DNA from: an uncultured Lachnospiraceae bacterium
GTDB taxonomy: Bacteria > Bacillota > Clostridia > Lachnospirales > Lachnospiraceae
Assembly (NCBI GenBank): GCA_946407725.1
Contig: CAMJPM010000007.1
Span: 1 to 64,000, forward strand
Direction of reading: 5' to 3'
DNA length: 64,000 nt
Under the pieces are notes generated by a model. That model ran no database searches. It was given only the letters and a program-made list of their open reading frames with translations, and had not been told where the DNA came from. Positions 1 through 64,000 of the stretch are shown here, piece by piece. Position numbers and translations under genes: made by a program. How positions within the stretch are numbered: the first letter of the stretch is position 1; each line of letters opens with the position of its first letter.

Positions 1-106
1 GGGCTTAATCCTGCTTCGCAGGACACGTTTCCGAAGGAAACGTGCCATATCGCTCTATTCATACTCGCAAAAACATCAGAGATATTTTTGCTCGTAGGTT
101 AAGCCC
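1..106. repeat. Structured palindromic element, copy 1: outer arms gggcttaa (1-8)/ttaagccc (99-106) enclosing three triloop hairpins (9-23, 24-44, 62-96)
   Basis: tcctgc-TTC-gcagga; cacgtttcc-GAA-ggaaacgtg; tactcgcaaaaacatc-AGA-gatatttttgctcgta (three mismatched positions); outer 8-bp inverted repeat. 5' boundary may lie outside the window. Confidence 0.75.
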
Positions 107-119
107 AGACTTGAGGTCT

Positions 120-200
120 GGGCTTAATCCTGCTTCGCAGGACACGTTTCCGAAGGAAACGTGCCATATCGCTCCGTGATTTTTCTGAAAGAAAAATCAC
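120..200. repeat. Structured palindromic element, copy 2 (direct repeat of 1-55 at 120-174) ending in a different triloop hairpin
   Basis: About 55 nt identical (gggcttaatcctgcttcgcaggacacgtttccgaaggaaacgtgccatatcgctc), then gtgatttttct-GAA-agaaaaatcac (176-200), which abuts the fucO stop codon and may serve as its terminator. Confidence 0.8.
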
Positions 201-205
201 TACGC

Positions 206-1351
206 TCACATGAGTTTCCTGAACATTGCTTCGAAGTCGGCGAGTTCTGCGTGTCTGGGGTTGCCGGGTGCGCAGGCGTCTGCTGCTGCGGACTCGCAGA
301 GGAAAGGCAGATCCTCTTCTTTAAGCTTCTCAAGCTTTGTGGGGATTCCCACATCAACAGAGAGCTGGCGAACTGCGTCAATTGCTGCCTGTCTGTAAGC
401 CTTCTCATCCATTCCTGTGGTGTCTACACCGAAGGCCTCGGCGATATTCTTAAACTTCGTGCCGGTATACTCCTGGTTGAACTCCATAACTATGGGAAGC
501 ATCATTGCGCATGCAACACCGTGGGGTGTGTCATATACCGCGCCAAGAGTGTGAGCCATGGAATGTGCAATTCCAAGTCCAACGTTTGAATAAGCCATAG
601 CCGTTACATACTGTGCCAGAGCCATTCCCTCGCGGCCGTCGGGATCATCCTCAACTGCCTTGCGGAGATTCTTTGCGATAAGCTGGATAGACTCTAAGTT
701 AAGCACATCAGCAAGCTCCCATGCTGCGCCTGTGGTGTAACCTTCGATGGCATGTGTAAGAGCGTCCATTCCGGTGGAAGCGGTAAGTCCCTTGGGCATG
801 GATGACATCATGTCGGGATCTACAACCGCGATATCGGGAATATCGTTAGGGTCTACACACACAAACTTTCTCTTCTTCTCAACATCGGTTATAACGTAGT
901 TGATGGTGGATTCAGCCCCTGTTCCACCTGTTGTGGGAACAGCGATGGTAAATACCGTGCGCTTCTTTGTGGGAGCAACACCCTCAAGGGAGCGGACATC
1001 CGCAAACTCGGGATTGTTAATGATGATTCCGATACCCTTACCTGTATCCATGGAAGAGCCGCCGCCAATGGTAATCATGCAGTCAGCGCCTGAATTCTTG
1101 TAGGCCTCTACTCCATGCTGTACATTTTCAATGGTGGGATTGGGCTTGATATCGGAATAAAGTTCATAGCCGATACCTTCCTTCTCAAGAAGATCCGTTA
1201 CCTTCTTCGTTACCCCAAACTTCACGAGATCAGGATCGGAAGCCACAAAAGCCTTCTTAAAACCCCTTGATTTGATAAGTCCCGGAATCTCCTGAATTGC
1301 CCCATGTCCGTGATACGAAATCCCATTCAGCACAAAACGATTAACTGCCAT
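206..1351 (-). CDS. fucO: Iron-containing alcohol dehydrogenase, lactaldehyde reductase (FucO)-like
   Basis: NNPEFADVRSLEG, INYVITD, RRKFVCVDP-like block, GMDALTHAIEGY, GIAHSMAHTLGAVYDTPHGVA match group III Fe-ADH/FucO. Confidence 0.85.
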   Translation of the reverse strand: MAVNRFVLNGISYHGHGAIQEIPGLIKSRGFKKAFVASDPDLVKFGVTKKVTDLLEKEGIGYELYSDIKPNPTIENVQHGVEAYKNSGADCMITIGGGSSMDTGKGIGIIINNPEFADVRSLEGVAPTKKRTVFTIAVPTTGGTGAESTINYVITDVEKKRKFVCVDPNDIPDIAVVDPDMMSSMPKGLTASTGMDALTHAIEGYTTGAAWELADVLNLESIQLIAKNLRKAVEDDPDGREGMALAQYVTAMAYSNVGLGIAHSMAHTLGAVYDTPHGVACAMMLPIVMEFNQEYTGTKFKNIAEAFGVDTTGMDEKAYRQAAIDAVRQLSVDVGIPTKLEKLKEEDLPFLCESAAADACAPGNPRHAELADFEAMFRKLM

Positions 1352-1471
1352 TCTTTTACCTCCTCGAAATTAAATGGATTTGCGGTTCCGGGCACCTTAT
1401 ATCCCGGCCGCACAGATATAAATATTGTACAACAAATGTCGGAAACATTCAAGAATTTTCTGTCAAATTGA

Positions 1472-2698
1472 CTATAAACTTTTAACGACCTCCAGCGCTT
1501 TTTCCAGCTGGTTGTCAGTACCGTCCTTCTGATAGAGATCAGCGTCAAACTCAACCATGACATCGGGTTCTATGCCTGTTCCCTGAATATTTATCCCTTT
1601 TGGAGTGTAATAACGGGAATTGGTGAGCTTTATTGCCGAACCGTCAGAAAGAGGATAGATGTTCTGTACGATCCCTTTTCCGAATGTGGCGGTTCCCACC
1701 ACGGTACCGGATCCGTAATCCTTTATTGCTCCGGTAAAAAGCTCGGAAGCACTGGCACTTGATGAATCCACCAGAACAACCAGGGGCAGCCCCAGCTCCT
1801 CAGGTGTTTCCGCATTATAATCCCTTCTGGATCCCCGGCTGTCCAGGGTATAGGTTACCACTCCCGTGGAAATGATGTCGTCGGCTATTTTTACCGCCGA
1901 ATCCACCATGCCTCCGCCGTTTCCCCTGAGATCTATTATAAGTCTTTTCATTCCCTGGTTTTTCAGGGAGGAAAGGGCGCTTTCAAACTGTTCCACCGTA
2001 ATACTCTCAAAAGTACCGATTAAGATATAGCCTGTTTCGCTGTCCAGCATATTGGAAGAAACTGTTATCGCCTCCACCTTCTGCCGGGGAATGGTAAACT
2101 CAATCTGTTCCATATCCTCTCCCCTGAGCATCACCACATCTACGCTGGTTCCCTTTCTCCCGCGGACCTTATCAACGAGATCAGACATATCCATACCGGA
2201 CACATATACACCGTCCACCATGTAAAAAATGTCTCCGATCTCCACTCCCGCTGCCTTCGCAGCCGAATCCTCGGAAGCAAAACCAGAGATCTCAAAAAAT
2301 CCTTTTTCGTTCTGGATGATGGTAACCCCTATGCCTTCAAAGGAGCCCTTATTTGATTCGGTAAGCCTGGAATACTCTTTAGCAGTGTAATAATCGGAAT
2401 ACTTGTCATTAAGGGATGCCACAAGGCCCTTATATATTCCTTCCGCCCGGTCTTCCGGAGTATCTCCGGATTTGTTATCCTCCTGGTAATCAAGATAATA
2501 ATAATCAATATAATTATTTATAATGCTTATCTTTTCCTTTACCTCTGAAGTGAGGAGAGAATCTCCCCCTGACGGGGTGAATCCGCGGCCCAGCAGAAAA
2601 TTATGGACTGATCCGCCGAAAAATATGATCAGAAGAGCTGTTAAAGAAAGCAGGAGGCCGGTAACCACCCCTCCCCAAAAACCGGGTTTTTCTTTCAT
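1472..2698 (-). CDS. S41 family C-terminal processing peptidase (CtpA-like) with PDZ domain
   Basis: N-terminal TM, PDZ (GIGVTI...GVEIGDIFYMVDG), catalytic region DLRGNGGG / LVDSSSASASELFTGAIKDYG / GKGIVQ. Confidence 0.93.
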   Translation of the reverse strand: MKEKPGFWGGVVTGLLLSLTALLIIFFGGSVHNFLLGRGFTPSGGDSLLTSEVKEKISIINNYIDYYYLDYQEDNKSGDTPEDRAEGIYKGLVASLNDKYSDYYTAKEYSRLTESNKGSFEGIGVTIIQNEKGFFEISGFASEDSAAKAAGVEIGDIFYMVDGVYVSGMDMSDLVDKVRGRKGTSVDVVMLRGEDMEQIEFTIPRQKVEAITVSSNMLDSETGYILIGTFESITVEQFESALSSLKNQGMKRLIIDLRGNGGGMVDSAVKIADDIISTGVVTYTLDSRGSRRDYNAETPEELGLPLVVLVDSSSASASELFTGAIKDYGSGTVVGTATFGKGIVQNIYPLSDGSAIKLTNSRYYTPKGINIQGTGIEPDVMVEFDADLYQKDGTDNQLEKALEVVKSL

Positions 2699-2699
2699 G

Positions 2700-3599
2700 T
2701 TACACCCTTAAATGCTTCCGGGCAGTCACAAAGCTTCCCAAAAATCCTATACCCGCACCCAGTATCAGTGATGCAGGCACAAGAGTAGTGAATATTTCGC
2801 TGATAGATAAAAACTGCAGAAGAGAATCCAGCACCGCAAACCGGTCCACCAAATACTCTATTGCTTTTTTATAGATAAAATAGATGGCTGCAAGGGGAAT
2901 TGCCGCTCCCACAAGGCCGAGTATCATTCCCTCTATCACAAAGGGCGCCCTTACAACGAAATCCGTTGCGCCGATGAGCTTCATAATATATATCTCTTCA
3001 CGCCGTACCGTGATACCTATTGCCACCGTGTTGCTTATAAGGAATATGGATACGGCCAGAAGGATAAGTATTATTCCCATGGAGACATAGGAGATAAGGG
3101 AATTCACACTGGTGAGCATTGTGGCAACAACAGCGGATTTCCGTACCTGTCTCACACCAGGAAGGGATTCTATATATGAGACCAGGTTTTCCTGCATGGA
3201 GATATCGTTCATGTAAATCTCGTAGTTGGAATCCTCTGCCAGAGGGTTATCGTCCCCGAAGCTGTCCACGTAATCCCCGAGATTTTCGGCCTTAAAGGAT
3301 TCCCATGCCTCTTCCGCAGAGACATATACCAGCTTTGAGACCTCTGCCCTTTTATCTATCTCATCACCTATGGCTTTAATTCCCTCATCCGAGAGCCCTT
3401 CGTCAAAAAATACCGTAATGGCGACGCCGGCCTGGGCTTTCCTGACTATATTTGAAAAATTCAGCACAATGGAATAGAACACCCCGAAGAGAAAAACGCA
3501 GGATGCTATAGTCGCAATAGTGGCCAGAGAGAATATCTTGTTTCTGAATATATTTTTGACACCCTGACCAATAGCATAGAAAACCGCACTAATCCTCAT
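2700..3599 (-). CDS. ftsX: Cell division protein FtsX
   Basis: Four-TM permease layout, IRREEI-like EIYIMKLIGATDFVVRAPFVIEGMILGLVGA; directly follows ftsE. Confidence 0.93.
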   Translation of the reverse strand: MRISAVFYAIGQGVKNIFRNKIFSLATIATIASCVFLFGVFYSIVLNFSNIVRKAQAGVAITVFFDEGLSDEGIKAIGDEIDKRAEVSKLVYVSAEEAWESFKAENLGDYVDSFGDDNPLAEDSNYEIYMNDISMQENLVSYIESLPGVRQVRKSAVVATMLTSVNSLISYVSMGIILILLAVSIFLISNTVAIGITVRREEIYIMKLIGATDFVVRAPFVIEGMILGLVGAAIPLAAIYFIYKKAIEYLVDRFAVLDSLLQFLSISEIFTTLVPASLILGAGIGFLGSFVTARKHLRV

Positions 3600-4278
3600 C
3601 TATATAACCACCCTTTTTCTGATCGCTCACAATGACACCCTTTTTCATCGTGATAACTCTTTTACGCATCTCATTCACGATCTCACGGTTATGGGTGACC
3701 ACAAGGACCGTAGTGCCGTTCTTATTGATCTGCTCCAGTAATTTCATTATTTCCCAGGAGTTCTTGGGATCCAGATTTCCCGTGGGCTCATCTGCCAGAA
3801 GGATCGGCGGATCATTGATAATGGCTCTTGCAAGGGCTACTCTCTGCTGCTCTCCTCCAGAAAGCTGCCTGGGCCTGCTCTTGTATTTTTCGGCAAGTCC
3901 CACAAGAGACAGCACCCCCGGTACATTCCGCCTTATCTCCCGGGCGGGAACCGAGATGACCCTCTGGGCAAAAGCCACGTTCTCATAAACATTTCTGTCC
4001 TTTAACAACCGGAAATCCTGGAATACCACGCCTATACTCCTGCGGTATTTTGGAATCTTCCGGTGCTTCAGCTTCACCACATCCGTGTGGTTTACGATTA
4101 TCCTTCCGCTGGTAGGGGTCAGCTCCCGAAGCAGAAGCTTTATGAGAGTGGATTTTCCCGATCCCGAATCCCCCACGATAAATACGAATTCTCCCTTTTC
4201 TATGTGGAGACTGATATTGTTCAGTGCCGGCGCCCCGGCTGTGGAATATGACTTATTAACGTCTTCAAGAATGATCAT
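3589..4278 (-). CDS. ftsE: Cell division ATP-binding protein FtsE
   Basis: Walker [10 protein letters not shown], signature [34 protein letters not shown]. Confidence 0.95.
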
Positions 4279-4290
4279 AAAAATTTCCCG

Positions 4291-5382
4291 TTAAAAATTT
4301 ATTTCTTCCATGTACTTCATGTATTTTGCCACCATAAGGGCAATCTTGAAGGTAATGGCATCTTCAAAGATCCGAAGATCCAGACCTGTGGTCTTCTGCA
4401 GTTTATCAAGCCTGTAGACCAAGGTATTCCTGTGTATGTAGAGCTGACGGCTTGTTTCGGACACATTGAGGGAATTCTCAAAAAACTTGTTAATAGTGGC
4501 AAGTGTCTCATCATCGAATTCCTCGGGAGAGCGCCCCTCGAATATCTCCTGGATGAACATCCTGCAGAGGGGAATTGGCAGCTGGTATATGATCCTGCCG
4601 ATCCCCAGTGAGCTGTAGGCCACCACGGTTCTCTCTTCAAAGAAGATCTTTCCCACGTCCAGAGCCATTTTGGCCTCTTTATATGAACGGCTCACATCCT
4701 TGATATCATCCACGGATGTCCCGTAGGAGATCCTTATCTTCGCTGCACCCTCATTTCCCAGGTATTCCAGCATTTTCTCCGCTATACCCTTGTTCTCGTC
4801 AGCGGTCTTTTCCTCTGTATGCTCATGCACCACGATGACATTCTTTTCATCCACCGCAGTGACAAAATCCGACGTTACGGATATAAAGTACTCCCTCACC
4901 ATCTCCAGAACTGTGGTATTGTTCTCCCCCTCGGATTCTATCAAAAAAACTGTTCTCTTTACATCAGTGGCTATGTGGAGCTTCTTTGCCCTGTTAAATA
5001 TATCCACCAGAAGAAGATTGTCAAGGATAAGATTTTTAATGAAATTATCCTTGTCAAAGCGTTCTTTATACGCAACCAGCAGCCCCTGTATCTGGAATGC
5101 CGCAATCTTTCCCGCCATATAGGCATCTTCACCGCTGCCGTTAGTGGCAAGAATGTATTCCAGCTGCTGATCATCATCACGGATCTTAAAAAACTGATAT
5201 CCGTGTATCTCCTGGCTGTCTGCCGGAGATGCGGCAAATGTTCTGATATCCTGTTCCCCCGCAGCAGTCAATTTAAAAGTATCGGCCAGGCTCCTGCCCT
5301 CGGTATCAAACACACTCATATCGATCCTGGTAATATCCTTAAGCCCGTCAACAGTATTCTGAAGTATCTGGTTTGAAATCAT
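4291..5382 (-). CDS. CdaR/PucR-family transcriptional regulator (sugar-diacid recognition domain plus PucR C-terminal HTH)
   Basis: N-terminal diacid-recognition-like region; C-terminal NSLNVSETSRQLYIHRNTLVYRLDKLQKTTGLDLR. Confidence 0.9.
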   Translation of the reverse strand: MISNQILQNTVDGLKDITRIDMSVFDTEGRSLADTFKLTAAGEQDIRTFAASPADSQEIHGYQFFKIRDDDQQLEYILATNGSGEDAYMAGKIAAFQIQGLLVAYKERFDKDNFIKNLILDNLLLVDIFNRAKKLHIATDVKRTVFLIESEGENNTTVLEMVREYFISVTSDFVTAVDEKNVIVVHEHTEEKTADENKGIAEKMLEYLGNEGAAKIRISYGTSVDDIKDVSRSYKEAKMALDVGKIFFEERTVVAYSSLGIGRIIYQLPIPLCRMFIQEIFEGRSPEEFDDETLATINKFFENSLNVSETSRQLYIHRNTLVYRLDKLQKTTGLDLRIFEDAITFKIALMVAKYMKYMEEINF

Positions 5383-5509
5383 ATTTCTACTCCTTCTCAG
5401 GCACCCATGCTAAATACCATTTTAATGCTATAATACAAAAAATGGAATACTTTGACCGATATTTTTTGTGAATTATTTACAAATCAGATGATTTTCTTTC
5501 ACACAAGCG

Positions 5510-6346
5510 CTAATCCGCTCCATCATCCGGGCTTTCATTACGGTTTTCATCCGCTTCCTCATCCGGCTTTTCATCTGAATTGTCCCCCAGGCTGACCTTA
5601 TTCCCAAATTCAATTATCTTTTCGGGATCCGGGAACTCTTCCATCTTCCTGTTTTCGGAGCTGTCGGCTGAAGCGCTCTCCCTGTCATAGGTATTCAGGG
5701 CATTCTTAAACAGCCTCCGCATCAGGAATTCGCTTAAGCCTCCCTTTTTCACGGCTCCCCTGCTGTTGACTCTTAAGGATACATCCCTTATAACCACTAT
5801 CAGCTGGGCATTCAGCTTCATCCTGTTTTCCCTGATAAAGCGTTCTGCATCCGGGGATTCCAGATTCATCATTATGACATCCGGCAGGCTGCTGTTTACC
5901 TCATTCACTATGGAATCATCTCCGCCTGCGGTATCCTCCCTGGAAGCGGCATAAACGATATTTAAGGGGCCGTAAAAGCCCGTAAGGGATTCCTGCAGGG
6001 CATCCAGCTTCTGCTTCGTCTGTGAGATCAGAAAAACTCCCCGTCCTTCCTTTGAGATCTTCCGAAGGAGCCCTTTAAGGAAAAGGTTGCTCTCTATCTC
6101 CCTTCCCCGGGATCTGCTGGACACATTTCCCGCCTGAAGTATGTCATTATTTGTGGGAATCAGCAGGTCCATGTTTTCCAGGTCTTCCTTCATGCTTTCA
6201 TCCGCGCTTGCTTTCAGCAGCACATCATGGGTTATGAAGTCTACCGTATTGCATATACCGTTATTCAGATACATGGTTATACGGCGCATGGACTCTCTTA
6301 CGGAATAATCCTTAAACTCTATTCCCAGCACTGTAAGTTTTTTCAT
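5510..6346 (-). CDS. WecG/TagA/CpsF-family glycosyltransferase (divergent, acidic C-terminal tail)
   Basis: VLGIEFKDYSVRESMRRI, DLLIPTNNDI, GVFLISQTKQKLDAL; start placed at the internal ATG MKKLTVLG (6346) rather than the ORF-track start. Confidence 0.7.
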   Translation of the reverse strand: MKKLTVLGIEFKDYSVRESMRRITMYLNNGICNTVDFITHDVLLKASADESMKEDLENMDLLIPTNNDILQAGNVSSRSRGREIESNLFLKGLLRKISKEGRGVFLISQTKQKLDALQESLTGFYGPLNIVYAASREDTAGGDDSIVNEVNSSLPDVIMMNLESPDAERFIRENRMKLNAQLIVVIRDVSLRVNSRGAVKKGGLSEFLMRRLFKNALNTYDRESASADSSENRKMEEFPDPEKIIEFGNKVSLGDNSDEKPDEEADENRNESPDDGAD

Positions 6347-6411
6347 AACGGGTAGTATAACATATATTGGAAAAAATACCAAAAAAAGCTGATAAATGTT
6401 ATAATTCAAAT

Positions 6412-7833
6412 ATGCACAACACCGGAAAAGACAATAAAAAAGCCGTTCCAAAGCCGGAACTGATACTGCTTTTCACTGCAGCCGCAGGGAGTATTCTCTA
6501 TATCTCCCTTATATTCAATGACAATCTCTGGGTTGACGAAGCCTTCACTGCAGCCCTCATAAGGGGAAGCATGGCGGAGGTGATACGTGATACGGTAAAT
6601 GATACCCTTCCGCCCTTTTACAACGTGGCGGGAAAGCTCCTCACAGCGGTTTTTGGTTTTTCCCCTTTAGTTCTAAAGCTTTTTTCCTGTATTCCCATGA
6701 TCCTCTTAATGTTTTTCGGAGGCAGGAAGCTGTTTTCTGTCTGCGGCTTCAGAACTGCTTTTCTTTATGAGCTTTTTCTGATAGCCATGCCCCATTTCCT
6801 GCACTACGGTGTGGAGATCAGGATGTACAGCTGGGGTGTTTTCGCCTGCGGTATGGCCGGGACATGCTTTCTGAATATACTTAAGGATGATGCTTCTTTG
6901 ATTCCCCTGTCATTATTCACGGTCTTTGCAGGCTATATACACCATTTTGCCCTGGTATCCTGCGGAATGCTGTGGCTTATGCTGCTCCTTATCATGCTGG
7001 TAAAACGGGATATCCGGGAGTTAAAAAAATACGGCTTAAATCTTCTCCTGATATTTCTCCTTTATCTTCCCGGCCTCCTCCTTACGGTATTCCAGATAAA
7101 GAACGCCAGCTCCTATTTTTCCATGGCTCCCCTTTCCTTTAACTCGCTTTTAAGCGACATAAGGTTTCCTTTTGTGACAAATATAACCCTGTTGTCGGCC
7201 CTGCTCCTTGTTTCATGTTTTGCTGCTGTTGTTTTCTGCCTTCTCCCCCGGATAAAGGCTGAAAACGCCTTTGAGGGGCTCTGCCTTCTCTCTGTCATTT
7301 TTCTGACTCTGTTTTTCGGCTACGGCGTATCTCTTTTGGCAGGAAGAAGTCTTTTTACTGCCAGATATCTCGTTCCCTCCCTTGCTCTTTTGTGGATGGG
7401 GATAGCCTGTTTTACCGATGCTGCCGTATCGGCCCTTGATAACAACCGCTTTCTCATGCTGTTTGCCGCGGTGATTATAGTACTGACCGGCGAGCAGGAC
7501 TACCGTCAGGCCTTCAGGGAAGAATACGTACGCGGTGCGGAAATCATGGAAGCATACTTCAGAGATAATATTTCCGTGGGAGACAGGTACATTATCCATG
7601 AAGATGTGCCGGAGATCGAAATATGCTTAAAATACTATTGTCCGGCTCTTAAAAAAACCGGCTGGAAAAAAGCAGCCGAAACAGCCGGAAATCTGTGGCT
7701 CTTCGACAGGGGAGACAGCAAAAAACCGCTTGAAAAAGCGGCTGAATACGGCTATAATCCGAAGTATATAAGCGACTTCTGTTTTGACCGTTATTCCTTT
7801 TCCCTCTATAAACTGGAAAAGGAAGAAAACTGA
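6412..7833 (+). CDS. GT-C type membrane glycosyltransferase (ArnT/GT39-like)
   Basis: Multi-TM protein with SLIFNDNLWVDEAFTAALI and LPPFYNVAGKLLTAVFG motifs; start MHNTGK at 6412 supported by an extended -10 just upstream. Confidence 0.8.
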   Translation: MHNTGKDNKKAVPKPELILLFTAAAGSILYISLIFNDNLWVDEAFTAALIRGSMAEVIRDTVNDTLPPFYNVAGKLLTAVFGFSPLVLKLFSCIPMILLMFFGGRKLFSVCGFRTAFLYELFLIAMPHFLHYGVEIRMYSWGVFACGMAGTCFLNILKDDASLIPLSLFTVFAGYIHHFALVSCGMLWLMLLLIMLVKRDIRELKKYGLNLLLIFLLYLPGLLLTVFQIKNASSYFSMAPLSFNSLLSDIRFPFVTNITLLSALLLVSCFAAVVFCLLPRIKAENAFEGLCLLSVIFLTLFFGYGVSLLAGRSLFTARYLVPSLALLWMGIACFTDAAVSALDNNRFLMLFAAVIIVLTGEQDYRQAFREEYVRGAEIMEAYFRDNISVGDRYIIHEDVPEIEICLKYYCPALKKTGWKKAAETAGNLWLFDRGDSKKPLEKAAEYGYNPKYISDFCFDRYSFSLYKLEKEEN

Positions 7834-7880
7834 AGCTCCTTATAGATCTTATTGACATTCCAGGGAAGGAGGCTGGACAT

Positions 7881-8099
7881 ATGGATGTGTCGTCATTAAT
7901 GGATGTATCTTCATTAGCAATGCCCGATATTGCCGGTTTATCTATGTCCATGGCAAGAAATAAAACCCTTCAGGATGTGGGAACTGCTCTTCTTTCCAAC
8001 GCGCTAAGCGTTCAGGAAAGTCAGGGTGCTGCAACGGTCGGCATGATGGAGAGGTCTGTAACTCCTGAAATAGGCGGAAATATTGATGCGAGGGCATAA
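7881..8099 (+). CDS. YjfB-family putative motility protein
   Basis: LQDVGTALLSNALSVQESQGAATVGMMERSVTPEIGGNIDARA matches the YjfB_motility family; good RBS aaggagg. Confidence 0.8.
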   Translation: MDVSSLMDVSSLAMPDIAGLSMSMARNKTLQDVGTALLSNALSVQESQGAATVGMMERSVTPEIGGNIDARA

Positions 8100-8113
8100 A
8101 AGGCGTATCAAAG

Positions 8114-8149
8114 AAAAAACGGGGCTGCTGCATGGCGGCTCCGTTTTTC
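8114..8149. terminator. Bidirectional intrinsic terminator between yjfB and the CPBP protease
   Basis: aaaaacggggc...gctccgttttt, 11-bp stem (one wobble) between convergent genes. Confidence 0.7.
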
Positions 8150-8150
8150 T

Positions 8151-9128
8151 CTATCTAAATCCATTGATCATCATCAGCGTCATCTCGGCAAGAGCTATTA
8201 CCACGCCTATGACAACAGGCACCGTGATAACAGGAGGTTTCCTGACGGTAACTATATTTCCGGAGGGGGTAACAGCCTTAAGTACGGTTACCCGGAATAT
8301 CCGGTAAAGCCTGAATTTGCCTCCCGGCTCGTGCTCAGCGATCTTTGCGAGAAGGAACCCCGCTGCCCCGGTAAAGATCACTGCCAGCATGGCATAGATC
8401 CCCAGGGAACCGATAAGCTCCGCTTTGGAATAATCCTGCGCTAAGGCTTCGGGCATATACTCCTTTATGGCAAAGGTGCCTGCCACGCTGCTGAAATTGA
8501 TCATAAAATGACCGATAAGCCCCGGCCACAGGCTGTTTGTAACCTCATTCAATATCCCGAATACCACTCCCAGCACAAAGGCATATCCCATCTGGTTAAA
8601 ATTCAGATGCATGAGGCCGAATAAAAATGCCTGCAGCAGAATTGCGGCCAGAAAACGCCCCGATTTACGTAATCCCGCATAGATTATGCCTCTGAAAGCC
8701 AGCTCCTCCGCCAGGGGTCCTATGATCGCGAGCACCAGTGCCACATAGAGAAAGGTGCTGTTCTCACTAAAATACTGCTCTGCGATCTCCATGGCCACAT
8801 TATCCGAAAATAACAGCGTTATGGCGTTTACAAGGGATACCAGGGGTTCTATGCAGAATACCAGCAGGATCACCATCACCACCGTTCCCGGCTTTATCTT
8901 CTTGAAGCGGAAGATCTCTTCCACCTCCGCACCGGAGAACAGGGCTATCAGAAATCCCGGCACCAGCACAATGCTTTCAGTTAAGATGATATTCTGAAAA
9001 AGCGGCAGCGTTAAAGAGCCTCCTCTCCATGCCGCGATAGACATGAGTAAAGAGGCTCCCGTATACAGGATGATTATTAAAGTAAAAGCCATTCCTGATC
9101 TGAACGGCGTCATCCCTCTTGTTTTCAC
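8151..9128 (-). CDS. CPBP family intramembrane glutamic endopeptidase
   Basis: GPLAEELAFRGIIYAGLRK (EExxxR) and FGLMHLNFNQMGYAFVLGVVFG. Confidence 0.93.
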   Translation of the reverse strand: MKTRGMTPFRSGMAFTLIIILYTGASLLMSIAAWRGGSLTLPLFQNIILTESIVLVPGFLIALFSGAEVEEIFRFKKIKPGTVVMVILLVFCIEPLVSLVNAITLLFSDNVAMEIAEQYFSENSTFLYVALVLAIIGPLAEELAFRGIIYAGLRKSGRFLAAILLQAFLFGLMHLNFNQMGYAFVLGVVFGILNEVTNSLWPGLIGHFMINFSSVAGTFAIKEYMPEALAQDYSKAELIGSLGIYAMLAVIFTGAAGFLLAKIAEHEPGGKFRLYRIFRVTVLKAVTPSGNIVTVRKPPVITVPVVIGVVIALAEMTLMMINGFR

Positions 9129-9358
9129 TGGTTCATCATAAAGTTAACAAGCTTGTCAATATCAGCGGGCTCATAGGCTACCAGCTCAAGCTCCGCAATG
9201 GTTCCGTCAGAAAAGATGTTTGCCATTGAAACATACTGTGACAGCTTGCTCTTCAGATTAAGACGGTCGCCTTCTCCTGTTACAAGCTCAACCTTGCCCT
9301 TGCACTCGTCTACTACCTTAAAAAACTTGTCAATGTCTGTAATGTTCTGAACTTTCAT
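9125..9358 (-). CDS. Small conserved protein of unknown function (77 aa)
   Basis: Compact ORF with good RBS (gaaaggag), overlaps the CPBP gene by 4 nt (operonic). Confidence 0.7.
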   Translation of the reverse strand: MKVQNITDIDKFFKVVDECKGKVELVTGEGDRLNLKSKLSQYVSMANIFSDGTIAELELVAYEPADIDKLVNFMMNQ

Positions 9359-9433
9359 TTTATGTTTCTCCTTTCTTTAATACCCGGCTTCGATTTGCAG
9401 CTCCTTTTGCTGATTTGAAGCCTGCCGCCATGA

Positions 9434-10288
9434 TCAGCGGCTTTGTTCTATTCTGATGGAATCCTCAGTGATCATTATTTTTCCCTCCTTCATAAGGTGT
9501 CCTGCCGCTCTCTTGAATGCGGCCTTGCTTATATGGAAGGTATCCCTGATGAGTTCCGGATCAGCTTTATCATTAAAATGTACCTCTCCCCCTTTTTCCT
9601 CCAGTATCCTAAGGATTTCCTCCCCGTCCTCCTCAAGCTGGAGATATGCCTTTTTTCTTACGGAAAGATCCAGCTTTCCGTCTTCCTTGACCCCGCTTAC
9701 CCGGGCTCTGATATGATCACCGGCACGGATACTGCCGTCAAATTCCCTGGCGGGAATAAGTGCGGAATACTTAAAATCCACTGCCACAAAGGCTCCGAAA
9801 TTCCTGCTGACCTCATAGACCAGACCGTCCACCTCTTCGTCTTTACCGTAGGGGGAATCCTTGGAAAGGTAGTCATAGACCTTCATGGTGGCGGCAAGCC
9901 TGCCGCTCTTGTCCCTGTACATGGCCACCAGGACATAGCTGTCTTCCTTTACACTGTATGTCTGCTCTGCAAAGGGAAGCAGAAGATCCCTTTCCAGCCC
10001 CATATCCAGAAAAGCGCCGATATCCGTCACTTCCTTCACCTTCAGCCTTGCAATGCCGTGAAGGCTTATGAGCGGTTCTGCGGTAGTGGAGATAAGTCTG
10101 CCCTTTGAATCCCGGTAAATAAACACTTCCACCCTGTCGCCTTTTTTTGCGCCTGGGGGAATCTGTTTTCCCGGAAGCAGTACCTCCGTGCCTTCAGGTC
10201 CGTTTTCCGGACCCTCTTCCTTAAGATATGCGCCCTGGGACACTATCCTTGATATCAGAAGCGTTCTTTTTTCCCCTGCCTGTATCAT
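9434..10288 (-). CDS. cvfB: S1 RNA-binding domain protein, CvfB/YitL family
   Basis: Multiple S1-like repeats (GAFLDMGLERDLLLP, GAFVAVDFKYSALIPAREF) and C-terminal winged-helix-like DTFHISKAAFKRAAGHLMKEGKI. Confidence 0.88.
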   Translation of the reverse strand: MIQAGEKRTLLISRIVSQGAYLKEEGPENGPEGTEVLLPGKQIPPGAKKGDRVEVFIYRDSKGRLISTTAEPLISLHGIARLKVKEVTDIGAFLDMGLERDLLLPFAEQTYSVKEDSYVLVAMYRDKSGRLAATMKVYDYLSKDSPYGKDEEVDGLVYEVSRNFGAFVAVDFKYSALIPAREFDGSIRAGDHIRARVSGVKEDGKLDLSVRKKAYLQLEEDGEEILRILEEKGGEVHFNDKADPELIRDTFHISKAAFKRAAGHLMKEGKIMITEDSIRIEQSR

Positions 10289-10893
10289 TTTATAAGGTAG
10301 CTCCTAACTGCATATTCCAGTATGTCAGCCGTACCCTCTATCCCAAATCTTCCGGAATCCAGCATCATATCCTTATGTGCGGGATCGTCCTGCATGTAGC
10401 CGGCATAGTGCAGATAATAGTTATTTCGTGCTTTTTCCGCTTTGGGTATGACCCTTAAGGCCTCTTCTTCAGTCATGTGGAGATAATCTATACAGTTTTT
10501 TACCCTCTCCTCCAGAGAGGCATACAGATAAACGTGCAGGGCATTTTCATGGCTGTTCAGCACAAAATCCGAGCATCTGCCCACCATAATACAGGATTCC
10601 CTCTCCGCAAGCCTCTGTATGACATGAGACTGCGCGGCAAATATCTTGTCCTGTCTGTTTCTGGGGCCGTTTCCCAGAGGATAGAGCTTTTCAAAAACAG
10701 AATCCCGTCTGCCGTCCTTTAATTCCTCTTCCTCCAGTATCTCTGAAGCCGGAATATTCAGCTCCTCAGCGGCCTTGTCCACCAGATCCCTGTTAAAATA
10801 CTCTATTCCAAGCTTTTCTGCAAGTCTTTCAGCTACGGGAAGCCCCGCTCCCCCAAACTGTCTTGCTATTGTAATGACATAGTTTTTACTCAT
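10285..10893 (-). CDS. Cytidylate kinase-like family protein
   Basis: ITIARQFGGAGLPVAERLAEKLGIEYFNRDLVDKAAEE; SCIMVGRCSDFVL. Confidence 0.9.
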   Translation of the reverse strand: MSKNYVITIARQFGGAGLPVAERLAEKLGIEYFNRDLVDKAAEELNIPASEILEEEELKDGRRDSVFEKLYPLGNGPRNRQDKIFAAQSHVIQRLAERESCIMVGRCSDFVLNSHENALHVYLYASLEERVKNCIDYLHMTEEEALRVIPKAEKARNNYYLHYAGYMQDDPAHKDMMLDSGRFGIEGTADILEYAVRSYLIK

Positions 10894-11598
10894 CTACTCA
10901 CCCAGATATGCTTTCCTTATGGCATCATTATTCAAAAGATCCTCGGCATCTCCCGACACCGTAATGGATCCGGTTTCAAGCACATAAGCCCTGTCTGCGA
11001 TATTTAGAGCCTTTCTCGCATTCTGCTCAACCAAAAGTACCGTGGTACCGTCCTCGTGAACGGAACGGATGATATCAAAGACCTCATTCACCATGATAGG
11101 CGACAGTCCCATTGACGGCTCATCCAGAAGCAGAATGTCGGGCTTTGACATAAGGGCCCGGCCCATGGAGAGCATCTGCTGCTCACCGCCGGAAAGAGTA
11201 CCCGCAATCTGGTTCCTTCTTTCCTTAAGCCTGGGAAAACGTTCAAAAATCATGGACATAGTGGAGCTGTAATCCTTATCCTCCCTGGAATAGGCTCCCA
11301 TCTTCAGATTCTCTTCCACGGTCATGTCCGGGAAAACCCGTCTTCCCTCAGGAACCTGGGCTATTCCCATACCCACTCTTTTGTGTCCGGGGGTTTTTAC
11401 TATATCATTCCCGTTAAACAGGATAGCTCCCGCCTTTGGTTCGATAAGTCCTGAAATGGTGTGGAGCGTGGTGGTCTTTCCCGCGCCGTTGGCTCCGATA
11501 AGAGCCACTATCTCTCCCCTGTCCACCGAGAAGCTTATTCCCTTCAGAGCCTGTATGACCCCGTAATATACGGTTAAATCCTTTATTTCAAGCAGCAT
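10894..11598 (-). CDS. livF: Branched-chain amino acid ABC transporter ATP-binding protein LivF
   Basis: ALKGISFSV, GANGAGKTT, LSGGEQQMLSMGRALM. Confidence 0.93.
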   Translation of the reverse strand: MLLEIKDLTVYYGVIQALKGISFSVDRGEIVALIGANGAGKTTTLHTISGLIEPKAGAILFNGNDIVKTPGHKRVGMGIAQVPEGRRVFPDMTVEENLKMGAYSREDKDYSSTMSMIFERFPRLKERRNQIAGTLSGGEQQMLSMGRALMSKPDILLLDEPSMGLSPIMVNEVFDIIRSVHEDGTTVLLVEQNARKALNIADRAYVLETGSITVSGDAEDLLNNDAIRKAYLGE

Positions 11599-12362
11599 TA
11601 TTCATCATCTCCCAGATATGCCCTGATAACCTCGGGATTTGCCAGAACTTCCTTTGTTTTTCCTTCAGCCAGGACTTTTCCGAAATTCAGCACCGTGACA
11701 TATTCGCAAATACCCGAAACAAGCTTCATGTCATGCTCTATAAGAAGTATGGTTATCTTATACTTATCACGGATAAGGCTTATGGTTTCCATGAGCTCCG
11801 CGGTCTCGTTGGGGTTCATCCCCGCTGCAGGCTCATCCAGAAGCAACAGCTTCGGTTCCGTGGCCATGGCCCTTGCTATCTCCAGCTTCCTCTGCTGTCC
11901 GTAAGGGAGATTTGACGAAAGTATCTCCGATACAGTATCCAGCCCGAATACCCGGAGAATACTAAGAGCCTTTTCCCTAAGCTCCTTTTCAGTGGAAGAA
12001 AATCTACCTATGTGAAACATGGCTTCAAAGGTTGAGTATTTAAAACTCCCGTGAAGAGCTGCTTTTACGTTATCTATAACAGAAAGCTGGTGAAAGAGCC
12101 TTATATTCTGGAAGGTTCTGGCAATGCCGTCTTTATTGATCTCTGCGCTTTTATGCCCTGTGATATCCCTTCCGTCCAGCAGGATGGTTCCTGAAGTCGG
12201 TTTATAAACACCTGTCAGAAGATTGAAGACGGTGGTCTTTCCGGCTCCGTTGGGACCAATAAGACCATACAGCTGTCCCTCCTCGACAGACAGGTTAAAA
12301 TCATCCACCGCATGCAGGCCGCCAAAGGTGATGCTTAAGTTTTTTACATCAAGCAGCGCCAT
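11598..12362 (-). CDS. livG: Branched-chain amino acid ABC transporter ATP-binding protein LivG
   Basis: GPNGAGKTTVFNLLTGVYKPTSG; ARTFQNIRLF; LPYGQQRKLEIARAMA. Confidence 0.93.
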   Translation of the reverse strand: MALLDVKNLSITFGGLHAVDDFNLSVEEGQLYGLIGPNGAGKTTVFNLLTGVYKPTSGTILLDGRDITGHKSAEINKDGIARTFQNIRLFHQLSVIDNVKAALHGSFKYSTFEAMFHIGRFSSTEKELREKALSILRVFGLDTVSEILSSNLPYGQQRKLEIARAMATEPKLLLLDEPAAGMNPNETAELMETISLIRDKYKITILLIEHDMKLVSGICEYVTVLNFGKVLAEGKTKEVLANPEVIRAYLGDDE

Positions 12363-13413
12363 TTCTTATCCCCTTTCTGATGCGGTCAAAGAACCGGGTT
12401 CTCTTCTCAATAGCCCCGGGCGCCCAGTTAAATATCATAACTGCGATAAGAACTATGGAATAGATCAGCATCCTGTATTTATTCAGTCCACGGAGAAGCT
12501 CAGGCAGCATATAAAGAATGGCCGCGGCTATGACCGAACCCCTTATGTTCCCTATACCGCCAAGCACCACGTAGACAAGTATCATTATGGATACGTTATA
12601 TCCGAAATACTGGCTGGTGGACTGGAGAGTGGCAATGTTATGGGAGAAGATCACTCCCGCCATTCCCGCTATCGCTGCAGAGACGGTAAAGGCCAGCATT
12701 TTGTACTTTGTAACCGGGATCCCTATGGATTCTGCGGCGATCCTGTTATCCCTTATGGACATTACCGCCCTTCCGTCCATGGAATCTATGAAATTCTGCA
12801 CTATCACGAGGGACAGTAAAAGAAGCACTATGGCAATGGTGAAATTGGAGTCGTGGGGAGTTCCCGTAACACCCATGGCACCGTTTATCAGTATCTGCCC
12901 TTCCGGCTCCATATTAAGGGCGGCCTGACTCTCAAAGGACACATGCATACCCTTTGAATCAATGCCAAGATACAGGGCATTTATGATATTCTTTATTATC
13001 TCCCCGAAAGCCAGGGTAACTATGGCGAGATAGTCCCCGTTAAGCCTGAGGACAGGTATTCCTATGAGAAAACCTGCAAGAGCCGATAACAGCACACCTA
13101 TGACAAGTGCAAGGAAAAATCTCAATCCGTCCGGAAGCTTCCCCGCTGTAAGGAGCGAAAACAGAGCACCGGAAAAGGCTCCCACACACATGAAACCTGC
13201 ATGTCCCAGTGACAGTTCTCCCAGGATTCCCACGCAGAGATTAAGTCCCACCGCAACAATGGCATAATAGGCCATCGGAACAAGGAGCCCCTGCATATGA
13301 CTGCTCATAAGCCCCGTGTGCAGCATGATCTCCAATACAGCCCATGCAGCGGCCACGATAGCATATGTAGTAAAGCGTCCTGCTGATTTTTTGGACAAAT
13401 TTGGTTTTTTCAT
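12349..13413 (-). CDS. livM: Branched-chain amino acid ABC transporter permease LivM
   Basis: GLNLCVGILGELSLGHAGFMCVGAF; LNGDYLAIVTLAFGEI. Confidence 0.92.
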   Translation of the reverse strand: MKKPNLSKKSAGRFTTYAIVAAAWAVLEIMLHTGLMSSHMQGLLVPMAYYAIVAVGLNLCVGILGELSLGHAGFMCVGAFSGALFSLLTAGKLPDGLRFFLALVIGVLLSALAGFLIGIPVLRLNGDYLAIVTLAFGEIIKNIINALYLGIDSKGMHVSFESQAALNMEPEGQILINGAMGVTGTPHDSNFTIAIVLLLLSLVIVQNFIDSMDGRAVMSIRDNRIAAESIGIPVTKYKMLAFTVSAAIAGMAGVIFSHNIATLQSTSQYFGYNVSIMILVYVVLGGIGNIRGSVIAAAILYMLPELLRGLNKYRMLIYSIVLIAVMIFNWAPGAIEKRTRFFDRIRKGIRNGAA

Positions 13414-14297
13414 ACTTTCTCCTGAATATTTTTACCCAATATACCGGTGGGTCGGACAATAAGCACTGCCACAAGGATCCCGAACACTATGGCATCCGCA
13501 AGCTGGGATGAAATATAGGTACGGCTCAGGATCTCGATTATCCCCAGGGTAAGGCCCCCTATCATGGCTCCGGGGATTGAACCTATTCCCCCGAGAACCG
13601 CAGCCACAAATGCTTTGATACCCGGCATGGCGCCTGTATAGGGCGTAAGCGAGGGATATGCGGAGGCAAGCAGCGCTCCCGCAATGGCAGCCAGAGCCGA
13701 TCCTATGGCGAAGGTCAGCGTTATGGTCTTATTCACATCTATTCCCATAAGCATGGCCGCTCCCCTGTCCTGTGACACAGCCAGCATTGCCTGTCCTTCC
13801 CTGGTCTTATGCACAAAGATCTGCAGGGCCGCAAGTATCAGCAGGCTTATTCCTATGGTTACAATGGTGATGCCCTGTATCTGAAGCTCTCCTCCAAACA
13901 ATGCGATCCCGCTCCAGGGCACGACCGAAGTGAAGGATTTTGTATCTGCCCCGAATATCAGCAGAGCCATGTTCTCAAGGAAATAACTGACACCGATAGC
14001 CGTTATCAGAACTGCAAGAGGGGATGCCGCATTACGAAGCGGTCTGTAGGCGATCCTTTCGGTGGTAATGCCGAGAAGTGTACACAGCACTACTGCCACA
14101 AGAATGGCCACAATGCTTGGCAGTCCGAGACTGGAAGAAAAAACAAAGATAATATAACAGCCCACCATGATAAAATCACCATGGGCGAAATTCAGCATCT
14201 TCGCTATACCGTAGACCATGGTATAACCCAGCGCGATTATGGCATAGATGCTCCCCAGGCTAAGCCCGTTTACCAGCGAAGTGAAAAAACTCATCAT
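13410..14297 (-). CDS. livH: Branched-chain amino acid ABC transporter permease LivH
   Basis: NGLSLGSIYAIIALGYTMVYGIAKMLNFAHGDFIMVG; start taken at MMSFFTSL (14297). Confidence 0.92.
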   Translation of the reverse strand: MMSFFTSLVNGLSLGSIYAIIALGYTMVYGIAKMLNFAHGDFIMVGCYIIFVFSSSLGLPSIVAILVAVVLCTLLGITTERIAYRPLRNAASPLAVLITAIGVSYFLENMALLIFGADTKSFTSVVPWSGIALFGGELQIQGITIVTIGISLLILAALQIFVHKTREGQAMLAVSQDRGAAMLMGIDVNKTITLTFAIGSALAAIAGALLASAYPSLTPYTGAMPGIKAFVAAVLGGIGSIPGAMIGGLTLGIIEILSRTYISSQLADAIVFGILVAVLIVRPTGILGKNIQEKV

Positions 14298-14373
14298 AAT
14301 AGTTACCTGATAATTTCCAAAGGCACCGGCAGGACATAAACCTGCCGGTACCGTATAAGACAAATACTGAAAT

Positions 14374-15534
14374 TTACTGTGCGGAAACGTATGCTCCGTT
14401 TTTGATAACAACAGCCTTGGGACCCTTTGTAGGCTCTCCGCTCTTATCCCATGTCATGCCGCTTCCTGTAAGTCCGTCCAGGGTTATTTCGGTTATACCC
14501 TTCTTCATGGCCTCACACATATCGGAAATGCTCATGTCGGGAGTTACGTTTTCCTTCTCGGCAGCTGCCTTTATGGCATAGATGGCGTCATAGGCATCAG
14601 CGCCGAACTGGTTAGGGGTAACGTCATGCTTCTCTTCAAAGGTCTTTACGAACTTCTTTGTAAGATCATCCTCTGCATCGGCAGCGAAAGGTGTAAGAAG
14701 CATTGCGCCCTCGGCAAGACCGGTGTCAAAATTCTCAACCCCGAGGATTCCGTCAAGTCCGTCACAGCCGAAGAATACAGGCTTGTAACCCATGGTATTT
14801 GCCTGCTGCAGTATAAGCGAAGCCTCTGTGTAGTAAATGGGAAGGAATACCAGCTCTGCGCCTGCATCCTTGGCCTTCTGAAGCTGTACAGAGAAATCTG
14901 TCTTGCTGTCAGCTGTGAAGGCTTCGGCGGAAACTATCTCAAAGCTCTGGTTTCCGGCCTCCTCTGCAAAGGTCTGATAAATACCTGATGAATATACATC
15001 AGAGCTGTCATATATTACGCCTACCTTTGAAGCGAGACCGTTTTCTCCTATATACTTTGCAGAAGCAGTTCCCTGGGCGGGATCGGAGAAACATACACGG
15101 AATGCGTTGTCATACTTAACGCAGTCAGTTGCTGAACCTGAGGGTGTAAGCTGGAACATATTGTCGTTCTTTGTCTCCTCTGATACAGCAATGGAGCAGG
15201 CAGAGGTGACACAGCCTACCAGCATATCCATTCCCCAGTCCTTAAGGGAATTATAGGCATTTACGGACTTCTGGGCATCCAGCTCGTCATCCTCAGCCTT
15301 AAGCTCAACCTGTTTTCCGTTGATGCCGCCTGCAGCATTGATCTCATCAACTGCGATCTGTGCCGCATACTGAACGGCTGTACCGTAAGCAGCGGCGCCG
15401 CCGGTAAGGGGTCCTATAACACCGATCTTGAATGTTTCGGATCCGCCTCCCTTTGAAGCGGCAGCCCCTCCGCATCCTGCAAGCATTGAAGCAGCCAATG
15501 CAACCGTAAGTAATACACTGAGTATCTTTTTCAT
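14374..15534 (-). CDS. livJ: Branched-chain amino acid ABC transporter substrate-binding lipoprotein LivJ/LivK-like
   Basis: Lipobox MLAGCGG; KIGVIGPLTGGAAAYGTAVQYAAQIAVDEINAAGGINGKQV; strong RBS gaaaggagg. Confidence 0.92.
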   Translation of the reverse strand: MKKILSVLLTVALAASMLAGCGGAAASKGGGSETFKIGVIGPLTGGAAAYGTAVQYAAQIAVDEINAAGGINGKQVELKAEDDELDAQKSVNAYNSLKDWGMDMLVGCVTSACSIAVSEETKNDNMFQLTPSGSATDCVKYDNAFRVCFSDPAQGTASAKYIGENGLASKVGVIYDSSDVYSSGIYQTFAEEAGNQSFEIVSAEAFTADSKTDFSVQLQKAKDAGAELVFLPIYYTEASLILQQANTMGYKPVFFGCDGLDGILGVENFDTGLAEGAMLLTPFAADAEDDLTKKFVKTFEEKHDVTPNQFGADAYDAIYAIKAAAEKENVTPDMSISDMCEAMKKGITEITLDGLTGSGMTWDKSGEPTKGPKAVVIKNGAYVSAQ

Positions 15535-15632
15535 AATAACTCCTCCTTTCACAGCTTTCAAAACATGAAAGCCGACATCAGTTCTGTAGATTATAGCAAC
15601 CTGAAGCCGCCATTGCAAGCATTACTGCCGCA

Positions 15633-16631
15633 TTACTGCCTTATTGATCCCCCGGAAGCCTGTAATTCCTCTATTTCGTGAGGCTCAGGCATGACCCTTA
15701 AGGCTCCCCGCCGGGTGGTAATTATGGAAGCGGCAGCATTTGCATAGGAAAGCATGCCGTGGAGATCTTCCTCAGACAGGCCCCGGATACCTTTCCGGCA
15801 GATAAAGTGCAGAACACAGCCGTTAAATGTATCCCCGGCTCCCGTAGTTTCTATGGTATTCTGCTGCAGATACGGCTTCTCACTCACCGAAATGTAGTCT
15901 TTACCTTTCGGATCATCCTTATAAAAAGCCATACTTCCCTCTTTTCCGAGAGAAAGAGTGATAAGGGAGATCTCATATCTGTCGAATATCCACTCTATAC
16001 CCGCAGTATAATCTTCAATGCCTGTCAGCCACTGTATCTCATTATCTGATATTTTCAGGATATCGCAATACTCCAGGCCTTTCTGCACCTGCTGTCTCGC
16101 TTCCTCCATGCTGTCCCACAAAGGCTCCCTGATATTCGGGTCAAAGGATATCAGTGTCCCGGCTTTAGCCGCACAGTCAAGGGCATAAACAGTAGCCTCC
16201 CTTACCCCGGGATGGGTCATGGAAAGAGTACCGAAATGGAATATTTCCGTGTTCTCAATCATCTCCGTGTTGACTTCTGCCTTATCAAGCATCATATCGG
16301 CTCCCGGATTTCTGTAAAAGGAAAAATCACGGTCACCGTCCTCAAAGGTCTTTACAAAGGCCAGTGTGGTCCGCTCATCCTTTCCGGTTATAAGCCCTTC
16401 TGTTCCTATTCCCACCTTTTCAAGGACTTCTTTAAGCTCATGGCCGAATATATCGTCCCCCACCTTGCCGATAAAGCCTACATTGTGCCCCAGCTTTTTC
16501 AGCATGGCAAGCACATTGCAGGGTGCTCCGCCGGGATTGGCCTCATAGAGCACATTGCCCTGATCCGATATGCCGTTGGCGGTCATATCGATAAGCAGTT
16601 CACCCAATGCTACAACATCATACTTTTTCAT
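15633..16631 (-). CDS. PfkB family carbohydrate kinase, fructokinase-like
   Basis: ALGELLIDM, NPGGAPCNVLAMLKKLG, IETTGAGDTFNGCVLH. Confidence 0.92.
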   Translation of the reverse strand: MKKYDVVALGELLIDMTANGISDQGNVLYEANPGGAPCNVLAMLKKLGHNVGFIGKVGDDIFGHELKEVLEKVGIGTEGLITGKDERTTLAFVKTFEDGDRDFSFYRNPGADMMLDKAEVNTEMIENTEIFHFGTLSMTHPGVREATVYALDCAAKAGTLISFDPNIREPLWDSMEEARQQVQKGLEYCDILKISDNEIQWLTGIEDYTAGIEWIFDRYEISLITLSLGKEGSMAFYKDDPKGKDYISVSEKPYLQQNTIETTGAGDTFNGCVLHFICRKGIRGLSEEDLHGMLSYANAAASIITTRRGALRVMPEPHEIEELQASGGSIRQ

Positions 16632-16696
16632 TGTCCTGTTCCCCCGTTTCTAAGAGTTTTATTTTGCCTGTGTATTACCTTTATTCACTGTACTGT

Positions 16697-17836
16697 TCAT
16701 GTACTTAACAGACCCATTCCTGCGCTGTAGTGTTCCCCGCGGATCATATCCCAAAGCCAGTCATGCATATTCACACCGTCCATTTTTCCGGAATAGAAAA
16801 GCGGGTTTCTTATACAGGTGTGCACCGTTCCGCTGTCCCAAAGCTTCAGCGGGATATTTTTTACCGGAATATGTATCTCCGCTTCGGGAATGAGCCTGAA
16901 ATCATTAATATAAAAACAGAATTTCCCCGTAATGTCCATCATATCAAAGACCATCTGCTTTAATGCCTCATGAAAACCCTTCCTTATCTCCTCATCACTT
17001 CCGTAATCTTTGCCTTTGAGGGCATTCCAGTAGGCCGTCAGCACCTCATCCCTGCATGAGCAGGTAAACAGATAGTTTATCTTATCACCGTACTTCCCGT
17101 AAAGATCATAAAACCAGTCTGTCACTGGATTGTCACTTTTTATCCTGTCGCATATCTCCGGCTCCGTATCCCATAATACCCTCATGGTCCTTTTCCAGCC
17201 GTTCCAGGGCAGAAGAGCGCTGTCCGAGCATACACTCACCTTTGTCCTCTCCGGATCATAACGCTTAAGAACAGTGTCCGAGAGTGCCGCAGTGGCGAAT
17301 CCCCCGGCAGAATCCCCTGCAATAAGGAGATTTTCCGGTTCCGGGAAATAATGCTTTATTATATCCAGGGCAAGTGAAAAATTCCTGTAGCCGTTAAAAT
17401 GCATCACCTTTTCCGGATCATTCTCATCATAGCGGAATTCGCTCTTTCCCAGATGAAAATCCCCGGTGGCATAGGTTATAACCGCAATGTTCCAGTCATG
17501 AAAGTGATTCAGGATATTGTGGTTCTCTGTAATACCCTGGTTAATATTCATAAATTCGGTAAAAGGGCGTAAATTTGCCCAGTAAAACCCCGGATCTCCG
17601 GTTAAAACACCCTTTGCATCAGTGGGATGGGCTGCGCTGAAGCTGTCCCAGGCCACACCTCCCCCCGCAAAAAAGATAATGAGGTTCCTTAAATGACCCT
17701 TTGAAATATAAAAATGATAGGGACAGCCGTCTCCCGTGATCCCCTCCTTTAAGGGCACCCTGTACCATTTATTAAAACGTGGTCTTTCCCGGAGCACCGG
17801 CGCCCTGTATCCCGCAGGGAGCTTCAAAACACTCAT
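16697..17836 (-). CDS. Pectin acetylesterase-like alpha/beta hydrolase
   Basis: NLIIFFAGGGVAWDSFSA; GDSAGGFATAAL nucleophile elbow; SDSALLPWNGW. Confidence 0.75.
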   Translation of the reverse strand: MSVLKLPAGYRAPVLRERPRFNKWYRVPLKEGITGDGCPYHFYISKGHLRNLIIFFAGGGVAWDSFSAAHPTDAKGVLTGDPGFYWANLRPFTEFMNINQGITENHNILNHFHDWNIAVITYATGDFHLGKSEFRYDENDPEKVMHFNGYRNFSLALDIIKHYFPEPENLLIAGDSAGGFATAALSDTVLKRYDPERTKVSVCSDSALLPWNGWKRTMRVLWDTEPEICDRIKSDNPVTDWFYDLYGKYGDKINYLFTCSCRDEVLTAYWNALKGKDYGSDEEIRKGFHEALKQMVFDMMDITGKFCFYINDFRLIPEAEIHIPVKNIPLKLWDSGTVHTCIRNPLFYSGKMDGVNMHDWLWDMIRGEHYSAGMGLLST

Positions 17837-18495
17837 AGATTAAGTCTCCTTGCCACGGCAGTCATAAGATCCCCAAATCCGAAGATCACAACCCCTGCGT
17901 CCAGAAGGAGGTACAGGGTCACTGAGATAATAGCCGGGTAGGGAAACCAGTTCATTGAAAGCTTTACAAAAATGAGCTGCAAAAGGGCCGCACCGGAATT
18001 CAGTATCAGGTATGCTATGAACTCGTCCGCATGAAGTGCTGTTGCCTTTGAGACTATGAGTGTCGCTATCATCAGGGCAAAAAGTATACTTGGCAGAACC
18101 CAGGTTATGGACCATCTGTGCCAGCCGGTAAGGAGATCCGAAATGATCACTGTAAAGATCACCACATAGGCTTCCATGGTTATGGTCTTTAAAATATTAT
18201 ATCTGAAAATATTGATGACAAATATATCCAGCCAGGTGAAAAATGCCGCTATCTGGCAGATCCTTATCACCGGAGAGGCATCCGGGATCATGAATTCCAG
18301 CATCCAGGTAAGAATATAGAATGCCGCCAGAATGAAGGTCAGTATCTTCATGAAGGTTACGCTGGAAATCTTCTTCTCGGGAAATACAGGGAAATTCCCT
18401 TCATCCGCCCCTTTGTATTCCAGTTTTTTCTGGCAGAGGGGACAGGCTTTTTTCCTGCCGTGTATGCTTACTCTGCACTTGGGGCAATATTGCAT
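17833..18495 (-). CDS. DUF6320-like membrane protein with N-terminal zinc ribbon
   Basis: CPKCRVSIHGRKKACPLCQKKL plus six TM segments. Confidence 0.75.
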   Translation of the reverse strand: MQYCPKCRVSIHGRKKACPLCQKKLEYKGADEGNFPVFPEKKISSVTFMKILTFILAAFYILTWMLEFMIPDASPVIRICQIAAFFTWLDIFVINIFRYNILKTITMEAYVVIFTVIISDLLTGWHRWSITWVLPSILFALMIATLIVSKATALHADEFIAYLILNSGAALLQLIFVKLSMNWFPYPAIISVTLYLLLDAGVVIFGFGDLMTAVARRLNL

Positions 18496-19793
18496 TCCTC
18501 TTTCTCTCCTTTGTTTTTATCTCCCTCGTCTCTGAGATCAAAATCATTGGTGGAGATCTCAACCTCCATACCCATACCCGTTATGGCCCTGAAAAAGTTC
18601 ATCATTACGCCATGGGTGACATAGGGGCTGACCTCCCCGAAAACCATTTTATCCCCGAAGGTGGACACACAGACCTGTTCCGAGGGGGCAGCCATAAAGG
18701 CACTGAAATAATCTATATATTCCTCAAGGCCCTCCGGCATCTCTATCCTTCCCAGATTTGACATGGTACAGGTCACTCCACGTCCGGCGATCATGCTGAA
18801 TAAGGATATTCCTATATCCTTAATGGTTAAGGGTATCATCTTTACCGCTATGTTATGCTCAAGGGCCGCATATGAATTCATGTTTTCATTTATCTTTTCC
18901 CTGGAGAGCTGTCCCTCGAATTCGCTGCGGACCCTGTTTATTATGCTTGACAGCGTACCGTCGTATTCCGTGGCATCATAGGGTATGTTGATCACGGAAA
19001 AGAAATTCCTGGCAGTAAAGGAATTGTAAAACTGCCTTAAATTAACCGGAACACTGACTACTATGGGACGTTTTTTCTGCCTCACAGTCATCCTCTTAAT
19101 GGCTGCCTCTATATAGAGTGCCACACAGAGCACTCCCACTGTGGTTCCGTACTCCTTTGCCTTCTCCCGGAATTTTTTCGCCGAAATGATCCCCTCCAGG
19201 AGATGACAGCGAAGATTCGGATCCTTTTCCTCATTTAACTGCCACGCCCGGAGCTTTTCCATGTTTTTAAGCTGTTCCAGACCGGCACTCTTTTCATAAT
19301 AGGTATCAAAAGCATCATCGCTGTTTTCCTGCATGGAGGAAATATCGTCATCAAAATGAGTGACCGGCAGGGAATATCTGATCTCCAGGTACTTTGCAGT
19401 AAGATGCTTTAAGAACATAAAAGCCCCGGTACCGTCGGAAAGTACGTGGAAAACCTCCAGATTGATCCGCTTCCGGAAGTATGTCACCCTGTATAACAGA
19501 TTTCTCCGCCCGGGATAATAGAGAGCCTCCAGAGGATATTCCCCTTCCTCGGAGACCTTTGGAATGATCTCACTGTCCTCCAGATAATACCAGAATATTC
19601 CCCTCTTTAACACCACGTTAAATATGGGAAATTCCGGAGCCACCTCTATTAATGCCTGCTCCAGGATATCTTTTTTAACATCCTCTTTTAAGACCGCTGT
19701 AAGGCGGAAAACCCTGGTATCCGCCCCGTGAGCCTGGGAAGGCACTATTTTAGCCGCATTATCAAGTTTATACCATCTGGATGAAGAAGCCAT
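18468..19793 (-). CDS. Alcohol acetyltransferase / condensation-domain-like protein
   Basis: VFHVLSDGTGAFMFLKHL (HxxxDG-like), MSNLGRIEMP; overlaps the DUF6320 gene. Confidence 0.75.
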   Translation of the reverse strand: MASSSRWYKLDNAAKIVPSQAHGADTRVFRLTAVLKEDVKKDILEQALIEVAPEFPIFNVVLKRGIFWYYLEDSEIIPKVSEEGEYPLEALYYPGRRNLLYRVTYFRKRINLEVFHVLSDGTGAFMFLKHLTAKYLEIRYSLPVTHFDDDISSMQENSDDAFDTYYEKSAGLEQLKNMEKLRAWQLNEEKDPNLRCHLLEGIISAKKFREKAKEYGTTVGVLCVALYIEAAIKRMTVRQKKRPIVVSVPVNLRQFYNSFTARNFFSVINIPYDATEYDGTLSSIINRVRSEFEGQLSREKINENMNSYAALEHNIAVKMIPLTIKDIGISLFSMIAGRGVTCTMSNLGRIEMPEGLEEYIDYFSAFMAAPSEQVCVSTFGDKMVFGEVSPYVTHGVMMNFFRAITGMGMEVEISTNDFDLRDEGDKNKGEKEECNIAPSAE

Positions 19794-20197
19794 CAGCTAA
19801 TTATCCTTTTCATATAGCTTATCGTTCTGTAGAAAAGCCCGTTGTGAAAATCCCTGTCCATTGCGGGATGGGATACTGCCATTCTGTAAATATATACCGC
19901 AATAAAGATGCCGGCTATAAGAGACATCAGGGTTAAAAAGATCTTCCTGGGGATCATGTCCTCAAATGCCATGATGAGAACCAGGGGAATTGGCAGGAGA
20001 AACAGGGGATGCCAGTAAAACGCCTGCTTAAGATCCCCGTGAAAAACACTTCTCCAGGCTCTTGTCAGACCGCAGCCCGGACAGGAAAAGCCTGTGATAA
20101 GCCTTACGGGACAGTGATATCCTATAAAATACTGAAATATCCAGAACGCTGCAAATGCAAGGCACAGGGGAATTATCGTATTTTTTATCTTTTTCAT
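19793..20197 (-). CDS. DUF2752 family membrane protein
   Basis: YHCPVRLITGFSCPGCGLTRAWRSVFHGDLKQAFYWHPLF. Confidence 0.85.
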   Translation of the reverse strand: MKKIKNTIIPLCLAFAAFWIFQYFIGYHCPVRLITGFSCPGCGLTRAWRSVFHGDLKQAFYWHPLFLLPIPLVLIMAFEDMIPRKIFLTLMSLIAGIFIAVYIYRMAVSHPAMDRDFHNGLFYRTISYMKRIIS

Positions 20198-20209
20198 AAT
20201 CTAAAGAAA

Positions 20210-20242
20210 GCCGGAAAACCCGGGAAAACCCGGGCCTCCGGC
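20210..20242 (-). terminator. Probable terminator of the opp operon (nested GC-rich hairpin)
   Basis: gccgga-aaa-cccgggaaaacccggg-cc-tccggc between oppA stop and the DUF2752 start. Confidence 0.5.
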
Positions 20243-20256
20243 GTTTATTAAGTCCG

Positions 20257-21957
20257 TTATTCCAATGAACCGTACATAAAGTACCAGTATCCGTAAGGTG
20301 AATGCCAGGTACCCTTCAGATTATCCTTCTGCAGCCAGAAATCATTGTAGTATGCTACGGGAGCCATGGCGGCATCCTTTAAGATGATCTGCTCCGCCTC
20401 ATGAAGCTTTGTGTAATGCTCCTTTAAGTCCGTGGTCTTTCTGGCGTCATCCACTGCCTTGTCAAATTCAGGGCTGGAATACTTACCGTCGTTGTTGCCG
20501 TTTCCGGTCTCTAAAAGGTTGATCATATTTGAAGGATCATCCCAGTCATAAACCCAGCCGTTACGGGCTACATCAAAGTTTCCGTTTCTCCTGTCGGCAG
20601 TAACAGTCTTCCACTCCTGGATATTAACTGTCATTGTAAGTCCGAGCTCACTCCATGCACTCTGCAGATATTCCGCAACAGGCTTATGGTAGCCGGCATC
20701 ATTTGTAAGATATGCGAACTCAGGGAAGCCCTCTCCGTTAGGATAGCCTGCCTCTGCAAGGAGATCCTTTGCCTTCTGGAGATCAGCGTCATAATTAGTG
20801 GTATCGAAGTGGTCACCGTATTTCTTTGTGGTCTCTTCTTCAAAGGAAGAACCGGGAGCCTCATCAGAGACACCGGGACCCACAAAGTTCTTCGCAGGTA
20901 AGAATGTTCCCTGCATTATGGTGTTTGCCACATAATCCCTGTCAATGGCAAGGGAAAGGGCCTCACGTACCTTCGGATTGTCGAAGGGCTCCTTCTGTGT
21001 ATTAAAGGTTACATAGTAGGTTCCCATTATAGGCTCCACATAAAACTCGCTGTTGCCCTCAAGTGAAGGGATCTCTTCGGTGGGAACATCCTTGATCATG
21101 GAAATGTCACCGTTCTGGTATGCCGCGTATGCCGCATTTGCATCCTCGATAAGATGCCATACGATGGTATCAAATGTAATGCTTCCGGCATCCCAGTAAT
21201 TGGGATTCTTCTGGAACACGATCTGTGCACCGTCAGTATACTCTGTCATAAGGTAAGGGCCATCCGTGATGTATGTATCAGGATTTGTGGTCCATGCTTC
21301 GCCGTTTGCTTCGATTGTTGCTTTCTGCACGGGAACCATTACCGCAAATGCACAGATCTTGTCAAAATAAACGCAGGGGCTGTTAAGCTCTACTACGAAT
21401 GTCTTTGCGTCGGGAGCGGAAACCGCCAGGGCATCCACATTTCCTGCCTCTGCCTCATCATAGCCCTTAACATAGTTTAACAGATCATATCCATAGGGAG
21501 CTGCTGTCTCGGGATTGGCAACCCTCTTCCAGGAATAAACGAAATCCTCTGCGGTAAGGTCAGAGCCGTCTGACCACTTGAGGCCGTCCCTTAAATGGAA
21601 AGTCCAGGTTATACCGTCATCACTTACGTCATAGCTCTCTGCCACACCGGGAACGACATTATTATCCTTATCGAACTTTAACAGTCCCTCAAAAGCGTGC
21701 AGTATCATGTTTGCGCCATCCACCGCTGAATTAAGTGCCGGATCGATGGTCTCGGGTGAAGGTCCCACCTGGACATCCAGCTGTGTCCCGCCTGCCGCAG
21801 CAGTACCGGAAGCTCCTGCACCTCCCGCGTCCGCTGCTGCTCCTGTCTCTGCCGAACCGGCGTCTCCCGTGGAAGCTGCTCCGCCGCCTCCGCAGCCTGA
21901 CAGTACGGTAGATGCTAAAAGTGCCGTTGTCAGCAATAATGCTATACTCTTTTTCAT
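20257..21957 (-). CDS. oppA: Peptide ABC transporter substrate-binding lipoprotein OppA
   Basis: Lipobox VLSGCGGG; GPSPETIDPALNS; FVYSWKRVANPETAAPYGY. Confidence 0.93.
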   Translation of the reverse strand: MKKSIALLLTTALLASTVLSGCGGGGAASTGDAGSAETGAAADAGGAGASGTAAAGGTQLDVQVGPSPETIDPALNSAVDGANMILHAFEGLLKFDKDNNVVPGVAESYDVSDDGITWTFHLRDGLKWSDGSDLTAEDFVYSWKRVANPETAAPYGYDLLNYVKGYDEAEAGNVDALAVSAPDAKTFVVELNSPCVYFDKICAFAVMVPVQKATIEANGEAWTTNPDTYITDGPYLMTEYTDGAQIVFQKNPNYWDAGSITFDTIVWHLIEDANAAYAAYQNGDISMIKDVPTEEIPSLEGNSEFYVEPIMGTYYVTFNTQKEPFDNPKVREALSLAIDRDYVANTIMQGTFLPAKNFVGPGVSDEAPGSSFEEETTKKYGDHFDTTNYDADLQKAKDLLAEAGYPNGEGFPEFAYLTNDAGYHKPVAEYLQSAWSELGLTMTVNIQEWKTVTADRRNGNFDVARNGWVYDWDDPSNMINLLETGNGNNDGKYSSPEFDKAVDDARKTTDLKEHYTKLHEAEQIILKDAAMAPVAYYNDFWLQKDNLKGTWHSPYGYWYFMYGSLE

Positions 21958-22047
21958 AATCCCTCCTTAAATAAATTAAGAAAAATATTTATATCATGGC
22001 AGAAAACCGCCATATATCAGCCCATATTACGAGCATTGATACCCTGT

Positions 22048-23064
22048 TTATACGATGACCATCTTATTCTTACTCTTCCTGCTGAGAGATGCAATATCCA
22101 CATGATGGCATGCACAGTAATGTCCGGGTCCTATTTCCTTAAATTCCGGCTTCTCATTCTGACAGATCTCATCCGCATAGGGGCAGCGTGTGCAGAATGC
22201 ACATCCCTTTGGCGGATTTAGCGGACTTGGCACATCACCCTGAAGTATTATCCTCTTTGATGCCCTTGCTATCTTCGGGTCCGCGATGGGTACCGCAGAG
22301 ATAAGTGAAAGCGTGTACGGATGTACTGCATGGAAAATAAGCTCTTCGGACTCGGCAAGTTCCACGAGATGCCCCAGATACATTACGCCTATCCTGTCAG
22401 AGATATGGTTAACAACCGAAAGATCGTGGGCAATAAAGAGATACGTAAGCTTAAGCTCGTTCTGCAGCTCCTCAAACATATTCACAACCTGGGCCTGTAT
22501 GGACACATCCAGTGCAGAAACCGGCTCATCGCACACGATAAATTCAGGATCCACCGCCAGAGCCCTGGCAATTCCCACTCTCTGCCTCTGACCTCCGGAA
22601 AACTCATGGGGATAACGGTTGGCGTGCTCGGAGTTTAAGCCCACCCTCTGAAGAAGGCCTATGATCCTGTCATATCTCTCTTTTTTATCCTTACAGAGGT
22701 TATGGATATCCAAAGCCTCTCCCACTATATCACCCACTGTCATACGGGGATCCAGGGAAGCGTAAGGATCCTGGAAAACTATCTGCATTTTCCGTCTGTA
22801 GGGAAGCATATCAGCCTTTTTACCGCTTTTACTGTCAAAGATCACATCTCCGTCATAGGTGATCTTTCCGGCAGTGGGCTCAATAAGCCTTAAAATGGAA
22901 CGACCGGTGGTGGTTTTTCCGCAGCCGGACTCTCCCACCAGACCAAAGGTCTCTCCTTTTTTTATAAAAAAGCTCACATCATCAACGGCTTTTACCTGGG
23001 CTTTTGATCCTGCAACAGGGAAATACTGTTTCAGTCCCTCTATATCTATAAGCTTTTCACTCAA
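22048..23064 (-). CDS. oppF: Oligopeptide ABC transporter ATP-binding protein OppF
   Basis: [33 protein letters not shown]-terminal [14 protein letters not shown]. Confidence 0.93.
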
Positions 23065-24059
23065 GACTTTTCTCCTCCGGAATACTCATCCTTAACATTC
23101 AGCCAGCAGCGCGAATAATGGTTCTCTCCGAAATCAATGCTTTCAGGTTTTTCCCTTAAACATATCTTCATGCAGGAATCACATCTGGGAGCAAAGGGGC
23201 AGCCCTTGGGAGGATTGAGAAGATCCACCGGCTGTCCTTCTATGGGAACCAGCTTTGAATACTCTTTTTCCTGGAATTTCGGGATGGATTTTAAGAGTCC
23301 CCTGGTATATTCATGCTTCGGATTATAGAAGATATCATCCGCAGACCCGTATTCCACTATCTCTCCGGCATACATTACCGCTATATTATCACACATGGAA
23401 GCCACAACACCCAGATCATGGGTTATGAGCATTATCCCCATTCCCAGCTTATTCTTCAGATCGTTCATAAGCTCAAGGATCTGTGCCTGGATGGTCACGT
23501 CCAGCGCTGTGGTGGGCTCATCAGCAATAAGAAGCTTGGGTTCGCAGGCAAGGGCAATTGCTATCATAACCCTCTGCCGCATTCCGCCGGACAGCTCATG
23601 GGGATATTGTTTAAGACGCTTTTCCGGCTCGTTGATGCCCACAAGGGTAAGCAGCTCTTTAGCCCTTTCCCTCGCCTCCTCAGCCGACTTGTCGCCGTGT
23701 ATTCTTACCGCTTCTTCTATCTGGTTTCCTATGGTATATACCGGATTTAACGAAGTCATGGGATCCTGGAAGATTATGCTTATCTCTTTTCCCCGGATGC
23801 CCCTCATCTCCTTCTCGGACATAAGATCCACCCTGTGGCCGTTGAAATTCACTTCACCGCCCATGATCTTTCCGTTCTCGGCAGTGAGACCTATAAGGGA
23901 ATAGGCTGTGACCGATTTGCCGGAGCCCGATTCACCCACTACACCCAGAACCTCTCCTTCCTTCATCCGGATAGATACGTCGTTTAAGGCCTTTACTTCT
24001 CCAACGGGAGTAAAGAAAGACAGCTTTTCATGTTTTATGTCAACTAAATATTCGCCCAT
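23061..24059 (-). CDS. oppD: Oligopeptide ABC transporter ATP-binding protein OppD
   Basis: [47 protein letters not shown]. Confidence 0.93.
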
Positions 24060-24066
24060 CTTATAC

Positions 24067-25113
24067 CTACTTTTTCATCTTGGGATCAAATGCGTCCCTG
24101 AGGCCGTCCCCTAAAAGGTTAAAGCTCAAAATAATGATAAATATCATAAACGCCGGTGCAAAAAGCTTCTCCGGATATGTCTGCAGTCCGTTCAGCGCAT
24201 TGGATGCAAGGGATCCAAGGGAAGGCATGGGAGCCTGTACACCAAGTCCCAGAAAGCTTAGGAAGGACTCCGTGAATATGGAGGAAGGTATCTGCAGTGT
24301 CGTTGTTACGATAAGCGTTCCTATGCAGTTGGTAATGAGATGCTTTTTTATTATTCTTCCGTCCGTGGCGCCCAGGGCTTTTGCAGCTGTCACATACTCA
24401 TTCTGCTTAAGTACCATTATCTGGCCTCTGACGATCCTGGCCATTCCCACCCAGTAGAGCAGAGCAAATACCAGGAACATGGAAACCATATTGGGTCCCA
24501 GAGCCGTTATCCACCCAAATCCCGGGACCTTAGACAGATTTTGCAGCGGAAACTTCAGCACCTGTGCCAGCAGAATGATTATCAGTACATCCGGAACCGT
24601 ATACAGTACATCCACTATACGCATCATAACCATATCCACATTTCCGCCGAAATACCCGGCCACCGCACCGTATACAGAGCCGATTAAAAGGATCAGGGCT
24701 GAAGCAATGATACCTACCGTCATTGAAACCCTGGCTCCCACCAGCACACGGATGGTATAGTCACGTCCATTCTGGTCTGTCCCAAGAAAATGTGGAAACA
24801 CGCTTTCCCCAGCTGCAATACGGTCAAGCTCGGAGGCGGAATACTCCATGATCCCCAGACGTTCCGAACCCTTTATCTGCTGTTCATAAGCATAGGGATA
24901 GAAAAGCGGCACTATAAAGGCCAGTATCATGATAACAGCCACGATCACAAAGGCCGTCATGGCGATCTTGTTTTTTTTGAATCTGCGGAATCCGTCCTGC
25001 CAGAACCCCACGGATTCACGCATTATGACAAGTGATTCCTTTTCATCCGCCGTAGCCGGCAGAAAGTCATCCGCATTTAACTGGAATGACAGAAGGTTTT
25101 TCTTCTTTTCCAA
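24067..25113 (-). CDS. oppC: Oligopeptide ABC transporter permease OppC
   Basis: HFLGTDQNGRDYTIRVLVGARVSMTVGI; FTESFLSFLGLGVQAPMPSLGSL. Confidence 0.93.
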   Translation of the reverse strand: MEKKKNLLSFQLNADDFLPATADEKESLVIMRESVGFWQDGFRRFKKNKIAMTAFVIVAVIMILAFIVPLFYPYAYEQQIKGSERLGIMEYSASELDRIAAGESVFPHFLGTDQNGRDYTIRVLVGARVSMTVGIIASALILLIGSVYGAVAGYFGGNVDMVMMRIVDVLYTVPDVLIIILLAQVLKFPLQNLSKVPGFGWITALGPNMVSMFLVFALLYWVGMARIVRGQIMVLKQNEYVTAAKALGATDGRIIKKHLITNCIGTLIVTTTLQIPSSIFTESFLSFLGLGVQAPMPSLGSLASNALNGLQTYPEKLFAPAFMIFIIILSFNLLGDGLRDAFDPKMKK

Positions 25114-25149
25114 ATCTGTTACCTCTTTTATTTAAGCCTTGTCCCTCTT

Positions 25150-26067
25150 TTATTTAAGCTTGATCCTGGGATCAATAAACGCATATGCTATATCTACTAT
25201 TACGTTCATCATTATTATGAAGCAGGCAAGGAAAATGGTGGTGCCCATTATCAGTGGATAGTCCCTTGAAGGAATGGCACTCACGAATTCATGTCCCAGC
25301 CCCGGGATCGTGAATATCTTTTCAATAATGAAGCTTCCCGTCATAAGGGCTGCCAGCAGCGGACCGAGATAGGTTACCACAGGAAGAATGGCATTTCTCA
25401 GGGCATGCTTAAAAATAGCCTTAAAGGTGCCCACACCCTTTGCCCTGGCCGTCCTCATATAATCCTGGCCTATTACATCCAGCATGGAGGATCTCATAAG
25501 TCTTGCTATATAACAGGTGGGATAAAGGGACAGGGCTATCACCGGCATTATATAGCTTTGCGGCGAATCCAGCCCCAGTGAAGGCAGAAGCTTTAATTTT
25601 ACCGACAGGAAATACATCATCAGGGTCGATGTAAGGAAGCTCGGTATCGCAATACCTGCGGTAGAAAAGACGATAATAATATTATCAAGGGTTTTTCCCC
25701 TTCTGTAAGCCGCCACGGATCCCAGGGGAACCCCTATCATCACGGCAACAAGCACTGCAAGGCCTCCCAGTCTCGCAGAAACCGGGAATTTATTGCCTAT
25801 GATGTCCGTAACGGTGAAGCCCCTCTTTTTTATGGACAGACCCATATTACCGTGGAGAAGATCCCCCATATAGGTCAGATACTGCATAAACAAAGGCTTA
25901 TCCAGCCCGTATTTTGCCTCCATTGCGGCCTGTGCCTGTGGAGTTACGGCCTTTTCGGATAAGAAGGGACCGCCGGGCACCAGGTTCATTATGAAAAATG
26001 TGAGAGTTGCCACTATAAAAGCCGTAAGAACTCCCATAAGAATACGCTTCACTATATATTTAAGCAT
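25150..26067 (-). CDS. oppB: Oligopeptide ABC transporter permease OppB
   Basis: FFIMNLVPGGPF; DYMRTARAKGVGTFKAIFKHALRNAILPVVTYLGP. Confidence 0.93.
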   Translation of the reverse strand: MLKYIVKRILMGVLTAFIVATLTFFIMNLVPGGPFLSEKAVTPQAQAAMEAKYGLDKPLFMQYLTYMGDLLHGNMGLSIKKRGFTVTDIIGNKFPVSARLGGLAVLVAVMIGVPLGSVAAYRRGKTLDNIIIVFSTAGIAIPSFLTSTLMMYFLSVKLKLLPSLGLDSPQSYIMPVIALSLYPTCYIARLMRSSMLDVIGQDYMRTARAKGVGTFKAIFKHALRNAILPVVTYLGPLLAALMTGSFIIEKIFTIPGLGHEFVSAIPSRDYPLIMGTTIFLACFIIMMNVIVDIAYAFIDPRIKLK

Positions 26068-26149
26068 CTTTCCTCCCTGTTTCCATCCGGCACGTCTGAC
26101 TTGTCTTTTTTTCCGATCCCTCAGAAACAGGTTCGGTTACATCGTTACG

Positions 26150-26182
26150 AAAAAAAAGTGCAGCCGTTTCTTTTAACTGCAC
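26150..26182 (-). terminator. Intrinsic-terminator-like hairpin plus T8 upstream of oppB
   Basis: Minus strand gtgcag-ttaaaagaaacgg-ctgcac-tttttttt, about 85 nt upstream of the oppB start. Confidence 0.7.
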
Positions 26183-26277
26183 CATTGTACCGCATAAAAA
26201 ACAACTAATAATTTTATTCACTAAATAAGAAACTGTCAACTATTCATGCAATCGTGGGATGATTTCGATGGTTTCGA

Positions 26278-26422
26278 TGATGGGCAGGATAAAAGTGCTA
26301 TGCGGCTTTGCCGCATATGCAATTTGCATAATAAACCGTGCAGGCAAACGAGTTTGCCTGACCGGTTTTTATGCAAATTCGCCAAGGCACTTTGTGCCTT
26401 GCGACTTTTATCCAGCCCATCT
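26278..26422. ncRNA. Candidate structured element with four-way-junction fold (RNA or DNA cruciform; transcription not shown)
   Basis: Outer arms gatgggcaggataaaagt (26278-26296 region)/acttttatccagcccatc (26404-26422 region, one mismatch) enclosing hairpins 26300-26316, 26321-26379 and 26383-26401. Confidence 0.5.
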
Positions 26423-26502
26423 CCTGCCCATCTTGCGACTTTTGTCCTGCCCATCTCCTGCCCATCTTGCGACTTTTGTCCTGCCCATCTCCTGCCCATC
26501 TT
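26401..26502. repeat. 34-bp tandem repeat x3 (gcgacttttgtcctgcccatctcctgcccatctt)
   Basis: Copies at 26401-26434 (2 substitutions), 26435-26468 and 26469-26502 (identical); partial fourth copy follows. Confidence 0.95.
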
Positions 26503-26642
26503 ACGTTTTGTCCCACCTATCTTATAATAAATTCAAAAATTTATATTAAATAATAGCATATTGCATAAAAATATTGTATAATCAGATTGAAATTTCATAC
26601 TAAACCCCAAAAGGAATGTATGTTAATTGAAGGGAGAAAAAT

Positions 26643-27869
26643 ATGTTAGCAGCACTCATGCCTCTTTTTGACGAAAAAATGACCGTAAAAGCCTATTCGG
26701 TTTTTTCCGAAAAGGAAAACCCTTTCCTCAATCCGGATACCGCAGTAGGCGCAAAATATAACGGCGTGGGAAGGATTTCCGGTCTGGAAGTTGTAGGCAG
26801 CATGGGAGCAGCCATTCTGGACGAAAAGGATGTTTTTGTTCCGGTTGACAATATCGCCATATTCACTGATATTGCCGCCCAGTGCACAGTTCCGAAAAAC
26901 AGGGTCGTGATCCTTTTAGATAAGTCGGTCACACCTGATAACGACTATGTAAAGAGGATAAAACTCCTGAAGGCCCAGGGCTTCCGCTTCGCCATCAGGA
27001 AACTTACGGTGGATCTCTTTGAATCCTACAGGCCCATCCTTACCGAATGCGAGTATGTACTTCTGGATCACAAAAAAATAGTGATCTCCAAGGCAAAGAT
27101 CTATTTCTCAAAGCTCTATCCGGATATCAAGCTTGTGGCAGTAAATGTAAACAGCCAGGAGGATTACTCCACCTTAAGCGCCGACGGGAAATACGACCTC
27201 TACGAGGGGGAATTCTTCAGAATCCCCGTCACCAACAGTGAAACTGAGGTTAACCCCCTGAAGATAAACTATATTGAACTCTTAAATGTGGTAAACGCTC
27301 CGGACTTCGACCTGACAGATGCCGCCGACGTAATCGGACGGGATGCGGGTCTCGTGATCTCCCTTCTGGAGATAGTCAACCATATCGCCATAAACTCCGA
27401 GATCACATCTGTCCGCCACGCAGCCGCCATGCTGGGACAGAGGGAGCTGAAGCGCTGGATAAATACAGCCGTTACCAAGGAACTCTGCGCAGACAAGCCC
27501 AGCGAGATCACCAGAATGTCCATGGTAAGGGCAAAATTTGCGGAGAACCTGGCTCCGGTATTCGGAATCGGCGGCTTCGCTTCCGAGCTTTTCCTTACAG
27601 GCCTCTTCTCCTGTATAGATGTAATGCTTGACAAACCCATGGATGAAGCCCTGAAAATGCTCCATGTGGCCAAGAATATAAATGATGCCCTGCTTAACGG
27701 CAAGGGTGATCTGGCACCGGTCATTGATTTTATCCGCTTCTATGAAAATGCGGACTTCATTGAAGTATGCCGCCGCATGGTAGTGGACGATATTGACATG
27801 GATACGGTCTACAAAGCCTACCTCAGTGCCTTGAGCTGGTACAGGGATCTGTTTATCAAGAATAAATAA
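26643..27869 (+). CDS. Degenerate EAL plus HDOD domain signalling protein
   Basis: N-terminal EAL-like fold without EAL catalytic motifs (YDLYEGEFFR), HDOD region DVIGRDAGLVISLLEIVNHIA...AAAMLGQRELKRWI; RBS gaaggga. Confidence 0.82.
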   Translation: MLAALMPLFDEKMTVKAYSVFSEKENPFLNPDTAVGAKYNGVGRISGLEVVGSMGAAILDEKDVFVPVDNIAIFTDIAAQCTVPKNRVVILLDKSVTPDNDYVKRIKLLKAQGFRFAIRKLTVDLFESYRPILTECEYVLLDHKKIVISKAKIYFSKLYPDIKLVAVNVNSQEDYSTLSADGKYDLYEGEFFRIPVTNSETEVNPLKINYIELLNVVNAPDFDLTDAADVIGRDAGLVISLLEIVNHIAINSEITSVRHAAAMLGQRELKRWINTAVTKELCADKPSEITRMSMVRAKFAENLAPVFGIGGFASELFLTGLFSCIDVMLDKPMDEALKMLHVAKNINDALLNGKGDLAPVIDFIRFYENADFIEVCRRMVVDDIDMDTVYKAYLSALSWYRDLFIKNK

Positions 27870-27913
27870 CTGAATTTGGTGCTGACATCATTTTCTATAT
27901 CATTTTACAAACT

Positions 27914-27942
27914 AAGGAGCCGTACAATGCGGCTCCTTTTTG
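27914..27942 (+). terminator. Intrinsic terminator after the EAL/HDOD gene
   Basis: aaggagccg-tacaatg-cggctcctt + ttttt. Confidence 0.85.
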
Positions 27943-28003
27943 ATTCTTATTATTCACTATCCTGTGAATGTGACGGTGACGCACGCGTTCAAAACCACAT
28001 GCC

Positions 28004-29659
28004 TCACCAGTTCTCGGCAATGGAGATCAGTCCGTCATAACGGATAATGCTGATACCGGCAGCGATCAAGGCAAATATGAAGGGTGTACAGGTGATCCGC
28101 TGGTAACAGAAGAAATTATGGGCGAAATATGATGCGGAACACATCATTATCCCAATGAGTTCAGGATGTTTTTTGCAGTTTTTCGCACATAAAACAAAGG
28201 AAGATATGAAGATCCCGAGATATGTGATCCCTCCCAGAATACCTCCGTTTATAAACTGTGTCATCCATTCGTTATGGGAACAGATAAGCTGCTTCTGGCC
28301 GTATATGGCATTCAGTTCATCAGCACAGTATTTATAAACCATCTCATGGAATTCATCCGGACCACAGCCCAGGATAAACCTCACAGGATCATCGGTTATA
28401 CTTGAAACAATGGTTTTTATTGAAGATGTCCAGGCTATTCCCCTGTGATTTCCCCAATATGCGTTAAAGTAAAGGTAGTTTTCCTCTGCCCCGGTATCTC
28501 TGCCAAAGCTATAAGCATCCGGAAGAAGTCCCTTTGTATTAAGAACAATATAAACCACTATAAGGACTATTCCGGCGAAAGCAAGGAAAAAGATTATGGC
28601 ACGCAGTATCTTCAATTTGGAAATATCCAATTCCCTGCCCTTTTTTTCCGAAATGACTAAAAATAAATACAGGAGTGCAACAACGATTATCAAAGGCCAG
28701 AGAGCCTTTCCCTGAGTACAGAACCTCATAAGGGATCCCACTTCCTTTGCTTTTTCCGGAAAAGCGATCTGCAGAAAGCCCGTAACCCTCCAGGACAGAA
28801 GCATGGTAAGCAGAACCTCGAGAAACGCCTTCATTTTTCCGACCCCATCAAAGGAATACCAGAATAAAACGGCATACATGCCCATTAATCCCAGAAAAGC
28901 ACTGTCCGCATTTGATGTAACGATGGTGAGGAAGCCAATAAGCATAAAGGCAAAGGATGCCGCCTTGATCCTTTTATCCTCCGTATACCAGTAAATAAAA
29001 ACCCCCAGCGGGAAAATGGAAAGGACATAACCGGAATACATGGTGTACTGCCCAATGGTAGACAGATAATCCTGGGCTTCTTTGGCGCCTCCCGTGTAGA
29101 TCTTCAGGATATCAATATTGAAACGGTTTAGAAAACCTGTGAGATATACAAATCCCGTAGCCCCAAGGTAGAGAATTAAGGATGTGCTGTTCCATCTCCA
29201 GTAGTACGCCACAAAGAAATAGATCGCAACAAAGGCCATCTGCGATAGAAGTCCCATATACCAGGTGGGAAAACCATAAACAAAGTACTGTCTGTAAGGA
29301 GTAAATACACAGGCCACACAGGTAAAAATACCATACAGCAGTACAAAAAGATCCGTGATATTTGCTTTGTCAACAAAAAAGGCTTTCAGTTCCTTTCTCT
29401 TGATGAGAGCAACTATATTGAAGATAAGCCCGATCACGGCAAAAAACATGAATGTAGGTATCTTAAAGAGGGAATTAGCCGCAAAATAGGTGATTATACG
29501 GAAAATGTGCCATTTTGAATCGCCTATGTTGCTGAAACCCCTTTCGTAGTAAAGGGGATAGATAATAAACAGAAGAAACAGGTAGATTCCTGTGAGCTCC
29601 GTTAAATATCTGAATGACAAGGGGGATTTATTTTTTTCTGCTGCCTGCTTCTTTTTCAT
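28004..29659 (-). CDS. O-antigen ligase/polymerase-like polytopic membrane protein
   Basis: About 12 TM segments, large extracytoplasmic loop with DEFHEMVYKYC...CSHNEWMTQFINGGILGGITYLG typical of Wzy/WaaL-like proteins. Confidence 0.75.
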   Translation of the reverse strand: MKKKQAAEKNKSPLSFRYLTELTGIYLFLLFIIYPLYYERGFSNIGDSKWHIFRIITYFAANSLFKIPTFMFFAVIGLIFNIVALIKRKELKAFFVDKANITDLFVLLYGIFTCVACVFTPYRQYFVYGFPTWYMGLLSQMAFVAIYFFVAYYWRWNSTSLILYLGATGFVYLTGFLNRFNIDILKIYTGGAKEAQDYLSTIGQYTMYSGYVLSIFPLGVFIYWYTEDKRIKAASFAFMLIGFLTIVTSNADSAFLGLMGMYAVLFWYSFDGVGKMKAFLEVLLTMLLSWRVTGFLQIAFPEKAKEVGSLMRFCTQGKALWPLIIVVALLYLFLVISEKKGRELDISKLKILRAIIFFLAFAGIVLIVVYIVLNTKGLLPDAYSFGRDTGAEENYLYFNAYWGNHRGIAWTSSIKTIVSSITDDPVRFILGCGPDEFHEMVYKYCADELNAIYGQKQLICSHNEWMTQFINGGILGGITYLGIFISSFVLCAKNCKKHPELIGIMMCSASYFAHNFFCYQRITCTPFIFALIAAGISIIRYDGLISIAENW

Positions 29660-29666
29660 GCTATCC

Positions 29667-31730
29667 TTACCGTTTATTTCTGTTAGTCCCGAAACGCATT
29701 ATCACAAATACCACAATTCCTATGATAAAGAGGATAAAAAGAAGCATTCTCTTGATATTAACGGGCTTTCTCTCATTCTTTTTCGCATTCTTTTTTTCAG
29801 AAGTATCTGTTTTAAGGGACTTTGCATTCCTGATCTTGCTCTTTATCTCAGCCTGGGAGATCTTTTCCTGAACCTCCGCATCCCCGGTTTTTTTCTTATT
29901 TTCACTGATACCGTTACCGGAAGCCGGCTTACCGGAAGCTTTATTGTCGGAAGCTGTATTGCCGGAAGCCGAGTTACCGGAAGCAGAATTACCGGAAACC
30001 TTCTTTTTGGTATCATTTCCGCTGGCGGTCTTCTTTGAACTGTTTCCGCTGGCAGTCTTCTTTGAACTGCTCTTTCCGCTTGAAGTCTTACTTGAACCGC
30101 TCTTTCCGCTTGTGGATGTTTTCTTTGAACTGCTTCCGCTGGATGGATACTTAACACTGCTGCCGCCTCCGCTGCTGTTCTTTGAAGCAGATCCGGAGGA
30201 AACAGAGCTCGTGCCCGTAGATTTTCCGGTGCCGGAGCTCTTGCTGCTGCCGGTCCCTGAAGAGGAGGTGAGAGTGGACTTTTCCTTTTCTCCCTTTATG
30301 GTGATCTTTTTGGACTTGACAGCACTTAAATTTCCTGCCTTGTCTTCGATAACAGCATAGGCAGTATATGTGCCTCCGGCTTCAAGCCCGGAAAAATCAT
30401 ATTCCCCGTCCTCGGTCTTCTTTCCTCCGCTCTTTACCTTCTCGGCATCGGGAGCGCTGTCCCCTTTCTTTACCAGAGAACAATAATAATACTTGATGCC
30501 GCTCTCACTGTCCTTTCCCTTTACCGTCACCGAAGCGGAGCCGTCACCTGCAGTGCCCTTTACGCTGGTTACCTCGGGTTTTTTCTCATCATACCAGATA
30601 CCCTCAGTGGAAATATAAGAAATATTGCCAGCCTTATCAGTGATCTTCGCATATACAAAATTCAGCTTATTCTTTGTGAGAGAAACCTTTGAAGAGTATT
30701 CCTTCCACTTATCCTTAAAGTTCTTATCTACGTCGCTTTCATCGGTATAGCACTTATTCGAAATATAATAGTATATTTTACCGATCCCTGAACCGTCACT
30801 CTCATCCTGTCCGGTTATCTCTGCTTTTTGGGACTCATTGATGAATATTTTTTCTTTTTTTTCAGTCTGGAGCTTTTTCCAGCTGTCGTCGTCTACTTCA
30901 ATCTTGCCCTCGGGAGCTTTGTTATCGAAATTCACGGGCCCGACTGTCTTTTCCACCGCATTTTGGCTGGCAGAAGTCCTGAAATACAGCTTCTTTGTCA
31001 CTCCCTTGCCGGTTCCTTTAAGAACGTAGGAGTTAGCATAAGTTCCACTTGCACTGTCACAAACAGTAAATCCGGATGCGGTAATGGCTACCTGATCCTT
31101 ATACCAGTCAGCCGCAGTCTCTTTTCCGTTATAAAGAGGCTTGGGATCGGCAGTTGGATCGGTTGTTGGATCGGTTGTTGCAGCGTTTGTAACAAGAAAC
31201 AGGGCGTTCCCGGAAACAATCTGAGCTCCCTTAGGCATGTATGTTATCTTTATGGAATACACTCCGGGCTCAATCTTCTTATCAGCGCCTAAAGAAAGCT
31301 CCCTATATGTTTTATTCTTTATCACAAAAGGTACATAAGGGTATTGATCGAGAATTTCAAAGAATTTAATATCGGGATTGTCTACGCTGCTTTTATCATA
31401 GTCCCCATTGGCGTCTTTCTTAGCACTGCCTGACAGATCAATGACAGAGATCAGCGTATTCTCGCTAACACCTTTGGCGGACATATCCAGGCTCTCTCCG
31501 TCATATTCGGCAGTAATATTCTTATCCTTTCCCAGGTGATCTCTGAGATATACATTATCCTCTGCCCAGTCTGACGCTTTCACCTCAAAGCTGTGTTTAG
31601 TGCTTTCTCCCGGAACGGAAAAACTATATGGATCCGCAAAGCATACTACTTTCAACACAGCACAAAACACGGCCGTTATAAGGACCGTTGTTATTATCTT
31701 ATTTCTTTTATTATTCATTCTGCTGCCCAT
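29667..31730 (-). CDS. Secreted/surface protein with Ig-like segments, Ser/Lys/Gly-rich low-complexity stalk, ASGN repeats and C-terminal TM anchor
   Basis: Signal/TM start, FDNKAPEGKIEV, SGKSSSKKTASGN...SASGNSASGNTASDNKASGKPASGNG, C-terminal MLLFILFIIGIVVFVIMRFGTNRNKR. Confidence 0.75.
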   Translation of the reverse strand: MGSRMNNKRNKIITTVLITAVFCAVLKVVCFADPYSFSVPGESTKHSFEVKASDWAEDNVYLRDHLGKDKNITAEYDGESLDMSAKGVSENTLISVIDLSGSAKKDANGDYDKSSVDNPDIKFFEILDQYPYVPFVIKNKTYRELSLGADKKIEPGVYSIKITYMPKGAQIVSGNALFLVTNAATTDPTTDPTADPKPLYNGKETAADWYKDQVAITASGFTVCDSASGTYANSYVLKGTGKGVTKKLYFRTSASQNAVEKTVGPVNFDNKAPEGKIEVDDDSWKKLQTEKKEKIFINESQKAEITGQDESDGSGIGKIYYYISNKCYTDESDVDKNFKDKWKEYSSKVSLTKNKLNFVYAKITDKAGNISYISTEGIWYDEKKPEVTSVKGTAGDGSASVTVKGKDSESGIKYYYCSLVKKGDSAPDAEKVKSGGKKTEDGEYDFSGLEAGGTYTAYAVIEDKAGNLSAVKSKKITIKGEKEKSTLTSSSGTGSSKSSGTGKSTGTSSVSSGSASKNSSGGGSSVKYPSSGSSSKKTSTSGKSGSSKTSSGKSSSKKTASGNSSKKTASGNDTKKKVSGNSASGNSASGNTASDNKASGKPASGNGISENKKKTGDAEVQEKISQAEIKSKIRNAKSLKTDTSEKKNAKKNERKPVNIKRMLLFILFIIGIVVFVIMRFGTNRNKR

Positions 31731-31870
31731 TTTTCAACCACTCCCCTTTACTGATCAAAACCCATGAGAAAACAGAAAACCCAAAACATAACTACCTATA
31801 TTTTATTATAACCATTGATAAACCGTCAATACAGGCAGAAAAATAAATATATAAACATATTGTTAATTTC

Positions 31871-31922
31871 TTGACAATCTATCTTTTTTGGTATATCTTA
31901 TTTACTATATACTATTGTTATA
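31871..31922 (+). promoter_or_regulatory. Candidate promoter region of the zinc ADH gene
   Basis: ttgaca followed by AT-rich DNA with tatctt and tataat hexamers upstream of the RBS gaaaggag; the exact -10 is ambiguous. Confidence 0.35.
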
Positions 31923-31952
31923 ATCACATAATATGAAAGGAGATTTGTTTTT

Positions 31953-33014
31953 ATGAAAGGTTTTGCCATGCTGGGTATCGGAAAGACAGGCTGGATAGAG
32001 AAGGAGCGTCCCAAATGCGGACCCCTTGATGCTATTGTAAAGCCCCTTGCTCTGTCCCCCTGTACCTCTGATATCCACACCGTTTGGGAAGGTGCCCTCG
32101 GTGAAAGACATGACATGATCCTCGGACACGAGGGTTGCGGTGTTGTAGACGAGGTAGGAGAACTGGTTAAGGATTTCAAGGTAGGCGACAGGGTTATGGT
32201 TGCAGCAATCACTCCCGACTGGTCATCTCTTGAGGCACAGGGCGGATATCCCATGCACTCCAACGGAATGCTTGCAGGATGGAAGTTCTCAAACTTCAAG
32301 GACGGTGTTTTCGGCGAGTATTTCCACGTAAACGAGGCTGATGCCAATCTGGCGTTCCTGCCTGATTCCATTACTCCCGAAGAAGCCTGCATGCTTTCCG
32401 ACATGGTTCCTACAGGTTTCCACGGCGTAGAGCTCGCTGATGTTCAGTTCGGCGACACAGTACTTGTAAACGGGATCGGCCCTGTAGGTCTTATGAGTGT
32501 TGCCGGTGCAAACTTAAGGGGCGCATCCAGGATCATCTGCGTGGGAACAAGGCCCGCATGCCGTGAAGCAGCTTCAAAGTACGGCGCAACCGATTTCATC
32601 AGCTACAAGGAAGGCGCCATTGACGAGCAGGTTATGAAGCTTACTAATAACCAGGGAGTTGACAAGGTTATCGTTGCAGGCGGCGGCGTTGAGTCCTTTG
32701 ATGCCATGATCAAGGCCCTTAAGCCCGGCGGAAAGATCGGAAACGTAAACTATCTCGGAAGCGGCGACTATGTAACGATCCCCAGAGTTGAATGGGGCTG
32801 CGGAATGGGACATAAGCAGATCGCAGGAGGCCTTATGCCCGGCGGCCGTTTAAGGCTCCAGAAGCTTGCAAGCCTTGTTGAGTGCGGAAAGCTCAATGTT
32901 AAGCACCTTATCACCCACAGATTTGAAGGCTTTGAAAAGGTTGAAGACGCCCTTATGCTCATGAAGGATAAGCCGGCAGATCTTATCAAGCCCGTTGTCA
33001 AGATCAGTGACTGA
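31953..33014 (+). CDS. Zinc-dependent (NADP) secondary alcohol dehydrogenase, TBADH/CbADH-like
   Basis: MKGFAMLGIGKTGWIEKERPKCGPLDAIVKPLALSPCTSDIHTVWEGALGERHDMILGHE; GPVGLMSVAGANLRGASRIICVGTRP. Confidence 0.95.
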   Translation: MKGFAMLGIGKTGWIEKERPKCGPLDAIVKPLALSPCTSDIHTVWEGALGERHDMILGHEGCGVVDEVGELVKDFKVGDRVMVAAITPDWSSLEAQGGYPMHSNGMLAGWKFSNFKDGVFGEYFHVNEADANLAFLPDSITPEEACMLSDMVPTGFHGVELADVQFGDTVLVNGIGPVGLMSVAGANLRGASRIICVGTRPACREAASKYGATDFISYKEGAIDEQVMKLTNNQGVDKVIVAGGGVESFDAMIKALKPGGKIGNVNYLGSGDYVTIPRVEWGCGMGHKQIAGGLMPGGRLRLQKLASLVECGKLNVKHLITHRFEGFEKVEDALMLMKDKPADLIKPVVKISD

Positions 33015-33038
33015 GATCAATAATGCAGTATAATAACG

Positions 33039-33070
33039 TGCGGAGAGGCTGCCGGTCTCTCCGCATTTTT
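33039..33070 (+). terminator. Intrinsic terminator after the zinc ADH gene
   Basis: tgcggagag-gctgccggt-ctctccgca + ttttt. Confidence 0.88.
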
Positions 33071-33110
33071 GAGCTATCTTTAAAGACACAGCAAAGGCAG
33101 CGCCAAACAC

Positions 33111-34079
33111 ATGAAAATCCTTGTAATATCCGGCTTTCTCGGTGCAGGGAAAACCACTTTTATTAAAGAACTGTCAGAAAGAACAAAGATCAAGCCCGTG
33201 ATCCTTGAGAATGAGTATGCTTCCGTCAATGTGGATGAAAGCATCCTTAAGGAAAATACGGACTTAAGCGTCTGGGAAAGCAATGAAAACTGTATATGCT
33301 GTTCGGGAAAATCCGATTTTGCTTTTACCCTGCTGACCATTTCCAATTCCCTTGATCCGGAATACCTGGTAGTGGAACCCACCGGCGTGGGCTATCTGTC
33401 GAAGGTAATGGAGAACATAAGCAGGATCGAATATGAACGCATTTCTGCGCTTCCCCCGGTTACGGTCATTGACCCCATGGGTTTTGAACGGGGATTGAAA
33501 CTGTACAAAAGCCTGTATTCAGACCATATTAAATATGCCGGAACCATAGTCTTATCAAAATGCGACCTCTGCCGGGATAATGAAACTGTCAGACGGGTTA
33601 AAGATAAATTGTCTGAAATAAACCCCGATGCGCACATACTCTCCTCTGATTACAGAAACGAAGGGGACGCCTTCTGGTCAGGCCTGTTTGAAGACAGGGA
33701 TTACAGCCATTCTGATCCCGTAATACAAGCCCCGGAAAAAAACGAACCGGATTTTGAAAAGCTGGTCATTATGAACGCAGGGGCAGATTCTGTGGGAAGT
33801 ATTGTCTCTCTCATGGAAGAATTTCTCCGCTTCCGTTATGGACATATCATCAGGGCAAAGGGTACTATAAGGGTTAATGATGCGCTGCTTCGCGCAGATC
33901 TTTCCGAAGAGCGATATCTGATAACCGCTGCCGGTAAAAGCTCAGAAACCGGATTTGTGATAATAGGGAAAGACCTGGACAGAACTTCCTTAATGATGAG
34001 GTTAAGCTCCGATAATTATATTCCCGTCAGGAACAGAGATAAAACATCTAAAGATCATAAAAGACTTTTCGGTTTATGA
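33111..34079 (+). CDS. CobW/COG0523 G3E-family GTPase (putative metallochaperone)
   Basis: SGFLGAGKTTFIKEL Walker A; CICC motif (NENCICCSGKSDFAF); VVEPTGVGYLSKV; LSKCDLC. Confidence 0.9.
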   Translation: MKILVISGFLGAGKTTFIKELSERTKIKPVILENEYASVNVDESILKENTDLSVWESNENCICCSGKSDFAFTLLTISNSLDPEYLVVEPTGVGYLSKVMENISRIEYERISALPPVTVIDPMGFERGLKLYKSLYSDHIKYAGTIVLSKCDLCRDNETVRRVKDKLSEINPDAHILSSDYRNEGDAFWSGLFEDRDYSHSDPVIQAPEKNEPDFEKLVIMNAGADSVGSIVSLMEEFLRFRYGHIIRAKGTIRVNDALLRADLSEERYLITAAGKSSETGFVIIGKDLDRTSLMMRLSSDNYIPVRNRDKTSKDHKRLFGL

Positions 34080-34105
34080 TTTCAGGGAGGACCACAGGGC
34101 GGAAA

Positions 34106-35563
34106 TCACCCGGATTTCCTGTCTATGACGCTCTTTTTCCACTGGATCCAGAAAAAAATACCATATACCCCGAAAAACAGGCATGAGGATATGGCCAATG
34201 TAAAAAAGCTGTTTAAATTCAGCCTTTTAACCCATAACGACGCCGCAAGCGATAATAACGATGCCGGCAGAATATATAGTATATGAAGCTTCCTCAAAAA
34301 TGCCGTAACACTGAATTTGGGATTCTTTTCCCTGAAATATTTTCGTAAAGCCGCTGTCTGTACCAGAAGCACGGCAAACTCGGCAATGGTGGTTCCCACT
34401 GCGGCACCGGCAGAAGCGAATCCCGGAATAAGGATGATATTGACTATCACATCCACCACCGCTCCAACGATCTCCGATAATAACACCACCTTTTCCTTCC
34501 CCAGGGGAATGAACATCTGTATGCCTATGATATTTGTGATCCCGATAAAAAGAAGGGTGGGCATGATGATCTGCATCGGGGCTATTGAGCCCTCAAATGC
34601 AGCTCCTGAAATAAAAATAATGGATTCCCCTGCAAAGAATATAAAATAGAGCATTAAGGGAACAGACACAGATAACACAAAATAGAAAGCCTTTTTGCCG
34701 ATATCCACAAACTTCGAAACGCTCCCCTGCTCTATATAATACGATGCCCTGGGCAGAAGCACAGCCCCCAGGGAAGTCACCAGACTCACAAAAACGGATT
34801 TTATTTTTACAGCGGCATTGTAATACCCTACTTCGGTATCTGAAGTCATAAATCCCAGCATCACCGTATCCAGATGTGTATAAATTGTAGTGGCACAGGA
34901 CATGGCAAAAAAGATCATGACAGGCTTCAAATGGCGTTTTATGTTATAACCGCCCACCGGCTTAAAGCTTATGTATTTCCCGGCGCAGATAAAATTTATC
35001 AATCCCGGGGCCGAGCCCGCAAAAACGGTAATTGCACCGTATATAAGATAATCACTCTTTTCACGTATCAGAAGAAGCATGGCGATAAGTGAAATAACCT
35101 TGCAGATAACAGATCTGATGGTGATAAATGTATACTTTTCCAGTCCCCTGTATAGCCATTCCGCCCCAATGGCACTGAAAATAATCATCAGGCTTGTGAT
35201 ATAGTACAGAGTTTTTTCACTGTAAAGCCTTGGAACAAAGAAGATCAGGGTAAAAAGTAGGATATAGGATATCAGGCTCATGATGAGGCTTATAAATAAC
35301 AGCTCATGAGTTACTCTGCTGAGTTCTTCCTTATCATCCCTGACACGGGCACAGGCTCTGATACCGTATGTCGGTATACCAAGCTGTGAGAGCATAACAA
35401 AATAAGTGATAAAGGATACCGCAAAGGAAACCTTTCCCGTTCCCTCGGGAAGAAGAACCCTGGATACATATGGAAATGAAATGATGGGAAAAATGATGGA
35501 TGTCAGCGTAAGAAGAGCATTCATCCCGAAATTCAGTTTTATGGAGGGCTCTCTGTTTTTCAT
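34106..35563 (-). CDS. Polysaccharide flippase (Wzx/oligosaccharide MATE-like)
   Basis: NALLTLTSIIFPIISFPYVSRVLLPEGTGKVSFA; GAEWLYRGLEKYTFIT. Confidence 0.9.
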   Translation of the reverse strand: MKNREPSIKLNFGMNALLTLTSIIFPIISFPYVSRVLLPEGTGKVSFAVSFITYFVMLSQLGIPTYGIRACARVRDDKEELSRVTHELLFISLIMSLISYILLFTLIFFVPRLYSEKTLYYITSLMIIFSAIGAEWLYRGLEKYTFITIRSVICKVISLIAMLLLIREKSDYLIYGAITVFAGSAPGLINFICAGKYISFKPVGGYNIKRHLKPVMIFFAMSCATTIYTHLDTVMLGFMTSDTEVGYYNAAVKIKSVFVSLVTSLGAVLLPRASYYIEQGSVSKFVDIGKKAFYFVLSVSVPLMLYFIFFAGESIIFISGAAFEGSIAPMQIIMPTLLFIGITNIIGIQMFIPLGKEKVVLLSEIVGAVVDVIVNIILIPGFASAGAAVGTTIAEFAVLLVQTAALRKYFREKNPKFSVTAFLRKLHILYILPASLLSLAASLWVKRLNLNSFFTLAISSCLFFGVYGIFFWIQWKKSVIDRKSG

Positions 35564-35571
35564 GACGAACC

Positions 35572-36084
35572 CTACTCCCCGTTCATCATTTTGAAGTATA
35601 ACTTCTGAATTCCGCAGTTATAACAGAGAACAAGCGCAATAACTCCTCCGAGGACTGCCTGGGCAATCTCATAGGGAAGCTTGATCATTGCATATTCAAA
35701 GGTGCTGTAAACAAAAGTCTTCCCGAGAGTATAACCCGTTACCATTATTATCCCACCCAGGATCACTCCTATGACAGCACCAGCCTTCTGATTATCACGC
35801 ATTATTCTATGGGAAAACAGCGAAATGACCACAGCCTGCAGTCCGTGGGTCACAAGGGACACAAACATGGGCAGTGGATAGAATATCATATCCCCAAGGA
35901 ATGAGCCTATTCCGCCTACAACAAATGCTTCCATGGGATCTAATAGAATGGCTGCCAGGCATATCACAGCATCACAGAGATACAGATGCCCTCCGGGAAC
36001 AGGTATGCCGAACGAACTCATGGCAATATTCATCGCCAGAAACAGCGCAGTTATGGTGATCCTTTTTGTTTTGATGCCTGTCAT
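35572..36084 (-). CDS. ECF transporter S component (solitary)
   Basis: ITALFLAMNIAMSSFGIPVPGGHLYLCDAVICLAAILLDPMEAFVVGGIGSFLGD. Confidence 0.88.
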   Translation of the reverse strand: MTGIKTKRITITALFLAMNIAMSSFGIPVPGGHLYLCDAVICLAAILLDPMEAFVVGGIGSFLGDMIFYPLPMFVSLVTHGLQAVVISLFSHRIMRDNQKAGAVIGVILGGIIMVTGYTLGKTFVYSTFEYAMIKLPYEIAQAVLGGVIALVLCYNCGIQKLYFKMMNGE

Positions 36085-36090
36085 GCCGTG

Positions 36091-36119
36091 ATTATAGACT
36101 ATCAGCTGAGTAAAGTAAA
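36091..36119 (-). promoter_or_regulatory. Promoter of the ECF S gene with -10 only 6 nt from the ATG (leaderless candidate)
   Basis: Minus strand TTTACT-17 nt-TATAAT-cacggc-ATG; no Shine-Dalgarno. Confidence 0.6.
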
Positions 36120-36150
36120 GAAAAATAAGGCAGCAATGTATTAGTAATTA

Positions 36151-36240
36151 TCCATCGTATTATATCGTAAACTGCCGTATTTTATCATAATTTATCGTAT
36201 TTCTCTTTATTTTTAATAATTTATCGTAATTTGTTGTATT
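36151..36240. repeat. 10-bp phased degenerate repeat array (TTTATCGTAT consensus)
   Basis: CGTA/CATA cores at 36156, 36166, 36176, 36186, 36196, then CGTA/TGTA at 36225 and 36235. Confidence 0.75.
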
Positions 36241-36254
36241 TTGACCAATTTCTC

Positions 36255-36284
36255 TTGACAGCCTTTGTTTTTTCAGCATATCAT
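36255..36284 (+). promoter_or_regulatory. Promoter of the ORC/Cdc6-like ATPase gene with -10 only 6 nt from the ATG (leaderless candidate)
   Basis: TTGACA-18 nt-TATCAT-aaaacc-ATG; no Shine-Dalgarno. Confidence 0.6.
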
Positions 36285-36290
36285 AAAACC

Positions 36291-37451
36291 ATGAAAAATA
36301 ATCCATACCGTCCCGGAGCCGGATTGATGCCGGGTTACCTTGCGGGAAGAGAAAATGACATAGAAACCGCTTCCGAATCCTTCAGCGGTCTGGCGAATGG
36401 GATACCGGTCCGGTCCATAGCTTATACGGGATTCAAGGGTGTCGGAAAGACAGTTCTTCTTAACCGTCTTCAGGAAATTTCTGAGGATAAAGGAATTGCC
36501 TCTTATCACATTGAAGTGACAAAAGCAGGCTCCTTTATTTCAAAGCTCAATAACTGCTGCCGTAAATACCTTAGAACCGGCAATTTTACAGATGTTCTCG
36601 GAAATATCTTTGCTGATGCTCTCGACTCTCTGAAGGCTCTGGAGCTTTCCTTTGAACCGGAAAGCAATAAATTTTCGCTTTCCATGCAGGAGAAGATGCT
36701 GTATTCATCAACAGACATTTCCCAGAATCTCCAGGATCTCTTTGAATCCATAGGAGAACTTGCAAAAAAGAAAAACCGTCCGATATGCTTTTTCATTGAT
36801 GAATTTCAGTATTCGTCCCAGGAAGAGATAGATGCTTTTATTTCAGCTGTTCACAGAACAAACCAGCTTTCCTATCCTCTCATGGCTGTCTGTGCCGGCA
36901 CGCCTGAATTATTAAAGATGCTGTATAAAGAAAAGACATATGTGGAAAGGCTGTTTCTCTTTCCAAAGATCGATCTCCTTTCCATTAATGAAGTAGAGGA
37001 AGCAATTAATATACCCGCAGCCAGGGACGGACTAAAATTTGACGGTTCCGCCATAGAAAGGATCTTTGAGATAACACAGGGTTACCCTTTCTTTGTCCAG
37101 CAATACGGGCAGATCATTTATAAACATGCTGAAAGCGCTTCAACAATAGATCTGGAAATAACAAATAAGTTTTTACCGGAATACTATTCCGAGCTGGACA
37201 ATAACTTCTATATGATCCGTTATGAAGACAGAGGTGAACTGGAAAAGCAGTGTCTTTCAGCAATGGCCGCTCAGGATTCATTCCCCTGTCGTGTTTCGGA
37301 TATAGCAAAAACCCTGAATAAAGAGATCAAACAGATCTCCCCAACTCTGTCCAGACTCAAAACAAAGGGACTTATCACATATGAAAACCCCGGCGAAGTG
37401 GATTTCACTGTTCCGGGATTTGCAGACTATATAAAGCGCAGGAGCGGGTAA
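36291..37451 (+). CDS. AAA+/ORC-like ATP-binding protein
   Basis: YRPGAGLMPGYLAGRENDIE, Walker A GFKGVGKTVLLNRL, Walker B-like ICFFIDEFQY, C-terminal winged-helix; start MKNNPYRPG (36291). Confidence 0.88.
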   Translation: MKNNPYRPGAGLMPGYLAGRENDIETASESFSGLANGIPVRSIAYTGFKGVGKTVLLNRLQEISEDKGIASYHIEVTKAGSFISKLNNCCRKYLRTGNFTDVLGNIFADALDSLKALELSFEPESNKFSLSMQEKMLYSSTDISQNLQDLFESIGELAKKKNRPICFFIDEFQYSSQEEIDAFISAVHRTNQLSYPLMAVCAGTPELLKMLYKEKTYVERLFLFPKIDLLSINEVEEAINIPAARDGLKFDGSAIERIFEITQGYPFFVQQYGQIIYKHAESASTIDLEITNKFLPEYYSELDNNFYMIRYEDRGELEKQCLSAMAAQDSFPCRVSDIAKTLNKEIKQISPTLSRLKTKGLITYENPGEVDFTVPGFADYIKRRSG

Positions 37452-37565
37452 ACGCATTAACTTTGATGAAAACATAATTTAAGGTACATGGTACCCAGAA
37501 TGCTTTTAATTTGCAGACATCCATGGCAGGTACTATAATCAGAACAGCGGAGGTCAATCAGTAAT

Positions 37566-38096
37566 ATGCCGGCACTAAAAGAGGAATTAAAAACCATTGA
37601 GGATATATATATGCTCCCGGAAGGCTCAAGAGCTGAGCTCATTGACGGCATTATGTATGACATGGCTCCTCCCTCCGGAACACATCAAAAGATATCTGCG
37701 GATCTTTTGACGGATATTGTGAATTACATACGGTTAAAACAGGGTGAGTGCCAGGCCTTCCATGCTCCTTTTCCTGTATTTCTTAATGATGATGACTTAA
37801 ACTATGTTGAGCCGGATATCACTGTGATCTGTGACAAAGGGAAGATCGATGAGAAAGGCTGCCATGGGGCTCCGAATTTCATAATTGAAATAGTGAGTCC
37901 TTCCAGCGTAAAAATGGATTATATGATAAAACTATTTAAGTACCGCAACTCCGGAGTCAGGGAATACTGGATTGTCGATCCGCTGAAAAAAATGGTTCGT
38001 ACCTACCTCTTTGAGGAAAATGAAACCCAGGATTATTCTTTTGCAGAAAAGATTCCTGTCGGAATTTATCCCGATCTCAGGCTGCGTATCTACTGA
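37566..38096 (+). CDS. Uma2-family (DUF820) putative restriction-endonuclease-fold protein
   Basis: EDIYMLPEGSRAELIDGIMYDMAPPSGTHQKI; YVEPDITVICD; PNFIIEIVSPSS; YRNSGVREYWIVDP. Confidence 0.92.
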   Translation: MPALKEELKTIEDIYMLPEGSRAELIDGIMYDMAPPSGTHQKISADLLTDIVNYIRLKQGECQAFHAPFPVFLNDDDLNYVEPDITVICDKGKIDEKGCHGAPNFIIEIVSPSSVKMDYMIKLFKYRNSGVREYWIVDPLKKMVRTYLFEENETQDYSFAEKIPVGIYPDLRLRIY

Positions 38097-38197
38097 TCAC
38101 AACGACCATGGCTGAATTCTGTCCTTTGATATGCAAAGTTTCTTCCCAAAAATGCGATCCTGATTTTAACGGGTATACTTAAAATGGAGAGATATGG

Positions 38198-39796
38198 ATG
38201 TTTAAGAATCATTTAGAGAATATCAGAAATGACTTAATGCATTTGGAAAAAATCAAACCCTTATTAAAGATAATCATAACCCATGGGTTAATACTATATA
38301 TTGTCTTTTTTATAATCATGGTTTTTCTTATATCCAAAAAACAGGATTATCATATGGATGAAATTTTCAGCTATGGACTTTCAAACCACTACGGGGGAAT
38401 AACCTTATCCATAGAAGACGGTTACAGATACGATGATCCGGAAGCTGTTTATATGGATTATATGACTGTAGATCCGTCTCATCGTTTTGACTATGTTAAC
38501 GTTTGGCAAAATCAGAGAATGGATACTCATCCGCCATTTTACTACGTGCTTCTTCACACTATATGTTCTTTTTTTCCTGGCGTTTACAGCAGATGGTTTG
38601 CAGGGAGCATAAATATAATCTTTTCACTTCTTACCCTTTTTGTGTTGAGAAAGCTTAGTCTTGGTCTGACTGAAAACAACCGTATTCTGACTGAAGTAAT
38701 ATCAATTATTTTTGTTTTATCAAATGGAATCTGGAATGCTGTTCTTTTCTTCAGAATGTATGTTATGGCTATGTTTTTTATAGTACTGCTCACGTATATA
38801 TATACCATTCAACTGAATGAAAAACAAAGTCATTTTGAGATCAAAGTATTTTTGTTATCTGTTGCAGGAGCGTTAACACATTATTACAATATTATTTTTA
38901 TTGCAGTAATTGCCTTTGTTTATGCATGGATTTTGCTTCATCAGAAAAATCACGCTGACCTGAAAAGGCTGGTCATTACTGAGTTGTGTGCGGGCACTGT
39001 ATCTGTTATTATTTTTCCGTGGATGTTAAAGCACTTTTTTAAGTCAGACAGGGGCAGAGAAGCAACGGATAATCTGTTGTTTCATCCTGACGAATTCATA
39101 GACAGATTTAAAAGTTTTATTTCCATAGTCGACAAACAGCTCTGTGGCTCTGTTTTACTATATTTTTTAATCTGGAGCAGCCTGATCTTATTGTTCATAA
39201 TAATTTCAAATAACCGGCAAAAACTGAATACCGTCATTTATTACCGCATATCACTTCTTTTAATACCAACAGTAACCTTTTTTTTGATCGTTTCCAAATC
39301 TGCTCCATTTAGGACTTTCAGATATATCATACCGATTTATCCTATAATAATCTGTGGGATGATATGTATGCTTTATCTCTTCGGAAAGAAGTGTGGGATA
39401 AAAGCCATCAATGCTGTACTTGCTTTTGTTTCTGCTGTTATTATAGTAAACGGATTTAAATATGCTGATTTATCAGCGCTTGGATCAGATGCCGTTTCCA
39501 AGTTGGAAAAAACCAATGCTTATTCAAACTGCGACTGTCTTTTTATTTATAAAGGCAAATGGGAATTGCTTGGCAGCTGGCTGGAAGTAAGGAATTATAA
39601 CAGCGTAACATTTCTAAGTCAGGATAATACTGACATATTACAAGATCTGGATATCAAGAATAACAGCGATCTTATAGTTATGGTCACAGATAACTGCAGA
39701 GATGTGAATAGTGAGTTACTGGATGCGTATCCTGACCTGAATGAAACAGAAACCGTTGGACACTATGGTTTTGCTACCACTTATTATTACCACTAA
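38198..39796 (+). CDS. GT-C (GT39-like) membrane glycosyltransferase
   Basis: DYHMDEIFSYGLSNH, MDTHPPFYYVLLHTICSFFPG, multi-TM. Confidence 0.8.
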   Translation: MFKNHLENIRNDLMHLEKIKPLLKIIITHGLILYIVFFIIMVFLISKKQDYHMDEIFSYGLSNHYGGITLSIEDGYRYDDPEAVYMDYMTVDPSHRFDYVNVWQNQRMDTHPPFYYVLLHTICSFFPGVYSRWFAGSINIIFSLLTLFVLRKLSLGLTENNRILTEVISIIFVLSNGIWNAVLFFRMYVMAMFFIVLLTYIYTIQLNEKQSHFEIKVFLLSVAGALTHYYNIIFIAVIAFVYAWILLHQKNHADLKRLVITELCAGTVSVIIFPWMLKHFFKSDRGREATDNLLFHPDEFIDRFKSFISIVDKQLCGSVLLYFLIWSSLILLFIIISNNRQKLNTVIYYRISLLLIPTVTFFLIVSKSAPFRTFRYIIPIYPIIICGMICMLYLFGKKCGIKAINAVLAFVSAVIIVNGFKYADLSALGSDAVSKLEKTNAYSNCDCLFIYKGKWELLGSWLEVRNYNSVTFLSQDNTDILQDLDIKNNSDLIVMVTDNCRDVNSELLDAYPDLNETETVGHYGFATTYYYH

Positions 39797-39821
39797 AACA
39801 TTGAGAGTAACTATTCAGACA

Positions 39822-42116
39822 AATATGAGAAACCGTTCTATTTCTAAAAACCGAAAAATTATACTCCTCTTAATTATTGAGTTTATTATTTTACTATCAT
39901 TTCTGTTTGTTGATATCATTTACAGAAATAAGCATTGTCGGATGATAGAGGGATTTTCTGTCGAAAATTACACTTCGGATATTGCCACCTTTGAGAACGG
40001 TCTATGGTCAATAGCTCCTCAAAATGTAAATACAGAGGAAGACACCATTGTTATGTTAAAAGGATCCGGAAAAGAATTAAAACGCGGAACTTATACATTG
40101 ATCATCCGTTATCATGCCGATTCCGATCAGAAGTGTAACATAAAAGTGAATGATGATGACGGATTACTGATAAACGGTGGAACATTTATTCTTGATAAAA
40201 ACAAAGATCAGGGAACCTTTCATTTTGAAACCAAGACAAATATAAAAAGTGCGTATATTGAATTCTGGTATAACCGTTCAGGCTCATTTTCAATCAGCGA
40301 TATTGCAGTATATTCCAACGATAATATGATCAGAAAATTCTTTCTTATCCTTTTTTTTATTTTGCTTGGAATAGACACATTTTTAATCTTTAGAATATTG
40401 AGCAGTAAAAATAAACGGTATCTACTGACTATTGTTATTCTTACTGTTATTTCTTCACTCCCTCTTTTCTATAAAGGGTTAAACGATAAAGGCCACGATC
40501 TGATTTTTCACCTTATGCGTATTGAAGGTCTGGCAGAGGAAATAAGACTGAGACATATTCCTTCCAGGATGCAATCACTTTGGAACGGAGGATATGGCTA
40601 TCCCGTATCCATTTATTATGGTGATATTCTGCTGTATTTTCCTGCTATTCTAAGACTGTTCGGAATTAGTATTAACGGCGCTTTCAAACTATATGTGTTT
40701 GGCATTAATCTTCTGACTTCACTAAGCGCGTTTATCTGTTTTAAGAAAGTATTCGTAGATTATATACTTGCTGTATTTCTGTCTTTTGTTTTTGTGCTTT
40801 CTCCATACAGACTGATGGATATTTTCGTGAGAAATGCGGTAGGTGAATACAGCGTTATGGTGTTCTTCCCAATTATAACTCTTGCACTTTACAGAATCTA
40901 TGATGAAAGAAACCAGACATGGAAGCAGAAGCTTGGAAATGGGATCTTATTGGGTATTGGTACAGGCGGGGTAGTTACATCCCATGTACTTTCTGCTGAA
41001 ATGATCATCTTGATTATGGGAATTACCTTTATTCTGTTATGGAAGAAGAGCATAAAGCCTGATTCCCTGATCACTTATTTTATCGGAACTGCTGTATCAA
41101 TACTGTTAAGCCTATATTATATTGTCCCTTTTCTGGATTATAATTTACATTGTGTTGTTAAAATAAGCCGTTCATCTCCACGGATTCAGGCAGCAGGAGC
41201 TAATATTTCCGATTATTTTGCCTTTTTCAACAATCCTTACGGCGATTCTCCCTATATGAAGTATACCCCGGGATTTATACTTATGATTTCAATTATGTTT
41301 GCTTTTGTAATGTGGATAAAAAAGAAAGCAAATTCAAGAATAAAGCTTCTTACCATCCTGTCTTTATTCTTATTATGGATAGATTCCAATGCATTTCCAT
41401 GGGATGTACTTGCATATGATATCCGGCCATTCAGAGTACTGACTTATGTCCAGTTTCCATGGAGATATATGGGTATTATCTGTCTTACGCTCACCCTGCT
41501 CCTTGGAGAATTGCTGACATCTTTTCTTTCAAAAGAAACACCTTTTCCGTTACCTGTTTCCTTAAAAACAATCATTAATGCAGGGCTCTGTTCAGCCGTA
41601 TTATCCATGCTGCTTTTCCTGAGTTCATATGCTGATAATGCCAATCGTACAGTATATTATGATACCGGAAATCTTAGTACATACTCATATATGGGTGGTG
41701 AATATCTAAGGGCAAAAAGAGCTGGTGACAAAAAGATAGTTACGGATCCGAAAAAATTCAAAGGTGAAGTAACGGGAAATATTGAATATTCAGAGATACT
41801 TGAAAGAAACGGCACAGATATTACCTTTTCTGTGAACACAGGAAATGCCGGTGGCGAAGTAGTCTTCCCGGTTATAAACTATCCGGGTTATTGTGTCTCA
41901 GATGAATACGGAAACAGATACGAAATCCATGACAGCGATAATCTTCTGATCGCAATTGATCTTCCGGCCTCTTACAAGGGCATTCTTCGTGTCAGTTATG
42001 ATTATCCAAGGTATTGGGATTATGCTGCTATTATCTCCATTGTGGCTTTCTTAGTAATTATCAGTGCAATAATTGCCATAAAACTTAAGCCTGTTTTAAA
42101 TAACGATATTGACTAA
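39822..42116 (+). CDS. Large membrane protein, 6-pyruvoyl-tetrahydropterin synthase-related/YfhO-like
   Basis: GHDLIFHLMRIEGLAEEIRLRHIPSRMQSLWNGGYGYPVSIYYGDILLYFPAILRLFG; start chosen at MRNRSISKNRK. Confidence 0.7.
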   Translation, partial: NMRNRSISKNRKIILLLIIEFIILLSFLFVDIIYRNKHCRMIEGFSVENYTSDIATFENGLWSIAPQNVNTEEDTIVMLKGSGKELKRGTYTLIIRYHADSDQKCNIKVNDDDGLLINGGTFILDKNKDQGTFHFETKTNIKSAYIEFWYNRSGSFSISDIAVYSNDNMIRKFFLILFFILLGIDTFLIFRILSSKNKRYLLTIVILTVISSLPLFYKGLNDKGHDLIFHLMRIEGLAEEIRLRHIPSRMQSLWNGGYGYPVSIYYGDILLYFPAILRLFGISINGAFKLYVFGINLLTSLSAFICFKKVFVDYILAVFLSFVFVLSPYRLMDIFVRNAVGEYSVMVFFPIITLALYRIYDERNQTWKQKLGNGILLGIGTGGVVTSHVLSAEMIILIMGITFILLWKKSIKPDSLITYFIGTAVSILLSLYYIVPFLDYNLHCVVKISRSSPRIQAAGANISDYFAFFNNPYGDSPYMKYTPGFILMISIMFAFVMWIKKKANSRIKLLTILSLFLLWIDSNAFPWDVLAYDIRPFRVLTYVQFPWRYMGIICLTLTLLLGELLTSFLSKETPFPLPVSLKTIINAGLCSAVLSMLLFLSSYADNANRTVYYDTGNLSTYSYMGGEYLRAKRAGDKKIVTDPKKFKGEVTGNIEYSEILERNGTDITFSVNTGNAGGEVVFPVINYPGYCVSDEYGNRYEIHDSDNLLIAIDLPASYKGILRVSYDYPRYWDYAAIISIVAFLVIISAIIAIKLKPVLNNDID

Positions 42117-42170
42117 AAGAAGTTTGATATGTAGTATGAATGCATTATAGGGACATTATAGGGAGGTAAT

Positions 42171-43733
42171 ATGATCAGCAAATATATTCAGGCTATGGAT
42201 GAAAAAAAGCAGAAACTGTTCATCACTGAATTTATTTTCGGGATTCTGTTCTCTGTAATTATATACTCTACCTTTATGACTCAGCAGCTTACCAATACCT
42301 ATGATGGTATGTGGCGTCAAAGCTACTTTATTTCCGGCAATTGGGAAGCATCTCTGGGAAGATGGCTGCTTCCCGTGATAGATACCCTTCATTTCGGGTT
42401 ACATCTGGATCCTATGACTTCACTGCTGACACTGTCTGCATTTGTCATCGGATTTATACTCATTCTCGATCTGTTTGAAGTAAAAAACCTCTTCATCGCA
42501 CTTGTTTCGATGTCAGTCTTTCTTTCTTCGACTCTGGTATCCATAATCCTGTCCTACCGCTTTACTTCCTTTTCTTATGGCTTATCTTTCCTGTTAGCTG
42601 TTTTGGCAGTTTATATATCCGTCAAAATGAACTCCTTCACTATTAAAATTCTGATGAGTGCTTTATTTATATGCTTTTTCATGGCGCTTTATCAGGCTTT
42701 CCTGGCAGTTTACGGACTGTTGATCCTGTTCTATATTATTTTCCTTATCACTAAGGGAGATTGCGATTTTAAAAAGATTCTGTCTTTCATCATTCTTACT
42801 TTTGAATGTTCCATTCCCGGAATTATTATATATGCTTTTACCCTTGCTGTTTCATTGAAAAACAGGCACATTGCCTTAAGCAGCTATCACGGAGCTAATT
42901 CTTCCGGAACGGCAGATACTCTTGCAAATCTGCCAAAAGCCATGATTAATGCGTATTCATTATTCTTCAACTATTATTTCAATCCGGATAAATTCAATTT
43001 CAGGCTTAATGCTCTTCAGGACTTGAAAATCCTTTGGCTGGGATTTGTCATTATTCTTTTTGTCCTCATTTTCACAGGAATCCATGTTTTTAAGGAAACT
43101 AAAAAGGACCATAGGATGTTTATTTTGTACTGTATTGTAGTTCTACTTCTTCCCATTGCCTGCAACGCTGCTCTTGTCATCGCTCCCAATGCAGACTTTT
43201 CTCTTCAAACAACTGCCGGTCTTTCCGTTTTCTTTTCAATTTCCATTCTGCTTCTGGATAATGAATACTTGAAAATCAACAAAATCATTTCAATTATCAT
43301 TGGAATAATAAGCTTTATTCTTCTATATGGCGGGATTCTCCAGATACAGATCGACCAAAACGCAATGCTGGAAGGAAGAAAGGCCACTGAAGTCATGGCT
43401 CTTGAAATTCTTGACGACTTAAAAGATCAGGGTTTCTATGGATCCACTCTTTTCTTTGTCGGAAGGCCTGCAGATAATGGTTCTTTTGTAGTCAATCCTA
43501 ATTACAACAAAGCTAATTCCTATGCTAAGATCGGGGCTTTTTCTCTTGGTAAAGACTGTATGAAACTGTCATATCACTCATTTTATAATGTCTATCTGCA
43601 TGTACCTCTTAACGTGTCCAATAAGATGTATGAGGATCTTGCATCCTTAGATGTAGTAAAGTCCATGCCCTCTTATCCAAATGATGGTTATATCATGCCT
43701 GTAGATGATGTTGTGGTAGTAAAACTAAATTAG
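42171..43733 (+). CDS. Glucosyltransferase GtrII-like membrane protein
   Basis: QQLTNTYDGMWRQSYFISGNWEASLGRWLLPVIDTLHFGLHLDPMTSLL. Confidence 0.8.
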   Translation: MISKYIQAMDEKKQKLFITEFIFGILFSVIIYSTFMTQQLTNTYDGMWRQSYFISGNWEASLGRWLLPVIDTLHFGLHLDPMTSLLTLSAFVIGFILILDLFEVKNLFIALVSMSVFLSSTLVSIILSYRFTSFSYGLSFLLAVLAVYISVKMNSFTIKILMSALFICFFMALYQAFLAVYGLLILFYIIFLITKGDCDFKKILSFIILTFECSIPGIIIYAFTLAVSLKNRHIALSSYHGANSSGTADTLANLPKAMINAYSLFFNYYFNPDKFNFRLNALQDLKILWLGFVIILFVLIFTGIHVFKETKKDHRMFILYCIVVLLLPIACNAALVIAPNADFSLQTTAGLSVFFSISILLLDNEYLKINKIISIIIGIISFILLYGGILQIQIDQNAMLEGRKATEVMALEILDDLKDQGFYGSTLFFVGRPADNGSFVVNPNYNKANSYAKIGAFSLGKDCMKLSYHSFYNVYLHVPLNVSNKMYEDLASLDVVKSMPSYPNDGYIMPVDDVVVVKLN

Positions 43734-43748
43734 ATCCTGGAGCATAAC

Positions 43749-44642
43749 TCAATAACTCCTTCTATGTATAATGTGTTTGATCATATCGAGTCCATCAACA
43801 ACACCATACTCTGCCAATGATATGGTCATGGCAATTTGTAATATTAGATACTGGAATAAATTTACTTTATTGTAATATCGATTATAGAAAAGCCTTGAAA
43901 TAAACAGCTGTTTTATTTTCCTAAACCGTCTTTTCCCATAAACTGAATCAATACTCAGAGAATGTAAATGATGATATTTACAATCCGGCAGCAGTCCCAT
44001 CTTTTTTTGAGCTGAATCGAGCTTTTTTGACAGTATCCTTTCTTCACAATACAAAAACACTTTTTCATCAAATCCGCCTACACTAAGAAAATCCTGCAAC
44101 CTGATCCCAAAAAATGAACCTCTGAACAACTCAATTTCTCTGATCTTATCCGGCACAAGACTATCCCTTGAATGCTTTGATCCAAGAAGTTTTCTTCCAA
44201 AGAAAAAACAATCCAACAGATCCTCAGAATAAGTATTTCTATGGCAAATCACCGGCAAAGCTACTGAACCATCCGATCTGATCTCAATGCCGGTTAACAG
44301 GGAATAATCCGATCTATCAAAATTCCTGATGACAGTATTTAAGTTTTCCTCCTCGATCCAGACATCGGGATTTGAAATAAAAAGAACATCAATATTTAAT
44401 GTCTCTGCGACCCGGGCTCCGAAATTATTTCCGGAAGAATAACCCCCGTTGTTTCCTGTTTCAACAACTATGATTCTATCAGATGCGATTCTGCTGAGCT
44501 TTTCCCAGGAATCATCCGATGATGCATTATCAACGACTATCACATAATCTACCATCGCATAATCACTTACGGTAGTAGCAAGCTTGATCGTTAAGTCCGC
44601 AGTATTATAGTTCAGAATAGAAAATCCAACTGTCATTATCAC
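43749..44642 (-). CDS. Glycosyltransferase family 2
   Basis: FSILNYNTADLTIKLATTV...VIVVDNASSDDSW; NNGGYSSGNNFG; LFISNPDVWI. Confidence 0.92.
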   Translation of the reverse strand: MIMTVGFSILNYNTADLTIKLATTVSDYAMVDYVIVVDNASSDDSWEKLSRIASDRIIVVETGNNGGYSSGNNFGARVAETLNIDVLFISNPDVWIEEENLNTVIRNFDRSDYSLLTGIEIRSDGSVALPVICHRNTYSEDLLDCFFFGRKLLGSKHSRDSLVPDKIREIELFRGSFFGIRLQDFLSVGGFDEKVFLYCEERILSKKLDSAQKKMGLLPDCKYHHLHSLSIDSVYGKRRFRKIKQLFISRLFYNRYYNKVNLFQYLILQIAMTISLAEYGVVDGLDMIKHIIHRRSY

Positions 44643-44666
44643 GCCCAGTCTTATGTGATATTTTTA

Positions 44667-45707
44667 CTACTGACCGGTTTTATTAAACCTGCAAGAAATC
44701 TCCGATGTTACCTTTCTACTGATGATCGGTGCCAGTAAAAAACAGGATAGCCGGAGAAGTATTACTCTTTTACTTATATAAGTCATTCTGTAAATTTCAG
44801 GATATTTTGTTTTTATATCTTTGTCGATTTCTTTTAACTCACTATAGTATGTTTCAGGTTTTCCGGATGCCAGATAATAAGAATACAACCCTATAGTAAC
44901 GTATATGATAAGCCCCTTAAGGATATTATTCTTTCCTTTGTCAGTAAATTCACCCGATCTCAAGTATGTGTAATACAATCCGTAAAGTTTATATGCAACC
45001 TTTTTTATATCAGGATAATGCTTTATTATAGACTCAATGCTGACACTTTGTCCGTTTGATCCGACACAGTAGCAATAAACGGGCTTATCATACCGGGAAA
45101 TTGTACTGCTTTTCATGATCGGCTCAAACACATATTCATTGTCCGTATAAAAGCAGTTTTCAGTGATCCTGATATCATTGTCTTTCAATACCGATGTTTT
45201 TATTGACAGTTCGTGCATCATTATCCGCTCATCAATACTCACATCTTCTATTCTCTCTGCTTCGGCATTTATCTGCGCATGTCTGCTATTGAGTTCATGA
45301 TGTCCATCAAATGAAAAATACGTGTAAAAAGGAGATAACACCAGATCGGAGTTGTTATGCTCCAGATAATCAATAAAAGTGTCCAGATTACCTGTATCAA
45401 ACCAGTCGTCGGCATCCAGCTGCTTAAAGTACTTTCCTGTGGCGATACCAACAGAATGATTTATTGTAGAACCATATCCCCCGTTTTCTTTATGGATCGC
45501 GTGAAAGGTATCCGGATAACGATACTCATATTCCCTGGCAATGGAAAAAGTACGGTCCGTAGACCCATCGTCAATGATCAATACTTCAAGCCTGTCCATT
45601 CTGCTGCATATGAGAGATTTCAGGGCTTTCTCAATATACTGTTCAACATTATACGCAGCTATGGAAACCGTCAGTATTTTTCCCATATCACTAACCCCGG
45701 TCATCAC
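44667..45707 (-). CDS. Glycosyltransferase family 2
   Basis: TVSIAAYNVEQYIEKALKSL...LEVLIIDDGSTDRT; KENGGYGSTINHSVGIATGKYFKQLDADDW. Confidence 0.93.
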   Translation of the reverse strand: MMTGVSDMGKILTVSIAAYNVEQYIEKALKSLICSRMDRLEVLIIDDGSTDRTFSIAREYEYRYPDTFHAIHKENGGYGSTINHSVGIATGKYFKQLDADDWFDTGNLDTFIDYLEHNNSDLVLSPFYTYFSFDGHHELNSRHAQINAEAERIEDVSIDERIMMHELSIKTSVLKDNDIRITENCFYTDNEYVFEPIMKSSTISRYDKPVYCYCVGSNGQSVSIESIIKHYPDIKKVAYKLYGLYYTYLRSGEFTDKGKNNILKGLIIYVTIGLYSYYLASGKPETYYSELKEIDKDIKTKYPEIYRMTYISKRVILLRLSCFLLAPIISRKVTSEISCRFNKTGQ

Positions 45708-46714
45708 TTTTCAAACCCACATTTATCCGTCAGAAGCTTTTCAAGTTCACTGTTTACTTCTTCCTTCATCTTTTTAAATGATTCTGCTGAAACAGAATCA
45801 TCATCGTTGATACAAACCATTTTGTATTTTGATCTCCAAAGGATCTCTCTCACCCCCTGAATATCGGATGCACTTACTAGTTTACCGAAATATCTGCTCC
45901 TAGGTTCAAATTCCCCGCTTAATAACTGCCATGACCGAGCAAGCCAGTCGTTGATATCCAGCTTTGTCCTGATCTTATTCATACAAGTGGAGTTAAACTC
46001 CTTATATTCCAAATTCCAAAGCTTTTCATAAGTGGATCTTAAATGAGAAACGGGAATATGGGGTTCAAAGATTCCGATTATGGTACCAAATCTCATAAAA
46101 AGGAACGTTCGGAAAGCAAATGATCCATAGTTATAGAGATTAAGCCATTTCCTTTTATTGTTTCGTATATCATGTATCGAAAAATGATCGTTGATGATTT
46201 CAAGATTATTAAGCTCAATATTTCTTATGGAATCCCGGACTATCGGCTGGGGACTGATGCAGGCCATATCCTTAGGCCTTCCATTCACAAAAAAATCCTC
46301 CGGTCTTACCGGCTTAATGACAAACATGTCATCATTGAAATAAATATACTGTTCTTCAAGACCTTTAATACGAAACAGATTTAAATCTATAGTGTTTGAA
46401 TTAAATGTCGGAAGGTATTTTTCAGGAATAAAATCGCTATGCTTAACAATAACAAGCTTCTCTTCATCAGTATTCAGCCACTTCGGAAGGTGACCCCAAG
46501 TAACAAAATAAACTTTATGAACCCAAGGCATAAACCTTTCAATTCCTCTGAAAACGTAGCGAAGATTATCCCAATCCCGAAACCGGACTTCACCTTTTCC
46601 GGAACCATCTGCCCCGTTCTCTTTTATTTCATATAGTTTTCTTTCCTTCAGCCATTCCGGATCATTCCCATCCACCCAGGTAATGACTATATCAATCTTA
46701 TCTTTCATAACCAT
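45704..46714 (-). CDS. Stealth-family protein (predicted sugar-phosphate transferase)
   Basis: DIVITWVDGNDPEWLKER; RFRDWDNLRYVFRGIERFMPWVHKVYFVTWGHLPKWLN; YIYFNDDMFV. Confidence 0.93.
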   Translation of the reverse strand: MVMKDKIDIVITWVDGNDPEWLKERKLYEIKENGADGSGKGEVRFRDWDNLRYVFRGIERFMPWVHKVYFVTWGHLPKWLNTDEEKLVIVKHSDFIPEKYLPTFNSNTIDLNLFRIKGLEEQYIYFNDDMFVIKPVRPEDFFVNGRPKDMACISPQPIVRDSIRNIELNNLEIINDHFSIHDIRNNKRKWLNLYNYGSFAFRTFLFMRFGTIIGIFEPHIPVSHLRSTYEKLWNLEYKEFNSTCMNKIRTKLDINDWLARSWQLLSGEFEPRSRYFGKLVSASDIQGVREILWRSKYKMVCINDDDSVSAESFKKMKEEVNSELEKLLTDKCGFEK

Positions 46715-46738
46715 TCTTTGAAATATCCGGCAATCCTC

Positions 46739-48082
46739 TTATGAACAATAGCAATCATCGGCTATCTTTTTGGAAACATCCTCCATGACTGTGATCGTCT
46801 GACTCCTGACTATTGCTCTGTTCATTTCTGAAAGCTTTACCCTGTCTATTTTTCTAAGCGTTTCAAACAGTCCTTTATTATCTGCATTGTCTACCACAAT
46901 TCCTGCACTGTCTGCCAATATTTCTTTCGCACCGACCCTGTCTGTAACGATAACTGGGACACCATAACTAAGTGGTTCAAGAACAGTATAACCAAAAGTC
47001 TCATACCCCACACTGGGTATTATACAGGCGTCAGTATTATTAAACAATTCTTTCAGATCTTCATAGCCATATCTCTCATTAACTATCATATACGGAGATT
47101 TTTCGGGAGGATCAAAATGAATATCCAAAGAAAAATCCTGTCTCACTTTCCACAGCCTGTCCATGGCATTTTTCAACTGAATAAATCCCTTTGCTTTTCC
47201 GTAAGGTCCCATATAACGAAATCTTATTGTGTCTCCTGAGTAATCTTTTATCCTTTTATTATCGGAAATGTTCCCGTGGGAAATATGAATAGTGCAGCCA
47301 TTTTTTATCTTAAAATATTTATCATAGATACTTTTAGTCAGATCACTGTTAAAATGAATACAGTCCATCAAATCAAGCATTGATCCATAGTGTCTTCTAA
47401 GGCTTAAGTATTCTTCTGCTGTATCTTTTTTTGAGAAATCTGACATTTGATACTCATTCGATAAAAAATTGTCTCTATGACGCTTTCTGAGTTTTTTTAC
47501 TATATCAGTATTTTTTAATGACCGGTAAAGCGGAGACTGCATAAGAGTTATTTTTTTTATGCTGAGAGCTGTACTGTTACAAGCCGGACAATCCCTGCAA
47601 TTGTCAGCAGTTTTACAAATATCGTCTCCCTTAAAAAGTGTAATCTTTGAACAAACGGGGAAAAAATCGTGAGCAGAAAACACCAGTTTTATGCCCATTT
47701 TTTTGGCTTCTCTTAAAAAGCTGATATGCAATCCCATAAATGTATGGATATGGAGGACATCCGGCTGGAACTGTGAAAGGAATTCATTGTAAACTTCAGC
47801 ACTTCCCTTGAAAAGAAAAGGCCCGGTTTCAAGGATACCCTCATCCAAAGAAACCGGAAGAGGGTTAATGATCTCAAAGCTTTGGATATCACATCCGGAA
47901 TAGATAACTGTTCCCCTGTTTCGTACAGTGGTCCTTTTAATGAAGAAACCCATCTGTCCGGGCCAGATCATGGCTGCTTTACAGCCACTTCTGATCTGTT
48001 CTTTTATAAGATCAAGACAGAACTTTGTCATTCCTCCGGATCTGAATGGGGGAAATCCCAATGAATAGTGTAAAATACGCAC
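46739..48082 (-). CDS. Glycosyltransferase family 4
   Basis: FPPFRSGGMTKFCLDLIKEQ; DVLHIHTFMGLH; IIPSVGYETFGYTVLEPLSYGVPVIVTDRVGAKEIL. Confidence 0.9.
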   Translation of the reverse strand: MRILHYSLGFPPFRSGGMTKFCLDLIKEQIRSGCKAAMIWPGQMGFFIKRTTVRNRGTVIYSGCDIQSFEIINPLPVSLDEGILETGPFLFKGSAEVYNEFLSQFQPDVLHIHTFMGLHISFLREAKKMGIKLVFSAHDFFPVCSKITLFKGDDICKTADNCRDCPACNSTALSIKKITLMQSPLYRSLKNTDIVKKLRKRHRDNFLSNEYQMSDFSKKDTAEEYLSLRRHYGSMLDLMDCIHFNSDLTKSIYDKYFKIKNGCTIHISHGNISDNKRIKDYSGDTIRFRYMGPYGKAKGFIQLKNAMDRLWKVRQDFSLDIHFDPPEKSPYMIVNERYGYEDLKELFNNTDACIIPSVGYETFGYTVLEPLSYGVPVIVTDRVGAKEILADSAGIVVDNADNKGLFETLRKIDRVKLSEMNRAIVRSQTITVMEDVSKKIADDCYCS

Positions 48083-48088
48083 CTTGTC

Positions 48089-49723
48089 CTACGCCCTCTC
48101 TATCATGCAGCTGTGATGCTTATACAGAGGTTCATCATTCCTGATCTCTTTATCGTAGTTTATCCCTACAAGGATCAGATTACCCTTGTAATGTTCAAGT
48201 CTTTCTGGATATTTCTGACTCTGGATCTGCGATATTGCAGTTTTCGCATTTTTTTCATATTTAAGTTCAACAAGGAGAGCCGGTTTGTCGGGAATCTTTG
48301 GGATAAATGCCAGATCGGCATAGCCGCGGCCGGTATCAAGCTCCGGGATAATGGTGTAATAGTCCTGCGCACGGTAATAAGCGAGCTGTATGGCGCAGCT
48401 TAATCCGGCTTCACTATTGTAGGTTCTGTTTCCGGCTTTGTCATGGGCAGCTTCTATAAGCTCTGCGACAGTTTCTTCATCACATGCCCAGGTTGCTTCA
48501 AGAAGTTTCCGCGAATTATCAAGAGCACGGAAAGTCATGTTCCAGTCCCGGGATCTGGTAGATGTCTTAAACACATCAAGTACTTCTTTATTTGGAATAA
48601 AAACCTCTTTTGTACCACTGTCATATCCGAGATAACCCAGATGTATCAGCAAGGTAAGTATCTCATCCCTGCTGTTAAATGTTGTCATGTCATTCTGATA
48701 ACCGGTAATATCTATTGATCTCCTGCCGCCGTCCATCAAAACCGCAACGTATTCCCTCAATCCGTCAAAATTCCAGTCTATATATTGCCGAAGAGCCTCA
48801 TACGTCTCCGTCTGGTTCCAGTAATTATTAAACTGCCTGCTGATTGCTGCAAGAACAACAGAATACGGACTGTATACCTCATATTCGCGGTAAGATTCCC
48901 TGTCGGCAGAAACCCCGTCCGGAAGCAATTCTTCTGTCTCCCTGTTGGACAACCTGTATCCGTCGTACCAGTATTTAAAAGCATCATAATTCAGTTTTCT
49001 CTCCAGACAGAGATCCTTTACCTCTTCGGCGGTAAACCCCATATACCGGGCCATCTGCTGCGGCTGTACCATGGAGAACTCACGGAACATATTAAGCGCA
49101 GAGTGCTTTCCGTATTTCTTTATCGGAAGTATACCCGTCATATATGCGAATGCTATATATTCCTTATCCTTCAGCCAATCACGCAGAAAATCCAGATATT
49201 TCCTATGTCCCTCCCTGTCATCCCTGTATTCACGGAAAATAGAGTCCCACTCATCAATGATGATCACAAAACGGGTATTTGTTCTCCTGTAAAACCTGTC
49301 TATACTGTAAAAAAAATCATCTTTATCAAACTTTGTGCCAGGGTATGTTTCAACCAATTCATCAATAATACGTTTTTTAAGGATGGATATAGCTTTTTCA
49401 ACAGAACGGCTGCCATTGAAGAAATCCGTCATGACAAGCCTTATCACGTCAAATCTTCCAAGATGGGCATTCCATTCCGGATCCTTAGCTATATTACACC
49501 TTTCAAAAAGAACCCCGCTGTCTGCCTCCCGGTCATAATACGCACTTATCATCCTTGCAGCAACAGTCTTGCCAAATCTTCTGGGGCGGGACACACACAC
49601 ATATTTCTGGTCTGTTTCAAGAATACTGTTCAAATACAGGATCATATCTGTTTTATCAACAAATATTTCTGAATTTAAAGCCTCCATAAAGGAGTTTTTC
49701 CCCGGATTAAGGTATGTTCCCAT
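48089..49723 (-). CDS. AAA-ATPase-like protein with C-terminal PD-(D/E)XK nuclease domain (DUF1703 type)
   Basis: NSFMEALNSEIFVDKTDMILYLN; CVSRPRRFGKTVAARMISAYYD; VIIIDEWDSIFREYRDD; C-terminal GRGYADLAFIPKIPDKPALLVELKYEKN. Confidence 0.92.
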   Translation of the reverse strand: MGTYLNPGKNSFMEALNSEIFVDKTDMILYLNSILETDQKYVCVSRPRRFGKTVAARMISAYYDREADSGVLFERCNIAKDPEWNAHLGRFDVIRLVMTDFFNGSRSVEKAISILKKRIIDELVETYPGTKFDKDDFFYSIDRFYRRTNTRFVIIIDEWDSIFREYRDDREGHRKYLDFLRDWLKDKEYIAFAYMTGILPIKKYGKHSALNMFREFSMVQPQQMARYMGFTAEEVKDLCLERKLNYDAFKYWYDGYRLSNRETEELLPDGVSADRESYREYEVYSPYSVVLAAISRQFNNYWNQTETYEALRQYIDWNFDGLREYVAVLMDGGRRSIDITGYQNDMTTFNSRDEILTLLIHLGYLGYDSGTKEVFIPNKEVLDVFKTSTRSRDWNMTFRALDNSRKLLEATWACDEETVAELIEAAHDKAGNRTYNSEAGLSCAIQLAYYRAQDYYTIIPELDTGRGYADLAFIPKIPDKPALLVELKYEKNAKTAISQIQSQKYPERLEHYKGNLILVGINYDKEIRNDEPLYKHHSCMIERA

Positions 49724-49802
49724 TATTATCTGTTTGCCCCTGCCGTCTTAAAGCTGCTTATGCGTATCTTTACAGAATCCGTCAATTCCCCCATTTATAC
49801 GT

Positions 49803-51023
49803 TTATTCTCCCAGAAACACCTTTTCATATCTGTCACAGATGATGGGCCAGCTGTATTTTTCCCTGATCCTGCTCTTTGCAAGAGAGGAAAGTCGATCTA
49901 TCTCACTCTGCGGAAGAGCATCTGTTTCATCAATAAGAGCTGAAAGGCTGCCCTCTTTCTTTTTCCAATAGAGAGCCGCATCGCCTGATACTTCACGATT
50001 AAAACTAACATCACAGACCAGGTTCAGATTCGTGCTGCCAAGGGATTCAAGGAGCGACGGGTTCGTGCCTCCTACCTCATGGCCGTGTATGTATGCATAT
50101 GCGTTTTCACGTATTCTGGAAAGCAGCTCCTGGTCATATATGGTACCGATGAACTTGATCCGGCCATCTCTGCTGAATCCCAGCTTATTCTCTAGTTTTC
50201 TGTACAGTCCGTCGTTGTCCGTGGTTATCATGATGAACTTCTTTTTACTGCTGCTCCTCATGAATTCACGGATCATGGTCTCATAGTTGTTTTCCGGTAC
50301 AAATCTGCCTACGGAAAGATAATAATCGCTCTTTTCCAGGTTATTATCCTTAAGCCATGTCAGAAACTTGCGGTCATCAGTTTTCAGCCCTTCTTTTATC
50401 TCACTTCCGTAGGCTATGAAGGAGGTTTTTATCCTCTTTGAAGGAGAATCGTAGACTTCGTGGATATACTTCTCTATATTCACCGAATCACAGATGACCA
50501 TGTCGGCTTTCTTAACCATAATGCTCTCACTGAACTTCCAGTAGGCCCTTACCGGTGCTGACCACTTCTGACGGAGCCATTCATGCCCGTCGGGATTCAC
50601 ATACACCTCTCCTCCAAGGGCATGTATCCTGTCCACAAGGCCGTTGAAAGCTGGCCCTATGCGGCATCCCAATACATAGACCACCGCATTTTTTATCCTC
50701 TCACGCTCCATGACCGATATACACTTATTCATTGCTGCCACATCATAAAAATAAGCCTGAGCCGGTCCTATCTCCAAAACCTTGATGCTGTAACAGCGGG
50801 CATGATGATACTCGAATTCATCGGCACTTATGTAGCGGATACCCTCCAGCCTGGACCTGGCTGTTGATCCCTCGCCGTTCGCCTTGCAGCAGACATGATA
50901 TTTTATTTTATCGTTGTACTGGTGATACTCAGTGAGCTTATGAACAAAGGTCTCAAAACCCCCGTAAAAACCCAATCCTTTTGCTCCAACCAGAAAAACG
51001 TGTCTGATCGCTTTTTCCTTCAA
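49803..51023 (-). CDS. DUF1972-type glycosyltransferase (rhamnosyltransferase-like)
   Basis: VFLVGAKGLGFYGGFETFVHKLTEYH; HEWLRQKWSAPVRAYWKFSE; AYIHGHEVGGTNPSLLESLGSTNL. Confidence 0.9.
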   Translation of the reverse strand: MKEKAIRHVFLVGAKGLGFYGGFETFVHKLTEYHQYNDKIKYHVCCKANGEGSTARSRLEGIRYISADEFEYHHARCYSIKVLEIGPAQAYFYDVAAMNKCISVMERERIKNAVVYVLGCRIGPAFNGLVDRIHALGGEVYVNPDGHEWLRQKWSAPVRAYWKFSESIMVKKADMVICDSVNIEKYIHEVYDSPSKRIKTSFIAYGSEIKEGLKTDDRKFLTWLKDNNLEKSDYYLSVGRFVPENNYETMIREFMRSSSKKKFIMITTDNDGLYRKLENKLGFSRDGRIKFIGTIYDQELLSRIRENAYAYIHGHEVGGTNPSLLESLGSTNLNLVCDVSFNREVSGDAALYWKKKEGSLSALIDETDALPQSEIDRLSSLAKSRIREKYSWPIICDRYEKVFLGE

Positions 51024-51180
51024 TATATCCTGATCCTTATAAGAAACTATCCTTATTGAAAAACATCTTCATAACCTTATATATTACTGTTTTAAGGGTA
51101 TAATGTCAAATTCTCACGAGCATCCGCATCCCATGACACATACCTGGGATATCAGCCTCCGGTGCCGGACCGGATCCCGC

Positions 51181-54100
51181 TTAAAACAAGGTCATCTGCT
51201 CTAAAACCTCTATGTGGGAGGCTACTATCACTTCCGGTTCACTTCCCCTGATATGCTCGGAACGTAAATACTGTACTCCGTTCTTTAAGCCCGCTGCAAT
51301 CAGATTCAGCACATAAATATTGTCAAATCTGCCATAAATGGCATCTCCGCCAAGCCCGGAAAAACAGATAAGCTGCGTATTGTTCTTTGCCGCAAGCTCC
51401 ATAAGGGGTTTCAACAGGTGCTCCGAATAAGTTACTCCGAAGGGATTATCCATTAATAATACTTTTCCTTCGTTGCGGTCTGCGAAAAGATCATTCTCAT
51501 CTCTCCTCATATAGTGTAGAAGGCTTGACAGGATAACAAAAGATGACAGGAATCCTTCTCCGCCGGAGTTTTTCGAGACCTCAGCCCAGGATATGGGATA
51601 CTCCCGCTCTCTCTCTATTTTATAAAGCCGGATATGAACATTGTTAATTCCGATCACCGTGTCATAAAGCTCCCGGACATTGACCTTAGTTCCCGTGTAC
51701 TCATCCATATTCTGATTGTGCCTGCATAGCTCCATACAATGCTTAACAAGAACCTCCAGATAATCCTTTATCCGTATCCTGTATATTTCCTCGTTCTCCG
51801 GAAAGGATGGTATGGAAATCGTAAGCATTTTTATGGTCTTATTACGGACCGGAATGGCCGAATTGCTGTCAATCTTATCAAGCTCACCGTTAATATCCCT
51901 GATGTAATCCAGAAGCTCATTCTGTATGCTCTTTCTCTCATCTTCGATAACAGACAGATCAACCTCTATCTTTGCCATGAGGTCATCATAGGACTGAAGG
52001 GTGATCCCGATATGCCGCAGCACTTCCTCCGGGGAATCAACAGTCCGGAACATGGCCTCCAGCGGTTTTCTGTAGAAATCATCCCTGAAAACCGGAAGCA
52101 GAATAAGGTCATTAATTGCATCGGAAAGCCTGTTCCGCCGTTTCTGGCGTTCATCAATTAAACGCTTCATGTCCCTGCGCATAATACCCCTGAATTCATG
52201 GAGTTTTCCGGCGTCCATAACAGAGAAATCCTCGTCAAAAATTATTTCTTCTGACTTTTCTGTTCCGTCGTATTCGTCAAGAGAATTGATAAGCTCCCTG
52301 TACACCTTCTGTCTTTTGTCCAGATCCTTTAACTCTTTTTCGTAATTTGCCCTCTCATGCCTTAAAACCGCCAGTTCTTCATTAAAGTCCTTATCAGGTA
52401 TTTCCTCCGGGTTTAGAACCTCTTCCTGACCTGTCTCCTCCTTCATCCTCTTTATTCTCTCACCGATGTAGGCGCCTTTAACAGAGATCTCCTTGTCTTC
52501 CCTGTGATACTGGTCTTCTTTAAGGGTTATTTTTTCCGATATACGGGACACAGCTCCCTGTTCCCTGTCAAGCTCTTCCCCGGAGAAGATCACATCTTTA
52601 AGATCCCCGTCATTCAGCTCATTTTTACGGTAGAGCTGCAGGAGATGATTCTCCACTCTCCGGTAGCGCTTTTCCTGTTCAGAGAATTCTTTTTCAAGCT
52701 GTCTGATCTCACCGGAGAATTTCTCAATTATAGCCTCATATTCTGCTTCCATTGCCGTTTTCATCTCTTCATCCGGCAATACGGCATCCTCCGCAGGAAC
52801 GCTGTAGCCGGCATATAGCAGCAGTTTTTTCTCCAGATCCGCCTTTGTATGCCTGAAGCTCTCCGCCTCCCTTTTCTTTGCATCCGCTTCTTCCCGGATC
52901 CTGTCAAGCCTTTCCAGCATCAGCTTTTTACGGTCAGAAAGCCTGTTTAATTCCTTCTCCGTCATGTATTTTTTATCAAGGCTTGTAAGATAACGCTCAT
53001 ATCCCCGGATCAGATCTTTAAGCCTTCTTAAACGCTCATTCAGGAAAATATCTTTTTTCTCCGCTTCTTCAATTTCCTTTTGTGCTTCCTCAATAGTACT
53101 GCTGTTCTCTTCTTTCAGCGCCTCAATAGAGGAAATCTCTTTTTCAGCGTCGTCGATCTCCTCTTCCGTCATTTTCAGTTCAGAAGTTGTCTTTTCCACC
53201 AGCTCCCCCGTCAGGCTTTCGGATCTGACGGTTTCCCTGTATCTGATAAATTCATTCTTTTCCTTTTTACGTATTTCTATGCTTTCCTTAAGCTCTTTCA
53301 GCCCGGCAGCACATCCGTCGATCATTTCCTTAAGCTTGTCCGGATCAAGCAGGTTTTCATTGAACCTGACATAAAACCTGATCTTTTCCGTTTCCACCAC
53401 AGGGTTATCCGGATCACTTAAATCTGTTACTCCTTTTTCCAGATCCTGCCTCAAAATAAGCGGAAGGGGCATTTCAGTAAAAACAGGTTCATCTGCTTTT
53501 TTTAATCTTTCCAGTTCCTTATCGCTTATTATCAGAGAATAGGGTAAAAAAGGATTTTTCCTTACAAGCTCCAGATTATACTTCAGGGGTCTGTCATTTT
53601 TAAGGAGCCACTCCATTCCGAAGGTCAGATCTATTCCCAGTTTTCCGAAACCTTCTGTGATGTTGGACGGGATCTCCGCTATCCGTCCGCTTTCCAGTGC
53701 TTCTTTTTCCCTGCGTATCCTGTTCTCCTTTTCCTGCAGTAACCGTATGTCCCCCTCTGTCATCTCGACTTTCACTTCAAAAGCACGCAATATGCTCTCC
53801 CTGTCATAGAGATATTCCTCACTTAATCCCGCAAATACACAGGCCTCCAGTCTCTCTTTTTTCTGCCTGTCCAGTTCCTTCATTTCCCTGTGGAGGTTTT
53901 CTTTTTTATGGAGGAGGTCGTTTCGCAGTATTCTCTTTTCTGACAGATCGCTTTCCAGCTTCTTTTCGCGTATTTCCGCCTTCTGCTTTCTCTCTTTTGC
54001 GGCTTTTCGTTTGCTGTCATTCTCCTTCTTTTCTGCCGAAAGCCCTTCTTCCTCCGAGTACAGGGCACCGTCCTCATATTTTCCGAGAATATTTCTGGTA

Positions 54101-55629
54101 AAGGTTATTCCGTACACTTTCTGGTAGGCCTCTTCATCCCTGTTAAAGGATTCGATGTCAGCCTGCAGCTTTCCCGCTTCCTTCTGAAGTTTTCCGGTCT
54201 CCTCATCTATCGCGGTCAGGTTTTCGGATTTTTCCCGCTCTTCTCCCTTCAGTCTACTGATCTTTTCCTCTGTGGCAGAAAGCTTTTTTATGAGATCATC
54301 CGTCTTTTTCAGGTAAAAACCGTGAAGTGTTTTTCCCAGCTCCTCTCTTCTGGGCTTCAGATCCTCATTCTCCTTTCTTGCCACGTCAAGATCCGAACGC
54401 AGCTTTTCTCTTATCCGGTACTCTTCCTGCTTTTCGTCAAATACCCTTCTCGTTTCAAGAAGACGTATGTTCTTTTCCCTTTTTTCAAATTCACTTTTCA
54501 GATCCTTGATCTCAAGAGATGTTATCAGCAGGCTGCCCTCCAGCTCTTCCTTTTCTTTTATGAGCTCATGGATCTCCCTGGAGTATTTTTCATATTTCAG
54601 ACGTTCTTCTTTTATATAATTCCCGTCTATTTCCCCCTGCTTTATCTCCATAGCGGACTCTGTTTTCCCGGAAAGCTCCCGGATCTCTTCAAGGAAACAG
54701 ACCAGACGGTTTTCCTGTTCCCGGATATCAAGGTCAGTATTCTTCAGTTTTTCTGCAAGGGCTTTTATTCCGGTGTTTTCCGGTGTTTCACTGTCAGGGG
54801 CGACTTTTTCCCGGAAAAACCTGATGTCTTCCCTTCTTTTTATCTTATCCTCATTTTCATAGCACTGGACCGAGTGCTGTTTAATTATCCTTCCGAAATC
54901 CCTGATCCTGCCGCCGTCAGGATCAAGCTTCTTTTCTACGGCATCCAGAAGCCACTTTTCCGTAAGCCCCTTCTCGTCCTTACAGTCGGAGAAAAGATCC
55001 GCCAGTCCCCCTTCCTTCTGATTGACCTTTTTTATTATGTTTTCCCATTCCCTGAAATCTACCTTGTATTCCTTTAATTTCTCAAAATACTGCCTCTGCT
55101 GCGCTCCCTGCCCCATATCATACATAAAAAATTTTGCGCTCCGGTCTTTCTTAAAGCTCTCGAAAAGCTGCTTGCAGTTAACAAAGCTTTTTAAGGTCAC
55201 TTCCTTCCGGCTCTTTTCAACCACCTGAAGGTTATTAATGTCCCACGGACAGGCTTCACTGTACTCACTGACAATACCTATGATATCCAGCACATCCCTG
55301 TCCTCTCCCTCATCCGACGTTTCCTCGGGACGGCGGTGAACCATAAAGCCGTTCATCATCTTATGGCTGCCGCCCAGGGTCCACTCTACAAGGATAAACG
55401 AAGGTTTGGTTCCGGTGAAATATCCCTCAAAGCTTCTGTCTCTTGCCCTTCTGTATGCCTTATGGACAAAAGGCGAGGTTAAAAGCTGGACAAGCACGGA
55501 CTTCCCTCCTCCGTTCTGAAGGGAAACAAGGGTATTGATGCCATTCATATACAGGGTTTCATCGCTTATCTTTATGCCGCCGTTGTTGTAGTTTATATTA
55601 ATAAGACGTATGCTGTTAATAGTTCCCAT
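51181..55629 (-). CDS. jetC: Wadjet JetC: SMC/MukB-like condensin ATPase
   Basis: 1482 aa; LVSLQNGGGKSVLVQLL (Walker A), long coiled coils, NSGGEGFLSSFVILSSLL signature, KVLLMDNPFG Walker B. Confidence 0.9.
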   Translation of the reverse strand: MGTINSIRLININYNNGGIKISDETLYMNGINTLVSLQNGGGKSVLVQLLTSPFVHKAYRRARDRSFEGYFTGTKPSFILVEWTLGGSHKMMNGFMVHRRPEETSDEGEDRDVLDIIGIVSEYSEACPWDINNLQVVEKSRKEVTLKSFVNCKQLFESFKKDRSAKFFMYDMGQGAQQRQYFEKLKEYKVDFREWENIIKKVNQKEGGLADLFSDCKDEKGLTEKWLLDAVEKKLDPDGGRIRDFGRIIKQHSVQCYENEDKIKRREDIRFFREKVAPDSETPENTGIKALAEKLKNTDLDIREQENRLVCFLEEIRELSGKTESAMEIKQGEIDGNYIKEERLKYEKYSREIHELIKEKEELEGSLLITSLEIKDLKSEFEKREKNIRLLETRRVFDEKQEEYRIREKLRSDLDVARKENEDLKPRREELGKTLHGFYLKKTDDLIKKLSATEEKISRLKGEEREKSENLTAIDEETGKLQKEAGKLQADIESFNRDEEAYQKVYGITFTRNILGKYEDGALYSEEEGLSAEKKENDSKRKAAKERKQKAEIREKKLESDLSEKRILRNDLLHKKENLHREMKELDRQKKERLEACVFAGLSEEYLYDRESILRAFEVKVEMTEGDIRLLQEKENRIRREKEALESGRIAEIPSNITEGFGKLGIDLTFGMEWLLKNDRPLKYNLELVRKNPFLPYSLIISDKELERLKKADEPVFTEMPLPLILRQDLEKGVTDLSDPDNPVVETEKIRFYVRFNENLLDPDKLKEMIDGCAAGLKELKESIEIRKKEKNEFIRYRETVRSESLTGELVEKTTSELKMTEEEIDDAEKEISSIEALKEENSSTIEEAQKEIEEAEKKDIFLNERLRRLKDLIRGYERYLTSLDKKYMTEKELNRLSDRKKLMLERLDRIREEADAKKREAESFRHTKADLEKKLLLYAGYSVPAEDAVLPDEEMKTAMEAEYEAIIEKFSGEIRQLEKEFSEQEKRYRRVENHLLQLYRKNELNDGDLKDVIFSGEELDREQGAVSRISEKITLKEDQYHREDKEISVKGAYIGERIKRMKEETGQEEVLNPEEIPDKDFNEELAVLRHERANYEKELKDLDKRQKVYRELINSLDEYDGTEKSEEIIFDEDFSVMDAGKLHEFRGIMRRDMKRLIDERQKRRNRLSDAINDLILLPVFRDDFYRKPLEAMFRTVDSPEEVLRHIGITLQSYDDLMAKIEVDLSVIEDERKSIQNELLDYIRDINGELDKIDSNSAIPVRNKTIKMLTISIPSFPENEEIYRIRIKDYLEVLVKHCMELCRHNQNMDEYTGTKVNVRELYDTVIGINNVHIRLYKIEREREYPISWAEVSKNSGGEGFLSSFVILSSLLHYMRRDENDLFADRNEGKVLLMDNPFGVTYSEHLLKPLMELAAKNNTQLICFSGLGGDAIYGRFDNIYVLNLIAAGLKNGVQYLRSEHIRGSEPEVIVASHIEVLEQMTLF

Positions 55630-55631
55630 TA

Positions 55632-56366
55632 TTATTCCTTTTCGCCTTCAGTTTTCCGGTCAAGCTCCCTTAACAATCTCTCCACTCTGGAGTAATTGTT
55701 TTCGTTCAGTACATTGAAATCCATAAACTGGTCCAGTTTTTTAGTGGTAAGAATGATCTCATCCTTCTCCACGTACTCTATAAGTCCCTGCTTCTGGAGA
55801 AAGACTACGATGTTATGTATGAATCCCTCTTTTGTGGTCTTGTACTTTTTCCCGCTTTCATCCGATTTCAGAGCCTCATAGGCCTCTCTCATATCGGAAA
55901 AAGCTATTCCTTCCCTTTCTTCATCCTCCTCGCTGTATTCCTGTGCTCCCTCACTCAGTCTCTCCGACACCCTGTTCTGCAGATCTCCCATACGGATAAA
56001 ATTCCTGGTTTTGCTGCTGGCCCCCTGACCGTCGTAGAATTCCATTAAGAGAGTAAGGATCACAAACTGTGAAAGATAATAATCCCTGTCCGTAGCTCCT
56101 GATCTGCACAGGATCGATTTAAGCTGTGTCTTTGTATAACCCAGGCAGGAGTTTCCCTCCCTCGGGATAAGGTAGATCACGTCAGAATATCTCTCAACAT
56201 CCGATTCTGCCGCTTCTCCCTGGTTCTTCACGAGAGTCTGGATATTTTCATTTTCCGCATACTGTCTGTACAGGTTTCTCTCGTCATCTTCCCTTAATTC
56301 CCTGTATTTAAGGAGATGGTAAAATATCTCCTGGCTGCATCTGATCTCATCTATTTCGTATGCCAT
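55632..56366 (-). CDS. jetB: Wadjet JetB: MukE/DUF6063-like subunit
   Basis: Operon position between jetA and jetC, winged-helix-like kleisin partner size (244 aa). Confidence 0.8.
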   Translation of the reverse strand: MAYEIDEIRCSQEIFYHLLKYRELREDDERNLYRQYAENENIQTLVKNQGEAAESDVERYSDVIYLIPREGNSCLGYTKTQLKSILCRSGATDRDYYLSQFVILTLLMEFYDGQGASSKTRNFIRMGDLQNRVSERLSEGAQEYSEEDEEREGIAFSDMREAYEALKSDESGKKYKTTKEGFIHNIVVFLQKQGLIEYVEKDEIILTTKKLDQFMDFNVLNENNYSRVERLLRELDRKTEGEKE

Positions 56367-58011
56367 TTGTTGTACCTTGCCGCAGGCAAGCGTCCTCCTT
56401 CTTTTCCACAGCTATTCTGACTTCTGAGCATCTTATGGCTTTAAGTCTGCCAAAAGCGTTCTCGATATTTTCAAATATTACCTTTTCTTTTCCGTATTTT
56501 GAAATACTTATATGACTTACGCTGCTGCCCTGGGGCATTTTATCCAGTATTTCCAGGATCATCACATTTGGTTCAAAGGTTTCATCCGCTTCTGTGAGAT
56601 ACATGCTCCGTTCCTGCCGCAGTTTTTCAATATCAAGCTCGGCGCTTTTTAATAACTCCACCATCACTTCTTTAAAAACATCTATTTCCGGAATCAGTTT
56701 TTTCCTTTTTTCCGGATCCTCATCCGTTATCTTCTTCAGATCAGAAAGCTTTACGCTCTGCATTTCCAAAGCTGTTTTAAGGATAAAGGACAGGGAGCTC
56801 TCATACTTCTTTCTCTTTTCTTCCCTCAGGCGCTCCTGCTCTCTTTCCCAGGCTTCCTCATCAAAATCCACTTCCTCGGTTTCATCTTCTTCCCTGCGGC
56901 TCCTCATGGGTCTTTGCAAAGCTGAAGCCGTCAGAAGATTATAGCTTTTCTCCGGATCATTCTTAAATAACGGCGCAAAAATGAAATCCATATTATTAAG
57001 TAATCCGGGATTTTTAAGTACCGGCTCATATATTTTCTCCCGAAGGGAAAATCTCTTTATCTGTTTAACCTGTGCCATGTTTTCCAGTTCTCTGGAATAG
57101 AGATCCTTTAACTCAAAATGACTGTTCAGTATTTTCTGATGCTCCTCTAAAACCCGGTCGAGATAGCTTCCTATTATCCCCAGATCTTTGAGATTCTTTA
57201 TCTCGTCGTCAGTTAAGACCCTGTCATTTATTCTTATGGAATCGATCTCTGAGCGTCTTTTTGCCGTCAACTCCCTGAAAGCTTCAAATTTCTTTCCCGT
57301 TTCCTTTATGGATTCCAGGTTATCATGGATTATGGTATCGTATTCAGCTACGGAATAATTTAATACATTCCTTCTTATCCTGACCATTGCCTCCCGTATA
57401 CGCTGGATCTGACGTCTCATGGTGTCAAAAATCTCCTTTACCGTATCCACGGCTCTGTCATAATCCCGTTTTTCCATCTGCATCTGGAACAGAAGCTCCT
57501 GAATGGTAAGGCGCATATTGCTCTCTATTTCAAGTGTTGATAAAAGGAGGCTGTAGCCGTCATCCGTCAGATGGTAGGATGTACGCTTTACCTCCCCCTC
57601 GAAATATACCACCTCATTTGTCACGTATCTAATGGGTATTGTTCCATAGGTTTTTTCCTCAAAATCATACCCTGTAAACTCCATCTGCACGCCATCATTA
57701 GATAACACACTGTTTACCACAAAATCAGCCAGTTCTCTGCTTTCATCAAAGCTCAGTCCCCAGTTAAAGTCGGAGGTGCCGATATTATCAATGAAAACCG
57801 CTATGTCATCCACGGTACATGGCTGATCCTTAAGTGAATTCTCCATGAGGAATAAAAGAACAGCAAACACAAGGTTTATCTGTTCATCAGAGCCTGTAAC
57901 ATGATAATCCTTCCATTTCTGGACTTTGTATACGATATTCTGTGTCAGAAGCGCATAAAGTCCCGCATTTTTCATTCGCTGGGGAAACTTTTTCAAGAAT
58001 TCATATTGCAT
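56347..58011 (-). CDS. jetA: Wadjet JetA: MukF/kleisin-like subunit (DUF5716-like)
   Basis: PQRMKNAGLYALLTQNIVYKVQKWKDYHVTGSDEQINLVFAVLLFL; operon position; start at MQYEFLKKFPQ. Confidence 0.8.
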   Translation of the reverse strand: MQYEFLKKFPQRMKNAGLYALLTQNIVYKVQKWKDYHVTGSDEQINLVFAVLLFLMENSLKDQPCTVDDIAVFIDNIGTSDFNWGLSFDESRELADFVVNSVLSNDGVQMEFTGYDFEEKTYGTIPIRYVTNEVVYFEGEVKRTSYHLTDDGYSLLLSTLEIESNMRLTIQELLFQMQMEKRDYDRAVDTVKEIFDTMRRQIQRIREAMVRIRRNVLNYSVAEYDTIIHDNLESIKETGKKFEAFRELTAKRRSEIDSIRINDRVLTDDEIKNLKDLGIIGSYLDRVLEEHQKILNSHFELKDLYSRELENMAQVKQIKRFSLREKIYEPVLKNPGLLNNMDFIFAPLFKNDPEKSYNLLTASALQRPMRSRREEDETEEVDFDEEAWEREQERLREEKRKKYESSLSFILKTALEMQSVKLSDLKKITDEDPEKRKKLIPEIDVFKEVMVELLKSAELDIEKLRQERSMYLTEADETFEPNVMILEILDKMPQGSSVSHISISKYGKEKVIFENIENAFGRLKAIRCSEVRIAVEKKEDACLRQGTTNGIRNR

Positions 58012-58034
58012 AATCAATTTCCGTAGGTAACTAT

Positions 58035-59048
58035 TCAGGATCTTTCGGATCCCGAATAGTCGCATATATTCAATATTTCCTGGGGAATATAGTATCCGTC
58101 TGATAAAAGATTCCTGATCTTTACGGACTCTGTCGCCGGAAAACAGCCGAAAAACCTTTCTCCCTTAACGGGATTCTGTCCTTCTTTCATCTTTGCAAGT
58201 GAAGTCCGTTTTTCTGCCTTCTCAAGCATTTTTTCATAATATGCCGTAAAAGGCTGTATTTTCAGGCTTTCTCCAACCTTTTCCGCCAGGCTTTCATATA
58301 TGCCGATACCTTCGTAATCCAGATCCCCGGCATAATAAAAAATATTTCCCTTATCCAAAAGGTAAGGCTCTGCAGAAAGTTCAAAATCCCCGAAACTCCT
58401 TACTATCCTCTTTCCGCCTCCATATACCAGGGAAGAAATTCTGACCCCGAAGATCTCTCCTCCGGTCTCCAGAAGGTATTTCCTCAAACCGAAATACGGA
58501 TCAAGGTTTTCAAGGATCAGGATATTCTGGGGAACCTCTGCCGAGTGGGTATAATACGCAAAGGGCTCGGCTGTCTGATATATATTCAGTTTGTCCGCCG
58601 ATACCCCGCAGTGCCTTAATATATCTGCTGCACTGACACCCTCAATCCTCTGTCCTGACAAAAACTTTTCCCTGCCCCATATTTCAAAGCTCCGTTCATT
58701 GACAGATATGGTTACGGCATACTTTTCCCGGTCACAGAGCCACCGGCTTAATGAGAGCACAAGCTCCCTTTCTCTCCTGTACACATCGGTATGGTTTTTG
58801 TAATAATCCGTCTGTATTCCCGGATCCAGCTTAAAATTGATCTCGTTTAAGATCTGTGTATCATCCTCTTCCTCTTCATGCAGCCAGTACCGGTTATAAA
58901 GTGCAGGGCTTTTCCCGTTGGTACCGGATGCCTTCACCGGGCTAATATTTCCGTTTCTTATCAATCCGAATATATATTCTGCTTCTTCGGGATATCCGGT
59001 GAATTTTTTTCCTTTTATCAGTTCCTCCAGAGAGATCTTCTTATTCAT
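58035..59048 (-). CDS. jetD: Wadjet JetD: Toprim-fold nuclease (DUF2220-like)
   Basis: NILILENLDPYFGLRK; IFYYAGDLDYEGIGIYESL (Toprim DxD); start at MNKKISLEEL (59048). Confidence 0.85.
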   Translation of the reverse strand: MNKKISLEELIKGKKFTGYPEEAEYIFGLIRNGNISPVKASGTNGKSPALYNRYWLHEEEEDDTQILNEINFKLDPGIQTDYYKNHTDVYRRERELVLSLSRWLCDREKYAVTISVNERSFEIWGREKFLSGQRIEGVSAADILRHCGVSADKLNIYQTAEPFAYYTHSAEVPQNILILENLDPYFGLRKYLLETGGEIFGVRISSLVYGGGKRIVRSFGDFELSAEPYLLDKGNIFYYAGDLDYEGIGIYESLAEKVGESLKIQPFTAYYEKMLEKAEKRTSLAKMKEGQNPVKGERFFGCFPATESVKIRNLLSDGYYIPQEILNICDYSGSERS

Positions 59049-59076
59049 AATTTGTACATGCCGCAGACAAGTGTGC

Positions 59077-59337
59077 TCATCGGTGACGTGCCTGTGCAGC
59101 ACCGGGTTTCCCGCCCTTTTGTTTTCCGGCTTTGTGCTTTCCGTGGATAAGGAACAGTCCGGCATCATTTCGGCTGATATCCCAGTATTTGCATAAAAGC
59201 TCCACAATCCTTTTATCTTCAACTTCAGCCTCCCACAGGGCTGCTGCCGCTTTTATGATATCGTCCTCTTTTTTCGCGCGGTTCTTCCGTCTGTATTCTT
59301 TAATATTATTTTTGAAAATAATCGCTGAACTGTTCAT
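59077..59337 (-). CDS. Small protein, paralog A of a duplicated ~90-aa family (unknown function)
   Basis: KEDDIIKAAAALWEAEVEDKRIVELLCKYWDISRNDAGLFLIHGKHKAGK identical to paralog B; overlaps the 151-aa ORF; weak RBS. Confidence 0.6.
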   Translation of the reverse strand: MNSSAIIFKNNIKEYRRKNRAKKEDDIIKAAAALWEAEVEDKRIVELLCKYWDISRNDAGLFLIHGKHKAGKQKGGKPGAAQARHR

Positions 59338-59761
59338 TCAGGCCTGCAAGAGACTGCATGATCGCAAGGCTTGCGCTGTCAGATACGATCATGCAGTCAT
59401 CCGGCATGCCTTCCATCTTTGACATGGAATAATATTTTACGCCTGGTACTATCTTCATTCCGGGGCTGTATTCCCTGATCTTCAGCTTATTCTGACCGTC
59501 CTTTATGCTATTCAGGTTGTCGATGACCATCTGAAACATGGGTTCATTGTCCAGGACCTTTTGAATGTTGGCTTTGAAATTTCTTTTTCCGTTATCCCCT
59601 ATCCCAAGGGCCATCATAAGCTGGCCCGCACAAGAACCTGCATTCACCCTGTCACTCTTAAAGACATTCTGATATAAGGTCATTGCCTGGTTGATATTCT
59701 GCATTTCATGTATATGCCTGAGATAATATGACGGAGTCAGCATCTCGGGTGTGATCTTCAT
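59306..59761 (-). CDS. Hypothetical protein (151 aa) upstream of jetD
   Basis: Long ORF with plausible globular composition (SYYLRHIHEMQNINQAMTLYQNVF...GKRNFKANIQKVLDNEPMFQMVIDNLNSIKDG). Confidence 0.65.
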   Translation of the reverse strand: MKITPEMLTPSYYLRHIHEMQNINQAMTLYQNVFKSDRVNAGSCAGQLMMALGIGDNGKRNFKANIQKVLDNEPMFQMVIDNLNSIKDGQNKLKIREYSPGMKIVPGVKYYSMSKMEGMPDDCMIVSDSASLAIMQSLAGLNEQFSDYFQK

Positions 59762-60048
59762 ATCAAGGAAACGCTGCAGGAGAGGGTTTAAGACATCCGC
59801 CCGGTCTGCGGATTATCTGCTGACTCCGCCGCAAGCATGCCGCAGGCTCTGTTTGTCCCTGTTTCATAAGCTCCCAGGCAGATGTCGCAGACCGCAAGCG
59901 ACAGAGAGTCCACCGCAGGCAGAAAGGCTTCCCTGTTTCCTTCATTTATCCGTACTGCTTTGAAAGTATTTTTTTTTAAGACCTATATGATGTCAATGCC
60001 CCGCATTTCTGCTTTCTATAAGCCATCTGATCAGTTAATTCAAAAGCG

Positions 60049-62154
60049 TTAAGCAACCATACGCTTACGCCTGTCGACATTTCTGCGCTTTACTTTTGCG
60101 CCTGCACCCTGAAGGGCATCAAAGTGTTTTTCGCTGGAGCCGCCGGCCTCTGCCACCATACGCTCCATCTCGATACCAGAATCCCCTGATTTTGAACGCT
60201 CACTCATAAGATGGGACAATTCCCACTTGTCAGCCGTCACGGCATCTTCACTGGTAGCCACTCCAAGGGCATCACGCACAGCTCTCCGCATCTCCGGCGC
60301 ATGCATCTTGTATTTTGCCTTAAGGGAATAGTAGCCTTCCCTGCCGCCCAGCATATCCTTGATGCCGCTTTTTACATTGGAACGTTTCTTTGAGGATGTA
60401 GCCAGCATCTTTACACCGGTAGCAATACTACTGATGGCACCAAGCCCCTGGGCTAATGGAGCCATACCTGTCGCTTCTCCCAGCCCCTTGCCGGCATTTA
60501 ACAGATTGATGGCTACGTTAAAGCCTGACTCCATTTCCTGTAACTCGGCATTGCTCTTTGCATATCTTGACATCCGCTTTATAAGTTCATCCTTTGAGGT
60601 CGAAGCGATGGCATCCATAAACTTCTTTCTTTTTCTGAACCTGTCCACTTTGCCGCTCTCTGCACCGGCCAGTCCCAATTCTGATATCAGCCTGATAACT
60701 CCCACCTTTGGCAAAGCCGTTTTTTCGTCAAAAAAACTTTTGGCCTCCCCGAATAAATTAAATACGGTGCTTGCTATCTCGGCTTTTTTGGTAATTGAAT
60801 CTACATCCATCCAGTCATAATGGCTGATTTCCTCTTTACCTTCCACAGCAAGGACCTCATTATTTTCCAGCTCGGCCAGAACCGTTTCGATCTCTTCCCT
60901 TCTGTTAATATTATTCCTGATGGATGCAAGCTTTCCTTTTAATTCTGCTGTCAGAGCCAGATACCTGGTGCGGTAATCCTCCTTGGGAACATCTAAGCCC
61001 TTTCGTCTTTTTTTGTTCTCCTCCTCAGTGATCAGCTGCATCCGGTCCTCAAAGGAGTATTCATCGTATTCATCCTTCATCTGGTCGATGGCGGATGAAA
61101 CCTTGACTATCGCCCCGCCGATTATTTCCTTGGCATTATTTACAACAGTCTTTACTACGCCAAGGGTCTTTGCCGCAAATATCCCGCCAATGACTCCGAC
61201 CTTGCTGTTCTTTATCTTATTTCCGACCCAGGAGGCACCTGTCTTTATTTTATTTCCGATCCAGGAGGCGCCGCTCTTAATGCCGCCCCACATTCCGCTA
61301 AAGAATTTACCCGTTCTGTAACTCAGGGTGTTATGCAGTTTATTATATTCTTTACGCGCGGCTTCATACTTTGCCTCAAGCTCCTTCATTTTTTCTTTGA
61401 CGCGCTCTTCTTCTTCCTTTTGCTTCCTCTTTTCATCCTGATCCAGAAGCCACTTTTCCTTCTTCTGCCTGGCTTTTTCTTCCCTCTGGGGACGGGACTT
61501 CTCCCTTTTCTCGACCACCTTGTCAACGAGAGAGATAAGAGGCGCCACAGGAGTATACATCAATGCTTTCTTTGCATACTGTCCTCCGGTCTTAAATGCA
61601 TTAGGCAGCTTTTTCTTAAAGAAATTCCCGATGCCCTTCTTGGCTTTCTTCAACCCGATTATGGTAGAAAAGAGGAATCTTTTCACTTTGCCGATGGGTT
61701 TCTTCGCTCCGGTTTCCGGTAATTCGTCAAAAACATCACCAGCCTGGTTCTGCTGTTCAACATCCTGCTGCTGGGTGTCTGCCATGTCCCCGCCCGAAAA
61801 CCGGGCTGCGCCTGTGGTCATTCCAAAAACATCTGAAGAATTCTCTGCTTCCCTTTCCTCTCCCGTCACCTGCATACCGGAGACATCGCCCGTACCGCTT
61901 CCTGCGATCTCCTCCTGTATGTCCACGGAGACACCGTCCGATTCCAGCCTGTCGCCGTTTATCTGCATGTCAGGCACTTTTTCATCCGTTTCTCCGGTTT
62001 CCTCCGCTTCCGTCTTAACCTCACCTTCAATCTCATTATCCGGAGATTCGGTGTCTTCCCCGATGATATTATCAAGCTCCAAAGATATGGGATCGTTTTC
62101 TATCTTCTTTACGTCTTCCTTTAGTTCCTTGCTGGCTGGTGCTGCTTCTGACAT
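60049..62154 (-). CDS. 701-aa uncharacterised protein: acidic N-terminus, basic/coiled-coil middle, glycine-rich amphipathic tandem repeat, helical C-terminus
   Basis: RBS tagggggaataattATG; SGASWIGNKIKTGASWVGNKIKNSKVGVIGG; MKELEAKYEAARKEYNKLHN coiled coil. Confidence 0.85.
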   Translation of the reverse strand: MSEAAPASKELKEDVKKIENDPISLELDNIIGEDTESPDNEIEGEVKTEAEETGETDEKVPDMQINGDRLESDGVSVDIQEEIAGSGTGDVSGMQVTGEEREAENSSDVFGMTTGAARFSGGDMADTQQQDVEQQNQAGDVFDELPETGAKKPIGKVKRFLFSTIIGLKKAKKGIGNFFKKKLPNAFKTGGQYAKKALMYTPVAPLISLVDKVVEKREKSRPQREEKARQKKEKWLLDQDEKRKQKEEEERVKEKMKELEAKYEAARKEYNKLHNTLSYRTGKFFSGMWGGIKSGASWIGNKIKTGASWVGNKIKNSKVGVIGGIFAAKTLGVVKTVVNNAKEIIGGAIVKVSSAIDQMKDEYDEYSFEDRMQLITEEENKKRRKGLDVPKEDYRTRYLALTAELKGKLASIRNNINRREEIETVLAELENNEVLAVEGKEEISHYDWMDVDSITKKAEIASTVFNLFGEAKSFFDEKTALPKVGVIRLISELGLAGAESGKVDRFRKRKKFMDAIASTSKDELIKRMSRYAKSNAELQEMESGFNVAINLLNAGKGLGEATGMAPLAQGLGAISSIATGVKMLATSSKKRSNVKSGIKDMLGGREGYYSLKAKYKMHAPEMRRAVRDALGVATSEDAVTADKWELSHLMSERSKSGDSGIEMERMVAEAGGSSEKHFDALQGAGAKVKRRNVDRRKRMVA

Positions 62155-62406
62155 AATTATTCCCCCTATAATTCAACACACTTAAGTTAAGGTTACATTT
62201 ATTATACCAAAAATCCGTATAAAACCCGTTAAAAATTTGTTAAAATTGTCGTATCTGTTCATTTCTGATCCCAAAGAATATCTCTCCTGACGTCCGGTTT
62301 GGCAGAATAAAATCCGTAAGCGCCCTTATGTACGCATTCCTTCTGTATATCATCACCTTCGTTTCCGGAGAATATGCATCGAGTGCCTGTTGTATGGAAT
62401 ACCGGA

Positions 62407-62598
62407 TCATATGCAAAAGATCCTTTTTACATTCGGTCCATAGGCGGAAAGGAATGCCGGGATCAGGATCCCGGAGGGCATCCTCCGGACAAGGAACAGC
62501 CCCGGGATTCCCCGCTTCATTTCCTCTGGCAGATCCTCTCCCAGAACCGGAATAAAGTCGGTTATATTCTCTTCTGAAATACTGATAATCTCCATCAC
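62407..62598 (-). pseudogene. Possible truncated/frameshifted N-terminal acetyltransferase-like fragment
   Basis: MEIISISEENITDFIPVLGEDLPEEMKRGIPG resembles small Lachnospiraceae GNAT-like N-termini but stops after 63 aa; residual coding-like text continues in another frame. Confidence 0.3.
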
Positions 62599-62619
62599 AA
62601 AACGCGCTTCATAAACTCT

Positions 62620-62913
62620 TCAGCTGTTTCCGCTCTTTTGTTTTCCGGCTTTGTGCTTTCCTGCCTTGTGTTTTCCGTGGATAAGGAACAGTCCGGCATC
62701 ATTTCGGCTGATATCCCAGTATTTGCATAAAAGCTCCACAATCCTTTTATCTTCAACTTCAGCCTCCCACAGGGCAGCTGCCGCTTTTATGATATCGTCC
62801 TCTTTTTTCCGCGCGGTTTCTTCCCGTCTGTATTCTTTAATATTATTTTTGAAAAAATTCCCTGCGGATGCGGATATTTTTGATACTGTTTTTAGTATAT
62901 GATCCGTATTCAT
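62620..62913 (-). CDS. Small protein, paralog B of a duplicated ~90-aa family (unknown function)
   Basis: 97 aa, RBS aaaagggg; core identical to paralog A with a longer N-terminus and an extra KHKAGK unit. Confidence 0.7.
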   Translation of the reverse strand: MNTDHILKTVSKISASAGNFFKNNIKEYRREETARKKEDDIIKAAAALWEAEVEDKRIVELLCKYWDISRNDAGLFLIHGKHKAGKHKAGKQKSGNS

Positions 62914-63101
62914 AACGATTCCCCTTTTAAGCTTATGATAACTTAAAATCGCAATACAGAAAAGTACAATGAATATTTATGGCGGCGTGAAAAAGAGCGC
63001 CAGAAAGAGGAAAGGCAGAGTCTCTTAAAATTCGAAGAAGAATTCACCGCAAAAAAAAGCAGATCCTGGAAATATAGTTTGAATTTGAATGTGCCAGGAC
63101 A

Positions 63102-64000
63102 CTAATCGTTACACCATATTTCTATAAATCTATCAAATCTTGGAAGTTTTGGTTCAAGGTATCCCCTTTTATCTGCAGAAAAGAGATGCTTGTCAATGAG
63201 GCGGTCTCTGTATGTATTGTAAGCATCCGGATTAGACATGTAAGCTTTCGTATCTTTTGCTTTTCCAGTCTGTCCCTTATAATAGCTTCTTATAAAATCC
63301 TGTTCTCTATCAGTCAGTTCAGGCCAATCAAGATTATACGACTTAAACAGTGTTCTCTCATAATCAGAAATCAGATCTTCAAGTGTTTCTGATCTCTTTT
63401 TATTAAAATATAATGATCCAAGCACTTGATATGCGTAAGCATAACCAAGAGTCATATCGTATAATCTCTTTGCCTCTATAGAATCCACACCAAGGTATTT
63501 TTCGTAGTTATTTACAATATCAAATTTATCCAACGGCTTCACTTCTCTTGTTTCTCCTCGTCTGATAAATGACAGGCTTTTGGCAATTACCTCTCTTCTT
63601 GGATTTTTCTTATTAATTGTAAAAAATTCTTCTATGTTCTTTGAAAGTCCACTTACTACCAGGTACACACGTCTGCCTCTGTTAAACATAGTTCCCAATA
63701 TGGAAAGGAGTTCTACTGTATTATCCGTTCTCGAGATATCATCTATCATAACGAGGACATTGCGATTTTTCTTGTTCGCCTTGGCAATCATGCTTGCAAG
63801 CATCGCCTCCCTATCGTAAAAATTATTATTTTCAGCATAAGTTTTGGTTACTTCTATGCTTCCCTTTCCGGATATAATTGAAATACCGCCTTCTGCAGTT
63901 GCATTCGTTTTTACGGAGGTTTCTGTCATTTTGCCGTTAATAAAATCTTCCTGACTAAGGTATGAAATAAGTGTTTTTACACAATTGCCCTCCGCCGAAA
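63102..64000 (-). CDS. ORC-like/AAA ATP-binding protein, C-terminal part (runs off the window)
   Basis: NVLVMIDDISRTDNTVELLSILGTMFNRGRRVYLVVSGL; frame stays open to the right edge (SAEGNCVKTLISYLSQEDFINGK precedes the listed Met). Confidence 0.75.
   Translation of the reverse strand, partial: SAEGNCVKTLISYLSQEDFINGKMTETSVKTNATAEGGISIISGKGSIEVTKTYAENNNFYDREAMLASMIAKANKKNRNVLVMIDDISRTDNTVELLSILGTMFNRGRRVYLVVSGLSKNIEEFFTINKKNPRREVIAKSLSFIRRGETREVKPLDKFDIVNNYEKYLGVDSIEAKRLYDMTLGYAYAYQVLGSLYFNKKRSETLEDLISDYERTLFKSYNLDWPELTDREQDFIRSYYKGQTGKAKDTKAYMSNPDAYNTYRDRLIDKHLFSADKRGYLEPKLPRFDRFIEIWCND

Follow-up and report, generated by a model that had tools for sequence, protein, structure and literature searches.

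A cloverleaf-forming, MITE-like repeat of Lachnospiraceae and its fold in other genera

An uncultured Lachnospiraceae bacterium carries, between two genes, an inverted repeat that encloses three hairpins and whose 3' arm recurs downstream with a period of 34 bp. The feature lies in the first 64,000 nucleotides of contig CAMJPM010000007.1, which we analysed as one stretch (hereafter the window), and it raises the question of whether such a structure is an RNA, a transcription signal or a piece of mobile DNA. A first-pass annotation, made from the sequence alone, had left the choice between a structured non-coding RNA and a cruciform or REP-like mobile palindrome, with switchable pairing. In our view the feature very probably belongs, as a single copy, to a family of MITE-like, non-autonomous transposable elements of Lachnospiraceae that are only about 143-200 bp long.

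The window copy and its tandem array

The outer inverted repeat that the first-pass annotation had described, with its single mismatch, is present once its edges are shifted by 1 nt (26279-26296 and 26404-26421), and the three hairpins within it (26299-26317, 26321-26379 and 26383-26401) complete the proposed four-way junction. This junction, at 26279-26421, is the minimum free energy structure of the RNA fold, and folding as single-stranded DNA gives an identical structure. Against shuffled sequence, a comparison that the annotation had suggested, it is strongly favoured: the RNA fold of 26278-26422 reaches -85.4 kcal/mol versus -39.6 +/- 4.0 in 200 shuffles (z -11.5), none of which was as stable. 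The second of the two covariance models considered below (R2) matches the window at 26277-26423, with 146 bits on the + strand and 138 bits on the - strand. Two small open reading frames cross the element; neither has a Pfam match, and a coding function was rejected, in line with the earlier view that no credible CDS covers the region. The features of the locus are as follows.

25150-26067, - strand: flanking gene, oppB-like oligopeptide ABC transporter permease (Pfam, BPD_transp_1)
26211-26239, - strand: sigma-70-like promoter, TTGACA-17-TAAAAT (11/12), facing the leftward oppB-like gene; weak, with 2 sites vs 1.7 expected in shuffles
26279-26421, no strand assigned: cloverleaf element, MITE-like, with four-way junction (fold z, covariance-model match, five long copies in its own genome)
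26279-26296, + strand: 5' terminal inverted repeat or outer arm, GATGGGCAGGATAAAAGT, which also ends most copies in G000 and G246
26299-26317, + strand: hairpin 1, TATGCGGC-TTT-GCCGCATA (fold; terminator-like on the - strand as well)
26321-26379, + strand: long interrupted central hairpin (fold; covaries in relatives)
26383-26401, + strand: hairpin 3, CAAGGCAC-TTT-GTGCCTTG (fold; terminator-like on the + strand)
26404-26421, + strand: 3' outer arm, ACTTTTATCCAGCCCATC, with one mismatch against the 5' arm
26398-26513, + strand: 34-bp tandem array of the element's 3' end and an 11-bp sub-repeat, TCCTGCCCATC (TRF: 3.5 copies, 94% matches)
26438-26455, + strand: second copy of the 3' arm, an alternative partner of the 5' arm (pairs with one G-U)
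26472-26489, + strand: third copy of the 3' arm, the preferred partner in the ensemble fold (pairs with one G-U)
26643-27869, + strand: flanking gene, HDOD-domain protein (Pfam)

The recurrence of the 3' arm in a 34-bp repeat is thus borne out by TRF, and the switchable pairing built on it is possible on paper: in the ensemble fold of 26278-26502, the 5' arm pairs with the third arm copy with p 0.93 and with the second with p 0.07. This choice of partner depends on the array and is confined to the window copy; no 34-bp array was seen in the other element copies inspected. The array and its switchable pairing look like a local amplification peculiar to this copy, probably incidental and without function. 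Once the element was in place, slippage between the 3' arm and the 11-bp sub-repeat, or unequal exchange between the two, may have produced the array. Elsewhere in the window, 36154-36251 holds imperfect AT-rich tandem repeats with periods of 20 and 29 (ATCGTATTTTATCGTAATTT).

Dispersed copies and target-site duplications

Other genomic copies and covarying structure in relatives, both named as checks by the annotation, were found in the bacterium's own genome and in other genera. The own genome (G000) holds five long copies, on contigs C7, C46, C95, C23 and C10, the last with a second, partial copy; there are also two collapsed copies (C42 and C2) and fragments on C1, C13, C19, C70 and C117. 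A pattern scan of GTDB genomes led to the goat-rumen Lachnospiraceae MAG RGIG3564 (G246), which has 5 full copies with 76-79% identity and compensatory changes.

Several of these sites are irregular. The collapsed copies (G000:C42:10695-10742 and G000:C2:58498-58545; 46-48 bp) retain the outer arms with a few inner bases between them, as a deletion between hairpins would leave them, and G000:C10:12546-12753 is a tandem pair of elements with one arm in common, its outer arms differing from those of other copies (e.g. CAGCCCGGGCAAAAGTGC). A distinct mini-hairpin at G000:C13:1001-1041 (L036) combines one element arm (GATGGGTAGGACAAAAGT) with a related arm, AGGGTAGGATAAAAGG, a motif with only one further occurrence (C47:5125-5139). 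A second hairpin family (GGGTAGGATAAAAGG) was suspected in the own genome and rejected, as it had only 2 sites. A gene for a ThrH-like phosphatase (MxIVCLDxEGVLVPEIWIAF) adjoins copies in both genomes, L004 (G000:C23) and L061 (G246:C137), on opposite sides, perhaps by chance.

When GATGGG/CCCATC is taken as the element end, the sequences flanking ten copies from G000 and G246 match at 49/70 positions for a repeat length of 7 and at 20-38% of positions at other lengths from 3 to 12. Perfect 7-bp target-site duplications (TSDs) flank the copies on C46 (ATAAGAA) and G246:C137 (ATTTTAT), and in G287, a genome from another genus, three copies carry the perfect 7-mers ATATCAT, AATAAAT and TTGTTAC. 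The version in G222 is longer (~200 bp), ends in TTTGAGTTTCC...GGAAACTCAAA and has clear TSDs of 8-10 bp; flanking repeats of 3-10 bp were present in 16/17 of its copies, with a mean of 7.4 versus 0.8 when flanks were shuffled among copies. An insertion sequence with the ends of the G222 or G287 version would be expected to carry TTTGAGTTTCCCCATTTTT or GATGTYGGGGTCAAAAG. No TSDs were detectable around the G354 copies. The window copy likewise has no clear TSD (TTTCGAT vs TTATAAT, 4/7, and only with the array included in the element); rearrangement of that side by the array may be the reason.

Direct repeats of this kind mark staggered-cut transposition. Their presence here, at 7 bp in three genomes (G000, G246 and G287) and 8-10 bp in a fourth (G222), therefore argues for a MITE-like non-autonomous element, and the copies are otherwise short (below about 600 bp), non-coding, multi-copy and dispersed, and are bounded by terminal inverted repeats (TIRs). 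A DDE-type transposase acting in trans would make the staggered cut in the target, after which the element would be inserted. Since TSD length and terminal sequence vary between genomes, two or more transposases may be at work, or the core may have been captured independently. No transposase or autonomous partner adjoins any inspected copy; the genomes with high copy numbers would allow the enzyme to be identified from the element ends. Half-copies in G222 and G287 were considered as the ends of an insertion sequence, that is, of an autonomous copy, and were rejected as truncations, deletion derivatives or contig ends. A phage or plasmid origin was also rejected: blastn gave no match for the window element, nor for the G222, G287 and G354 versions where tried, and scans of IMG/VR with TIR or core patterns returned nothing, or chance matches without the cloverleaf.

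Hairpin-rich intergenic sequences with loop inversions between copies also bring to mind REP-like elements, or single-stranded hairpin substrates of HUH/tyrosine transposases (RAYT or IS200/605), and the genome does hold one Y1 transposase. However, HUH single-strand insertion does not give TSDs of 7 and 8-10 bp, and in the one genome tested for Y1 the gene lies in an IS200-type locus without any element motif; we regard this origin as very improbable. The element, at ~143 bp, also differs from a 20-40-bp palindrome tied to a RAYT gene. The mobile palindrome of the first-pass annotation therefore stands, given the dispersed copies in its own and other genomes and the TSDs, whereas the REP assignment in its strict sense does not, given the TIRs, the TSDs and the lack of a motif-bearing Y1 locus in the own genome. 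The Y1 locus itself (G000:C107:5451-5807, L052) is a lone IS200-like transposase gene with strong flanking hairpins unrelated to the element, and a RAYT/IS200 link was rejected.

Copies lie outside open reading frames in 54/55 cases in three genomes, where they occupy convergent, divergent and co-directional gaps in both orientations, with no context fixed. This intergenic position would also suit a domesticated bidirectional terminator or insulator, in which each strand presents a GC-rich 8-bp hairpin followed by TTTT, and terminator-like matches do occur on both strands within the element (3 in the region vs 0.4 expected in shuffles). Against such a role, which we consider rather improbable, the T-runs are only 4-5 long, and the window copy and 7/22 of the G222 copies lie between divergent genes, with none of the 22 between convergent ones; moreover, termination would be a by-product of insertion and would not compete with transposition as an explanation. 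As a separate observation, 12/15 of the G222 elements in co-directional gaps are oriented opposite to their neighbouring genes.

A common fold and the level at which it is kept

Nucleotide search stays close to home: blastn with the window element found copies in its own genome only among 200 family members (199 others negative), and none in 47 other species of the genus. A first covariance model, built from ten copies, recovered single-copy relatives in two congeners with ~45-55% identity to the window copy. The second model, run on 397 Lachnospiraceae genomes, detected elements of full length in G354, G287, G222, G103 and G405 (E 1e-12 or better) and one doubtful element in G408, together with weaker unverified matches elsewhere; E <= 0.01 was reached by 33 genomes in 32 genera. 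Copy numbers from this survey are lower bounds, because seven candidates per genome were scored, and blastn places at least roughly 20-30 copies (again lower bounds) in each of G222, G287 and G354. An architecture of ~147 bp is common to the congeners and the other genera in these searches, which include Lachnospiraceae of gut and rumen, with a cloverleaf core made of an outer stem, an 8-bp hairpin, a ~28-bp hairpin and a second 8-bp hairpin; the claim that the whole set is one homologous family depends on a model built partly from its own matches.

For the test of covariation, 15 representatives from 9 genomes were aligned with MAFFT, without fitting to the structure. Paired cells made up 87.3% versus 65.8% in shuffles, 37/42 pairs had changed on both sides, and the covariation score of 0.584 (0.213 shuffled) was reached in 0/500 shuffles; the signal collapsed when partners were slid. 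The letters in common are few: AAAAG beside the junction and, in the long hairpin, TTTGC...GCAAA, with GGaAAgC...GCtTTcC at the tip of this hairpin. The unusual feature is a multi-branched fold that paired changes have maintained from genus to genus, although neither the letters nor even the terminal repeats are the same.

The survey also turned up derivatives and neighbours. Three G222 copies (L178 and the matches on G222 C3, C12 and C9) share an identical internal deletion, in which half of the central hairpin is lost and a ~102-bp form remains. In G287, many contigs (L187-L190, L208, L210, L211 and others) seem to stop within the element, frequently close to the tip of the central hairpin, which suggests palindrome assembly breaks; the draft assemblies studied here appear to break at these elements. 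The Clostridiales-1 RNA (RF01699) directly adjoins the element in G022 (L079:1593-1736) and is ~360 bp away from it in G405 (L145:2517-2674). Its overlap with the element was considered in G022 and rejected, as the well-aligned part is downstream of the element and only its first ~50 positions run into it.

What, then, keeps the stems complementary? A structured non-coding or cis-regulatory RNA (e.g. a 3'-end stabiliser or a switch), with the fold selected at the RNA level in every copy, would suit the extreme fold stability and the paired changes across genera. It would also suit the arms of G354, where the 4-8 bases outside AAAAG are copy-specific, yet complementary within each copy (0.71 vs 0.33 shuffled, maximum 0.47 in 2000 shuffles). 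Under selection on a single RNA strand, stems would be expected to accept G-U and to lose A-C. In consistently oriented copies, however, stem mismatches were 16/10, 39/48, 34/23 and 32/40 for G-U/A-C, 121 each in total, in alignments fitted to the model, a procedure that would favour G-U if anything. This equality favours a palindrome that is maintained as DNA over a one-strand RNA. Further arguments against an RNA are the variety of gene gaps and orientations noted above, the lack of any curated Rfam match to the element, or elsewhere in the window, above the gathering score, and the place of the window copy, which is upstream and not downstream of the leftward promoter-like site. The structured non-coding RNA of the first-pass annotation thus gained no positive support, and we think it unlikely. 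Hairpin loops read TTT in some copies and AAA, the reverse complement, in others, as expected of hairpin (arm) inversion.

Complementarity is more probably maintained by a process at the DNA level. This may be a constraint that acts on a cruciform or on a folded single strand, or it may be template switching from arm to arm. Template switching would copy one arm onto the other and would yield the within-copy complementarity of G354; cruciform selection and insertion into existing palindromes are alternatives for this pattern. The last of these, in which the core enters the centre of palindromes in G354 and perhaps elsewhere and the copy-specific arms derive from the target, is in keeping with G354 arms that show no relation from copy to copy (31% identity at offset 5-9) yet are complementary within each, and with the absence of TSDs there. 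Yet several G354 copies still have a GATGGTGAGGTC-like end in common, so their arms look like diverged TIRs, and copies in the own genome, G246, G287 and G222 have common arms and TSDs, which makes target-derived arms an improbable explanation.

We tentatively raise the possibility that the cloverleaf core is a mobile module defined by structure: a transposase, a host factor that binds or resolves junctions, or a replication step would recognise and preserve the folded DNA form, not the letters. Such a core might be carried between genera under different terminal repeats, with different transposases moving the same folded core. If the fold itself is preserved, the copies constitute a natural experiment on the copying, inversion and symmetry upkeep of palindromic DNA in bacteria.

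Comparison with known repeat families

Sequence is the usual basis for defining and finding MITEs. In this case the covariance model found relatives that nucleotide search had missed, among them strong matches over the full length in no fewer than five other genera. Among openly licensed papers, we found none on such an element in Lachnospiraceae.

The QMITE2 element of Coxiella burnetii is described as 150-190 bp long and intergenic, with TIRs, unique 7-11-bp direct repeats, a very stable fold and ~80 copies, and it occurs in a full form and in a small one that lacks both TIRs and direct repeats (PMC5896051). It resembles the present element in size, TIRs, direct repeats, stable fold, intergenic position and the coexistence of full and small versions, but differs in carrying a GTAG REP targeted by IS1111; unlike the present element, it is given no cross-genus covarying cloverleaf core in the part of that account on which we draw (PMC5896051). 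The ERIC/RU-1 and Correia/NEMIS MITEs are likewise intergenic non-autonomous repeats of about 100-200 bp with TIRs, stable folds and TSDs; however, they have 5'-TA-3' termini and long stem loops (PMC2229807), whereas the present element has TSDs of 7 or 8-10 bp and a three-hairpin four-way junction. The CIR repeats of Caulobacter and Brucella are similar in having a multi-armed fold kept between genera, but consist of two arms and a linker, without TIRs closing a junction, and have a GANTC motif in the loop (PMC2229807). REPs and BIMEs with RAYT share with the element the dispersed extragenic palindromes in mosaic and tandem arrangements, whereas REPs are 20-40 bp long and tied to tyrosine transposases (RAYT), and the present element has TSDs and no linked RAYT (PMC2817692, PMC3733652).

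By its features the element is a MITE, closest in anatomy to QMITE2 and, in its cross-genus multi-armed fold, to the CIR repeats. Within a known kind it is a new family, and the conservation of its multi-branched core is unusual.
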